Below are positions 1 through 64,000 of a DNA stretch of 64,000 bases, piece by piece. Each line of letters opens with the position of its first letter. Position 1 is the first letter of the stretch. The notes under the pieces were generated by a model. The model was not told where the DNA came from and did not search any database. It saw only the letters and a program-made list of their open reading frames with translations. A program made the translations under genes and the position numbers. The DNA is taken from NCBI GenBank assembly GCA_011947345.1, contig JAAVTG010000293.1, positions 1-64,000 of the forward strand, given 5' to 3'. The DNA comes from Phytophthora quininea (taxonomy: Eukaryota > Oomycota > Peronosporomycetes > Peronosporales > Peronosporaceae).

Positions 1-592
1 TTGAGCAGGCGCTTGCTCACGAAGCAGAAGCCCAACGCCGCGAACGCGAGGTACAAGATAAGTTTAAACAAGACCAGCTCGAGTACCAGCGGATGCTACG
101 ACAGCAAATGGAGACAGAGGCGGAAGATTTATCGTACTTAGATAAAATCCGCAAAGACATGGAGGATGCCGTTTGGGCCAAGCACGATACGCAGCACAAC
201 GCCGAGGAAGCTGCACGGCAGGAGCTGCTTCGCCAGGTACTCATTTCTCGTACAAACCAGATCGAGGCCAAACGTGATAGAAAAATTCAGGAAAAAGAAG
301 AAGACACGGCGTATATGCACCAGCTAAAGCGTGATGCCGAGGAAGCACTTCAAAAGAGCTGCGTGAACAAGAAGAGCGGCGTGAAGAGCTTAAGAAAACG
401 CAGTGCGACTTGCTGCGGCAACAAGAAGAACGTCGAATCGCAGAGGAGCAGAAGAAACAGGCCGACTTCCTTGAGCTCAAGCGGATGCAACACACTGAAA
501 AGCAGCACAAAGAGCGCGTCAAGCTATTTTCAACGCATCAGCCGACGACAAACTTTCGCCGGAAAACTGCACAATGGTACTTCGATGCGTAG
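1..592 (+). CDS. 3' end of a coiled-coil protein, trichohyalin/plectin-homology type (partial)
   Basis: The gene enters the window already open; codons start at base 3. The product is almost entirely charged helix rich in Glu, Arg, Lys and Gln with no Pro or Gly, and ends in an aromatic-containing tail (QWYFDA). This is typical of trichohyalin/plectin-homology proteins such as CFAP45, CFAP53 or MNS1, which sit inside or along axonemal microtubules; oomycetes have flagellated zoospores, so a flagellar role is plausible but inferred. The frame breaks once near 351-356: codons up to there are in frame 3 and the continuation is in frame 2. One A missing from a run of A (CAAAAGAG) explains it. Stop at 590-592. 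The N-terminal part lies outside the window, so the exact family member cannot be named. Confidence 0.7.
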
Positions 593-677
593 CACGACGT
601 CCAGCAAGTACATTGCACAATGCATGCATACCATCCATCGCTAATCGCAACGACACACCATTTCCACTTCGTCCAAC

Positions 678-1827
678 TTACCTCATACAAGAATTTTTAG
701 TGGACAGGTCGGCTTGTTCAGGCTGTTCTTCGCTGTTGAGCCAGTCCAACGAGCTGGCTGCATTTTTGCCGGCCTCTCCATCCAGTTTGATGAGCTTGTT
801 GCACTCCTTTGACAGCTCGGCAAAGCCCAGTCGACCACGCTTCTGAATGAACTTAGCCACCTTGTCCATCTCCTCCTCGGTAATGTAGATGAACTTGCCG
901 CGATCATCCACAATGCCCGTGATTCGGTTCGCTTTTTGCAGTGCTTCGACTCGATCGATCGCGTCCTTTGTCGTCAAGTTGAACTCTGCAGCGAGATCCT
1001 CGAGCAGCACTACTTTCTGGGAGATGATAAAGTCAACGAATTGCTGCAGCAGCATCTGACTCTCCTCGCTGTCTTCGTCGGCCTTGGCGCCTTGTTCTTC
1101 AATGAAAACATGTCCTTCCACTGGTCGAACTCTTCTTTTCCTTGCGTTCTTTCTCCTCCTTTATTTTACGCTCCTGCTCTTCCAGCTCCTGTTCTCGCTT
1201 CTGCTCTTCCTCACGTTTCTTCTGATAAGCAGTTTCTTTTTCATCGGCAAGACGTTGTCTCTCTTCTCTCTGCTGCTGGTCAAACTACAGAAAAATAATA
1301 AAATAACGTTAATATAAAATAACTATAAATAAGAAAATATGTTCTTACGCGACGTAGTTCCTCCCTCTCACGTCGTTTCAGCTCTTTTGCAGTTCTTTCT
1401 TGGTCATAGCTCGCCTGCACATGTAAACGACATTTAAATGAGTAAAAACGTGATTTAAACTCGTCAAAATGAGTTTTCCTACGGTTCTTCGAGTTCTTGG
1501 CCGTCTGCAGCCTCCTGGGGCTCATTTTCCGCCGGAGCAGGCTCAGCAGGCTCCTCCTGAGCTGCATTTCTCTTCTTCTTATCCTTCCGTCTTCTTAGCG
1601 CCGCCAGTCCACGCCTGTCTCCCGCGCGAACCACTTCAGCGTGATCAGCTCGTTCATCTACCACTTTCTAAACGGATATAAATTGACGTTAGTTGAGAGA
1701 AGAGGTGCTCGATAAGGCAGACAATTCGCACCTTGGAGCCGCTGAAGAAGCCTGCGAAGAAGAGCAGCAGCAACACCGTCGCTGCCAGCCCGGACAGAGA
1801 GATCGCCAGCAGCCCGTCCGAAAGCAT
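678..1827 (-). CDS. DDRGK1: DDRGK domain-containing protein 1 / UFM1-binding protein (UFBP1)
   Basis: ER-anchored component of the ufmylation (UFM1 ligation) machinery. Exon 1 (1827-1732) encodes a start followed by about 20 hydrophobic residues, a signal anchor. Exon 2 (1667 to about 1483) gives a basic then acidic Glu/Ala/Pro linker, exon 3 (about 1416-1350) and the start of exon 4 (from about 1284) a Glu/Arg/Lys coiled coil, and the rest of exon 4 the PCI/winged-helix-like DDRGK domain, including the diagnostic VDDRGKFIYI near 880-910. Introns have GT-AG ends with T-rich acceptors. The total of about 315 residues fits the family. Exon 4 has two single-base losses, near 1140 (A run) and near 1108 (T run), on either side of the conserved E-E-F-x-x-W-K segment. 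The exon 2/3 phase also does not close by two bases, so another indel or a different donor is likely. Confidence 0.85.
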
Positions 1828-3469
1828 TTCAGGTTTTACTATAGTACAGAAAAGTAAAATAAATTCAGATCACATACATATTATATAATTTGACTTTATA
1901 TAGAAATTACATAATATAACTGGTTAACGTCGGCATATGTGACTTCGAACCCATTCAAACTGCTGTGGATGGCGCCGTCTGTCTGAATTGATATTACGTA
2001 GCGTAATATCATGTTTGTATCACGAATGAAGGAACAAAGGAGTAAACACAGCTACGTGCAAAGAAACCAGTTCGACAGGGGGAAATGCTGGTTGCTAGCT
2101 TTTGCTGCTGCTTGTAGTGTGAGAAGCAGTCAGCTCCAAAAAATAGAGTTGCTATGGAGTTACTAACTCAGTAGGCAACATGACCTGTATAGTTGCAAAT
2201 GGAGGTGGAACGGAGCTCAGTCTTAGCTCTGGTTCTTCAGTTGCTAATCTAGTCGGGAATGCCATCGTCAGGAGACGTCGTTAAAACAATTGTGTTTTGA
2301 TTAGAGAACTTGAAACATGTTGTAGCTACGGTTAACACATATGGTAGTCTGTTTTAGCGCTATGCAAGCCGAAATGGCAATCGTCTGGAAGTCCGATTGG
2401 TTTTCCATTCCACATATCGATCATGCCAGTCGCGATACAAGAAACCATGTATGTCGTGGTTGGTAGCGGCATAGCAAACACCGTCTACCCGGCAGTCCCT
2501 CTGTTTGATACACACAGTTAGCTGCCCGTCACTCTTTTCCTGTTCGTCACCGAGTTCTGTCAGCTACTTCAGAGCTTGTGCTCTTCGATGTGGTTGCGCC
2601 AGCTCTTCCACTGACCAGGAGTAGGAGGTTGGTGACCATCGCAGAGCGCTAAAGTACTAGCCAACCAAGCGATGTATTCGTTCCGACTGCTTTCCAGGAC
2701 TCTACGTGCAACTTCGTCGGAGGATACCGTGTGTGCTATCTTCCGGGTTCACGTCAAACTGATCTGTGAGTTAGTTTGCCGCGAGCTTTTAGTATCATAA
2801 GACCTTTGTGCGGCGCGTCTTTCTGATACCGCAGACCTCCAATTCCGTACAGCTCGTGAATATCACTCTGACAACGATGCTATAAACGGTTGCCTATCAA
2901 AACAACTCGATGTTTATTGAGCGAGCTTGTTGCTTGATGTGTCGTATTATCATGCGCGAGGTGTCGCATAAAAATACTGCGAAGTGTTCAATATGTAAGG
3001 GCCTGTACCTGATTTCATTGTTTATAATATAAGTTATATTGTAGCCCTTGAAAAGTCCAAGCCTTGCTTTGTCCAAGAACGCTGCCGAGTTCCAACAGTG
3101 ATGGCAAAACTCGTCACATCTCAAACTTTTGAGGAGTCCTCAAAACTTTTCTTCATTACCAAACTGACTTTCAAGCGGTTATGCAGCAGCGGTTTGCAGC
3201 GAGCAGCACGCAACGCTCGCTGCGCGACCCCGAGCGGCCCGCAATAACTAGCCACAAACCTACGAAGGCAAACTCGAGGAGGAATAGAACTCTGGTTCTT
3301 TTGGATTGAAAAAATCTACTCTATTACCACGCCATGATGATTGAAGAGTCCCCCACTTCGTGACCATGGCTTTTTGCCATCAAGGCGCCATCCCAATGAA
3401 CTGGTTCCTTTAATTTTCGGCGGAATGTGTTGGTGTTCAAAAGTGGGATACGCCAACGCTTCCTCTCCT
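1828..3469. other. Intergenic stretch, no gene recognised
   Basis: No open frame here shows recognisable coding character on either strand. It holds one short near-perfect palindrome (1989-2011, listed separately). The sequence is of mixed composition, probably old repeat debris upstream of the gag fragment that follows. Confidence 0.5.
1989..2011. repeat. Perfect 10-bp inverted repeat with 3-bp spacer
   Basis: The arms TGATATTACG and CGTAATATCA are exact complements separated by TAG. The outermost bases are TG and CA, as in LTR termini, so this could be the remnant of two abutting LTR ends or a protein-binding palindrome. No second copy was noticed in the window. Confidence 0.4.
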
Positions 3470-3788
3470 GACCGTAAATGTCGGCTTCGTGAGAGGCTCT
3501 GTACCCTCAGCTAGAGCGCCTCGGTACTGTATGTGGATGTTTTGTCAAACTCTGATGATACTGTGCACGCTGCTCACCTGCCCACTGGAGTTGCGCTTCT
3601 TCTTTCAGATAGGCTTGAACCACGTTCGAAATCACCACCCCGGTACTCTCGAGGAAATCATCGAGTTGGCGCTACGCTTCGACCACGCGGGCCAATGCAC
3701 CACTGCGGGTTGGCAGGCAACAGCACCCTGCCACCGTAGCAAGAAAGTGTGTCATGTTGCCCCCAACTGTCCGGTGCTATGGCAGTAG
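3470..3788 (+). pseudogene. Fragment of a Ty3-type retrotransposon gag gene
   Basis: The last third reads as the capsid-like end of a retrotransposon gag: a hydrophobic G-L motif, then an H-H-P-x-T-L-E-E-x-I-x-L-A-x-R-F-D-H-A segment (about 3624-3690), which in gypsy-type gag proteins lies just before the zinc knuckle. The upstream part (from about 3470) resembles the preceding gag helix but is in another frame and has a stop. No protease, RT or integrase follows, so it is a dead scrap. Element type is inferred from this motif alone. Confidence 0.5.
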
Positions 3789-6167
3789 CATGCTTATCAA
3801 GTGAGGTCGTATGACGTATTTATACACAATACTTTATACACAATACCCCAACAGACAACTTCTGTCAGAATTACATTTTTCAGCCCATCACAAGCATCAG
3901 ATTATTGCGGGACTGGTAAGTACATGGTGTTGCGTCGACTCAAACCTACCTAGACTGTGGAAAACTATGTGAGACGTGGTGAGAATGATAACAGCTTATC
4001 CACAAGCGAAGGTAGCATACCAGCCATGTGCCACAGGTGGCTTAGCAATAACACTATATTATCGGAGTACCTTTGAGAGCTCTCCTGCGTTGACCACTAT
4101 TACTGAAAAGGGGCTGGAACTAAGTGATGATGGCTCTGACGAACCCACCAAATGAAACAACGACAGGCATTGGCATTGGCGACGCACACGCTGCTCTGTT
4201 TCACGATATTCCAGCTTTGTTTACTACAATTTAGAAGTATACTGTAAATGTTCGCGCAAAATCATCAGTGATGCATTGGTTGCTGGTGGGCAAATATGTC
4301 AATTGTCCATGTAAGATTGTGGCTCACCACGAGACCCAGGTTCTCGCCACTTGCGTCCGTCCTTAAGGCATCATAGTGGATTCTCACGGGAACTCCATTT
4401 TAAAACGCTTGGTTCGTGGTCCTTCACATCGTGCGCGCTCACCATCCGTTTATCTCACTTAAATTCCCGAAGAAAATCGCTTCGACCGATTCGATGATCT
4501 TGGGGATATTTCTTTGCAAGATTACGCACATGATTGACTGTTGGTCATTTAATGGATTGTGGGACCTCCAGTGATTGCAGTTGAGTCCCCGAGCACATTA
4601 AGCAAATAATTGAGTTTTTAAGCTACCTAGTCCCTGGCTGGGTTTCCTGCTGCCGTATCCTTGTACTTGTCAAAATGGTTTATTGGTAAGCTCCGACTAC
4701 ATGTACTGTAATGTTCTATATTTTTAGTCGTACGTTAGTTAAGAAACTAACCGAGTGCCGCCCACTTCGCGAGCGGGCTTCAATCTATTTCTATACAACA
4801 TCGAGTATACTATAGCAAATATGGTCTATGCTTATACAGACGCCAGCAAAACAAAGTTAGCAATTTTTATTTATATAAGAAACAAACGTGAGCCCTTCAG
4901 CTAACCGTACAACTAAGTATTCTAGCTGAAGTGTCTTGGTGCCACTAACACACAAATTTCTCCTCTATATTTTTTATTTTCTTGCACTCGATTTATTCGC
5001 TTGCCCATGCACGTTCAAGCACATACTCGTCCGTTTGCTGCCGCGTAGCACATGCAAGTACAGACAGAAGCAGGTATATAACCAAACACTTGTAATTAAA
5101 GGCGCTCGACTAGCGACCATAACTGGTGAGGTACCTGTGAATAGACGCTAGATGTATTAAAAGAGAGCTTACTTCTTTGGGTAACCGCAATAGCAGCCGG
5201 AATGATTGCTGTACAGAAAACTACTTGCGTCATTATGATGTGCTGCCATTAACCTGCTCTACATGAAACTGCATAACCTCGATTTTATGTAACAGCTAGT
5301 GCTTTTCACCAGGATTATATTGCGTGGCCAATACCTGTTGAGATTGAACGACCGTAAACACATCAGCCAATCATAACACCGCCGTCACCTCAATCAAAAG
5401 GTGTTCACATTTAGGATTATGTCCCTCTGCAATCATTATTATTATAAAGGGTTAGCTAGTCGCATTTAAGCAGATGATATTCACAGAAGTGTCAGCTGTG
5501 AAGGTAAGCAAGCTCTAACAGCCCCACCAGCTCGAAACCAACCGGCGCGGTAGCAGCGGACGAACACCACATCAAGAACTATCGCCCACACCGAGTGCAA
5601 CAGCAGCAATTAGGGTCGGCCGGGGTTGATAACCTCGTGCCACCAACCACGGATCCGACCGAGTGAACACGTTGTCAAAGAGTCGCTGGCTACATCGGAC
5701 TCTCGTCGGAAGGTGTATGCTGGAATACCGGGTTGTGCGTGTCCAATCGGCTTGACAATCGACCAGAAGAACTCGGGGTTGTCCCGCAAAATTACCGGCC
5801 GTGGATCGATGGCCAACTCGCCAACTCCAAACGTTGACATCTCTAATCGTTAATAAGTCAGTTCATTATCAACTCGTAATTATGCTACAATTTGAAGTTT
5901 CTTTATTTTACAATACAATTTATTTCGATAGGTATAACCCCATTAGAACAGACTAACTGGCACATTAAGTGTCTTATTTCCCAGCGTCACAAGGATTATT
6001 TCACTTATCTTTCTTCAGTGCTGGCATTCATAGTTTTCAATGATTTTCATGGCAACTGCCACTTTTTATTAGTAGCAGTTGAGTGTATTATGGCGTCTAA
6101 CCCTATAACAAATGTGACTTCTCATCTGAGTCATTGACTTTACACTGGTAGTCTGTTTGCGATTCTA
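3789..6167. other. Intergenic stretch, no gene recognised
   Basis: About 2.4 kb of AT-leaning sequence with only short frames. A 76-codon minus-strand frame at 5610-5840 has a protein-like composition but matches nothing I know. No terminal repeats or RNA genes were seen. Confidence 0.5.
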
Positions 6168-7723
6168 CAGTGCTGGTGGCAGTTATACTGCCATTCCCAT
6201 TTTCCTTGTATTTCCACCAATAAGCTGTTTTAGATCAAGCTGTTTCGACCAATCGAAAGCCCACACCAAAACGAATTGAATGGTTCTCGTTTCGTGTCAT
6301 TCGCCAACCTGCCCCCTTCAAGACAGCCAAAACTGTGTGTGCCTCGTCGAGCGGGTGGCGATAGCTATACTGCCACCTCGCATTTTCAAAGATAAACGTC
6401 GTGTTGCTGCCCCCAAACTGAAGTATGTTGTGGGTTTAGTTCTAACTTTTCTATCCATATGCTGTGGTTAGCGTTGGCTCCATTCTCAATGCCAAGAGGA
6501 CCGGCATTGACTGAGAAGGAAAAGGGGGCAATAATTGCTCAACAGAAGCAAAGTTTAGGCGAACGCCCCATTGCCAAAGCCGTCAAGCGCTTGAGGCCAG
6601 TAGTGCACGCATTCCTCGCCGACTCGGTGGCCTACAATACCAGCAAAAGGCCGAGGCCAGCGAAGAAACTGACACCTACGGCCAAGCGACGGCTGCTTCG
6701 AGAGGCCTCTCGTGGGAAATTAAGCTCTGCCAAGCTTTAAAAACAGCTAGAGCTCCCTATTAGTGAACGCAGAATTCGTGAGATTCTTTGAGCCAACCCC
6801 AGCTGCGCATGGGGTCGCCCGTGCTGACCCAGAAGCACAAGGAGGCGCCTCGTGTGGGCTCGAGAAAGGTGACGTGGGATGCTGAAAAGTGGTCCGAAGT
6901 CGTCTTTTCGGACGAAAAAAGCTCAATCTGGATGGCCCTCATGGCCTCTAGTTCTACTGGCATGATCTGCGGTTCGAACCACAGATATACTCCCGCCGTC
7001 AAAACGGAGGTGGAAGTGTGATGGTATGGGGGCTTTTGTGCCCAGGGGAAAAGCGAATTGGTGATTTTGGAGGGCCCACAGGACAGTAAACGCTACATCT
7101 ATACCTTGTCTGAGCATCTGCTGCCCTATATCGATCGAATGTATGGTCGAGACTGTATTTCCAACAAGACAATTGTCAGTTCATTCTTCCAGGGCTACCA
7201 AGGCCTTCCTTGAAGAGGAAAATGTGACGACGATGAAGTGGCCAGCGAAGTCCCCAGACCTCAACCCCGTTGAGGACATGTGAGGAGTTCTAGCGCGCGC
7301 TGTCTACGCCGATGGACGCCGGTTCCAGTCTCGTGATTCTCTAATTTCAACAATCAAGAAATGCTGGGAGGATATCACGCTGGACTACATGACAAAGCTT
7401 TTAAATTCTATGACCAAGAGATGCGTGTCCGTGCTAGAGCTCCACGGAGCTAAAACCAAGTATTGAGTAGCTTTGAGCGTCGTTAGCAACGAGCTAAAAC
7501 CAATAAAGCCATGTAGCAGTACAGCCATCGCCATACATGTTGAAGTTGAAGTTGGTAGTTTTTAGCATAACTCGGCACTAACTCAATGGAATTGGATATT
7601 TCTTCCTCCATTCGATTCGTTTTGATGTGGGCTTTCGATTGGTCTTAACAGATTGGTCTTGAACATCTTTTGGTAGAAATACAGTGAAAATTGGGGGTGG
7701 CAGTATAACCGCCGCCAGCTCTG
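6168..7723 (+). mobile_element. Tc1/mariner DNA transposon with long TIRs of IR/DR type (dead)
   Basis: The two ends are imperfect inverted repeats of about 115 bp: 6168-6282 matches the reverse complement of about 7608-7723, starting CAGTGCTGG on the left and CAGAGCTGG on the right. The left flank is a TA at 6166-6167, the expected target; the right flank has decayed to CA. A second, inner repeat pair lies at about 6353-6385 and, inverted, at 7508-7535 (shared TGGCGAT-R-GCT-R-TACTGC core), giving the outer/inner IR/DR arrangement of some Tc1 elements. It encloses one transposase gene. Confidence 0.85.
6489..7466 (+). pseudogene. Tc1/mariner transposase, decayed
   Basis: It starts at an ATG followed by an N-terminal helix-turn-helix region (about 6489-6740) with the typical 'KLTPTAKRRLLREAS' linker. 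The catalytic domain follows in shifted frames: the first Asp in VFSDEK (about 6904-6920), the GG-S-VMVWG segment (about 7005-7032), the K-S-P-D-L-N-P-V-E-D-M segment (about 7248-7280), and a C-terminal helix to the stop at 7464-7466. Disabling changes include a stop at about 6740, frameshifts, a TGG to TGA change right after the N-P-V-E-D-M motif (about 7281), and a scrambled second catalytic Asp segment near 7160-7200. It cannot supply transposase. Confidence 0.85.
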
Positions 7724-8230
7724 CATGAATGCGTAATCACGTTAAAAACAGCGAATATCGATGTGTAAGAGAATTTTCGTCGGCAATGAGTAAAACTAAT
7801 ATCAAATTACGCAGGGCGACAACAATTTGCTTTGCTCATTCATAGAGAAAATACATGTTATACGTGTAGGTTGAACTTTCTAGTGAATTTTGCGTAAATC
7901 AAGAAGTATTTGCAAATATTCCTGCATAATACTATTTTTGGCCGGATTTATGCTTTACTCAGTATTTTACGCATTTACCGGTGGAGATGCTCTTAGCATT
8001 TACTCGTATACAAAACTAACTACTGTTTTTGTCTAATCATCGTAATCGGCGCCCGTTCCTGGACAGATAATCTACGGGAACAGGACTAATCGAACAATGC
8101 TAGTTTATCGTCCTCGCGATAACAAATATGGGATGCGTTTAACGGCATGGTCGAGTATCAACTACATGATAGAAACGAGAAAAAGGCTTCAGAAATATGC
8201 TAATATATCTGTTTCATATATAATTTTAGC
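7724..8230. other. Spacer and probable 5' part of the DIRS/Ngaro-like element
   Basis: No gene is visible. The 3' portion probably belongs to the leader of the retroelement that follows, but no terminal repeat could be matched to its 3' side, so the boundary is unknown. Confidence 0.4.
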
Positions 8231-10639
8231 ATGGGGGACAGTGAGAGAATCGTACCAATTGATTATAACGCACTACAAGGGAAGATTTCGACGAATTTCC
8301 GTGCACGAAGTTTGGCGATGGCGACCAAATCTCTACGTATTCAACACGTTGTGAATGACGCAGCAAGAACTGTGAACTTTCCGTTGGAGGTTGGGGGAAA
8401 GTATCTTTTCAGGAAGGTGCTCTGGGATCAAGCGCAGTCCGTTGCAAAACGGCTTCGGCTCCTGACCTCCTCAGATTAGCTTCGGTATTTTGATAGGAAG
8501 CTCGTTCATTCCTGAACGTGCTCCAGAGCAACCAAGTGCGAACGTCTAAACCGTCTAAACCTTCGTCGAGACCAGGATGGTTACCGCCGAGGCCGCCGCT
8601 ACCGCACTTCGAGCTGTGAAGTTCGTTCTGCTGCTGCCGGAGAGGGTCACCCTTCGCCAGAGGCTCCTACGTACGCAAAGGTCACCCGTCGTACTCGTAA
8701 TGCGATATTCGTGAGGGGAGTTGACGGCGCACCTGACAAGAAGTGGACAATTACACCAACTGACGCACTCGCGTGGGCTGTCAGTGAAAACCAGGTTCAA
8801 GCTGTGAATGGAGTCGCAATCGAACGCGCTCCTGTATTGGCAGTTGTTGACAATCAGTTTCTTCATGGCCAGGCGACCTCGTTTGATGGGCAGATAGCTG
8901 TTGTTCAGACGGCTCGAGGCGAACACCAAGTTCCAATCCGGGATATCACCGCCATCAAACCTGTGCTGGCGTTGCTCCTACGACCATTCACGTACCCCCT
9001 GTCGGAATGGAGTCGTGATGAGATCCTATCGATGCACAGCACGATTTACGAGCGCATTATTGGTCATGAATCCCCATCTACTAGTCTTGCGGAGATACTA
9101 GATGGGTACGTTGATGAAGACGATGTACCAGCAACGCAGTCGAGCATGGAGTGGATTTATGCAAAGTCCGGGTTACCAGTCCAGTTTCCCTTGCAGCACG
9201 CTATTGATTACACTCATTATACTGCAGGAGGGGCTTCTACGGTACCATCGACTGTAGGTCCAGCCTTTTGCATTCCACCGGAACACCAACCATCTTCGAC
9301 AAGCCGTTCGGCTCCAACGATGTCTCGTGTTCACAATAATCCAGTATCGGACATGTTTCAACTAGAGAACGACGACGACGAGGTGCTTAATGAAGGCGGC
9401 GAAGCAGATAACACAGGTGTTGTCGCGACGACGCAAACAGCTAATCAGCAGTCTCGTCAGCCGGCCCGAAAGCGGGCTCGACTGATAGCCCCGCCGAATC
9501 GTAACGCTGATGACGTTGTGCTTCAGAGCATCGCTCTTAGGCCTGATCTTCAACGCAGGATTGCCCAACAGTACCTCAACTCTGCAGCCCAAGCTGCAGC
9601 TATCGGACATTCTGACAGAGCGTCATCGTTTCCACTTGCAGATGACGACGGAAGCTTTGGCGTCACGGAACCGCTGTTGTCCTCCGATAGGAGGTTTCAC
9701 ACACAACGGCCAACGTTCAACCCAAGTGCAGCTCAGCAACACATTCATCATCAAATAACAGCGTCGCAGCATCAAGGTAAGAGTGCTTCTGCTTTTATCG
9801 AAGGGCTTGTCAACTCTCCCTTCGTTCAATTTCTCCCCATGCCCGGGGTGCTTGCTCGAGTCTACGACGTTCAATTTGGAAATCGCGGTCTGTCTGTCAT
9901 GCATTTTCTCCCTGTTGATGATAATGACAAGATTAAGTGGCAAGAGGATGGAGGTTCCAACTTCCAGACGATTAGTCCCAATCTAAGCGCACCAAAGGCG
10001 CGCCGAGCGGCTTCGATCCAGGACGTCATATCGGCTTGTCAATCTCTTTCAATTTATGCTAGTGAATATTTCTCAAGCGACCTTCGTGGAACCATCTCCT
10101 GCCTGGTTACACTGGTTCAGAGATTGTCTGGCATGGCGGTTCATTGGGAAGTGGAAGAGTTACCTTTCTTGGTGTATTGGATAAACTGCACACTCGAAGC
10201 GTACCGCAGCACCGTCGAATTTGGATCGTTAGTACCAGGCTTCTATGCCGCTAAGTTTAATACGTCGAACGCGGAACTCCAGACACTGCTACAAGCGATC
10301 AACGCTCGCCAAATTCAGCGCGTGAAGGACGAACTTGTGAACGCACAACAGGAATACTCGGTTGCAAAATCGTCTTCGTCCCGTGACTTTCACGGATCAA
10401 GTTCGGCTCAAATTACGAAAGAAGTCGACGATCTAATACCGAGCAAGGACGAGAAGAAGTTGTGTCTTCGATTCCTATCCGTGCGTGGGTGCAAGTCCAC
10501 TAAAACCGCTCCCTGTTACTCGGGACGGGCTCATTTTGAGCCTGAATCACTACATCCTAAAGTGAAAGCGGTCATTCGCAAACGGTTTGGTGGCATCAAG
10601 AAAAGTATGCGTCGCTATGATGGTCCCCGGACGGTGTGA
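8231..10639 (+). CDS. Gag-like protein of the DIRS/Ngaro-like element
   Basis: The open part runs from about 8711 to the stop at 10637-10639 (about 640 residues). Coding-like sequence in the same frame extends back to an ATG at 8231, interrupted by stops at 8477-8479 and about 8513, so the true protein may be about 800 residues. Features: an acidic Asp/Glu cluster near 9366-9385, a Q/H-rich middle, and a basic C-terminus containing a KKLCLRFLSVRGC segment (about 10455-10494), like the cysteine-containing end seen in other YR retroelement gag proteins. It presumably forms the RNP particle. The stop overlaps the next frame by a few bases. Confidence 0.6.
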
Positions 10640-12868
10640 AGGGCTCCTCATCGTCGCGGGATATAGTACCGACAGCTAAGAAGGAAAGCCAAGGAGCTCA
10701 CAACTCGTTACGCGATCGTGTAACTCGTACTTGTGAAAATTCAATTCACTTCAAGAGCCAGCTACTTCCAGCACCTGCGGTGAAGCGGACGCTGGTCCCT
10801 CCATCGACGTCAGCGGTGGCAGGTTCAACAAAATTCCAGCAGTGCCTTGAACGTCAGGGCGTCCAAGCTGCACTGGTGGCACCGCTGAAGTCAACAGTGT
10901 GTGTTCCTGTTTGCTCTCACAGCTCAAGTGGAGCCAACACGTCCTTTACAGGACTATCTGCCAAAACATTCTCAGAGATTCGCGATTTGTTGGAGGAACA
11001 GCTTCTTCGGGCAGAAGTAATTGCTAGTCGCAATCTTCGTGCTATGGGATTTCGTCGTGGACCTCCATCCGACGGTCTTGATTCAGTGGCTAAGCACTCG
11101 CTTTCGCAAATTATCCGAAGATTCGACCTTGATATTACAACGGCTACGCGCCTTATGCGTGGCGAATCCACGTCCGATTCGCGACCTAATAAGGCTTTGC
11201 AACCATCAGCCGTGTCAAGTTTACTAGACGGGTATGAGCATCGCGTCGTTGTCATTTCAATCATGGAGAAAGGCATTGTACCAGTCTGGTTATCAGAGCC
11301 TCCCTCTCGTAAAGCACCAAAGAATCATCAGTCATGTAAACAGCATCTCCCTTCAGTACTACGTAGTATTCGTGAAGGCCAAGACGCAAACAGATATATG
11401 GTGGTAGATGCTGACATTGCCAGACGATGGAAAGATATTGTATGCAGCCCCTTCGGAGCAGTACCGAAGAAAGATGTGGATCCTTCGGAGGAAATTCGGC
11501 TTATACATGACCTATCTTTTCCGTCTGGTGAATCAACGAACTCGCGCTTCGACAAAACTTGTGCACCAGAAATTCACTACAAGTATGTTATCGTTATTGC
11601 TGATCGCATTGAAGATTTACACAATCGCCACCCAAGTGCAGTCGTTAAACTACTGAAAGGCGACGTTAAGTCTGCATTTCGCCACTTGATGACCAATGCC
11701 GATCATGTGCGTTGGATGGCGGCTCGAATTCCAGAAGAAGAAGCTCTGGTAATTGACTTGTCAGCCCCGTTCGGTTGGTCCGGTTCTCCTCCTTTCTATA
11801 GTGCGTTTGGTCGTTCGATTACGTGGATCGTCGAAAACAACTCACCAGCGTCGGTATCAATCAGCACTGACACAGAGCCCTTCTTCGGATTTGAATGGGT
11901 CGATGACCACGTTCTGGTTGAGTGTGATATCGATGATCGTCTCGCCTAAGCTGAAACTACTCTAAGACACGCCATTTTGGCCATTTTGGGCCCTCGTGGC
12001 ATTAACGACAAAAAGTTCTCTGGGTGGGAGACACGACTATCCGTGCTTGGACTCATTTGGGACACCGAAAAGATGACGGTGTCGATGCCAAGGGACAAAG
12101 TGTCCAAAGCTCTCGCCAGGGTAAAACACGTCTTGAGTCTGGAAAGAGTCACGAAGACCGATCTCATGAGGTTGTTAGGAAGTCTACGGCATGTGTGTAC
12201 TTGCTTGCGCACTGCTCGACCCTTTACCAAATCCTACAACAGATGTGCATGAAAGCTCCCCGCATTGGCGCCATTAAAATGACCGATGAAGCCAAGCGAT
12301 ACTTACAATGGTTTAGCTATATACTTGAGTTTGGTCACCTTCAAGAACTTCCTCTACGTATTTTCGGTAGTCGGACTCCTATTGCTGACTGGAACATCTA
12401 CATGGACGCATCAGACATGGGTCTAGCCGTTTTGAACCCTGCCAGCGACGAGTATGTTCAAATAAAATTTGATGAAGACGAACGCTCAATGATGCAGCAG
12501 TCTGATCAGCACGATTCCCCATTCTCGATCAACGTTCGCGAATATTTTTGTGTGGCGCTGGCAATATGGACATGGGGTCCAGCCTGGAATCAGCTCAGCA
12601 ACGGACGAACCACTTACGTCACATGCTGGAGTGATAATTTATCAGCAGTCGCATGGACAAATTCTTTGAAATCCCGCAACCGTTTTGGGCAAGAGCTCAC
12701 GAGAGCCATTGGGCTTGGAGAAGCATTATTCAACATTCGTATACTAGCCAAGCACCTACCAGGTGCTTCAAACACGGCAGCAAATGCAGCTTGGGTTCAA
12801 CCATTTACTGAAACGTGGGCTAACATGTGTGATACGTGGTGTCAGGTGCAAGTCCCCGACGTCTTGAG
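10636..12868 (+). pseudogene. Reverse transcriptase - RNase H of the DIRS/Ngaro-like element (broken)
   Basis: The RT domain occupies about 11380-12230: an R-L-I-H-D-L-S-F-P motif (about 11493), the K-G-D-V-K-S-A-F-R segment with the first catalytic Asp (about 11659), the S-A-P-F-G-W-S-G-S-P-P segment (about 11762) and the catalytic E-W-V-D-D-H-V-L box (about 11893-11918). RNase H follows, with Y-M-D-A-S-D-M-G at about 12399. An in-frame TAA at 11947-11949 lies shortly after the VDD box, and at about 12222 the frame shifts by one missing T. No other catalytic residue looks lost, so apart from the nonsense codon the gene may be near-intact. Confidence 0.8.
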
Positions 12869-13923
12869 GCGACTTTATCGAACCTTCTCGGCCAGCTTCA
12901 GTCCCAGTCATTGGCCAGCAGCTCGCACGTCAAGTATGCCTCTACCTGGAAACAATGGAAACAGTGGTGTCAACTATTGGAATAACCCTTGTGGTTACCG
13001 GCGGAAACAGCAAGACACTCCTATCAACTCGCACTATTCGCGGTTTATTGCTGGAAATTCGGTTGGAACAACGACGGTGTCGGTAATGCAGCATCGACCA
13101 TCCTCGCCAAGATCAGTCATGTGTCATGGCATCATCAGCGAGCTCTCGGATACCCTGTCAGCCTCCTCCCTGGCGATCGCCTCGCCATCACCGGCATGCG
13201 GCGACAAGATGCTAGTCCGTCCAAGAAAGCCCCGGTCACGACGGCTATTCTCCAACGAATGTACCAGTCGCTTAACTTTTCCTACCACCACGACCGCGTC
13301 CTATGGGGGCTGCGGTCATGGGCTGGTTCCTTTTACTGCGCCGATCAGAGTACCTCGCTCAAGGCTACAAAGTTTACGAGTTTGCCTTGTCAAAAGCCGA
13401 CGTAAGATTTGTGTGCAGTGACGGCTCCGAGGCTACCGAATTTAGTCGCGTCACTATGGCCCTCATTCGATTTCGTGGAGGCAAAGCTGATCAATTCTAT
13501 CAAGGTACTATGCGCAGTGTGGGTCGGTCCGGATCTGCGTGGCTGTGCCCAGTTCATGCGTTGTGGTTCTTAACAAAGCACCACGAGCTTCTGCTCATTC
13601 CTGCAAACAGGCCCCTGTGCTCAGTCAACCGTGACCGAGTAGTGCAGGTTAAGGCCATGGCAAATCTGATTAAGTCAGCAGCAGCCTGTTTAGGTGAAGA
13701 TCCGCAGCGATACGGTACCCATTCGCTGAGAAGTGGAGGTGCTACGGCGATGTTTGCAGCTGGAGTCGACGGAAACACAGTGAAACAATTTGGCAGGTGG
13801 AAATCGAACGCGTACGAAGGATACATTCGCCTTGGCGGCGCGCAAGAAGTGGCATTGGCGCAACAGATGATTCGACCAGTATATTTATCGGTGCCAAACA
13901 ATGGGCAAACCCAGCAATGGTAG
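12869..13923 (+). pseudogene. Tyrosine recombinase of the DIRS/Ngaro-like element (broken)
   Basis: This catalyses integration of the circular cDNA. The N-terminal SAM-like part is at about 12890-13290. The catalytic part shows a first Arg in F-L-L-L-R-R-S-E-Y-L (about 13325-13355), the box T-H-S-L-R-S-G-G-A-T with the H-x-x-R pair (about 13718-13745), the G-R-W-K-S motif (about 13795) and the nucleophile Tyr in A-Y-E-G-Y-I (about 13813-13830). Frameshifts of one missing base are at about 12883 (A run) and 13304 (G5 where G6 fits), and an in-frame TAA is at about 12982. The protein ends at 13921-13923. Confidence 0.85.
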
Positions 13924-13954
13924 CTGGGAGGCATCGATAATATACTATTTTGCA

Positions 13955-13976
13955 GTACTGCTGTGCACAGCAGTAC
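13955..13976. repeat. Perfect 22-bp palindrome downstream of the tyrosine recombinase
   Basis: GTACTGCTGTG is followed immediately by its exact complement CACAGCAGTAC. It lies 31 bp after the recombinase stop. It could be a hairpin terminator-like element in the retroelement RNA or part of the recombination site; there is no direct evidence for either. Confidence 0.5.
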
Positions 13977-14835
13977 GCCCCCAAACGCGAGTGAAATACT
14001 TTAAAGGCGCATATTCGCGATTTCGAAACGCTACCGAAACGTAATTTGCATAGCTGGGCATTGCCTTATCGCCCAGGGCTGCAAGAATGGTCTGTTATTC
14101 AAGATGCCGTAAAGTTCGAGAGAGGTATCGGGATCTATTTACAGACGGGGCGTTGTGTTGGGGATGGTGAAGGTTACGAGAATTGAAGACACGGGAGACT
14201 GTTTATTGCGAAGAATACTGGAAGTCTCGTCAGTGGGTAGGATGCCCAAGACTAAGGTTCAACGCGGGCGAAACAACAATCCCGTGGCGGTTGGGTAGCT
14301 CACATCGATGTAGAACAGTGGGACCTTTGGTAGGCTCGCGAACCACGCATGGTACTCAAATGCCCTTGTCTACAAGTACTAATCTACTAATGGACCACAC
14401 ATCATTTTTGTCGCAAAACAAAAACTTCATTTCAGCTAGAACGTAGGTTACTGTGGGTATATACCTCCCGGTGAACTATTATATATATGTGATCACCAGC
14501 AATGCTACGATAAAGCCAAACAGAACATATCGTTTACACTGGAAGATGTTTATTGCGCCGTAAATGCGTCAGGTCAAAATTGGGAATATGTTTTGCTACA
14601 TACTGTATGAAGTGTACCATGCAAAGATGATGCATACAGTCAAACAGCTCCCCGACATCAACGCCGCCGTGGTTTTGACGAGGCCGTATCACTCAACGAG
14701 CAATAGCGTCATTTGCCGGTGTTAACGGCATGCTCAACGGCAAGTTTTCGCTCCCACCAAATGGCTAAGGCTACCTAAAAATCGTAATTCAAAATGAAGC
14801 TGTAGGGGTAGGTGATGGCGGTTTCAGGGATTGTT
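13977..14835. other. Probable 3' end of the retroelement plus spacer, no gene
   Basis: The first few hundred bases likely contain the 3' repeats of the DIRS/Ngaro-like element, but I could not pair them with its 5' side. Nothing else is recognised. Confidence 0.4.
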
Positions 14836-15549
14836 TTACGCGTATTTCCTAGATTCCTTAGCTTGGTCTATGTGAACACCAGTATCTGGGTCCACGTAGT
14901 GTAGGCTGTGGTTACCCGGCAAGGAGCCGGTTTTTGTCCAAGGTGTGGCGCCCATTGATCGAAACGTATGACGGAACTTGTCACTCAAGATACCCTCGCC
15001 CCCAATAGCATAGGAATCGTTAGTATTTCGGTAGTACAGATGTATCTGCAATATAATATCACTGCATAGCTAAGTCTTTATTCTCACCGGGGACCCGAGC
15101 GTTACCAGTACAGCAGCAGCCGTACCATCTGGCAAGAGACAGTTTGCTCTTAGCACGGAAGGAGCCCCCAGCGGACACATGTAGGTTGGACTGTGATATA
15201 ATAATGTCACAGCACTGAGATAAGCATAGTGTGTGCTAGGAGGAGTCTTTCTCGCAATGTTTACTCTCTGCAGTCTCATCATCCAAAACGTGATCGGTTC
15301 ATCGAACCGGTCTGATGGGCCGTGGAAGAGGAACCGGCTATTTCCGACTTGAGGAAAAACCACGGCATTCGTGGTTCTGCCGTACACAGCGCAAACGAGC
15401 ACAGTGCTCGGGACTCGGATTCCGCTGCGGCAAGAAGAAGAGGGCCGAGCTCTACACATTTTTTCTTCTTCTTCTTCCAAGTGGGCTTGCGCCAGATTGG
15501 AGATTAGTATTTTGTCCCACTGGGTTATAGACTGTTCCCCATAGGCCAA
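14836..15549 (-). pseudogene. Possible Merlin/IS1016-type transposase scrap
   Basis: Two minus-strand coding stretches (15549-15070 and 15051-14836) join across a GT-AG interval at about 15086-15048. The second ends with N-H-S-L-H-Y-V-D-P-D-T-G-V-H-I-D (about 14915-14870), which resembles the segment before the last catalytic residue of DDE transposases of the IS1595/ISXO2/Merlin family. The usual W-x-x-x-K continuation is lost at a stop, and the rest of the catalytic domain is not recognisable. A low-complexity Glu run (about 15460-15475) lies in the first part. The call rests on this one motif. Confidence 0.35.
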
Positions 15550-15756
15550 GTTTACTCGAAATACTAGATAGAAAAGAGGAATTGAGTAGTTAGGGCTTCG
15601 GAGGCCAAGCTTCTCTAACTAATCAACTGCTTGCCCCCATCCAGCTGTGATCGTATGCACAAAGGAAATCGGTAGAGTTTGGGGTTGAGAGCAGCTATAA
15701 TGGATTCTTTATACACTTCTTGGTTAAACGGAATCTCAGGCATCTAGTAGACTCAC

Positions 15757-16040
15757 TTGGGTCATAACGGTTATTCCGGGATAATCGGGCAAGCCAACTT
15801 CCGGTTGAGCAGCATCAGGGCGGACTTTTTAGGATGCGCAGACCGCACCCGTTCAAGTTGTTGCCTTATACCATTGATATGCCTTGATACTAATGTTGAA
15901 TCTTCAGCGAAGTATAATGCAGTAATAGAGCTGGCTTGACCTAATTCGACACCTAGGTCGGCTCGTTTTTGGATGAGGCTACCCAACGGTTCGATAATCA
16001 GTAAAAAGAGGAGGGAAGAAATTAGATTGCTTCACTTGAG
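15757..16040 (-). pseudogene. LINE (L1-type) reverse transcriptase fragment, 3' side of a hAT insertion
   Basis: Reading right to left, the sequence gives a L-L-F-L-L-I-I-E-P-L-G-S-L-I segment (about 16008-15968) followed by Y-F-A-E-D-S-T-L-V-S (about 15902-15873), the RT palm motif in which the usual F-A-D-D is changed to F-A-E-D. This order is standard for L1-like RTs in oomycetes. The preceding R-Q-G-D-P-L-S-P box is where the hAT element sits: its first codons lie beyond the other end of the hAT, at about 18411-18420. It is dead: stop within the box, catalytic Asp changed. Confidence 0.7.
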
Positions 16041-18410
16041 TACACACCTTAACGCCTAGGCAATATTGGAAGCCCTGTGATTGGATGTGTTGAACTATTT
16101 TTGGCTGAGGCGCCATCATTTTAACGAGCACTTTGACAAATTTTCGAACTCTGAACTTGCCACCTCCTACATACCATGTAAATACAAGTTAAATGCCGCG
16201 GCACAATCCCAGCCCACTATACTTTTATACGATGACATGATGTATTGACACATTTTAATGATGTCTCATACCTATTTTGGTAAAAATTGTTTTCCACCCA
16301 CTACGAAGAATGGTTGTTACAACCTGTGTTGTTTTTTGCATACATTTTTACTTAAACTTAGTGGAAACCATCGTAAAATAAATAAAAAAACTTATTTAAA
16401 CGCAGAATTTGACTGGATATATGAGGTCTTCGAAAGTACTGTCGCTCTCTGCATCGCGATCAGTCTTGGCGCCTTCCCAGAAGATCTCTGCGCGTTTTTC
16501 GCGGCACCGACCGGGTCAGGCATACCTTCACCCGCAGTGCCAACATGTCAGACCGCTGCCACTACCGATCGGCCGTGTCAACAGCAGATGGCAATTTGTC
16601 TTCTGGTTTGACCTTCTTTTCATAATCTACCAGTGTCACTGAACTGAGTCGAAGAAAAGCCCCCGAAAATCTCCACTTACGAAACAACAACATCTGCAAC
16701 TGTGTTTTCGTCTCTCAGTAGGCAAAATGACGCGGTGCATAGAGGTCGAACAATTTCCTCCGCTGTAGCCAACTTTGTCCAGAACCCTTAGCTTATCTGA
16801 GAGCTCGCTGCTGTTTCGACACTCGAACGCCATGTCTTCGAGAGCTCCTTGTGCACGTAGAATAGACAAAACACATTGAATTCCATCGAGTTTCACACAG
16901 CGTGAAGATGATAAACGTATTACCATAGCGTTTGCCCATTGCCTCGAACGCGCGCAATAGCTATTAGAAGTGGATATGTTTAAGACACTGGCAACACCAA
17001 CAGCATCACCGGCGATGTCTTTGAACACAGATTTTAGTATGGCTTTATCGAAGTTGTTCACGCCATGAGCAAAACAAAACACGAACGCAATCTGGGTGTC
17101 TGAGAGCCACAATCCGGCGTGCTCGACCACACTGCCTGGCATTGTTGGTGACTGTGGCACCAATCTTCCATCCAGACGAGATAAATTCGCTAATAATCCC
17201 TTTCATTTGTTGTCCGATGGCAATGCCATCGTGGCAAGAGTATGTAGGCCATCATCCATACGTCGTCATTTGCCCAAACAGTGTCTTCTGACAGCCGAGC
17301 ACATGCAGTTTCGCTGTGTTCTCCCATACATCAGATAAAAGTTCGGTCTCCCTCCACTTTGGTTCTGAAGGTCTTTCACGTCGTCACGCTACTCACCAGA
17401 ATGCATATTCGCATATTTGTCCAGTACTCGACCCCCCATGCATGCCGATGCGGCACGGTGCCGACCACTCCCCAGCTAGCGTTCAAAAATACCGACAATC
17501 TCCTAAACGACATTAACTCTTCAGATTAACTAGGGAGTAGCGCTTTGGCTTGATATCCTAGCAGCAATCGCCAAAACATTTGCAATTCAGCGGTTGTGAA
17601 TCCAGGCGGCAACGTCCGTTGTGCCTTGTTGGTACATCCGTCGTCACCGGCGTCGGACTCCTCGTCCTCTCCATGGAACACGCATCCAGTTACACGAGTG
17701 TAGTATGAATACTCAGACATGCGTTTCTCCCAAGCATCCTTTCGTCTGTGAATGCAGGCACGAAACGGAGCGTTCTCGTTGTCGTTCACGTGGGCCGCGT
17801 AGCAGTTCTTGCATACGGTCCAACATACTGTTTTGTTGCATTTCTCACGTAAACGGTAGAAGTTCGTGCTGAGGGCATTTGGAGGACGTCCTCGAGGTCG
17901 CTTGCTCCCGTCAGCATGCTCGTCACGCAGTCCGGGAAGGATATCCATGTCGTTCTGTGACCCCGTCACGACGTGAAGCAGCAACAGCACTGTTATAGAA
18001 GGAGGCAGCTTTTGAACTACAATGGTTATGCTCGCTTGAGAGTTTTTACGTCAACAAAGTAAGACTTCCTTGTAAAACTGTTTTTAACAAGGATTGCCTG
18101 TCTCAACCAGACCATTTTTCGTAGTGGGTCGAAAACTAATTTTACCAAAAAAATATGAGGCATCGTTAAGCTGTGTCAATACATTATGTCATGGTATAAA
18201 AACATAGTGAGCTAGGTTGTACCGCGGAAATAGCGTCCATTCACCTTCTATTACATGATATGTAGGAGGTGGCAAGTTCAGAGTTTTGAAAAATTGTCGG
18301 TATGTCTCTAAGTGTTTCGTTAAAATGATGGCACCTTGGTCAAAACTAGTTATACACATCCATTCACAGCGCTTTCAATATTGCCTAAACGTTTGCGTTA
18401 AGGTGTGTAT
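16041..18410 (-). mobile_element. hAT DNA transposon inserted in a LINE
   Basis: The ends TACACACCTTAACG at 16041 and its complement ending at 18410 begin a long imperfect terminal/subterminal inverted repeat of about 300 bp (16041-16340 against about 18090-18410). The flanks carry an 8-bp duplication with one mismatch: TTCACTTG at 16031-16038 (two extra bases before the element) and TTCACGTG at 18411-18418. The hAT superfamily makes 8-bp duplications, which agrees with the transposase inside. A further diverged copy of the inner repeat sequence lies at about 18640-18860. Confidence 0.75.
16636..17990 (-). pseudogene. hAT-type transposase, decayed
   Basis: The 17990-17526 part has a basic AT-hook-like RPRGRPPN followed by a Cys/His-containing region (V-C-K-N-C-Y-A-A-H-V-N), a BED-like DNA-binding finger. 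The 17163-16636 part has F-A-H-G-V-N-N, followed by an I-A-G-D-A-V segment and the R-L...R pattern characteristic of hAT transposases carrying a DUF659-like region. Between them (about 17525-17164) the reading passes through several frames with weak similarity, including a V-T-N-N-A-G-Q-C stretch. There is no single open frame and the C-terminal dimerisation domain is missing. Confidence 0.7.
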
Positions 18411-19124
18411 TCACGTGCAGCGCCCTAGATGCCCCGCTAAAAACAGCTCCTTGAAGAAAAACTCAAAATGACCAACTATGCTATCGTTTTAGACATGTTA
18501 TATCCTCAGGAACTGTTACTAATTTAGTTAGACAACTAGATATGGCATAGGTAGCCCAAGAACAAAGACACCATGTGAAAATAACTCCAATCGAACGGAA
18601 TTTTTATTTTGCCTATAGAAAAGTCGAAGCCATTTTGCTCGGAATGCCATGTTTGACCAACGATAACTCAATAACCAAAACACATCCGATCATGCCACTA
18701 CCCCCACTTCTCTTAGAAAAACGTCAATTTAATGGCATAAAAATATTGTGGGCTAATTTACAAAACTGGAGATTTTAGTTTTCAGGCGACCCCGAAAAAT
18801 GCCGTTTTTCGGTCTGGTTGAGTCAGGCAATCCTTGTGAAAAAGCTTTGTAACGTATAGTGTATACTCGAAAAATGTTATTCTACATGCAGGCGGGACGT
18901 CGGCTAGCGGGCTAGTATCTCGCGTCACCAAGCTAGCGGAACAGATCAGCGAGTAAACATGCTGATGTACATCGCGAATCCCCTTTGGAATCTTAATGAG
19001 TGGCCACAAGGGACCTCTTCTCGGCTGCTGGACATTCGTGCATGCCGTGCCCATCGACCTTGCATCTTTCCCGGCTCATATCTTCATTTGCAAGACTGCC
19101 GATCAAGCTCAGGTTTCCTTAATC
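18411..19124. other. LINE remnant edge and hAT-derived repeat, upstream of the kinase gene
   Basis: The first bases continue the LINE reverse transcriptase on the minus strand (codons for G-A-A-R-E, where the family has the R-Q-G box). About 18640-18860 repeats, in the opposite orientation, the inner terminal sequence of the hAT element (shared GGTCTGGTTGAG and GGCAATCCTTGT blocks), so it is probably a related solo fragment or MITE. From about 18880 it becomes the 5' flank of the ankyrin-kinase gene. Confidence 0.5.
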
Positions 19125-21858
19125 ATGGCAGTCAACGATAAGTTGGAGTCGTCCACATCATCGCTGGAGAATGTCGACGCCGCACTCGACAGCATCACTC
19201 TGGAGGACATCGAACCTGCTGCTACTGAGGAGTTTGTCGAGACGGAGCTGACCATAGCAGCGGCGTCGGGTAAACTGGACTATGTGCAGTCACTGCTCAA
19301 TGCTGAAGTCGACGTGCACCAACCAGGTCTGAAAGGGTTTACGGCTGTTATTTCTGCTGCTGAAGGAGATTATTCCAACGTCGTGCAGCTTTTGGTTGAC
19401 AATGGAGCGGCACTAAATGCCAAGGCAATGGAATGGGGAGACTGTGTTAACCTTAGCGGCGGAGAAGGGGCATCTCGAGACGGTTCAAGTGCTGGTTCAC
19501 AATGGAGCAAGTGTCGACCTACCAGGAGCTGACGAAGACACAGCTCTTGTGCTGGCTTCTCAACAAGGGCACTTGGAGATTGTTCGCATGTTGCTGGAGA
19601 GTGGAGCTGATATTGAGCAGACGGGTGCAAATGGAGATACTCCGCTTATTCGAGGAGCATTTTACGGATGCGTCGATATCGTCAAGAGTTTGCTCGCAAA
19701 TGGCGCAGCGTGAATGCCCAAGCGAAGCACGGGGAAACGGCATTAACTCGGGCAGCTGAATGGGGTTTTGCGGATGTGTGTCGTATCTTGATCGATGGTG
19801 GTGCTAATATCGAACTGAAGGAGGAGAATGGGTATACCCCGTTGATCTGCGTGGCAAAGTTCGGGTATGCTGAGGTTGTTCGCCTGCTTATTGAGAGAGG
19901 TGCAGATGCAGAGGCAATTGATAATGACGGATGCACGCCTCTTATCCATGCAACGTCGTGGGAAGGTGTTACGGAAGTTACAAGGCTGTTGTTGGAGCAA
20001 AATGTTCAAGTTGATCGTCAAGATACTGATGGAGATACCGCTTTGCTTGAGGCAGCGACCTACGGATACTACGAATCCGTAGCGCTGTTGATTGAGTATG
20101 GAGCTGATGTCCACCTTGCATACAGCGACGGACTAACGCCTCTCATGTGGGCAGCTCGACAAGGCTACCCAGTTACGGTCAAGCTACTCCTAGAAAAAGG
20201 TAGCGATATTTCCCGTCGCTCTGTTTATTCGACTTGTGGGGAACTGCATTGTCGCTAGCAGCAGCGTATGGCCACCTAGATGTCGTGCGTGTGTTGCTTG
20301 ATCACGGAGCTGATGTCCACGACAAAGTTGGAAACGGGTCCACACCAATGACATTTACAGCGAACCGAGGTTATCTCGACATTGTTCAACTCTTCATCAA
20401 CTACGGGGCAGACACCAACCACCAAGACAACGACGGCGATACAGTATTACTGCAGGCCGTGTATGCATCGAAGTTAGACACCGTTCGCTTTCTTCTGGAG
20501 CATGGAGCGGATCCAAGTTTGCCAAACGAGAACAAGTTCACGCCATTGCATGCATCAGCGCAGTTTGGCCACCTAGACGTTGCAAAACTACTTCTCGAAA
20601 GGAAGATTGATGTCGATTTGACGGAAAGTAGCGGCAGAACGGCGCTTGTGCTAGCAGCTGAGGAATGCCACCGTCCCGTTGTCGAGCTGTTGCTTGAGCA
20701 TGACGCAAATATCAACGCAACGGATGAAAAGGGTCAGACAGCGTTAATGAAGGCAGCGTACCGCGGAGATAAGGAGCTGGTTCGACTGCTGCTAGAAGAG
20801 GAAGCCGATCCGGGTCTGACGGACAAGCTTGGGCAATCAGCCGCGCAAATCGCGAAAACGAACAATTGGATGCAAGTGCACTACAACATCGTCGCGTTCG
20901 AGCGTGCCCATCCCGTCAAAATCCATGACATAAAAGCATCCGGCCCCGTCCGAACACCGAGTAAAGTTCCTACTGCTGTTGCCCATGACAAACCGACCTG
21001 GTTTATCCCGAAGCGAGAAATCTTGAAAGACAAAGATCCATTCAGCTTCGGTTCCTTTGGCAAAGTGTATCGAGGATGGTGGCTCAGTTCTCGAGTGGTA
21101 GTCAAGTGCGTCAACGTTAAGGCAGACAAGGAAAGCAAGGCTTTCCATCGAGAAGCTAGGATTTGGCAACAAGCTCGCCACCCAAACATCTTGCCATTCT
21201 TTGGTGCATGTGACGATGGAATGCCGTTCTCTGTCGTCTGTGAGGAAGCTACGAACGGCAACTTGATGGATTACTTGTACCGTCAAAAACAGGAAGGGAG
21301 TCGCCGGTCTGGCGCAAACTGCACCAAGTGGCGCTGGGTCTGCATTTCCTGCATCAGCGTGGCATCGTCCACAGCGACCTCAAGTGTAATCAAGTTCTGG
21401 TGAGCAAGGAGGGCGTGGCGATGCTGACGGACTTCGGGCTGAGTTTTAATTCGGTGGAGGAACGAGAAGTAGGCGAGACCCTAGGCGCTATCCGCTGGAA
21501 AGCTCCTGAGCTCATCCGGAAGGAAAACTCCTCCGAACCCAACTTCCAATCGGACCTGAACTCGTTTGGCATGTGCATTGTCGAGGCGGTTACTGATCTA
21601 GTGCCTTGGGGAAAGCTGCCCGACCCAGTGATAAAGTTTCACTTCGGAAAGGGACGCTTCTTGCCCAGACCGAAAGCGTTCAAAATCGATGCGCAATGGG
21701 AATTGGTTCTGTCGCTATGCGCATTTGATCCGCTCAAGCGTCTTCCTTTGTCGGAAGCAGTGGAAAAACTGCAGGAGTTTGCTCAAGAGGAGCTCATTCA
21801 AGAACGTATCGCGCAGTATAATGAGGTGGGAATCAGCGGCGAGAACGAGGCCGCTTGA
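19125..21858 (+). CDS. Ankyrin-repeat TKL-type protein kinase
   Basis: Start at the ATG at 19125, followed by an acidic leader of about 40 residues. About 16 ankyrin repeats follow (to about 20860), each with the G-x-T-x-L-x-x-A-A-x-x-G-H pattern. Then comes a linker and a protein kinase domain (about 21030-21800): glycine loop G-S-F-G-K-V, ATP-binding Lys in V-V-V-K-C-V, catalytic H-S-D-L-K-C-N, T-D-F-G, and W-K-A-P-E-L. The residues are those of an active tyrosine-kinase-like Ser/Thr kinase, a group strongly expanded in oomycetes. Four breaks are single-base: an extra G near 19430, and missing bases near 19711, 20238 and 21300; each restores a perfect repeat or kinase motif, so the gene is probably intact. 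Substrates are unknown. Confidence 0.85.
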
Positions 21859-22042
21859 TATGGCAAACGTAAGGACCGTTCGAGTGATTAACGCGTTGAT
21901 ACTACGGTACCGTTCGATTTTCTTTTAAGAAAATCTCTAGCAAAGGAGGAAATATGAGTGCACGTACCGTTAGGACACGTACCGTTGGGATGTTGAGGTG
22001 AAAAGCAAGATCTAACGGTTTTCATTTGACCAGCTCAGCGAC

Positions 22043-23606
22043 ATGGACTCACTTTCAAACACGCAGTGCGAACAAGAAGTCGACAGAATAATTCTATCGC
22101 AAAAGTTCGCCATGCCGTTTTGGTCTCATTAGAAATCCGAAAGCTCAAGAGGAGATTGTTTCTCTTAGAGCTCAACTCGATGTGAAGGAAGGCGCTGTGG
22201 ATTCTATTGCCAATGAAGCGGTTGTGAAAACCACGATACCATTACCAAAACACAGCCCAAAAGCAACAAGCACCCCTTCGATTCAAGATGGATCCTGCAC
22301 GTCATGACAAACACGATAGTCAACTTGAATTGCTCAGGAAGAAGCTTGTAGCGAAGGATCGCGAGATGGAGAACATGAAGCAGTTTAGCGTAAGCCGTGA
22401 TGAGATGGCTGCCAGGGTTAACAATGGCATGAAGACGGTGAGTTTGAAGGCGAACTCACTCGACCTCGTGGCCGTGATGCACTGCACCTCTTCAATGATG
22501 CCATGGATTGAACCAGCGAAGTTATCAATAACCTCAATCGTTCAGAATGTGAAGAAGGAGTATATCGGCGCGCACGTTCGGGTAGGCTTCGTTTCGTATC
22601 GAGACTTTTGCGACGGAAAAAGAGACCGGAAGTCCGAGATCTGGACGATCACATAGTGAATGTGCGCAAGTTTATCTCTGCTCTCAAAGCATTTGGTGGG
22701 GAGTTGACTAAGCAGAAGATATTGCTGGAGCATTGCAAGCTGCAATGCGTCTGTCGTTTCAAGCGCAAGCCAAACTTTTGGTGCTAGTGACTGATTCGCC
22801 ATCCAGAGAAAAGGTTTAACTGCGGGTTTGACGATATGCTGCACAGATCGAAGGAAACCCGGATATCTGCCAGCAAATGCGGTCGTTGGCCTTTCAACGT
22901 ATCGATTTCACATTTATCGAGGTTCGCCAGAGAAGCACTGCCAAGATGACGTTGATTTTGCAAATTGAGTTCGAAGGTGTTGCCTTTGGTAGCAAGTACT
23001 AACCGTTTTTCAAGGGGTGTCGTTGTTCGAGGCTAACGATGCCGTGCGGTTTGTAAACGTTGTTCGTGATTCCGCAAGCGCCTCTATTTCAGATAGCCAG
23101 GCACGAAGCGCGTTGAAGAGAGTAGTAGGTGTGTCGAGCATTCATCACTACGGCCCAACAGGCTTAGAGGATTTCAACCACTCGACTGGAAGGAAGTTGA
23201 CGATGCCCCCGAACTGAATGCTGTTCGCCACTCGCTCCACTTTCGACCTGATGAAGCGATCGATTGGAACAATTTGGACTTGAAACATTCTTGACAAGCG
23301 ACGGCAGTTCGACTGACCCCGCACTGTTTCGCCGAAGGGGCAATGCACTCGGCCCACGCCATGTACGACTGCAACATGAAGAAATATTTCGTGGCCACGT
23401 TATACGATGGAAAAACCGGCTCTACAGGTGCTGCCGAGAACGACTTCAAAATACAGATCATTGCTAAACAGCTCGCGACTCAGTTCTCCATGTCGGATCA
23501 AGTGGAAGAAGCGGTGGATTATGTGTTGTCGAGCTGGTACGAGATCAAAAACCCCGTCGCTGCAGGCCTGAACGCTGCCATGTCGGTGTTCACCGCCGAA
23601 CCTTAT
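22043..23606 (+). pseudogene. VWA - alpha-kinase protein, decayed tandem copy 1
   Basis: It is homologous along its length to the copy that follows at 23629. An N-terminal Glu-rich coiled part (22043-22280) has a stop at about 22130. The VWA domain (about 22450-22960) has lost the metal-binding Asp: the strand reads M-H-C-T-S-S-M where the intact copy has I-D-C-T-G-S-M. A linker and the first part of the alpha-kinase domain (S-A-H-A-M-Y-D-C, about 23346-23370) follow. The copy ends abruptly inside the kinase domain (F-T-A-E-P-Y-G then stop, 23589-23612) and abuts the next copy. Several frameshifts, a lost catalytic residue and 3' truncation together mark it as a real pseudogene. Confidence 0.8.
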
Positions 23607-23628
23607 GGTTAAAAGGGATGGTAGTTTG

Positions 23629-25750
23629 ATGGATGTGAGTTTAACCGCATCAATGTTTACTTCAAAGTGGGGTCCACCAAAATCGCAGAATTTTTCTCCG
23701 GAAAATCTCGTTGACTCCAAGGTTGCTGCTATCCTCCAGTACGCACAAGAAAGCGCGGTCTTCCTTCTGCGAAAACAACTTGCGACAAAAACTCGAGAGT
23801 TGGAGAATTTGAAGCAGTTCAGTGCCATTCGTCATGAGATGACGGCTAAGGTCAAGAAGCTAGCGGCAAAATTGAAGTATGCACACGCGACCACGCTCGA
23901 CCTCGTGGTTGTAATAGACTGTACGGGATCGATGGAACCGTGGATTGATCAAGCCAAAGCGTCAATGATCTCGATCGTTGAACATGTGAAGAAAGACCAT
24001 GCTGGTGCGGTCGTTCGTGTGGGGTTTGTGGCATACCGCGATTTTTGCGACGGAGAAAAGCGACTGGAAGTTCACGCTCTGACTGAAGACATTGTGTCGG
24101 TGCGCAACTTCATCCAATCCCTCAGAGCATTTGGTGGTGGTGACGAACCAGAGGATATTGCTGGCGCATTGGAAGCAGCTTTAGCGCTTTCATTCCAAGC
24201 CCAAGCCAAGCTCTTGGTGCTAGTGACCGATTCGCCATGTCATGGAGAAAGATTTAACCGCGGGTTTGACGATCAGAAATATGCTGCCCAGATCGAAAAA
24301 AGCCCTGACATTTGCAAGTTAATGAGACACATGGCATCTGGCGGAATTGATTTTACGTTTATTGAAATCCAACGTCACAAAACGGCATGGATGAAAACAA
24401 TTATGAAACATGAGTACAGGAGTGTTACCTCAAGCAAGAACTCAAAGCGGTCGTTCAAAAGTGTGTCATTGTCCAAGTCGAGCGACGTTGTGCGATTTGC
24501 AAGTGTTGTTCGCGAATCAGCAAGCTCTTCTATCTCAAGAAATAAGACGCACGAGGTAAGGAAACGCTCGAAGGAAATGTTGGAGATTTCTACCATTAAC
24601 CACTATGGATCAACCGGTTTTGAAGCTTCCGAATTACCCTCCATCGCAGAACATGAAAGCTCAGAAAAAGCTTCGTCACCGCGATCGGATGTTACAGAAC
24701 TAAAGCCTCTCGATTGGAAAGAAGTGGATGATGCCCCCGAAGTCAGCGCTACTCGCCACTCGCTCCACTTCCGACCCAATGAAGAGATCGATTGGAACAA
24801 AGTAGACTTGAAGTATTCCCAGCAGAAAACAACCATCCGCGTAGTCCCGTACTGCTTTGCCAAGGGAGCGATGCGCTCGGCCCACGCCATGTTCGACTGC
24901 AAATTGAAGAAATATTTCGTGGCGAAATTCTATGCTGGTAAGACCGGCACGCCAACTGCTGCAGAGGATGATGTTAAAATGCAGATTGTGGCCAAGCAGC
25001 TCGCCATCCAGTTTTCGATTTCCGAACAAGTTGATGAAGCGGTGGATTTTGTTTTCTCGAGTTGGTATGGGATTGATTTTCCGACTTTGGCAGGCTTGAG
25101 TGCTTCCATGACAGTGGTCACCGCCGAACCGTATATTGCCGGTGAATACAAGAAGTACAACAATAACAACGGTTGGGTCAACAAGGAAGGGCTAACGCTA
25201 TGTAATACGGCGCAGGCGTTCAGTCACTTTTCGTGGGAGACGACATTTGGACAGCTCATGGTCGTTGACATTCAAGGCGTTGGAAGTATCTTCACTGATC
25301 CGCAAATTCATTCGCTACATGAGCGCGTGTATGGCCACGGGAATTTGTCGAAGGCTGGAATGACTGCATTCTTCGCCACCCACGAGTGCAACAAAGTATG
25401 CAAAGCCCTCGGGCTGCGTTCGCTCAAAGAAACACACAAAAGTGATGCTACTGATGATCTACCAGCCGCGCACAACCCAAATCCTGAAGCCAAGATGATG
25501 AAGTGCAGTTGCCCGTTGTGTGGAGAAGTGATCGAGGTTCTGCGTGGCAAGTTTATCGAAAAGTATCAAAAGGGTGTGAGGTTTACTGTGATGCCTGCAC
25601 AACGAAGGTCGAACCACGTGTGGCTCGCAAGTGCACTTTGTGCAAAAGAAAGTCAAAATCTCGCCGTACTGGTACTTAATGAAGGGCATGGATCCTCCCA
25701 CCACATGCAAATTCTGCAAGGTGAGAGCCGCTGTTGAAGCTGGAAAATAA
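23629..25750 (+). CDS. VWA domain - alpha-kinase protein (VWKA-like)
   Basis: An atypical protein kinase of the alpha-kinase (MHCK/EF2K/VWKA) class. Layout by residue from the ATG at 23629: coiled-coil lead (about 20-85); VWA domain (about 90-275) with an intact D-C-T-G-S metal site and G-F-V-A-Y-R-D; Ser-rich linker (about 280-400); alpha-kinase domain (about 405-600) with R-S-A-H-A-M-F-D, Q-G-V-G-S-I-F-T-D-P-Q-I and a G-x-G-N-L-S-K-A-G-M...F-F-x-T-H-x-C-N zinc/activation signature; and a Cys-rich tail beginning C-S-C-P-L-C-G. In the tail two missing bases (about 25575 and 25655) shift the frame; read through them it gains several more C-x-x-C pairs and ends at the TAA at 25748-25750. A dictyostelid relative acts on myosin/contractile vacuoles; the role here is unknown. 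Confidence 0.85.
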
Positions 25751-25885
25751 GACATGATCCTGCGTACGCAGCGATGGAATTTAAAGTTGAAGAGGATGAT
25801 ATTGCGCTGTGCTTCGCGAGATTTCTGGTTTTGAATACATGTGGTCGAAGGTAATTGAATTCAATGAGTTATGTCAATGCATTGT

Positions 25886-28692
25886 CTACTCCAGACGCGA
25901 CACCAGTTTTCTCTTGCGACGCCATCGCCATCTCATGGACGACACATGAGTCTCGGCACCGATTTCCTCTTCGAAGCAGAGGTTGTCGAGTAGTTCATAC
26001 AGGGCACTACCATACCGATCGTTCATCCACGACACAAAGAGTGTAGGTTGGAAAAAGTGCGCACGCTCTTCTAGCAGGTACGAAGCAAAGCACACGAGGT
26101 AGAAGTAGCGCTCGAGGTAGTTGACTGCACGCAGCATGAAAAAGTCTCTCTTTGCACTTGGAAGATCGCGATCCACCGCCAAGTCACGGCATTGGCTGAT
26201 GCAGTCGCGGAGGTTCTGCATGTGCTCGCATTGGTCGATGGCGTAGTCAACTAGCAGCTTACAGTCATGGCCATTGTCTAACGTCTTCATCAGATTTCGA
26301 ATCACCACAAACTCAGCCGTGATTGCCGTGGATTGGCGTCGTCTGCCGGCAGTTCTAGAGCCAAGAATCTCCTTCAAAAGACTCGACGTATTGGACGACG
26401 CGCAGTCCTCCAACACCACACGCAGCATGTAGACACAAACGAGTGCTGTGGTAGTGCGACCGCGACCCATTTGACAGTTGCAAATCACTGCCGTCTTCTG
26501 TTTGTTACTGTCACTAGACACTACCTTGTCTGATGGTAGCTGGAGCCCCAGCTCCTTCATGAAGGCTGGCACCAACAGCCTTACCATATCGTCGAGGTCT
26601 TTCTCCTCTGGCGCAGTCTCGTCCGAGACAGGGATCCGCGCGTACCGCAGATCGAAGCCGGTGTGGTCTGTTGCGTCTTCATACACTTCCGTAAGTGTTT
26701 TGATGTCCACTTGCGGATTAATGTGCTCCATTGTCTCGTCGTTCACCATTTCGCTAGGCTCGTACCAATACATGAACAAACCTTTATCTTTTCGGACCTT
26801 AATCTGCAACTCGCTTTTCACTTGACGCTCAATCGCTGTGATTTCGTCCACTTCAATCCCTGGGTATTCAACATTTACCATAAGATCATCCTGGTGACGT
26901 ACGCAGAATGGACGTCCACTAACGTAGATGACTGCCTCTTCGCGCAAGTTAATCCAAATCGCACGGTCAAATTCTCCACGCAAGTGCTCAATAACATCTA
27001 CAATACCTTGCTCCAAGCATTGAGCAGTACCAAAATGGGTTCATCGCCAATGCGGCGGTAGTTCGGGACATTCGATGTCAATTCAAATGGAATCCGTGCG
27101 ATGCCAAAGAAGTGGTCCATCTTGAGCACGCAGTTCGCCAGTACCTTGTCAGACTTGTAGCGTACTCCACCCAAATCGTCTAACAACCGGAAGAGATTCG
27201 GATGCTGCTGGAGCCACTTTGAAAACGATGGGGATGGCTCTTCTCCTTCACTACGCTCCAACTGAAGCTTGCCCATCTCGATCATGTATTCGCCAAAGAC
27301 GACAAGGTAAAAGTATCTTTCTAGGAAGCTCATGGCATGGTGCAAGTAATAGGACCGCTTAGCAGGCTTGGCCTCTGCGTTGGACAGGTCGTGATACTCA
27401 TGAATGACTGCTCGAATGTTGCAGATAGCCGCGCACTCATCGATAGCCATATCGACCCATCGCTTCGCTTCCTTACCGTGTTTCAAACGCGTTTGAACTT
27501 CGCGGATCACCGCGAAATTGCCCGATTTACTCTGACTCTCACCTTCTTCGTCACTTTCTGGTGAAATTAACGTCGAGATATCCAACGTATGCCGCTGACA
27601 AATGAGCCTTCCAATCACCATCGCTGTTGTCGTTCGGCGCTTCCCCATCTGGCAGTTAAACACGAACGCAGTCCCTTCTCCTCCACTTTCATCGATCAGA
27701 TTCATTAGCATCTCAACATCTGAATGCTCCGGGGCGTTCTCGCGCTCAATCGGAATCCGGCGGTACGCCACACTTTGAATACTATCCTTGTACTTAGCTA
27801 CTTCTGCGCTTTCATATAATTCCGGTAGTGTCATAACTTTCTCCGGCTCTGTAGTCGCTTCAACTAGCTCGTTCTCCCTCAAAGCGACCTCGTGCCAATA
27901 CTCGAATCGATTTCCCGCCAGTTTGAGCTCTTCCTGCAGACTCGACTTCAATGACGACTCCAAAACCTGAATTTTATGGCCTGTAATACCTGGCACCAAG
28001 TCGTTCTCATTCAACTTGGCGCTTCTTCGCGCTGTAAACGGCAACCCGTCCACATAAATCACAGCTTCTTCTCTTAGATTCACCCACACTACCTTGTTGA
28101 ATCCATCCTCCACCACTCTGTCCAAAATCATCTGAATGCCTTCCAAAGAAGGCTGCGCCGTTCCATACAACGGCGTGTTGTCCAGCCGTCTAAAATTCGG
28201 CGCTTTCTCGCCATCCCCAGTGTCTAAAACGTGACAATTGGGGAATCTGTCCGTCTTGAGCACATATTTCTTGAGTACTTTGGTACCTTGTTCCAGAGCA
28301 CTTTGCTGTCTCTGAAGAGTTTGTCGCTGGCTTTTACCCCTTACTAGGGCCTGGATCCGAGTGGCTGCTTCGCTCTGTTTAGCCGGTGGACTTCTTTTGA
28401 CCAGTGCTTGGAGTCTGGTGGCTGCATCATTTAGATACGTCTGTGGTCTACTTGGACTGGTCCTTACAGTGGAGATTCTGGCTGGTGGGGACCGTACCAG
28501 GGCTTGGAATCTGGACGCTAGAAACCCTAAAGGTTTAGGATTATTAGCCTCTGCAGACTGGCCCAGAGTCTGCAGAAACAGCGTCCGCACAGGTGCCAAC
28601 AGCGAGCGCAGCTCTTGCTCTGGGTCTTCGGCGGCCTTAAGACTTGAGGCATGGGCGTACACGGCGTCCAGCAACGCGTCCAGCTCGTCCAT
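25886..28692 (-). CDS. Paladin-like protein with two PTP-type phosphatase domains and IQ motifs
   Basis: Starts at the ATG at 28692. An N-terminal region (about residues 60-140) has three IQ-like calmodulin-binding repeats (R-x-Q-A-L-V-R/K). Domain 1 (about 140-530) and domain 2 (about 540-925) are homologous: each has N-L-R-E-E-A-V-I-Y-V and a C-x5-R P-loop, C-Q-M-G-K-R-R at about 27655-27635 and C-Q-M-G-R-G-R at about 26482-26462. This two-domain layout is that of paladin (PALD1), implicated in phosphoinositide dephosphorylation. The frame breaks once, near 27022, by one T missing from a run of four. It converges on the alpha-kinase gene with about 135 bp between stops. Confidence 0.85.
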
Positions 28693-28849
28693 TTCTTAGC
28701 GGATTCCAAAAGTGGCGTCAGAAATTTTGTGAGATTGCTGTTCTGATTTTTGACCGTCATCGGAGCCAAACTTTTCATGAAAAAGTTTCTGAAAATAATA
28801 CCAAAATGAAATGGTATTCATTTATTATTTCGCCTTGACAGCATTCACC

Positions 28850-29216
28850 TTGCAGTTTTTGCATGCGGTAGGAATGTTAATCCCCTTCATTTGATACCAG
28901 TGTGAAGGGAGTGGCGAACAGCATTCACATTGGGAGCGATATCCACTTCACTCCAATTCAGTGGCTTGATTTCAGGAGCTGCAATCACATTCGCTGTTTC
29001 CTCTGTAGCACCATACTCCACGATAGATGGAAAGTTAAAAGCCGGAATACTTGACACGCCTGACGCTTCCTGGCCGATTCTTAAAGCATTTCGGGTTTTG
29101 CTATCCGAGATAGAAGAACTGGCAGAATCGTGTACAATACCTGCGAACCGCACGGCATTCTCGGATCCAGTTAAGGACACTTTGCTAAACGACCGACGGA
29201 AACCACCTCTCCTCAC
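28850..29216 (-). pseudogene. Fragment of a VWA - alpha-kinase gene (linker region)
   Basis: Reading right to left it aligns with the Ser-rich linker between VWA and kinase domains of the copy at 23629: R-F-A-G-I-V-H-D-S-A-S-S-S-I-S, a V-S-S-I block, then L-N-W-S-E-V-D-x-A-P and R-H-S-L-H. No VWA or kinase domain remains. It is a third, inverted and heavily truncated copy of the family in this window. Confidence 0.7.
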
Positions 29217-29291
29217 AGGTAAAATATAATACCATCCGTAGTCTGAGCAAATTCCATTCCGAATCTTATAAAAGGTAACACTGAATGCACT

Positions 29292-30020
29292 CTACTTGCC
29301 TACTGGCCATGCCTTGACCAAGTTCTCCTGGAAAGTGGCGTCCTTGAACGGCACCGTAGCGTCATCACCGAAGTCGGCGTCCTCGAGACTCATTCGCGCG
29401 GCATCGGTCATTTGCTCCCACATGATGAGGTCCTGGAATTGGCCGTCCTTGGACGTTGAGCTCAACTCGAGCGTTTGCGTCTTGAACGACGAGTCGGTCC
29501 AGTAGTACACGTTGGGAGAGTCGCCAGTCTTCCACGTATCGAGCTCGGTCGTGACGATTTTGTAATTGTCGCGCTGCCAGACCGAAATGCCGGTCATCAT
29601 CGGTGGGGTGTCGTCCACGTTGTTGAGCCACACCACAATGTGCTGCCAGTCGTGACGGTGGCCGTCTTGGTACATTGCCTGGTTCTTGGGGAAGTACCAA
29701 GCGTACATGATGCCCCACATGTTGTTGTAGAGCGAAGCTCGACCGTAGACCTGCGAGCCGTAACCGGAGCCCTTGCAATTTCCGTCGGGATCACCGGATG
29801 CCTTCAAACCGCCGCTAATTTCACCGGCGGCGTTCACAGCCGGGTATGAGTGGCATCCGCTGTAGATCCACAGCGAAGGCTTGAATTGAATCGCAGCCTT
29901 CTCGGCCGCAGTAACAGGAACTGGTTGAGGGAACGGCTGGACTTGGTCATGGCCAATAGCGGAGACTTCGGCAGTAAAGAGCCCCACAACGGCAGCGACG
30001 AGGAAGTTACGCAGGTTCAT
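29292..30020 (-). CDS. NLP (necrosis- and ethylene-inducing-like) secreted protein, NPP1 domain
   Basis: A single-exon, intact 242-residue frame. Residues 1-20 form a signal peptide (hydrophobic core ending at V-S-A). Two conserved cysteines (57 and 82) fit a type 1 NLP. The signature G-I-M-Y-A-W-Y-F-P-K (about 103-112) precedes the heptapeptide at 120-126, which here is G-H-R-H-D-W-Q: the last residue, Glu in canonical cytolytic NLPs and part of the metal-binding site, is Gln. Some oomycete NLPs with altered heptapeptides are known not to be cytolytic, so this member may have lost or changed that activity; that is inference. The protein is exported to the plant apoplast in related species. 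LINE debris lies just upstream on the other strand. Confidence 0.93.
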   Translation of the reverse strand: MNLRNFLVAAVVGLFTAEVSAIGHDQVQPFPQPVPVTAAEKAAIQFKPSLWIYSGCHSYPAVNAAGEISGGLKASGDPDGNCKGSGYGSQVYGRASLYNNMWGIMYAWYFPKNQAMYQDGHRHDWQHIVVWLNNVDDTPPMMTGISVWQRDNYKIVTTELDTWKTGDSPNVYYWTDSSFKTQTLELSSTSKDGQFQDLIMWEQMTDAARMSLEDADFGDDATVPFKDATFQENLVKAWPVGK

Positions 30021-30184
30021 CGCTTGTGATCAACTTGGACAATCGAGAAATGGTCGAGCCACGGGGTTGAGTGGGGTCCAACCTGCCTTGAGCCCCACGT
30101 GACGCCCACGGAGGGCCACGTCTCTCTTTCGGCGTCCCCATCCTTCCCATCGCACCACCAATCCCAGGTGCTGACGATGGCAAT

Positions 30185-31079
30185 GTTGATGAAAGCTTCA
30201 GGACAGTGCACCAACAGGCTTGGGCGCTACACACTGTTCCGTATTTCGTCGCTTTCCAAATGATTGTGGTGTTCGAACGGCTGGAATCGAGACAAGTTGC
30301 ACCTCAAATCCGATCTGAAAAGAATCGTTGATGGTCACAAGGCCGTCAACATGAGCTCTCCCAAACAACGCCGCATCGAATTGAAGAGCAATGATCGTCA
30401 CCTGTGACTGTTAGCCTCTCAATTGTTGCTCCGGCGTGTTGTCCTGCCGGTCTACTCAGATCTGCATTTTCAACTCAGCTGGAAATTGCTCCCGACACGG
30501 TCACGTTTTCATTTCCTACGCACTCTCAGCTCGTCAGACCTGACCTGTGCATATCCCGGCTGTAGTGACATTGAAACGGATCGACACCTTTTCTTTGACT
30601 GCGCACGAGCATCTTCATTGTGGAGGATGATCGCACAGGACTGGGAGGGGATCCTAGACGGACCGGTGACCTGGACTATGGTCACCACTCTCCAAGAACC
30701 GGTTTGGGCAATCTGCCAAAAGGACCTGGTTGAACATTTTTCGACACTCTGGATGGTCATGCGCACCATTGTTCTCTATGTGCTCTGGAAAGCACGCAAC
30801 AAACACCAATTCGAGGACCACCAGCCCCCAGAAGCTTCCAAGACCAGCTTTCGCGTCTATGCTGTATTTGGTGCCCATTTCCGAGCACTATTACGATCTT
30901 CCTCTCCGTCAACGCAATCCGAACTGCAAGGCTGTCTGCAGGTGTTTTCACCTGCGACTCGTCTTCGCCGCTTCATGGTAACACATCCTCGGATTTTTAC
31001 CGTCCGCCACGACGCGTGGTTTCTCAATGACTCGGGGCTTCTCACAGCTCCACCGATCTACTCGACGACAAACGTATGA
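30185..31079 (+). pseudogene. LINE (L1-type) 3' end with zf-RVT region
   Basis: The last 218 codons are open (30423-31079). They show the zinc-binding region found after the RT domain of plant/oomycete L1-like elements: C-A-Y-P-G-C, then D-R-H-L-F-F-D-C-A-R-A-S-S-L-W (about 30552-30620), and downstream W-K-A-R-N-K-H. Weaker LINE-like coding extends back to about 30185 in other frames. RT, endonuclease and 5' end are absent (5'-truncated insertion). Confidence 0.75.
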
Positions 31080-31332
31080 TCATGTATTCTAGGTGAATGT
31101 ACATTTCGCATTTCGAGAAGTCTAATTAACACGGATCACAACTTCCTCCCCCTCTCAATTGTGATTGCCACAGCGATGAAATCGATGCTCAATCTAATGC
31201 ACTATCCGAGGGATGAACAAAGGCGTCATCGTCAAGAAACGCAGAAAAGATAACGCGACAGCTCACGATCAACAACACGGTCGTCGATATTATGCTTCCC
31301 TCCGCAAAATGGGAGATACCGCGGCTTCGCAA

Positions 31333-34084
31333 CTAATTCCCCTCTTGCTCATTGACACTCGTCGTTTGCTCTTGCTGGGTGTTAGGAAGCAAGAGGCTCT
31401 CAGGAAGACTATTCAGCGAGATGTTGTTCTGGAGACGCAGCCATTTCCGCAACTTCCAGTAGACCGCGTGATCCGGAAGCTGCAAGGCCAACTCCAGTGC
31501 TAGACGCCAGTCTTCCGTCGGAACAAGCCGGTTGTTCTGAACCATCCCCACACAAAGAGCGCAAGCCTCCGGAACATCCTTGCGGATCGCGGCGTAGTAC
31601 GCGATCAGTTCGTGGTAGCAACTCCCACTTCGGTTTGCCATTCGCTTGGCATTTTCGACCAGATATTCCTTTGCCTGGTTCATCGAACCCATTCGGAGGT
31701 GGGTCATCACTACAATTACATGTCCAGACGGAGACAAGTCCTCTCCTTTGGTTCTCAAGTCGTCAGCTAATGCTAACACCTCCGAGTATTGCTGGGAATC
31801 CAGCAGAGCTTGCAGAGCCGCTCTAGAGGAAAAATGCTGGTTGGCTTTCTGCTCGTTGCAAACCTGTACAAGACGCTTTTGAAGGTCGCCGTTCTCTGAG
31901 GCTGCATGCGCTAAAAGACGAAGCGAAGCGCTTGAGCTTGCAGCTCGATGCGCTGGTTCACCGGCATGAGGTCGTAGACTTGAACAGCCTTCTCCCACAT
32001 CTTTTCTCCGCCAAAAGCGTGTAGTAACACTGCATAATTGCTGGTTGATGGCGCTTGGCCCTCTTCTTGCATGGTGGATAGCATCTCAAGCGCTGAGTCC
32101 CATTTTTGCTGGCGTGTATAGCTTCGAATGATGTTGCCATAGTCCTGTTTGCTAAGATTCATCCCGAGGCGACGCATATGCGCAAAGATCTCGTCCACCA
32201 GTTCATGCCTGTTCCGTCTCAGCGCAATGCTTAGTGCTCTGCTGCACGTCCAAGTGTTCGTTAATGAACCGTCGTGGATCATGTCCTCCACCGCTTCCAG
32301 CGCAGCATTCTGGCGACTAAAGAACAGTGTACGGAAAGCTGCTAAGCGCGCAGAAGGCTTCAATGACACGCCGTGGTCTTGGAAGAACCGCAGCATCCTA
32401 GCGCAGTCATCAATGCGCTTGTGTTCAACCACCGTTAGGAGAAGTCTCGACGCAATAGGTCCCGACAGGCCCTTACCGTCAGCTTTCTGGAAAGCCTCGA
32501 ACTTGTCCAAAGCCGCCTGAATATCGGACGTCACTGTAGGAGTCTCGCTTTCTGATCGCTTTGAAGTCGCAGCAGGAGTCTCACTCTCTGGTTGCTTAGT
32601 TTCCCCGATGTGGACAGCAAATTTCGTTCGCTGGAAGAGCCTTGTCGAGGCAGAATAAGCCGATTCGGAAGCTTACCTTCCAAATATTTTATGGCCAAGA
32701 TTGCCTTCCGGATATCCCAGTACATCGCAGTGTCGGGCAGCTGCATCGCCAGCTCTAGAGAGCTACACCAGTCTGTATACTCCATGTCACTGTTCTGCAA
32801 CATCTCGTTGCATACCCGGCGAGCTTCTGCGGCGTTTTCGTTAGTTTTCGCGTAATACTCAATGACCTCGCGATAACAGGGCGCGCTTTGGCTCTTCATG
32901 TATTTTCCATTGGTAGCCAGCAATTGCCTCGCCTTCTCGACAGCACCGTTGCGAATATGGGCCTGGATCACTCTCTTCCTCGCAGAACGCTCAAGACGGA
33001 TCCCTTGGCGTTGCAAATCGCGGGCGAGGGCAAACAGAACATCAAACTGACCGGTTTCGAATAACACCTGCACAGCAGCACTGCCCACGAAGGAGTTTTG
33101 CTTTCCTTTGTACTGGCTGACGATGTCTGCACCGCGCAGCTTCAACTCTTCGCTGTCGGAATAAGCATGCGCCTTAATGGCCGATGCCAAGGCGTTGTGC
33201 TGCAGTTGAGAGCGCAACTTCTCGGGTATTTCATCGTAAATTTTAATCACATCACTCCACCGTTTCCCTTGGCACACGCGATCAGAACAGAGCTGTAGAA
33301 ACCTACCGGTAGATTATCGTCAGGGTTTACCATGGACATCACGTCCAACGCCAAACCAGGTTGAATCGTCTGCTCTGCGAGGTTGGCAATAGCCATAAGC
33401 GCAAATTCGGGCATTTTCAATTCGCGGCTGCGAACATCTTTCAGTAACTCGTTGACGCTATCTCCACTGACATCCACGTCGCTGCCCTTGCCATCCTTCC
33501 TCATCAATTGGCGGAAAATATCAGCCACCGTCTCCTTCTTGTCAGCCTTGGATGCAGCGTTCAACGCCACACCATAGATCCACGGCTGCACGACGCTGCC
33601 ATCGTTCTGCATCTCTCCAAAATCTTTAGCACGTCGTCGTACTTCTTCGCCTCCAAAAAGCGTGCAGCGCGATCGCACGAGGCCCAAACTCTAGTGTGAC
33701 AGCTTGTTGCTGGCAGTACTGAAGCAATTCACCAGCCTCATCAGTCCGCGACTGTTTTGACAATGTTTCCAGCAACCTCGACGCCTTCTCTTCAGTGAGA
33801 CCAACGCCATCGGTTTTCTGTACCGCAGCAAACTCTTTCATAGCAGCTTGCAACTTCTTGTGCTTCGACTTGCCTTGTTTAGGACGATCTTCATTGTGTG
33901 GATGCTCTTTAACTGTATATTGGGCGTAGGTACGCCACCCCAGCGGTGATGAGGAGGCAAAAGCGACCGGTAGGGCCGGCAACGAAGCGGGGAACCGTCG
34001 GGCGTAGATGGTGACGGGCGGTGACCCGCCGATCGGCCACAATAGCGACGGCAGTCGGCTTAGGGACCGTCGAACCGCCAGCAT
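31333..34084 (-). CDS. Mitochondrial pentatricopeptide-repeat (PPR) protein, internally duplicated
   Basis: The ATG at 34084 begins an Arg/Ser/Leu/Pro-rich, acid-free leader typical of a mitochondrial presequence. The rest, about 890 residues, is helical-repeat protein with PPR-like units (S-N-Y-A-V-L-L-H-A-F, N-I-I-R-S-Y-T-R, V-L-I-A-C-A-K-G). The two halves are homologous: each begins with a G-x-G-L-[TS]-x-x-x-A-S-R-L-L segment and each ends with Y-W-x-[IL]-R-K followed by L-P-x-x-L-[IL]-L-P. The probable role is RNA binding in the mitochondrion. The frame is broken by single missing bases near 33655 (T run), 33620 (GG), 33270, 32605 (G run) and 31925; each correction restores helix-like sequence, so I treat it as one gene. 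Confidence 0.75.
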
Positions 34085-34149
34085 CCTGGATTGTGAGCCT
34101 CAGGATACGAGAGGCGGTATACCGTTTAAACGTAAAAATATGCTACTTA

Positions 34150-34640
34150 ACTGTCGACATTCCGTAAAATGAAGGTAGCTTTCATGGGCTGGAGAACAAC
34201 GTCAAGGTGCAGACCATGGCTAAACAACTCGCAATCCAGTTCTCCATATCAGGTTGAGCGGAGGAAGTAGTGAATTTTGTTTTCTTGAGTTGGTACGGGA
34301 TCGAAAACCCCGTTCCTGGATGTTTGAACGTTCGGTGTTCACAGCTGAACACGAAGTTTAAATAAGGTAACACTGGATCAACAAGAATGACTTGCTATAC
34401 GATATGGCCCAGCATTCAGTCACTTTACATGGGAAAACAACATTCGGACAGCACGATCGTGGGCATCCAAGATGTTGGAGCTACCTTCACTGATCCACAC
34501 ATACATTCGCACCTCCTGGACGACTCGCGTCTCTACTGTAGAACGACTTCCGATGAGTGGTCTTTCTGACAATTTTATCTGTGTGTTCCAGTCATTGATT
34601 CGCTATACTTATAGTCTGCTGCACGCCCAGGAGGTCAGTT
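34150..34640 (+). pseudogene. 3' fragment of a VWA - alpha-kinase gene
   Basis: Over several frames it aligns with the C-terminal half of the alpha-kinase domain at 24960-25330: M-A-K-Q-L-A-I-Q-F-S-I-S (about 34215-34250), N-F-V-F-L-S-W-Y-G-I (about 34272), then I-Q-D-V-G-A-T-F-T-D-P-H-I-H-S (about 34465-34510). There is an in-frame stop after F-S-I-S-G and no ATP-binding half. It is the fourth copy of the family in the window. Confidence 0.75.
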
Positions 34641-34685
34641 TCGCCCGTAGTTTGGTTTGTCCAGTCATGCAGATCGTTCATTGTC

Positions 34686-36696
34686 TTGTTAACAGCCTTC
34701 GAGGGCCCTACCATCGAGGACGATGCTATCCTTAGTGCCGCGTTCACGTCAACAATTGTACACTTGTGCTGGTTAGGAATCCTTACCATCCATTCGATTT
34801 GCTTTGTCTACTATGCTGTCATCGCGTGGTGCTACTGGAATCTCCCAAGAACTTTGTTGGACTTGTCGCTGTACTATTATGAACTTGGGCTTGGAACTGA
34901 TTACGAACGCTTGGTTGCAGTCGTCCACGGCTGTGTGGCTGCGATTCACTTGGCATATATGTTGTGGATGATTGGTTGGTCCCTCAAAAAGCGGCAAATG
35001 GTGTTCGCCGTGTACAATGTCTTTAATCGGAGCTCTAGCTCCCGCACGAGCAGTCTAGCTCGAGCTTACAATGGATTTCTCACGAAAAGTGGCATGGTCG
35101 CTGTGGATGGACCGTATTTTGACGTGGTGATCTTGTGTCGTGAAATTGTGGAGACAGCTTTGCAAACACAACAATCGTATCGAATGAGCCGCTTGGTGCC
35201 TCGCATCCAGCTCAATAGAGTCTACGTTACCCTATTAGTTTTGAATTGCTGGTCAACTGTAGCGGTGTATTCCGTCTTCAACAAGAAAGAGTCGAAGCGA
35301 CGCTTCTTCGCCGTCGTCTGCGACTGTGTCCTCGATTTATTTACTTCGGTTGGGATCACCACGATCTTGATGGGCATCTATTACCCAGATTTTGACTTCA
35401 ATCTCGGTGGATTCCCGCTGTTCAAATGGTTTGATGACGTCTGGGCAGTGAACGCTACGAGTGAATTTCAAATTCTTTTAGTAACTTCCGTCAGCGATCT
35501 CATCATGCGATTAATATTTGCCTTGAGCACACTGACTAATATGAACAATTTGAAGAAGTTGTTGAGCTTAAAAAAGTCGTGAAGAAGAGTAACTCCAAGC
35601 ATCGGATGACTACCGTGGTGCCATTCACATCACCTCAGCATCATGGTTTAAAAGACCATTCCCGAAAAATGTTGTCTGCGGAGCACCGATTCACGCAGAT
35701 CTTATTCTTCATCTGGGGTTTGTCATATTGGCGCTGCATGCGCACGCCGAGTCACTACCGGACCTGCAGCAATGCAAGATGCAGTGCAAACCGTGGGGGC
35801 GTACCCAGCTATCGTGCTATCTCCACGTTGTTGCCTGTCACGAATTAGGCGTCAATGGCTTTGAGGAAGAAGTCGCTGCAGTTTGGAGCTCTGTCAATCC
35901 CACACCAACCGTACGCGTGGTGATCCGACACTGTCTTAGTCTTGAGATGCCAAAAGAATTAATCAAGTTTTCACACTTGCGCACGCTCAAGGTTTATAAC
36001 GTAACAATTGTGAGGTGGACTATCGACGCTGCATTATCGCAAACACACCACTCAAATCTACAGTCTTTGTATATGGCGCGTGTCAACTTTACAGACGGAG
36101 AATTACCGCTCGGCCTGCAACCGGACGACGTTCCCCAAGGACTGCAAGACATCGAGTTTTGTACCACGAATTTGAATTCACTACCAGAAGACTTCGACAC
36201 CAAGTGGCCGCAAGTTGCAAGTATTTACTTGGAGGACGGTAATCTGACTGAGATTCCAGGTTCACTTGCAAGGCTAGCGCCGTACGATCTGTCGATCGCA
36301 ATGAACCCGGTCACGGACATCCCTGCTTCACTACTTCGCGACGATGTTGGCTACCTTCGCCTAACGGGTACTCGCATATCTGAGCTTCCAGAGAATGTCA
36401 CCGACATCTCACCGTCGCTCAAACTCCTCGTCGACCGTACCAACGTGTCATCCTTTTGGTCTTGGATCGACGTTGTTGTCGAAAATGCCTATGTCTCGCC
36501 ATTCAACACCCGGTCAATTGCAGCCTATGACACTCCGTATTGCAGAGAGCTGCAGAGAATTTTCGACGGAGACCAAAATTGTTTCTCAGTTCCATACTAC
36601 AAAGGGCAATCACTGCTTTTATCCAACGCCACTGCTGATAACTGGGTTACGCTAAAAACCGCAGTGTCATGCGAAGAGAGAAGAAATTTAAGTTGA
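34686..36696 (+). CDS. Multi-pass membrane protein with extracellular leucine-rich region
   Basis: Residues from about 34686 to 35560 carry several hydrophobic spans (for example near 34740-34830, 34910-34985, 35220-35270, 35325-35395 and 35480-35540), separated by a Ser/Arg-rich loop. After another span (about 35690-35740) comes a Cys-containing ectodomain (C-K-M-Q-C) and irregular leucine-rich repeats (about 35930-36460: L-x-x-L-x-L/V-x-x-x-x-L/I-x-x-L-P). Related transmembrane-LRR proteins form an oomycete-specific group of unknown function; receptor-like sensing is inference. Two one-base losses break the frame: near 35575 (A6 where A7 fits) and near 35718 (GGGG/TTT). No convincing ATG is in frame at the 5' end, so the start may be truncated. 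Confidence 0.7.
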
Positions 36697-36739
36697 TTAA
36701 CCAGTCGGATAAACCGTTTTTCTAGCTACGATCGTATAC

Positions 36740-38156
36740 TACTTAGTCGTTCTGCTGCTTAGTTTCGTGGAATCCAAACGTGACTTGCTGGTAGTGTGTT
36801 TCGCGGCGCAGGTGGGTCAAAGCCCAACTTCTCCAGAACAGAGGTTACAATTTTGTCGTCAATCCCAAGCTCCGCTGAATGGTGATTGATGAACAGACAG
36901 TGTCGTCGAAAAGAGGACATCACATTTTGAACGCTTGGTATTTCAGCTGTAGTTTCACGGAATAGTATGTCGTTTCTCAATCTCCACGTAGCATGGAACG
37001 CGATCGCAGTGTGGACTCGCCACAGTAGCAGGACCACCTTTGGTTCTGCCTCCACTCCCTATTCAGGTCTCGTGGTTTAGGAAAAATTAGCAATCGCCAA
37101 TCCAACTCCGTCGCGAAAGCCTTATGCCATGGGGACCACAATGGGGTCCACATTTGCGTCAGAGCTGGGCACGAGAAGAAACAGTGCTTTACTGTTTCTA
37201 TCGCAGCACATGATCGTCTCACACACTGTTGAATCGTAGGATTTAACGACTTGAGGAAGAACAGCCTTGATCCGACAATGAGGTCTCCGAAGAACATTCT
37301 CAGCATCACATCGTGGACAACAGGAACAAGAAACTGGCGGAGGGCTAGTATCTGTTGTAACGTAGTATGGATCTGTCGTTGCGGACAGCCAAGCACTTTC
37401 ATGGGGTGTGGTTGCACGCATCTATCAGGCCGCAACAATTTGTCCCAGTCTTGGGATTTTAGATTTGGGAAGAACCGAGATGTTTTTCCGACTGTCAGTC
37501 CAAATGTCGGCGGCATTGCACCTCGCGTTGCCACGCTTATTCCACCTGTCTCTGGGTGTGGCAATACCCGTTCAAACACCTGGGTTAGCTGTCGATAAAG
37601 CTGGGTGATATCCGTCAGTGCAACCCTGGATCCCAGAATTGACGTAGCTCGGTAGATACCCCTTGAAAAACACCATGAGGGTTGGCCATCGATGGGAAGT
37701 ATCTAGAAAGTCTGCTATACACTATTTGCCTTTTGAAGCAAGCTCTTTACAGAGGCCCCGGAACTTGACAGGTCCTGTACCCAGTGGTGCGCGATGAGCA
37801 TCTTGTCTGCGCCACACTTGGAAATTTGTCGATGCATTCCACCATATTGGGCTGAATAACGAGTTTTGGAGTGTCTTCATTCTAGTGTATCGTAATGAGT
37901 ACTTGCTTGGCCATTTTACGCGTCTCCAATCTTGCAGTAGTTTACGCCACCATAACGGGAGCATTGTTGCTTTCCATCCAGGAGGTTCAGGTGGATTTTG
38001 TAGCAAAACTATCCCGACCAGCAGTGTCATGCAAAAGATGCCTACCGGTAGCACTTGGTACCCCATCGAATTTGACGACATATACAACAAGATAGGGTAG
38101 AGCTGCCACAAGTATCGAATAAACCGCAAGCGGATCTGCGGGCCGAGGTCTCTCAA
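36740..38156 (-). pseudogene. LINE (L1-type) 3' region with zf-RVT segment
   Basis: Minus-strand coding in three frames. The 38156-37722 part resembles the region following the RT palm. The 37579-36977 and 37055-36759 parts contain the zinc-binding pattern C-x-x-A-I-E-T-V-K-H-C-F-F-S-C-P (about 37207-37165) and W-R-L-R-N-D-I (about 36985), like the C-terminus of other L1-type elements. It is a different lineage from the fragment at 30185-31079. No RT catalytic box is present. Broken by frameshifts. Confidence 0.65.
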
Positions 38157-39051
38157 CTCATCGCAGTCGTCCTAGCTCACCATCAGCATCGATCTCCACC
38201 CCATGAAGCTCGCTTGCCAATTCAATGCCCTTACCAGGAAACTTGTCACTTCCGCTCACCGATTGCCCCGCCGCTGCGTTGCTCCGAACTACACTGAGAC
38301 ACTACACACCGAGACTCGCCAGAATCACGGCCTAGGAATGCACCGAGACTGCAAGAGCTAGGTGACATAGCTTCTCTGTTCGACGAAAAGCTCTTGTTGC
38401 CCCGCCTTGGCAAGCGATATCTGCCGCACCAGAGGGGACATTCGTCAGCTGGAGCACGTCCTGACAGCGATTACAGCGTTCTGATCACTTTTCCGCAGCC
38501 GACTCGGCCTTGATCGCGCTGTCAGCTGCAGCATGGAGGTCGTGGCATCTGTCTCGACCAAGTCACCGCCAACCGTCTTGAAAGCGCAGCCGCAGCAGTT
38601 GGAACGCTGTGCCTCTTGCACCTTCTGCTAAGTCGGCCGGTCGCCTTATCCGTCTTGGGTAAGGCTCACGTGGGAGGCGCCGGTATCTTCGCGCGGACGA
38701 ACTTGTTGGTCCCACCGCCAATCCCAAAGCTTTTCTGGCGACGTCCCTGTGAAGCAACGGCGGGAACGAAAGAGCATTTCCCCGCCGTGGACCTCAAGAC
38801 GAAGCTGCTGCACCGCCCAACGTCGAAGGTAGCGCCACTGCCGTTTATGGCTCGCAGAGCCCGATCGTGTCGTCACTGCTGGCTCCTACGCCAAGGGGTT
38901 CATTTGTTCAAACCTTGAAGCCCTTGATAATCGGCACTGCTCTGTGACCACAATGCTTCGCCACGTGATGTCCACGTTCCACAAGTAGTGCCGATCAAGA
39001 ATATAAGGAGCTCAGCATCGTCAACTCTGTGGTTGTTACTTGGCTCGATTC
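38157..39051. other. Spacer, no gene recognised
   Basis: GC-richer sequence with short minus-strand coding-like pieces (for example a K-G-I-E-L-A-S-E-L-H-G-V-E stretch near 38235-38190) that I cannot assign. Probably remains of a mobile element. Confidence 0.4.
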
Positions 39052-40271
39052 TCAACATCTAAAGATGGGAACAGTGACGACTGCGCCTCGCCAGGTATAG
39101 TCCGCATTGCAAATATACTGCCCTGTACTGAGAGTATTGATCGTCGGGTACTTAGCACCCGGGTTCGAAAGCGCCGGTAGTAGTCCAACCACAGCAACTT
39201 TCGCGTCCTGAAAATTCGTGAGTCGAGGAGGCGTCTCTAGGGCATCCGGCAGCTCTGGGATTCCATATAGAAAATCTCGGATTGAAAGCCCGGCCATGTG
39301 GTGGATAATACTATTTGCTTCTTTCTGAAGCAACGCACCACGCGTATCAGGAGGACATTTACTAGAGTCCTGGATCAGATTCGTCGGCGCAAACACGGCC
39401 TGCACTAGCGGACTGAGTACGCCGGGCGACATCGCCCAATGCAAGTACAACTTCCATGCTGTGGAGTGCACACCGTCGATCCGCAAGACGCACAGGTTGG
39501 CGCCGATTTCTTCTTTTGAGCCCCTGCAGCAATCATGGCTTCAATCAATCGTTCGGTCGGTTCACACATTGTCTGGGTAGCAGGAGCTGCAGCAACGACA
39601 ATAGGCTGCACTGGATGCTCATCTGCCAAAGTAACAGAAGCCTCCTCGCCAGTAGAATCAGCATAAAACTCCCCGACTTCCTCAGCTTCGCTATCCTCCG
39701 CTGTAGTTCGGAATGAAGCGGGCCCATACACTCGAGCAATGATTCGGTTCCTATTCGGCGTTCTCTTCTTTCTCACTGGTTCTTGAACTTCTTCAGTTTC
39801 TTCCGGTTCAATTTCCGACAGAGGAACGAAATTCTCGCTCCCTCCTTTTGCGGATTTCCTCCAAAGCCATTTCTCGTCATGAATCTGGCGAGCCAACTGT
39901 CCGAGAGCGACAACGCTGGAGCGTCTGGGATTGTTTCTAAAATCGAGACCGCTTTTTCTATCAGCAGTTTGCGGCTTAGAAAATATCTTTCTCGCGACAC
40001 TCTTGGATGTACCGAACCAATTTCGTCTCTAACTCGGGACACAGCACTGTGGGTTTTCTCTTGGAAGCTGGAGCCGTCCTGGCCATTTCTTCGATGGCGT
40101 CGGCTGACTTGAGGATGCTGCAGACGACGGAGCGACTGGGGGCTTCTCCAGACGGAACTCGAGCTTGGCCCATTCCGCCAGCTGTTCCGAAGACAGGCGA
40201 GGGTGCTTCGTGTGGTGCACCAGCACCTCATACTTCTGCTGCACAGTCAGCCACTTGCGTCTCGGAGTCAT
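39052..40271 (-). CDS. CENP-B/pogo-type helix-turn-helix protein without a recognisable DDE domain
   Basis: Start at the ATG at 40271. Residues 1-75 form a psq-like HTH (W-L-T-V-Q-Q-K-Y-E-V-L...S-V-V-C-S-I-L-K-S) and about 75-140 a CENP-B-type second HTH ending S-D-S-W-L-A-R-F-M-T-R-N-G. An acidic Glu/Pro linker and a C-terminal region of about 150 residues follow, containing no D-D-E motif I can see. It may be a domesticated transposase-derived DNA-binding protein or a regulatory factor. Five one-base losses in homopolymers (near 40137 C run, 39979 T run, 39866 T run, 39507 A run and one between) break the frame; read through, they give one protein of about 400 residues. Confidence 0.55.
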
Positions 40272-40746
40272 ATTTTCGAGGTATGACTTTCAATGAAATG
40301 TTTTTTAAACAAATAAAATTCGGTGATTGGCTGAAAATATCAAGATGCCTAATGGTATCGACGGCGACTGAAGAGGTTGCACTTTGGCCTTCGCTCTTCT
40401 CTCATGCATGGTCCAGTTTATTATATCGTAGCTTAAACGGCACCTCTTCGAAAATGAAGATTAAAATGATCCTTGACACGCAATGCTACAGCAGATTCCT
40501 GAGCACGTCCTGCATCCCTGAGATCGGTTTTCGCACAGAAGCCAAGACGATTCATGGGCTTGGCGAGAAGAGCTGTATCGTGTTTGGCTGCGCTCTTGCT
40601 TCATTTTTTATTCGAGCGATGAAACGAGGCCGAGCTGGAGGATAAACTCACAAACATATCGAAGCAGCTCGCTTTGGTAAACAGACGCTGTAGTTCATGG
40701 TGCGATGGCAAACTGCACAGTCCTACGATATGACGCTAACTTTCCT
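40272..40746. other. Spacer, no gene recognised
   Basis: It carries the 5' flank of the HTH gene and the 3' flank of the RxLR-like gene. A plus-strand open stretch here is the complement of the HTH gene plus spacer and has no protein-like character of its own. Confidence 0.5.
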
Positions 40747-41143
40747 CTAGAATCCTTGGCTGTTAAAGTAGGTCATGTACTTGCGATAGAGTCGGCATCG
40801 CCGGGTCTCCGTGAGCTTCCCCATTTGGTAGTTCGCGCAAGATCTTCTAAGCGCAGGATGCTGTAGACGTCGGCGGTCGACCCCTTCGACCGCCGACTTC
40901 GAAACCATTCCGCAAATTGTCGGCGCCTCATATTCGAAGAGTTGAGGAGAAGAAACACGTTCAGTTCGAGTCCCCGCTCTTCATCGTCGGCTGCGTTCCC
41001 CGTAGCTTCTTGTCCTCTCGAAAACCTAGTGCCCTGGCCCCGGTCCACAATCTTCACCCCTTGGTCTGATCAGCAGCAGAGACTGCGTCCATGCTAACAG
41101 CGATGGTAGCCAACACGGCCACGAAGATCAAACTGAGACGCAT
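40747..41143 (-). CDS. RxLR-like secreted effector candidate with frameshifts
   Basis: The ATG at 41143 opens a clear signal peptide of about 24 residues (hydrophobic core, A-V-S-A cleavage-like end). Shortly after the predicted cleavage site the frame stops (about 41055); the continuation one frame over carries an R-F-S-R tetrad in the place of the host-targeting R-x-L-R motif, followed 12 residues later by an acidic D-D-E-E-R. The third position of the tetrad is Ser, so the motif is degenerate. The rest (about 65 residues) is basic and helical with an F-A-E-W-F segment. A second frame change lies near 40827. Both changes are in G runs and may be sequence errors. If functional, it would be a protein delivered to plant cells; target unknown. 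Confidence 0.6.
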
Positions 41144-41476
41144 GGTTGATGGATCTTTTGTCGAGGTGGCCGCAAATTTTAGAATGGTGGACAGCAAACT
41201 TTGTTTAGGATGACCGAGACCTGGCGATGTAAGAGAACGGCAGTGCAGTACCGTATACTAGATTTCCTAAAGCCTACTTTTCTCCTGAGGCACACCTTCA
41301 GTTAGCCAACCAGCAATAAGTATTCTGTCACAACATCGAAACAGATTTCCTAACACGTACCAGATGCTGCAATGCAACTTGCCTTATCAACCACCGAAAT
41401 TGGTGGCTCCTAGCTAACATTTTTCCCGGGCAGGCTTTCAATAACGCTCACACATATCATTCAACCACACTCAAGT

Positions 41477-42952
41477 ATGCCACGCTCACCGGGACAAAAC
41501 CGAGGTCGTACCCGAACGACAGGAATCGGCAAACCCGCGAAGAAATACCTACGTGTTGCTATTAATTGCCTACAGCTTCAAGCTTTCAGTCATCGACTTC
41601 TACGATGCGTGCGGCTCCATGGCTCAGACAGTAGCAGCCTTTTTCCCGGTTCGGCTCCCGACAAAATTGCGTCTAAGAAACGCCAAGTGTACGGGTGGCT
41701 CAAGCAGCGAGATCTCATTCGGACGAAGTGTACCGGAAGGCGTGGATTTCAGCTTAACAGACGGACCGAAGGTATGGCCACTACGCTTACGATTCCTGAG
41801 GAGGAGGAGCTTGTTTGTTGGATCAACGACATGCGAAGTGATGGTGCTCCTGTGACCGGTTCCATGCTGCGTTCCCAAGCTCTGGACATCCGTGCCTGCA
41901 GCAGCGGGCGAGGTGGGTTTCGAGCTTCACACACATGGCTGAAGTCTTTTCTACGGCGCCATCTCTTTTCAATTCGTCGCCCAACGCGGCAAGGGCAGAC
42001 GACTCCAGATGATGCAGATGCTGTAGCCGCCGCCTTCGGACTCGAAGTGCGACAGCGCATGCAAAAGCTTGGTGTCACCAAGGTTTATAATGTAGACCAG
42101 ACAGTTAAGTCTCGGTGTCGGGAATTGGGCTTTTGTGTGTGGGTCTAACTAAAGTTGATTTCAGCTATCTGCTACGAATACATGCCTGTAAAATCTGTAG
42201 CTCCTGCTGGATGGAAGACTGTTTGGGTTAAGGGGACCGGCAAGAGCAAGAAACGTGTTGCTGCTATGGTGATGGCAGACAGCGACGGCACCAAGTGTGA
42301 GCCGTTTTTAGTGTTTAAGACTGAAGCATTTTCTGACAAGACCAAGGCGGAACACAATACGAAGTGGCAGCACGGTTTCGGCAGGAAGCTATGGGGCGAC
42401 CTCAAGAAAGAGCAAGTCGACGTGCAAGTGTACGGCAACAAGTCAGGTTGGTGGAACTCTGAATTGTCGATTCGTTTTCTATTCCACCACTTTTGGAAGC
42501 GTGAAGACATGAACGTCCCAGTATTACTCTTTGGGACGACTTTTCGGGGCATTGGAGACAAGATGTGTGTATTATGGCTAGACTGCTTAACGTAGAGCTC
42601 ATCCATGTTCCTCCTAGTTATACCTACGCGTGCCAACCGTACATTGGGAAGCCTACTGGCACGATTGCGGACGTCTGGACGGCCTACAAGAAGAGCGAGA
42701 GCTCGAAGACCAGAGAGATCAGTGCCCCCAAACGTTTTAACGCTAAGTAATTAAAACCTCTCCGAATTGATTTGAGTCATTTTACAGACCCCCAGCGAGA
42801 TTAAGGAGCGAGGCCGAGATGCATACAAGGAGGTTCAGAAAGAAGAAGGCCGACATTTACTGGCACTCCAAGAGGAAGAGATCGAATGCGCAGACGTAGG
42901 AGAAGGAGAGCTCGCAAGCGAAGCGAGTGATAGCGATGAGGGATGGCTTTGA
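41477..42952 (+). pseudogene. pogo-type (DDE_1) transposase, broken
   Basis: N-terminal CENP-B-like HTH region (about 41640-41960, including V-Y-G-W-L-K-Q-R and H-T-W-L-K-S-F-L-R-R). The catalytic core is V-Y-N-V-D-Q-T (first Asp, about 42085), Y-E-Y-M-P, G-K-S-K-K-R-V-A-A-M-V-M-A-D (about 42240-42285), P-V-L-L-F-G-T-T-F-R-G where W-D-D-F-S-G-H is expected (second Asp lost, about 42530-42550), and V-P-P-S-Y-T-Y-A-C-Q-P (about 42610-42640). The C-terminus is acidic and ends at 42950-42952. A GT-AG interval of about 30 bp (42134-42163) or an indel separates the first two blocks. Terminal repeats were not found. Confidence 0.75.
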
Positions 42953-43537
42953 CATCTAATGCAGGAGTAATTGCTTGGATTTGCTGCGTTGCGTCTTGGT
43001 TTTACTGCTTGACTGCATCAACACCTGGTAACCCTAAAGTTAAACCCAAACACCATATGTTCCGGCATGTGGTTTGTGTTCTGGGCCAATGAAAGCCTCA
43101 GGTTTTGACTGATGATCGGTTAGCCCTACTTGAGCCCTTTCTCCAAACGTTTGGTTAGCCGAGAAAGTTCTTTGGAGCGGCTGTAGCTCAAAAACGACGC
43201 AGAATTGGCCGAATCTGACCTCATAATCGGAACCTAGCACGCGAATTACCCTTATATCTAACTATCGTATATGGAAAGTCACCATCTTCCACGTATAATC
43301 TGACCTTGAATTTCGGTAGGAACTATTTTGGCCCAGGCAATAGTCTAGAACAGCAATTCCTTGTTGTCACGTAAAAATTCCGCTCAATCTTGAAAGGGCG
43401 CGCACCGGAACCCTCTTCAATGTGCCACATTTCGTCGTATACTGTTTTCAAGTGTGTCAATCCGAAAAAATCCATATTTTTCTATCCTTGGCGGACAGTC
43501 GTGGCATTTGCCAACTGGCGCCACGCTGCACTCGAAT
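42953..43537. other. Spacer and promoter region of the RabGAP gene
   Basis: No gene seen. The first part may be the 3' end of the pogo-type element; the last 150 bases form the upstream region of the divergent-composition, GC-rich first exon of the RabGAP gene. Confidence 0.4.
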
Positions 43538-45422
43538 ATGGAGGCACTGGGCCTGTCCTCCGGGCCGCCGTCCTCCAGCATGCTCCAGCGCCTGCTGCAG
43601 ACGTTCGCCGTGCCTGCACCCGCCGCTAACCGCTTCCTGGTGCGTTTAGAAACTCTGTAGCCGCCACTTAAACCCCATTTCTAAATCTTATCCTGTTCAC
43701 TTTCAGCCGAAGCTCAAGTCCGGCCCATTGCTTTTGGAAATGGGTCGTCCTCCCGAATGGAAACTCTTCGAAGTGGTGCTAGCTGGGGCCAGCCCCGGCG
43801 ACCTGGGACTCTACTACTTCCCCACAAGAGTGACAGTACGCCCATGGGCTGTATCCGACTGCAGGACGCGCACATCGACAGCCTCGAAGAGGTTCTAATG
43901 GTCGTTTCTAAAGACAAGACCTGGTTTCTATGCGCAGATCACGTGCGTGAGGCTTCAGATTGGAGTGATGCTATCTGCAGCGCAATTGAACGCGTTACAA
44001 ACGCCCGTCAACAGTCCAAGCCACCACGTAGCGGAGTCGCAGCTGTCACGTTAAGAGAACTCCAGTCAAGAGGCGTTAAGAACCGCGTGGATGAGTTTTT
44101 GGAGATTTTCGTGCGCTCTTCAAGAGAAGACTTGTCTCTTCAAGCAGCCAAAGGAGAACTCTCTTGGTCCTGTATGCGAAGTTTAACGTGGAAGGTTTGG
44201 CTCGAGTTCATTCCAGGAGATGTACCATTCAACCAGTGGACGTCGATTACAAGAGAAAAACGACAAAGATACGAACTAGAGAGACGCCACCAAGCTCTGT
44301 TAAGAGAGTTGGTGCAAGGAACTCAACGAGCTGAAGAGTTTCTAAATGTGTGCGAAAACTCTTCTGATGGATTACTGTACAGCATCTACAAGGACGTCAG
44401 ACGGACGAGAGGAGAGATGGAGTTTTTCAGAGACCCACTGGTGCAGTGTCTACTAATTCGAGTATTGTACGTCTACTCGGTGACGCACCCCGAGATTTCG
44501 TACAATCAAGGAATGGGCGAATTACTAGCTACGTTAGTGTACTTGCTACACATTGAGCAGTGGCCGATGGAAGAAGACGATCTTGAAGAAGTCAGCGCTG
44601 GAGAGTACGACACTGAGTCAGACGGAAGACTAAGTGGGTCGTATTTCTTCCCTGCTAACCCCTTTGAAAAACCGGGCCGAGAGCTCCAGCACTGAAGAAG
44701 ACGACGCGTACGTCTACGTCGAAAGCTTCATCAATATCCAAAACGACGACTCGTTTCTTGACCGGGACAGCTTTCTTCGAATGAGTCCGTTCCGGGGTGG
44801 ATCAGGTAAATACTACGAGTGTTGTCGCGACGCTGCCTATGAAATCGTACGGGAGATGACGGCTGCGGAGTTCATCGAACACGATGCTTACCTCTTGTTG
44901 GAAGAAATGATGGTGCGGATGGCAGGTACCTTTTGCCCGCACGTCCCTCTTCCTCGTAGAAACTCAAGCTCGTTCGAGAAGCCTCTCAGTTCGGCAGACC
45001 AGCTCCCCGTGTCGCCTCTGGACGACCAGATGAACCGCATCCACCACCACATTTTAAGTCGATGCGACCCACCAACGGCAAGACATTTAGCTAGTCTAGG
45101 TATAGAGCCGCAGATGTTTTTACTGCGCTGGGTGCGCGTGCTGATGGCTCGCGAGTTTGAGATGCCGCAGGTGTGGCAGATCTGGGATGCAATTTTCAGT
45201 CTGACGCCTAGCGACTTCTCGTTCATCAACTTGCTCTGCGTCGCCGTCGTCCGCGAATTCCGTGAGGAAATTCTGGCGGCCGAGGATGCTACGAATGTGC
45301 TGCTGACCTTGCGAGACGTTGCCGACAGGATTAATCCCATGCGGCTAGTCGACAATGCTCGCGAACTGTATGAGGCGCTGCTTCTCGCCGCAGCGGTGGA
45401 GGCCTCGGTGGGGTCCAATTAA
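43538..45422 (+). CDS. PH - TBC domain Rab GTPase-activating protein
   Basis: Exon 1 is 43538-43639 (34 codons); a 67-bp GT-AG intron (43640-43706) follows; exon 2 runs to the stop at 45420-45422. Residues about 35-150 form a PH-like domain (W-K-L-F-E-V-V-L...C-I-R-L-Q-D...W-F-L-C-A-D-H-V-R-E-A-S-D-W). The TBC domain (about 190-520) has both catalytic fingers: I-Y-K-D-V-R-R-T (Arg finger, about 44391) and Y-N-Q-G-M (Gln finger, about 44501). It should stimulate GTP hydrolysis by a Rab in vesicle traffic. An acidic insert (about 44575-44720) splits the TBC domain. One missing C near 43812 and one extra A near 44666 break the frame; both corrections restore domain sequence. Confidence 0.88.
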
Positions 45423-45536
45423 CTTAACTTTTAGGCGGAGAAAAATCGTGGCTGAGTGAATTGTCGTGCCCCAAAACCTCGTCTGAACCAACCAGTCGAG
45501 CAGTCATTTACATCAGCTAACCCAACAACGAGGGGA

Positions 45537-46798
45537 CTATTTCTTTTTGCCGTGGTTGTTGTTCTTGGTCTTCTTGAGCAGGTTGCCGTAGCGCGCTTTA
45601 GGGCGCGGACGTGTGGGGAGCTTTCGGTTCGCATCTGCCTGAGCTGCTTCAGCCTTCAGATCCACTCGTGGCAGGTCTGTGCGGACTTCGACCGTCGTCT
45701 TCTTCTCCATCATCTTCTCGTGGTCCTTCTGCAATGACAACAGTAAGCTAATGTTGACTGGCATCGGAAACCACTACAAAACGTACAAAGTTTGTGCGGA
45801 ACGTGATCATCCGCTCCAACTTCTCGCGGTTGTAGAACTTGCCGTTTGTGTCGACAAGGTAAAACCCACGAGTGTTGGCCAGCTTGAGGATGATGTTGTT
45901 CTTGGTGTTCGGGTGCGCCGAAACGAACGAAATGGGCACGTCAATAGGCGTCCCTAAATCCTAAACGAAAAAAATGTTAAGATCCAACAAAATCCAAAGC
46001 GAAAAATACTAGCAATAACACAAAGCTTACTCCAAAGAATTTGTGAGTTGTGAAGCGCAGCTTGTCGCCGCCAGATACGATCGAAATTCGTGCCACCGTT
46101 CGCTGAAAGACATGACTATGTTAATTGATTTCCTTCCAGCATTTTCTTCCCGCTTGGACACTTTCAACCTACCCGAGCATGGAAGCCAATCAAACCCGCC
46201 AGCAAGATACTCATGCCGAAACCAATCGAGGACCCGAAGTCGTCCGTGACGAACGAAAAGAAGGTCGGCTCGCCCAGCACAGGGTGCACTACAAAACAAA
46301 GGAAAAAAGTCATCATCTTATTCCGCTCATCCACAATATTTTCACAGCACTTACTCTCCACCAAACTCTGCTCGTAACCTTTCAGCCATGACCAAAAGGC
46401 AACCTAACAAATATTCATGAAAAGGACCAGCACCAAAGAGCTGAACAAAAATGTCAATTGACTTACATGCGCGAGTGATCCCGCCGACATCCATCCGAAG
46501 TAGCTCTACAGCATTCACAACATAATTATTTTAAAAAATATTTATAATAACTTCAACAACAAAAATTAAATACCTTGCGTGAATATTCATACAACAAGTC
46601 GCCACCTTGCTCCGTGTCCGCTTGGCTCTTGTCCTTCAGCACGTTGTCCCAGATCGTGCGGTTGGTTAGCGGCTCCTCCTGCTTCTTGTCCTCGCCCGAG
46701 GCAGCGCTGAAGCTGCGCACCAAGACCACAGCGTCATTGCGGGAGGCCCGAGCCAGCGACAGCCGCACGGACGGACACCGCAGCAAGCTCAGCATCAT
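45537..46798 (-). CDS. TMEM223-like mitochondrial inner-membrane protein
   Basis: Exon 1 (46798-46574) encodes an Arg/Ser/Leu-rich presequence and then L-L-Y-E-Y-S-R-K; exon 2 (46505-46467) is only 13 codons. Four further exons follow at about 46403-46356, 46290-46175, 46101-46030 and 45960-45788, with the last from about 45730. Introns are 60-75 bp with GT-AG ends. The two early exons and the S-I-G-F-G-M-S-I-L-L-A-G-L-I-G stretch are membrane spans. The C-terminal domain has G-G-D-K-L-R-F-T-T-H-x-F-F-G and G-F-Y-L-V-D-T-N-G-K-F-x-N, matching TMEM223, a factor for cytochrome c oxidase subunit 1 expression in animals. A Lys-rich tail follows. Family assignment is from recalled pattern. Confidence 0.65.
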
Positions 46799-46878
46799 CT
46801 CGGCCACAGGTTTCTGATAGACTGCATGTTTTTGTAACGTTTCAAACTTTTTTAGAACTTGCCAAATCCGAAAAGGCA
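46799..46878. promoter_or_regulatory. Short shared intergenic region between divergent genes
   Basis: Only about 80 bp separate the start codons of the TMEM223-like gene (minus) and the small multi-exon gene (plus), so both promoters must lie here and in the 5' ends. No defined motif is claimed. Confidence 0.4.
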
Positions 46879-47532
46879 ATGAAGCCGCGTGAGGTGCCAG
46901 TGGAGAAGCCGTCGGCCGTGCAGAACTACGTGTACGTGGGCGTAAATGCATAAAGGAAGTAGGAATATAATTTTTAAGGACTTTGCTATCGTATTTGCTT
47001 AGACCGAAGGTTTTATTGCGGCCGGAGGAGCGAGATACTCGACGTAGATGGATGCCGAATGAACGCAGGCCTGGCGCCTCCAAGCACTTGCTGAACCAGC
47101 AGCAGGACGTCATGAAGATAAAGTGGGTATACATGTTTATTTAATAATTGTATCGCAATGTTGTAAATGATTCCGCTATGCTCGTTAGAGTGGATACCGA
47201 GCACTGTTCGGAGCAGGAGCTGGAGAGACTCGAGGAGCTGGAGAGCGAGGTGCGGCAAAAATCCATGGTTATCTGCCGTCGTTTTGTTCTCATGCAACGT
47301 TCCTGGTAGATCGCAATCCTGGAAAACGAGGTCAACAATGCTAATCGATTTGCAGCAGTGGAATAAGCTGATCACTTACAATGCAGATGGAGAAATTCGT
47401 CCAAGAATTCTACGTTGCAGCGGCGACGTTTTCCTCTCAAGTCACATCACAAAAGACGTACGTTCTTAACTAACACATAACTCTATAACTAACCTTCTCT
47501 TTGCCAGCCTCATCGACCGCCTTCGCAAGTAA
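46879..47532 (+). CDS. Small multi-exon gene of unknown function
   Basis: A chain of short open segments separated by GT-AG intervals: ATG at 46879 to about 46941; 47003 to about 47117 (basic, R-P-E-E-R-D-T-R-R-R-W); about 47190-47248 (acidic coiled coil E-Q-E-L-E-R-L-E-E-L-E); about 47310-47460 (coil, then W-N-K-L-I-T-Y-N-A-D-G-E-I); and about 47510-47532 ending L-I-D-R-L-R-K stop. The coil to W-N-K join needs one base removed near 47360. The segments have coding composition and spacing like neighbouring genes, but I recognise no family. Total about 135 residues. Confidence 0.45.
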
Positions 47533-47567
47533 ATGCCTTCTTTAATATTAGAGCACACACGAAGTCT

Positions 47568-48026
47568 CTAGCTTCTACAGTTTACATTCTGTCCGTAAAG
47601 GAGCTCCGGCATTTTAGAAAATATCGGGCGGTGGCGGCGGTAAAAGTTGTTGGGCCCTCGAGGCTCGTTCTGCTGCACCAGGTACTGCAGTCTGTAGTTG
47701 GTGATGCGCAGCTGCTTGACCTGCGCCTGCAGCTCGTCGATCACGAGCTGCTGCGTCTCGGCCTGTTGGCGGTACGTGTCCACCTCGCCCAGCGCCGCTT
47801 TCAGCAGGCGGTTCTGGTGCTCGGCCGCCTCCAATCGCGTCTGCAGTTCGCGCGTCTGCGCCGTCCACTGCTGCGCTTGCCGATCGCTGTCTTCCTGCAG
47901 GCGCCGCACGTGCTGCTGCAGCTGCGCCGTCTCCGAGTGGTGTGTCGCCTGATTCTGCTGCGTGTTGCCGCCGCGCTCTTGCAGCTTGAGCGCGTTCAAG
48001 CGCTCGATGGTGGCGTCGAAGTCCAT
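47568..48026 (-). CDS. Small coiled-coil protein
   Basis: Intact 152-residue frame. Residues about 25-120 are a continuous Gln/Glu/Leu/Arg heptad coil (L-Q-E-D-S-D-R-Q-A-Q-Q-W, L-Q-T-R-L-E-A-A-E-H-Q-N-R-L-L-K) ending in L-R-I-T-N-Y-R-L-Q-Y-L-V, then a short Pro/Arg-rich tail. This end resembles small axonemal or centrosomal coiled-coil proteins, but I cannot name the family. High GC at third positions matches neighbouring conserved genes. Its stop lies 36 bp from the preceding plus-strand gene's stop. Confidence 0.7.
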   Translation of the reverse strand: MDFDATIERLNALKLQERGGNTQQNQATHHSETAQLQQHVRRLQEDSDRQAQQWTAQTRELQTRLEAAEHQNRLLKAALGEVDTYRQQAETQQLVIDELQAQVKQLRITNYRLQYLVQQNEPRGPNNFYRRHRPIFSKMPELLYGQNVNCRS

Positions 48027-48289
48027 GAGACGAAGGTGCTACTTGACTTGGTCCGCGCTGGATAGAACACGACTGACTGTCCCACGTTTTGACTAAGCGA
48101 CGTCTAAAACTACAAATCCTAAATCCTAACTATGTAAACTCTAAAATCATGTAAGAAGAAGAAGCAACACGTGATGCTGGACAAAGGAAGAGTTTTTAAA
48201 AGTACGTAAGGGATCCGTTGGGATTGATATTGTACAGTTGTGTCTAAGCGTGATAGTCTACAAGCTTTTTCCCCTTCGAAATCTCCAGC
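48027..48289. other. Spacer between the coiled-coil gene and the TVP38-like gene
   Basis: Holds the 5' flank of the coiled-coil gene and the 3' flank of the TVP38-like gene; no feature recognised. Confidence 0.4.
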
Positions 48290-49168
48290 TTAAATGTCGT
48301 TATAAGCGCGTGGGACGGCAGCAGTGAGAGCTGTCGGGAACGTGTCGAGTCGGAGCAGTCCAATCTGCACCACTTCCTCGTCGTCTTCGGACGACGAAAT
48401 CGTGATGCACGTGTCGTCGCTGTCTTCACTGGATCGGTGCAGGTGTTTGGTGGCCTTCTGCAGCTCACTGTGAAGCTGTTTCTTGGTGTACACCACGAGC
48501 CACCACATGCCGACGACGGTGAACACGGTGCCTCCCACCCCAATCACCATCCGTTGGCGGAACGACGTCTGCAGCTCGTTCACCTCGCTCTCCTCACTAC
48601 CCACGACCAGTCCCTTGCTGTGGTAGCCAATGTAGGCCCACAAAACCGCGTAGGGCAATCCTCCCAGCGCCGAGGACACGGCAAAGCGATACGTCGAGAC
48701 GTCCGCGATGGCCAGGCCGTAACATTTGACCAAATGCGGCACATTGGCCACTTGAATCAGCAGCAGCGGCTTCCAACTGGAGCTCTGCAGCACTGTAGCC
48801 AACGCTGCAAAAGTCGGGAAGTTGCTCTGCATGTAGCTGACGATTCGGTCCTTGCCGAACCGCTTGGCCAGTGCAAAGGCGATCAATTGGCCGGCCGTCT
48901 TGCCTGCTACACTGAGCAGCACGCCCGAGACGATGCCAAACATGGAGCCTGCCAAAATTTCGAAGCCTGGCGACGGGATGCACAGCGGGATGCCTATACA
49001 GAGGATCAACGGCAGCAGCATGGCACCCATGCCCGGGTTGTCTTGTATCCAGGCCATAGAAGACGCCACGTAGAGCTTGACGGGCACCAGGGTGAGCACC
49101 AGGTAGAGCGCGACGCAGCATAGTGTGGACCAGAAGAGCAGCTTGACGTAGGGCTTGAGGGACGGCAT
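48290..49168 (-). CDS. TVP38/TMEM64 (VTT domain) membrane protein
   Basis: An intact single-exon frame of 292 residues. Several membrane spans are visible: about 8-28, 45-65, 75-105 (with the re-entrant G-F-E-I-L-A-G-S-M-F-G motif) and about 205-230. The VTT/SNARE-associated domain shows the characteristic F-E-x-x-A-G-x-x-F-G, G-K-T-x-G, and G-L-P-Y-A-V-L-W-A-Y-I-G segments. VTT proteins (TMEM41B, VMP1, TVP38, DedA) include lipid scramblases of ER and Golgi. The C-terminal tail is cytosolic, Ser/Asp/Glu-rich. A paralogue lies at 56874-57777. Confidence 0.9.
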   Translation of the reverse strand: MPSLKPYVKLLFWSTLCCVALYLVLTLVPVKLYVASSMAWIQDNPGMGAMLLPLILCIGIPLCIPSPGFEILAGSMFGIVSGVLLSVAGKTAGQLIAFALAKRFGKDRIVSYMQSNFPTFAALATVLQSSSWKPLLLIQVANVPHLVKCYGLAIADVSTYRFAVSSALGGLPYAVLWAYIGYHSKGLVVGSEESEVNELQTSFRQRMVIGVGGTVFTVVGMWWLVVYTKKQLHSELQKATKHLHRSSEDSDDTCITISSSEDDEEVVQIGLLRLDTFPTALTAAVPRAYNDI

Positions 49169-50599
49169 GGCGGACTTGGGGGCTGCAGTCTACCAGGCCT
49201 ATCAAAGCCCGGTGCAATTGATGTCTGTGCGCTTGACGACAGGTTCCGAAGTGGTCGTTGACCTACTTGGGACATGCTATTTTTAGCCATACATTCCGCA
49301 AGTGGGCAAGTGATTACCCCTCTCACTTGAACAATGTAAGGGCGTGGTAGTCGCCTCCCTGTAGCCATCCACTGTGGTTGCCATTCACCACTTGTTGCCT
49401 TTTGGCGCTGCAATATCCGCAGGACAACCCACTGGGACATTGAGCTCGGGTTGTATGACTACAAGACATCATCTTTTCCTTTACTAGCTTTTTAGAGCTT
49501 AGTCGACTGTCCCGGATAAGTTTGGTTAGGCGGCACGGCTTATTCATACGCCACATTAAGGGCTCTAGTACTTGAACTACCGGGACTAAACGCAAGGGGA
49601 TTGTGTGTCGTTGGTGGCCTGCATCATCGCGTTTCCACTGCCGCCTATCTCGATGGCCAGTGGCGACTTGTTTGGAGCCCGCGAGCAACGTGAACGAAAA
49701 CTATGATGATGGTAACAGCTCACCATCGATGAGGATGCAGTTTACTCCATTGCCCGGCCAGCTGTGCGGCTTACGGGCACTTTGCTGTCGCGTTGCAGGG
49801 GCAAACGCGAGCACTTCCCGCGTGTCCGTCCACTTGCTCCTGCAATGGCGTAAATCGAGCTCTACCGCCATGCACACAGTCAGAATAACTGTAGCAGACC
49901 AGGAAAGCATGACAATTGCTAGGTATTCAAGTTTTCGCAGATGTGAATGGTGCCGATGTGGATGTCGAGTCATACGGGGCGAAAACGTGTCTAGCAGTCT
50001 CCGGAATCGGCTGCCGCTCCATGCGAGGGTTTACTGCCAACGAGATGGCCGTGCTGGAAGGCGCCGCGTTTGAAGCATAAGTATCCAGACAACCCGATAA
50101 GCACAAGGTGGAGGCATGAAAGATTACCGCTCGCTGAAGCGACAGACAAAAAAACGATTCTCCGCGGGAACATGCTCAGGATTTTCCTGTACGACAACGC
50201 GCACACGAAGTTCTTGTCGGGCGGCAGCAGGTGGGTGCAGCAATATATCGATATCAGGTGTGGTTTCAAATTGCTTGCTGGCTACGAGGAAGTGTGACTG
50301 GTCTCCGGCAAAGAATCCACTGGAAACTTGCACGCTGCAGCTCACGGCTCAAGGCGCGGTAGCTGCTAGAGGCGACCGTCTTCAAAACAACTCGCTGCTG
50401 GGACGTCGTGGAAATGGCGCGAGAAGGCTTGTTTATCTTCTTGTGGACGACTAGCTTTGGCAGCGTGTGGGGAATGATCGCGAATTAGTACATCCAAGAG
50501 TGGTGGATTCGAAAAACGATGAAGTTACGTATTCAACGTATCAATGCGAAAGAGTTCATGGCGATACAAGTCAAAGTTATCTGCAGCAGTGGAGACCCA
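49169..50599. other. Degenerate sequence, no gene assigned
   Basis: Contains short coding-like pieces on both strands, for example plus-strand codons near 49935-50080 (V-F-A-D-V-N-G-A-D-V-D-V-E-S-Y-G) and minus-strand Cys-containing codons near 49560-49400, but none long enough or similar enough to a known family to name. Parts may belong to the interrupted gene that follows. Confidence 0.4.
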
Positions 50600-51561
50600 A
50601 CCGTGCGTGAATTTTGCCACGGTATTTGGTCTTATTGACGATCCCTTCAACCGACGAAACTGGAAGGAGGAAGACGAACCAGCCGCGTGAGGCCTTCACT
50701 GACACACAATGTGCACTTGCCAACGGAGGCATCGGCCCTCCATCATCTAGCTCGCTCATCAATCGCCCTGGCCTGTGTACTTGCTTTTCGTATGGACAAC
50801 TTCTACATGTTCTTCGATCTCGCGTCATCGGTTCGAAAACCAATTCAGCCAGTCACAATCAAATGTGCCATGTCCAGCACCGACGACGGTGTCGATCTGG
50901 CGTTTCTAGGCCCTTGGGTGGAAGGTCTGCGTCGTCATGTGGTTGGACACGGGCATCGCTCAACTGGTCTATCGGTCACGGCGTCTTTCCGATGGGGAGA
51001 CAACTCGTTTGGCAACGATATCCCCCTCGAGATTGCAGCGCATCCGCAGGATCTCGCTTGTCTGCGGCGAGTTCGAGAGGCCATGGAGCTTGTTGAGTGT
51101 CCTCGCCATTGTGGACATCTCAGCTTCCGACAAATTATTGAAGACTATTTTCCCAGACCGTTGGTCTTTCACCGTCCCTAGTTGGGAATGCAGGCTGGTC
51201 GGGCAAAATGAAGTGGGGGTCGATCTGGAGCGACGTGGGGGAGCTGTTTGGGTTTTCAGAAAACCCGTGGGAATAAGAGTATCGAGCAGCTATGGACAGA
51301 CAATTGGGAATGGCGGACACTCGCCAGGGAAAGCTGTTCCGGGTGGAGACTAAACTGGCTTGGAGCATCTGCAACGAAGAGATCCAGATGAACATGTTAT
51401 TAGACGTGAGAACTTGTAATCCTTATGCTATGGGGGTTCTTCGGTGAGAAGATCCCGTCAATTGTTCAACGTTATGCTGGCCATGACCGCGACAGGTTTA
51501 TTGAAATGTGGCCCCAGCAACCTCGGTTGATAGAGAAGGAGAAAAGATCCTCCTATTATCG
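50600..51561 (+). pseudogene. 5' part of an oomycete-type gene split by the Mutator-like element
   Basis: Plus-strand coding in several frames, including L-A-F-L-G-P-W-V-E-G-L-R-R-H (about 50900) and F-G-N-D-I-P-L-E-I-A-A-H-P (about 51008-51050). Near the insertion it reads W-P-Q-Q-P-R-L-I-E-K-E-K-R-S-S-Y-Y-R and runs into the 10-bp target duplication at 51552-51561. Removing the element and one duplication joins this to the codons after 55342 in a plausible frame. I do not recognise the family; the 3' part is leucine-rich. Several frame breaks besides the insertion. Confidence 0.5.
51552..51561. repeat. Left copy of the 10-bp target-site duplication
   Basis: CCTATTATCG immediately precedes the element; the identical 10 bp follow it at 55332-55341. 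Length fits Mutator-like elements (usually 8-11 bp). Identity implies recent insertion. Confidence 0.9.
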
Positions 51562-51694
51562 GGTGAAACTAAGGAGGGCCATTTCTGCCGAAAGCCATTG
51601 CACGAAAAAGGACAAGAAATAGCAGCTGCAATTTTCATACAAAAACAAGCGTGCGCTCCAGCCGTGTCCGTCTCAACAGAGCGTGTCCGCTACA
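51562..51694 (+). repeat. Left terminal inverted repeat of the Mutator-like element
   Basis: Begins GGTGAAACTAAGGAGGGCC and ends GTCCGCTACA; reverse complement of 55199-55331 with only about one visible mismatch (near 51602). Confidence 0.93.
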
Positions 51695-51899
51695 ATGTTG
51701 ACTCAAATTAGCTCGAATGTTTCTCGTTCTCAAAGACTCAGTGTCTAAAGACGAAGACAACTTTTAATAGCACAAGTTGTGAACACGACACTAACCTCAC
51801 TTCTAACCTCACCACATCCCTTCCAGTCCGCAGCCTCTCAACCTCTACGTCTGAAGCACAAGCTCCGCATCAAAAGGCATACCTACTCGATCTTAAACG

Positions 51900-54252
51900 A
51901 TGGAGCTCAACTTTCTTCTCAATGCCCCCAACGGTTCAAATGGCAACCTTGACACCGTCTCGATCCCGAGGAATGAAAGCGATGATACTGCCATAACAAT
52001 GAACGACCTGCTTCAGGTTCTCCCGTTTCCTGACATGACCACTGAACAGGAGAATACTTCTTTATCCGGGCTCGACGAGTTACCCACCCGCGGTGCCATC
52101 GCCTCCAATACTCTGTTTGACAATGACTCCACGCTCGCGGGATCTTCTTTCGACCTCGCTCCGCTACCTTTGCCTAGCGAAAATGATATTTCCACTGCCC
52201 CGTTGCCTGTCGTCACGAGTCAACTTTATACCATCGAGCCACCTCCTCAATCAACTTACGAATCCGAGGAAGCAGTCATCGCCGCTCTGCACAGATGGAC
52301 GAAAGAACACGGTTTTAACGTCACGAAACGTCGTGCCTTCCCCCGAATGCTGCCCCCAATGAAGTTTGGAAACGTGGTTTTGACTGCGATCGAGCAGGAA
52401 AACCCAAGTGCACTCAACACCTTACTGACGATAATCGCCAGCGACCGATGCGAGGATCCATGCGAATTGGTTGCCCTATGAAGATAATAGTAAGAGCGGT
52501 TTGCAAAGACCACCCCAAGGGCCCCTGGAAGATCGTGCATACACGCAACGGAAGTAGCCTTCATAATCACCCGCCATCGCAGGATGCTCGAGTCCACCCA
52601 GGCCATCGACAACGAGCTTGTGCAGCTACAGATGTTCCGCCTGCAGCATCTCTAGAGCTCCTCGTCCAGGCTCAAACTAGAGTTGGAATAACCCCAGGTG
52701 CTGTGTGTGCAAGCTTGTTCCAGGCTGACCCGGGCTCTTTTGTCATACCCCAAGACATCGCCAACATGAGGAATGCTACTCGTCGACGTGAACTAGCAAC
52801 TCAAACAGTGGTGGAGGTCCTCTTTTCTCGGTTAAACGACGAAGGATTTTACTACCGGTGGGAAACTGATCCAGAGTCCAACCAACTCCTGTACTTGTTC
52901 TGGGCTCATCCTCGCACACTCTCACAGTATCGGCGACACCCCGAGGTTCTTGGTATGGATTGCACGTACAAGACGAACAAGTACAAGTTGCCACTGCTCA
53001 ATATTATCTCGCTGACAGGTTTTAACACTGTTTTACCTGTAGCACAATGTTGGTTACCGCGAGAGAGGGAAGAAGATTACGAATGGGCCATGCGAACACT
53101 GCGAGACTTCCTCATCGAAATGCGAATTGGACTGCCGTGTCTTATTCTTACCGACCGTGAGTTGGCTTCCATGAACGCTATTGATGCCGTTTTCCCTGAA
53201 GTGGCGGCTGTTGTATGTCGGTGGCACATGAACAAGAATGTACTCAGTAAAACAAGACAAATTCTCAGTCAAGTACCTGTTGAAAACCCAGCTCCGGGCC
53301 AACCAAAGTATGAGAACACTTGGCAGACTGATGCAATCATGTCAGCTTTTACGAGGCGGTCGATGCAGCAACGGAAGAGGAATTCGAGGACAAGCACTCT
53401 ATCCTGCGAAGTTTGAATCGACCTCTCTCTGATTATCTTGATAAGCACTGGTGGAAATACAAGACACGAATCGTTCGCGCCTGGACCGACCGGTTCCAGC
53501 ATTTTGGGATCCGTGACACATCTTTTGTCGAAGGAGCCCACGCAAAGTGTAAAGTATGGCTCCGCGGTTGCAACGGCGACATTCTCACTGTGTTTCTCTC
53601 CCTACTGCCGTGGTGGCAAGCAGCTGTATCTAATACGAGTCTTCTGGCTGAGAGAAATTCTGCTCGGGTTCCTTACCTTTTGCAAGGAAATCGATTCGCG
53701 GCTGTCACTCGTATCATCACCGTGTGGGCACTCACACGAACGAACGAGCTGTGGGAGGAAGCTCGGATGGTTATTTTCCGGAGAGCTGACCAAGGAAAAT
53801 GCACAGGAGTATTTCGGACGGTGCACGGACGACCATGTCTACACGAGTTGATTGCTCTCACAGAATCAAATGGCCGGCAAATTCTCAGCCCTCATGATTT
53901 CGCGTTGCATTGGTGGATTAATCGCGACCTAGCTCACACACTACCAATCCGTATCCAGGAGCCGGCGTATACCCAGCAGGCGCAACTACAGCGGCGCCGT
54001 CGCGTCGATCGACACAGCAGAGTTCGGCGATCGAATGCCACAAGACGCGATCCCGCTCTGTTTGAACGCATCAATTTAAATCACCCCGCAACTCCACCAT
54101 CCGCACGATTAGCTAGACAAGCATCCTCTGACACAGTAGTTACCTGGCTGCCTCCTTTGACCGGTCCTTCCAACTTCACGGCGACAGAAACGAATATTTA
54201 TCACGAAAACGATATTCCGCCACGATTCTGGGGACATGCGCGATGGGGATAG
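51900..54252 (+). CDS. MULE transposase
   Basis: About 784 residues from the ATG at 51900. The N-terminal 200 residues are acidic, then a FAR1-like DNA-binding stretch follows (W-T-K-E-H-G-F, about 52292; R-I-G-C-P-M-K-I; H-N-H-P, about 52564). The MULE catalytic domain has V-L-G-M-D-C-T-Y-K-T-N (first Asp, about 52950-52980), L-I-L-T-D-R-E-L-A-S-M (second Asp, about 53137) and V-C-R-W-H-M-N-K-N (about 53213-53240). Two missing bases break the frame: near 52422 (CC) and near 53350 (TTTT where five fit). Both corrections restore family sequence. The C-terminus is Arg-rich. Otherwise undamaged, so it may be active. Confidence 0.9.
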
Positions 54253-54319
54253 AACAACAGGTTCCCTAATTGAAAGTAAAGCGGCCAAAATTTATTCTTT
54301 CCGTTTAAACCAGAAGATT

Positions 54320-55172
54320 TTACGATTGCGTACCTTTTCCCAATGCGGTCTTAATGTGCTTATGTCCGCGACTCACGTGCGTTCTGTAGGAACTGTCAAC
54401 GTCGTAGCTATCTCCACAAATATTGCAACTCCATGGCCCCTGCCTCTTAGTTGGCGCACGGCGAGTTTCTTCGTTCTTTTGAGCCTTGGGATTCTTCTTA
54501 CAGTACCGACGATGCTGCCGCATTAAATTTGACTGGTCTAGTTTCAGGTCACAGTACTGACACTCGTAGTGGCGAGGTAGGACACTTGAAACAATGTCGG
54601 GTTCCCAAGCGAGGCCTCGGTAGGACAAGTAGCAATGAATTCGATGGTTTGTGGTCTCGTACGGCATGCCATTATGTATGAGGTCTCCACGAAAAATCAC
54701 ACAGAAGCCAACCGGAATTGACAGCACGCGAGCCTTTGCATCATCTTTTGTCGCAACGCAGCCGTCGAATACGCGAAGCTGTGTCCCCTCCTCCAAAGCG
54801 CAAACCATACTTGCAGGCACACGACCTTTGCTATTGGCCGCATCAATAACGCTGGTAGGGTAGTCTTGGTGGCTTTCTTGTTCTGGCCCTCCAGGACGAG
54901 AGCGCATGAATGAGAACACACTGGGGAGCCAGCCAGGGTCCAGGCAGGCAGTAATTGCCTTCAGCGCACGCTTCAATTCTCCTACAGCCCCCGAGGTTCG
55001 AACAACACGAGACTGCTCGCGAAATTGGTCGTCACTGTCCCCCAACCTCCTGGAACACGGGCGTGTAGTTGCGACTGCGGGCTTCATCTTGGAGCGCCGA
55101 GAGCACCTCGGATGCCAGGCCCAGGTACACGACAATGTAGCCGCACGGGGGCAGCGACGGCTTGGGCCCCAT
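54320..55172 (-). CDS. Transposon cargo: 2-oxoglutarate/Fe(II) dioxygenase-like protein with two zinc fingers
   Basis: Start at the ATG at 55172 (M-G-P-K-P-S-L-P), 26 bp inside the right terminal repeat; about 284 residues. A double-stranded beta-helix dioxygenase pattern runs from about residue 60 to 220: the metal-binding H-x-D in E-S-H-Q-D-Y-P (about 54862-54842), then the distal His in G-D-L-I-H-N-G (about 54690-54665) and a candidate 2-oxoglutarate Arg in N-H-R-I-H-C-Y-L. The C-terminus has a C-x2-C-x12-H-x3-C finger (about 54570-54510) and a C-x2-C-x12-H-x4-H finger (about 54420-54355). Such a pairing suggests an enzyme acting on nucleic acid or chromatin; substrate unknown. One extra G near 55038 breaks the frame. 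An alternative is a captured host gene. Confidence 0.7.
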
Positions 55173-55198
55173 CGCCGATCGGGAAATGACTGAATCTG

Positions 55199-55331
55199 TG
55201 TAGCGGACACGCTCTGTTGAGACGGACACGGCTGGAGCGCACGCTTGTTTTTGTATGAAAATTGCAGCTGCTATTTCTTGTCCTTTTTCGTACAATGGCT
55301 TTCGGCAGAAATGGCCCTCCTTAGTTTCACC
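55199..55331 (-). repeat. Right terminal inverted repeat of the Mutator-like element
   Basis: Reverse complement of 51562-51694; ends GTTTCACC at 55331, followed by the second target duplication. Confidence 0.93.
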
Positions 55332-55341
55332 CCTATTATCG
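55332..55341. repeat. Right copy of the 10-bp target-site duplication
   Basis: CCTATTATCG, identical to 51552-51561. Confidence 0.9.
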
Positions 55342-56707
55342 GGAAGTTTCTGTTTCTAGGGTGGATCTGACGGCGCCACGCATAGGTGATATGCTGGCCG
55401 AGTGCAACCTGGGGGACTTGAACTAATACTTGGGGACGGGGTTGCGGATAGACGGCACTGGGGAAACGTCGTTCAAAACATTGCTGTTTTGCTAAGAACA
55501 GATCTTCCGGCTCGATCTCTATTCCAATACGCTGGGAAAATCCACATATATTGCCAGACACGTGCTGAAGCGGGCTTCACTGCGATTTTGTCTGCGGTTG
55601 TCCACTTGTCGGGCCTTCGCGAAGTGGATCTTAGTACTGAAAACCCTACGGAAAATGAAGATGAATGGCAGATCCGTCCAACAACGCCGGTGCACTGGAA
55701 ATGGCTAGCGTACGCGTTGTTCAGCAAAGCAGCGAATGCGGACGTCGGAGATTTGACTATCACGAAGTTCCACCTGACCGCGCGGGACGTAGAAGCAGTT
55801 GCAGCCGTGATGCAGACAAGTTATCCACAACCTCTGCTTCATCGAGCAGCTGCGTTCGAACCGCAGTATGGATTCGTCGACCTACAAAAAAACGCCGTTG
55901 CGTCTTGCCGGATCCAGTGACGGCGAGAACGACGACATTACCGTTTTGCTGCCCCGTGGCTGTCGCTGTCGAGCGTTTTATAATCCTGTGAGTACCAGCT
56001 CTTAATTGGAAGTTGTCGTCCCTGGTTTTGGGATCTGCCAAGTCGAGCTTGGTAATGCAATGAACGAGTTCGTTCCAGGCATGTTTCCCGAACCAGAAAA
56101 TCTTGATAGTGGCGTCAACGAACTCTATCTGGACAATATTAGACTTCATGATATTACAGTGCTAACAGATATGCTGGCACTGATCAGTGGGCGGCTGCGC
56201 AACCTTACGATACATCTCAGACAGAATGAACTGCAGGTGGATTTTTGCGCGGTGGCTGCTGCCTGGTCAAACATCAGAATGCTTAGTTTGACTGGCATGG
56301 ATGTCTCGATATCCAACCACGACGCGCTAAGAAACTGGGCCATTGCATATTTAGATATCACACCAAACAAGCCCGTGGCTGACTTGACAATTTGCCTAGA
56401 AGACCCCATGCATCGAATGTCGCGCGAATTGGAAGATCTGAACATCAGTCTCCCACCGAATGGCAACTTAAGCGACGAGCAGATTGGGCGGCTCATGACA
56501 CACCACGGTGAATTTCTTCCTGTTGCTGGCCAGAGATTTCCGCGTGAAAACAAAGCAGCTCTGCTCAGTGTGGTGTTGCCATCTAGTTGCCAAGCTAACC
56601 AGCACGACCGGAAGGCTATTCACCGCTTGGACGACAACATTCTGAGCTTGATTTTCAAGATGGCGGCCAAACCCAAGAAGCGATTGGTTCTGGTGGAGAA
56701 AAAGTAA
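55342..56707 (+). pseudogene. 3' part of the gene split by the Mutator-like element
   Basis: Reads E-V-S-V-S-R-V-D-L-T then, with a frame change near 55420, L-I-L-G-D-G-V-A-D-R-R and on through leucine-rich sequence (L-S-G-L-R-E-V-D-L, about 55610-55640; V-N-E-L-Y-L-D-N-I-R-L, about 56115-56145; L-R-N-L-T-I-H-L-R, about 56195). Ends D-D-N-I-L-S-L-I-F-K-M-A-A-K-P-K-K-R-L at the stop 56705-56707. A frame break near 55900 is a single base. Leucine-rich character suggests a repeat-type protein; it resembles a gene family expanded in oomycetes, function unknown. It is cut from its N-terminus by the element and so is not functional here unless spliced around. Confidence 0.55.
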
Positions 56708-56873
56708 ATTGAGAAGTGGTGTTTGTGTTCAGCTTTCGGTACCGAGTAGCGCAGTTTTTTTATAAGTTGGCGTACGAAGGAGTTTTAATGTTAAGTATTT
56801 TGTTGGCGATGGCATCATTTCACGCACGTGGATTCGAAGCGTTGGGTCAAAACAAAATCTGCATTAGAATTTC

Positions 56874-57777
56874 TCAAGCCCAGAGTCGCGTCGGTGTGGA
56901 TGGCCAAACGCCCTGCGCCGGACTTTTAAAGTTCGCTGGCGTCGTCGGGTCCACCTCAATGGACACCAGCGAATCTTCTTCGCTGCTGCTTCTGCATTCT
57001 CTCTTTGCAGCTCCCGCAATTCTCGTCTAGTATACACCACCAGGAACGTCACAGCCAGCACCGTCAACGCCACTCCGCTGACGATCACCACCATGCGTCC
57101 AGTGGACAACTTCGCTTCTCCCGTCACAATAGCAGCGATGTCAGTCGCTTGGTCTCCGATATACGCCCACAAAACCGCATGAGGGATATTCCCCACCGCT
57201 GACGAGACAGCGAACCTCCATACAGACACTTGAGTGATGGCCAGACTGTAACATTTGACGATATTGGGGATACTGGACAACTGGAAGAGCATCACTGGCT
57301 TCCAACTGGAACTGTTGAGCACTTCCGAGAAGGCTCGGAAGGTCGGGAACTTGGTACGTAGGTAGCCTCCGATCACTTCTTTGCCCATCGTTCTCCCCAG
57401 TAGAAACGCCAACGTGGAGCCCCTGTTTTGCCAATAGTAATGACCAGCACGGCATGAGGAACTCCGAAGAGTAGACCTGCCACCATTTCTAGTGCTGTGG
57501 CCGGTAGACAGAGCGGCACGGCCAGCCAGAACACGAAGATCATTACCAATGTCCCCAGCACGAAATGCGCCTGCACCCACGTCGTCGTCGCTACTAAATA
57601 CTCGTGAATTGGCAGACTGGAAAGCAACATGGCTACACTTGAGAGAAGTAGCAGGAACGCCACTAGACGCAGCCAGAAGAGCACCCGATCGCGTGGGGAA
57701 GGTTTAGAGGCACTCATCGACGCGTTCCAGCGATCATACGAGGCCACGCTGTTGTAGGTGACCGCGGACGGAGGCAT
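56874..57777 (-). CDS. TVP38/TMEM64 (VTT domain) membrane protein, second copy
   Basis: Start at the ATG at 57777 (M-P-P-S-A-V-T-Y). It has membrane spans near residues 35-55, 70-90 and 95-120, a L-E-M-V-A-G-L-L-F-G re-entrant motif, and, after a frame change, S-S-S-W-K-P-V-M-L-F-Q-L and G-N-I-P-H-A-V-L-W-A-Y-I-G, closely parallel to the protein at 48290-49168. The break near 57425 is one G missing from a run; a second near 57010 restores an acidic S-S-E-E-D-S-L-V-S tail ending at 56874. Likely a lipid-handling protein of ER or Golgi. The 115 bp upstream is shared with the next, divergent gene. Confidence 0.82.
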
Positions 57778-57916
57778 AAGCGACCAGGTCTGGTCCAACA
57801 CCGTTCTGGTTCTATGGAACTGACGTCATATGCACTGTAAAATGGGTAAAATGGTATATGGCTACATTTTATCTGAAAGGTCGCACGCTAAAAAATATTG
57901 AAAATCTCGTTAGATA

Positions 57917-60900
57917 TGGCGAAAGAGGATGACGAACTACGCGAAGAAGCGCTGGCCGAGTGGGTCTCCAGAGGCCGAGCAGCACAAGATTTCTCCATGG
58001 ATAAGATGATCAGTACGTAACTCTATCTTTATATGTGATATTTTTGTTGAGTAGTATGTAAATATTTTACTGTAGAGCTGTGGGATGAAGAAGACGACGG
58101 CGACGACGACGAAGATGAAGAAGATTTAGCTGATAAACAAGAGCTGTTGAAAGGAATGCATGTCGTGAGCTCCTTCATCAACCAAACGAAGGAAGCTGCG
58201 CAAGAATTTAAAGAAAAAGCCAAAGTGGAAGGTAAAAAGCGTTAGCTGCGGCTAAAAATATGCCGAACTGCCGCCACTTCGAAGAAGGAGATTATTACGA
58301 CAGCATGTGGCCAATGTCCATGAAATGGACAATGACACGCAAAAATACTGGAGAATTCGTCAACGCGTCATCGACGAGTTTCAAGACGCCAACAAATTGG
58401 AGGAGGAGCTGCATTTCGGGCTCAAAAGAGGAATATCCGTCGCGCGCCGCTGCTAAATCGCTCTCAGCAATTAAAAGCGGAAGCAGATCGTATTCAGCAA
58501 GAAAAAATAGCTGATGAAATCGATCAAAAGCGACGTGAAAGAATGGAGAAAATTTTACAGGAAAAGCAGAGGCTGCAAGAAGAGAAAGAGCTGAGGACGG
58601 AGCAGAGATTGAAGCAGCGTCGACAAATGAATTTAAATTTCTGGCAGAAACAACTAATTGAAGCCAGAGCGTTTGCAGAACAGCAGCGTTATGAACAGCA
58701 AAAAGATCAGGAATTTCACAATGGGGTTTTGGAAATGCAGCAAGAAATTCAAGCGGTAAAAGAGGAAGAAGGAGTGGATGCGACAGAAGGATTTGATCGA
58801 CTTCAGACTTCTTCATCTATTGGAATATTTGATACGGCTTTCGAACCGGGAGAATGGAATTCAGCGATAGATGGTGGGCATCGGACTGGACTTGGTACGT
58901 CTAATGCTTTATTTTGTGGTCATAAGAATATTCACTGTTATTTTGTAGATGAACACACTACCGGAGTTTCCATTACGCGAGGATTTAAAGTTGAGAATGA
59001 GCAGAAGCGTCTCGAGCTGATGGAGATGCAGTCCAAAGTACTGATGCTCGGCGAAAAACTTGAGCAAACTGAGGCGGCGAAGAACAATTTAGGACTCGAT
59101 ATGAGGCTCATTCTCGAACGAAAAGACCTCACGCTGCAAGAAATCAGGCAAGTGAAAGCCGAACAAGACGATTTAAACGACGCTCTTGCAGGACCGCCAC
59201 GACGCGATTCTTCAGAGAAAGAAAAACAGCAATTTCATACTTTAGTGACTCGAAGAGCAGGCTACATGAAACAGCTTGGTGATTTAGATTATCGTATCGC
59301 GAATATTCAAAAAGCTTGGCTATCGTCCAGCGATCTGAGGCGTCTTTTCTACCGATGCTGCAAGAAGCCGAAGAAAAACTGACTAAACTGCAAACAGAAG
59401 TGGACACAATGGACAAGGAGCGTCACGATCTTCCCGTTGTTGTCGGCAAGGCGATTTTCCATCCAGAAGACTCTGTAGATGGAGTTGATGGAGCAGAATC
59501 TAGTGTACAAAACGCCCCAAGTGGCTGATCCAACTAAGCTGTTAAACCAGGTCACGATGGAGAGCAAATTCGAGATTTTGAAGAGCGCGGTTGCTCCTGT
59601 AAATGATCACTACAAGAAGGCTAAACGACACGCTATCGAGAGCTGGAAAATGAATGAGTTGCGGTCGTTAGCAGAGCAGGAGTTAGACGATTCAAATGCG
59701 CGGCTCATTAAAGTTCGGGATCGATATACTGAGCTGCAAAATTCCTCACTACGCAGTGATATCGTCCATGCAATCCAAAAGTACCATGTACGTGCTCCAC
59801 GGCTGTGTATGTTTGACACACTAATCCCCTATGCTGTAGCAAGACGGCAACAAGTTGCGTCAGTGTATATTCCCATTGAAAGGGCAAATTGAGTGGTGGG
59901 GCCATCAAATGCCGAAGAAGTCCATGGGGTTAGCTTATTCAGTCGAGCACAACACTATTTTCTTGGCTGAAGGACAAACGCTGGGTAAGATTTCGGGGTA
60001 TATTCATCTACCAAAGCGTTGCTTCTACAAGATACAAGTACACGCTGCTGTAAGGAAAATTATCGTCGGTGATTCACCGACTGAGGGCGAAAGCGAAAGC
60101 TCCGGAGAGATGGAAGAAGTTACTGCAAGGACGGAAGACTGGAAGTTATATGTCGGACCTGAAATGGATTCATTGCAGCATCATACGTTTCGAGACCTTG
60201 GAGGCAAGGTGAGTTGACCATGTAGCAGAAAATTTTCAGCTTTACTGACGGTTTTATTTTGCGAATGCAGATTCTAAGAACCGGGGACTTATTCTTTGAG
60301 TTTTCTGGCTTTCGTTTATGCTTCTGCTTAGAGATATCGCATCGCGGTGTTAGAAATCCCAAACGAAAGCAATTTCGCTACGAATTCAGCAATGTGGGTA
60401 AGTATGAAGAACGTCTGGAAGACTTTCGTGAAGAAGACAACCGAGTACGACTCCTTCAAAAGGAGAAACATTTCGTGTCGGAACTGGTCAAGACCATGCG
60501 AATGCAAGCCAAACAGACGAGTAGCCAGCGAGCTACAGAGTTATTACAAGAACTGATCCAGGTTGAGAGAAGCCGAACTAAAATGTGGGATTCGAGCTTG
60601 TTTCACGGTCATTCGCAAAGATTTAAACGTGCGGACTACGTAGCCATGCTGCGTGGAGAGATTAAAAAGAGGTATGGTAACTAAATAACCGATGTCACTG
60701 TCTACTCACCCGTGGGTTGTAAATGTATCAGATCGCTGTCCAAATCGACTACGGCATTGCTTTCCGACAAGGACGAGTTAGTGAGAGTGATATGATGACA
60801 GCCGGCACTCCAGTTGTGTCTGATACATCACTGAAAGGCAAACGAAAAGAAGCATCAAGGTAAGGTACATGAAACCTGCATGAACCCTCGACACTTGACA

Positions 60901-63900
60901 GTAACTGTGTATTATTTCATTCAGAATGGATTTCCAGACACGGAAATCAGCGCTTCTGGAGCCAAAACGATTAGCCGTGCAAAAGTTCATCGGGGATTAT
61001 TGCAGCTTCAAATCTCAACAATTTACAGCAAAAGAAGACGCTTCCTATCGAAAAGAAGCAATGGTTATGGGTGTTCGATACGAGTGGCGAGAGGCTCGAA
61101 CCAAACTCCACGTGATGCACAAGGTACGTGAAGACATGCATTGGAATTAATTCTTATGTTTATTCACTCGCATGTACATCACATTGCAGCTTTGTGGTCC
61201 TCCAAAAGCGTCGGGTTTCGGAATGACGACGGAATGGCATCAACTGGAGAATGCGAATGCAATTTTCTTAGCTAGTTCGTGTGTTAAAGTTCTCCGCCGT
61301 AGTCGTACGGAAGAAGCTGAAGCACGCGTACTTATGGTGGCTAAAGACGCGAAAATTGAACGCTTGCAGCAAGAAACTCAAAAGCATGTCGATGAAGAGA
61401 ACGAAGCTGTAATTCGCGAGGCGAAAGAAGACGAGCTTCTATCGCATCAAATGCAGCACGAACTGGAGCGGAGAGAAAACTATTCTACGCAGACGCCATC
61501 CGACTGGCGACTTACAATGAGAATGTGTCGTCTCAGATTGATTTCCAAGTCCAGCGCAAGGCAAACGCTCTAGCTCATCAACAAGAAGTGACGAGCTCAA
61601 CTCTTGAGCCGATTATCACTGAGGTCAAAGAGGCATTTGCCAAGCAATTTGTCCAAGGGAAACTCGCCTTGGTGAAGAAGACGTGGGAGCGGAAAGCTAA
61701 CCGAGTAATGAACAAACGAGTCAAAGATCGCAAAGAGCGCGAGTTTCGGATCAAACAAGAGCAGAACTTGGTGAAAGAAATCAACGAGACCAACGAGCAC
61801 GAAATGGCGGAGTTGAAAGCTGAACAGAGAGAGAGAGCCAGAGGTGCTTTACGGATACCGAACTTTGACACGGTTGTTCAACAAAACTTTGACTGTGAGC
61901 ACCTCGAGCTGAAAGCATGGGGAACAAAGTATGATTTTGGATTGAAGTGCAAGCAATGCGGGAAGGAGATGTCGAAATCCTTCGACGATCCAGACCATAT
62001 TAAAGGAGGTGATGCGGATCTTGACGATGATGTTCGAATACACCGTGCGCAAGAAGCAAGCGGGATTGCATTTCGATTTAGGAGTTCAGAGCATCTTCAA
62101 AAGGTTGAAAATGAACGACTTCGTCTTGAAAAAGAGGCGCGAGTAATGGGCGAATTGGAGAGTATGATGTACGATCGAGTGGACCCTAAGTCTATCGACG
62201 AATTCAACTATCGGCACGGTATTAACCGAGGAACAATCCTGGATCAAGCGGATAGCTCGGACCCATTGCATCATCGATTAGTTCAGGATATCCATCGTGC
62301 AGCGCACCAAGATGAGCTTCTGTTTCATGGACGGCTACGCAATTTCAATTTTCGCATCCAGCAAATATCTAAACAGCACGCAGACTGTATCGATCGACTT
62401 TCAATGCAGGTAGAGTGACCAAGTGTCTACAGTAAACGAAATACTAACCTTGTGGGTGATTAGCGTGTGTTCCTGGAAAATGTACAACACGAGACGAAGA
62501 TTGTGTTGAAGAAACTACCTCTCATTGAAGCGGACCATGCCCGTACCGTAGCAATGCTGGAAGAAGATGCAGCAGCCTTTAAAAGCTTCGAAAAGGCAAA
62601 ACGACGGTTAACCGCAGCTCAAGCAGAGCGAGAGGTAACTAGCTGTAGTGCAAACGATTACTGCTGGAGACGCTAACAGCACCCATACTGTGTATTAGGC
62701 GGCTCATCATGCGATCGAAGGAGTGGAAGAAGAAGCGGAGTTCTCTGAGTTTCACGCTCCAGCGCTGATTAAAAGCAGTGACGAAATGAGTGCAGTCTTC
62801 AAGCGTCTTCAAGAGGAATTTAAGTTCGTAACTGACCAAATGGTGGCAGCAAAGGAGAAGCTATCGATGGCCGACACTGAACGCTCGAAGGTGGACCAAT
62901 TAATAAGTCGACTTCACTGTCGGACGCAAAATTCTGTGCTACGTACGAAGTTTGGCTTTGTCAAAGTTAACTTCTTCCGTGAAGAAGATAACTGCGTCGT
63001 GGTGACGCCACTCCACTGGAGTGGTACGATATTTATCCCTATCAACGACATTTTAGAGTACGAAGCGATCTATCGGGAGGAAGAAATGTTTGTTATGGCA
63101 GATGAAGACGAACAAGGTCATAAATTTGTGCGAATGGAGCAAAAGATGGAGGCTTTAGAACGCGAGAGAATGCGAGTCGAGGAAGAGGAAATACGTGTGA
63201 TCATGGCTTGGCGAAGGAAGAAAGTAGAAGAAGAGGAACTGCTGTCAAAAACCATTTGTCGAGATGAATTGGAGTCCCAGTTTGTGTATGAGACAGAAAA
63301 CAGATTAAAAAGTATTCAAGCAGCTCGACAAGAGGCGATGAGATTGCAACGACGAGGGCGAATGTATCCCCCACGAAAGAGAAGACCACTAACTCAACGG
63401 CCAAATAAACTGGATGTCAAGCGAGTTACTCGTGCCAGCGAGAAACGTCTTGCGATGGCAGCAATCGAACAAAGTTTGCTGGCCAAGGAGAAGCAATTAA
63501 GAAGTGAGAGCGAGCAAGAGCGGAACGCTATCAGCGTCAAGTCGTTGTCCCAAGGGGTATTCGAAGAAATTATTAGAGAGACGATAGAATCGCTTTGTGG
63601 AGAAACAATTCAGCAGGTGAAGTATGAAGCTCAAGAATTTCTGCACAAGAAAAGCAACGCTATATTATTGAGTAGTGATGGATCAGAATCAATTAGCGAA
63701 TTGGTTAGACCACTTCTCGGCCTCGATCGGCTTTGGATTGCAAGGAAAGCCAAGTACAACATCATGCATCAAACGTGGCGAAAAGAGTTTGCAAAGTTAC
63801 AACTAGTCCGTGAAGAAATGGCTCGGCGTGAGGAACTAAGAAGACTCGCTGAGGAAGAGCGACTGCGTCTAGAAGCTCGTCGAAAAGAAATGTTAGCAGA

Positions 63901-64000
63901 AGAGCGTCTATGTCGTCGATTCTACTTGGAAGAAAGCGTGTTGTATATGCAGGAGCGCAAAGCGATGGCCAGTGCTGAAGTGGAGATGAGAGAATACATT
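57917..64000 (+). CDS. Very large coiled-coil protein, 5' part (runs off the window)
   Basis: ATG at 57917; exon 1 ends 58012, 63-bp intron, exon 2 from 58076 with an Asp/Glu run. At least eight further short GT-AG introns are visible (for example 58899-58952, about 60210-60270, 60674-60730, 60861-60924, 61122-61189, 62409-62463, 62635-62700). The product, more than 1700 residues, is mostly Glu/Lys/Arg/Gln coil. Two globular parts stand out: about 59890-60400 (Y-I-H-L-P-K-R-C-F-Y-K-I-Q-V-H, L-F-F-E-F-S-G-F-R-L) with an apparent beta fold, and about 61885-61990 with C-E-H...C-K-Q-C-G-K-E-M, a probable zinc site. Frame changes near 58460, 59330, 59490, 59880 and 61530 are single-base. Possibly flagellar or basal-body; family not recognised. 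Confidence 0.65.

Follow-up and report, generated by a model that had tools for sequence, protein, structure and literature searches.

A Mutator-like element (MULE) of 3.77 kb occupies positions 51561-55332 of the window, by which we mean the whole 64,000-nucleotide stretch of DNA analyzed here. An inverted-repeat search located terminal inverted repeats (TIRs) of 134 nt at 51561-51694 on the + strand and 55199-55332 on the - strand; the two are 99% complementary, and no other inverted repeat pair of at least 20 nt was reported within 50500-56500. The matched terminal repeats of the original prediction are thereby confirmed, with a length of 134 nt in place of the 133 nt given there. A target-site duplication, CTATTATC, flanks the element at 51553-51560 and 55333-55340, and its length can be read as 8-10 bp because of the G/C run at the element ends. 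Long TIRs (134 nt) and a target duplication within the range of about 8-11 bp are the features of a MULE, and two other copies, C19 and C113, have 9-bp duplications of their own, TAAAAGCAG and ATTAATATG, as read by eye. The element is flanked in the window by two similar-looking multi-span membrane ORFs on the - strand (48290-49189 and 56864-57703), which, by eye, we take to be of the SNARE-associated/VTT type.

Two genes lie tail to tail inside the element, a transposase on the + strand and an oxygenase-zinc finger gene on the - strand. The transposase is broken into three frames: an N-terminal frame (51900-52481) with no Pfam match at an E value of 1 or less, a core (52319-53416) with the MULE domain PF10551 (E 3.7e-22; 79.1 bits against a cut-off of 27.6) and a weak FAR1-type N-terminal match below its own cut-off, and a C-terminal frame (53332-54252) with no Pfam match. 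In the C558 copy, the transposase is a single 667-aa frame throughout. The second gene runs from an ATG at 55172 to a stop at 54320, in two frames; these limits, and its convergence with a MULE transposase, had been predicted and were confirmed by the ORFs and by PF10551.

Downstream of the frame break, the piece P0001 (54323-55045) is open for 241 codons. It contains the predicted H-x-D metal motif (His59/Asp61, 54863-54871), a distal metal His (His124) and, 11 residues further on, a candidate 2-oxoglutarate (2OG)-binding Arg (Arg135; both within 54641-54676). The two predicted C-terminal zinc fingers are also present, the first of them C2HC (C162, C165, H178, C182; 54500-54562) rather than C2H2, and the second C2H2 (C207, C210, H223, H228; 54362-54427). 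Conservation was assessed in two alignments of proteins that we selected, 24 from P0001-P0027 and 37 from P0001-P0049. Among the rows of the larger alignment with a letter at the position, the metal triad and the 2OG Arg are kept in 31 of 34, 29 of 33, 33 of 35, and 33 of 35, and the fourth ligand of finger 1 is Cys in 30 of 30. The C2H2 profile PF00096 matched 17 of the 24 members of the smaller alignment at an E value of 1 or less; P0002 scored 27.1 bits, above the cut-off of 25.2, and the window piece 19.5 bits, below it. Given the fold, the conservation, and the pairing with a MULE described below, a chance ORF was rejected.

Fold and family of the oxygenase-zinc finger protein

AlphaFold models of a Phytophthora capsici homologue and of the window's 241-aa piece both gave Fe(II)/2OG oxygenases as their best matches in the PDB. 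A double-stranded β-helix, whose absence from a predicted structure would have spoken against the original prediction, was matched by these models. For the window piece the best-ranked structures were FtmOx1, OkaE, and AsqJ, with AlkB ranking lower; PpP4H and PHD2 also ranked among the best-matching structures. FtmOx1, AsqJ, OkaE, SnoN, and KanJ, all of which we take to be PhyH-type 2OG oxygenases, showed about 9-18% identity in the listed structural alignments. These five act on small-molecule substrates and have no zinc fingers; more generally, the best structural neighbors act on small molecules or on protein prolines, not on DNA.

Profile searches pointed weakly in the same direction. The nearest profile was PhyH (PF05721), matched by 10 of 24 members at an E value of 1 or less (best, 0.003), and a protein from a SWIM-type element (see below) scored 21.9 bits against a cut-off of 22.0. 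The protein thus resembles PhyH-type oxygenases in fold, best structural scores, and weak profile matches, and human PAHX has the same His-to-Arg spacing of 11. No match to TET/JBP was found: PF12851 had no match in the genome, nor in the control genomes, and TET/JBP was not among the best 25 of 50 Pfam families listed for the 24-protein alignment. No TET chain appeared among the 50 matches listed for each of four PDB structural comparisons, which rules out nothing. PDB sequence searches returned only zinc finger proteins among the best 60 of 105 and 60 of 80 matches, an NCBIfam search gave nothing useful, and uniref labels three homologues (P0023-P0025) "Prolyl 4-hydroxylase alpha su..." or similar. 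We conclude that the protein has a predicted Fe(II)/2OG oxygenase fold and, from the alignment, that its active site is kept.

Pairing with transposases across the genome

A search of the 87-Mb genome with the oxygenase-finger gene gave 95 matches, which merged into 72 loci. At each of the 14 best loci, the gene converges with a MULE match at a distance of 0.9-1.1 kb. For 48 of the 72 loci no MULE match occurs within 5 kb; of the 24 that have one, 20 are convergent and 4 share the strand of the nearest match. By comparison, sequence this close to a listed MULE match makes up 2% of the genome. The same-strand loci are C864, C863, C8, and C27, and at C8 and C864 there is a convergent partner of another type. 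The reciprocal count took in 29 MULE loci at an E value below 1e-40, with shorter pieces (C979, C551, C664, and others) left out. A convergent companion 0.9-1.1 kb off was present at 16 of 17 MULE loci with 59-100% identity and at 0 of 12 with 40-55% identity. The exception, C517:215478-216473, is 73% identical to the window transposase and has no companion match; it may be an internal deletion. A fragment at C979:22400 (63%, below the E cut) likewise has no oxygenase-finger gene match beside it. Elsewhere on this contig, G000:C979:66346-82557 contains short fragments of both transposase and oxygenase, oriented either way, that resemble decayed or rearranged copies.

The two genes have also diverged together. 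Protein distances of transposase and oxygenase were correlated with an r of 0.976 over 13 of the 17 loci, near-identical copies having been dropped, a value reached in 0 of 5,000 permutations. Between subfamilies the oxygenase gene has a pS of 0.73-0.92, which is saturated and yields no dN/dS, and a pN of 0.28-0.44; young pairs have a pN/pS of about 0.4-0.7. Within the recent C3/C558/C752b/C981 group the changes are nearly all nonsynonymous (0-1.5 synonymous versus 6.5-13.5 nonsynonymous), with no sign of constraint. These computations show selection against amino acid change between subfamilies and long coinheritance with the transposase. The oxygenase-finger gene is a standing companion of this MULE transposase clade, and one-off capture was rejected as a likely origin. 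A gene found only once would have told against the original prediction, and all six near-identical copies, the window's included, carry it; structures and pairing together support a MULE with its own 2OG/Fe(II) oxygenase-finger gene.

More distant relatives accompany other transposon types. One relative, paired with SWIM-type MULEs, is 28-29% identical to P0002 and shares the motif order H-H-D, G-D-L-A-H, R-x-H, as well as the fingers. At all 9 loci where a SWIM-type neighbor was found (C746, twice, C8, C745, C795, C576, C796, C211, and C52), the two genes are convergent; the count took in 23 gene loci, 14 of them with no SWIM match on their contig, and 48 of 103 matches. The SWIM label is a motif reading, Pfam giving only PF10551. 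The C8 copy has imperfect 31-nt repeats (74%) and a 9-bp duplication, GTTGTAGAC. A FLYWCH-bearing gene is convergent with a relative at 5 of 5 loci (C567, C864, C450, C340, and C517), and at C340 a PF10551 match adjoins it. At C567 a 37-nt repeat pair (92%) surrounds both genes, with no exact target duplication; inverted repeats of at least 30 nt were absent from L039, L040, L042, L046, and L057. The metal triad and Arg are kept in MULE-borne proteins of three lineages.

A 121-match genome search left 67 distant matches outside the SWIM and window-type groups. For 32 of these, one of the listed Helitron_like_N matches occurs at a distance of 8 kb or less, and all 32 are convergent, though many are copies of a few families and not independent; 2.4% of the genome lies as close to such a match. 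The other 35 have none of the listed Helitron matches within 8 kb, and 3 of them have a FLYWCH match within 4 kb. Kinship of the Helitron-type and MULE-type oxygenases is supported by hhalign (probability 99.5%, E 6e-23, 185 columns). All 10 aligned Helitron-type proteins, a Helitron neighbor being established for only some of them, have Arg in place of the first metal His; 9 retain the Asp, the distal His position has Tyr in 6, His in 3, and Phe in 1, and a finger is retained. Judged by these residues, the Helitron-borne relative appears to be a conserved pseudo-oxygenase, and its loss of metal ligands means that the role of this kind of protein need not be catalysis.

Five loci, L046 (C331), L047 (C290), L048 (C645), L050 (C517:504-510 kb), and L060 (C289), encode proteins with homology to the oxygenase fold, RR[DE]F in place of H-x-D, and a C-terminal C2H2-like finger. 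A Helitron Rep domain, PF14214, is convergent 4.7-5.0 kb away on C331, C645, and C289; L047 and L050 have no Helitron match within 8 kb among those listed. A repeated unit at L043 (C27), L044 (C27), and L045 (C406), possibly a further element type, combines an FHA-domain ORF with a degenerate oxygenase-finger ORF. The FHA-domain ORF at L043:748-2211 has a weak BRCT match, and the oxygenase-finger ORF of L043, whose motifs are degenerate, shares its strand with a MULE domain ORF, an exception to convergence.

Proposed role and relation to known transposons

The persistence of the pair across several old transposon lineages suggests that the transposons supply an enzyme of their own, perhaps for undoing host silencing. 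We lean, on balance, toward a two-gene MULE whose finger-guided oxygenase keeps the transposase expressed, either by removing a methyl mark or by hydroxylating a silencing protein. The second gene's product in intact relatives would be a double-stranded β-helix Fe(II)/2OG oxygenase joined to two fingers, one C2HC and one C2H2. Its fingers would guide it to the element's own DNA or chromatin, where it would oxidize N6-methyladenine (6mA) or histone methyl-lysine; alternatively, it would hydroxylate a protein of the silencing machinery, and transposase gene expression would be maintained. Catalysis, DNA binding, nuclear location, substrate, and anti-silencing role are what we infer from these features; the sequence itself names no substrate.

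Some marks are likelier targets than others. Two Phytophthora species have no detectable 5-methylcytosine (5mC), in a passage that concerns P. infestans and one other (PMC6211444), and the 5mC methylase profile PF00145 had no match in the present genome, versus 10 of 14 control genomes positive, in six-frame searches without introns. The MT-A70 profile PF05063 had two matches. In P. sojae, H3K9me3 and H3K27me3 surround the transposon-rich centromeres (PMC7082073). Since 5mC is reported absent from two species and PF00145 found no match, removal of 5mC is unlikely, and the enzyme more probably acts on 6mA, on histone marks, or on a protein; with H3K9me3 and H3K27me3 around transposon-rich centromeres, an eraser of 6mA or histone methylation is the most plausible role, and a protein hydroxylase is its main rival.

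Such a hydroxylase, P4H/PHD-like, would act on the transposase or on a host factor to aid transposition and would remove no mark. PpP4H and PHD2 among the best structures, the prolyl 4-hydroxylase-like names of P0023-P0025, and the joint divergence of oxygenase and transposase, as expected of partners, all fit it. We nevertheless consider it unlikely: the His-to-Arg spacing is 11 here and 9 in PHD2, the two fingers suggest a nucleic acid target, and the window piece ranks FtmOx1, OkaE, and AsqJ first. Somewhat less probable again is a DNA-binding accessory with a structural oxygenase fold, in a role like that of mudrB or VANC (VANC, to our knowledge, is not an oxygenase), for which catalysis would be dispensable. 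The Helitron-borne relatives, which keep homology and finger and lose the metal ligands, are what such an accessory might look like; retention of triad and Arg by the MULE-borne proteins of three lineages argues against it. Capture of host genes is common in MULEs (PMC6446971), and the gene could in principle be a Pack-MULE-like passenger with no part in transposition. This is improbable, given its presence at 16 of 17 related loci, the codivergence, the constraint between subfamilies, and its carriage by several kinds of element, for the most part convergently; moreover, the 95 and 121 genome matches, examined in part, included none that stood out as a single-copy host gene.

The pair, read as an eraser and its transposase, may be seen as a parallel to the fungal TET/JBP transposons, which comprise TET+ KDZ, hAT, Harbinger, IS3EU, EnSpm/ESTA, Plavaka, and Helitron types (PMC12730594). 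There too a 2OG/Fe(II) oxygenase adjoins the transposase in several unrelated types, including Helitrons, and the TET enzymes are thought to counter 5mC silencing, an anti-silencing role that is so far only proposed (PMC12730594). Unlike those, the MULE pair is from an oomycete, has C-terminal fingers, and gave no TET/JBP match, and its host belongs to a genus with 5mC undetectable in two species (PMC6211444). MULEs are absent from the transposon lineages in the abstract of PMC12730594, and the words "Mutator" and "MULE" have no occurrence in its text, where MuDR is named for Vandal and for Phytophthora SET elements. An oomycete MULE group with a SET gene in 14 members has been described (PMC6446971). 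Such SET-bearing MuDR elements of Phytophthora (MULE-Phytophthora_1) likewise combine an oomycete MULE with an extra chromatin-type enzyme gene (PMC6446971, PMC12730594), whereas the enzyme here is an oxygenase, not a SET methyltransferase; PMC6446971 nowhere uses the word "dioxygenase" in its text. VANC of Arabidopsis VANDAL/Hiun is similarly a MULE accessory, one that counters silencing of its own element (PMC6446971, PMC12730594). Full-text literature searches showed, among the matches listed, no described oomycete MULE or Helitron with such cargo; Repbase Reports on oomycete DNA transposons from 2014, cited in PMC12730594, could contain them.

More tentatively, oomycete transposons (three MULE types and Helitrons) might have recruited a shared oxygenase-finger family independently of fungi, as a gene that converges with the transposase in nearly all of the resolved pairs. 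In MULEs the protein would then be an active eraser of some mark other than 5mC, either 6mA or methylated histone lysine, and in Helitrons a pseudo-oxygenase. If so, transposon-borne oxidative anti-silencing would have at least two origins, differing in oxygenase family and in mark, and, were the enzyme an eraser, this would be convergent evolution of transposon counter-defense. Phytophthora transposons seem to have acquired an oxygenase other than TET, one with fingers, and to have retained it throughout the lifetime of the transposase clade. The protein is a concrete candidate for an eraser of oomycete transposon silencing, be it 6mA, histone methylation, or another mark, in organisms with transposon-rich, fast-changing genome compartments.

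The frame break in the window's subfamily

The window copy itself may make no full-length enzyme. The frame of its oxygenase gene breaks near a G run, with a first-frame stop after codon 46, and because this break is common to six copies about 95% or more identical, the window's included, a full-length product is doubtful. The window element may depend on enzyme from elsewhere in the genome, and the six copies imply either that the subfamily multiplied while lacking any intact member or that the frameshift is tolerated. That the element encodes its own enzyme, as originally suggested, would hold for its intact relatives and may not hold for the broken window copy. A programmed frameshift setting the amount of enzyme, which the position of the break beside a G run and the same first stop in six copies at different places might suggest, is very improbable, as the codon-46 site is read through in P0002-P0007, P0012, P0016, P0017, and the C3, C558, and C419 copies, the window transposase is likewise split, and descent from one broken master is simpler. 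No target duplication was found for the C419 copy with the ends used. The C3 and C558 copies are each bounded by 55-nt TIRs (96% and 100%, respectively) and by a duplication of 8-9 bp, and both frames of the C558 copy are open, at 332 and 667 aa, so that intact copies exist.
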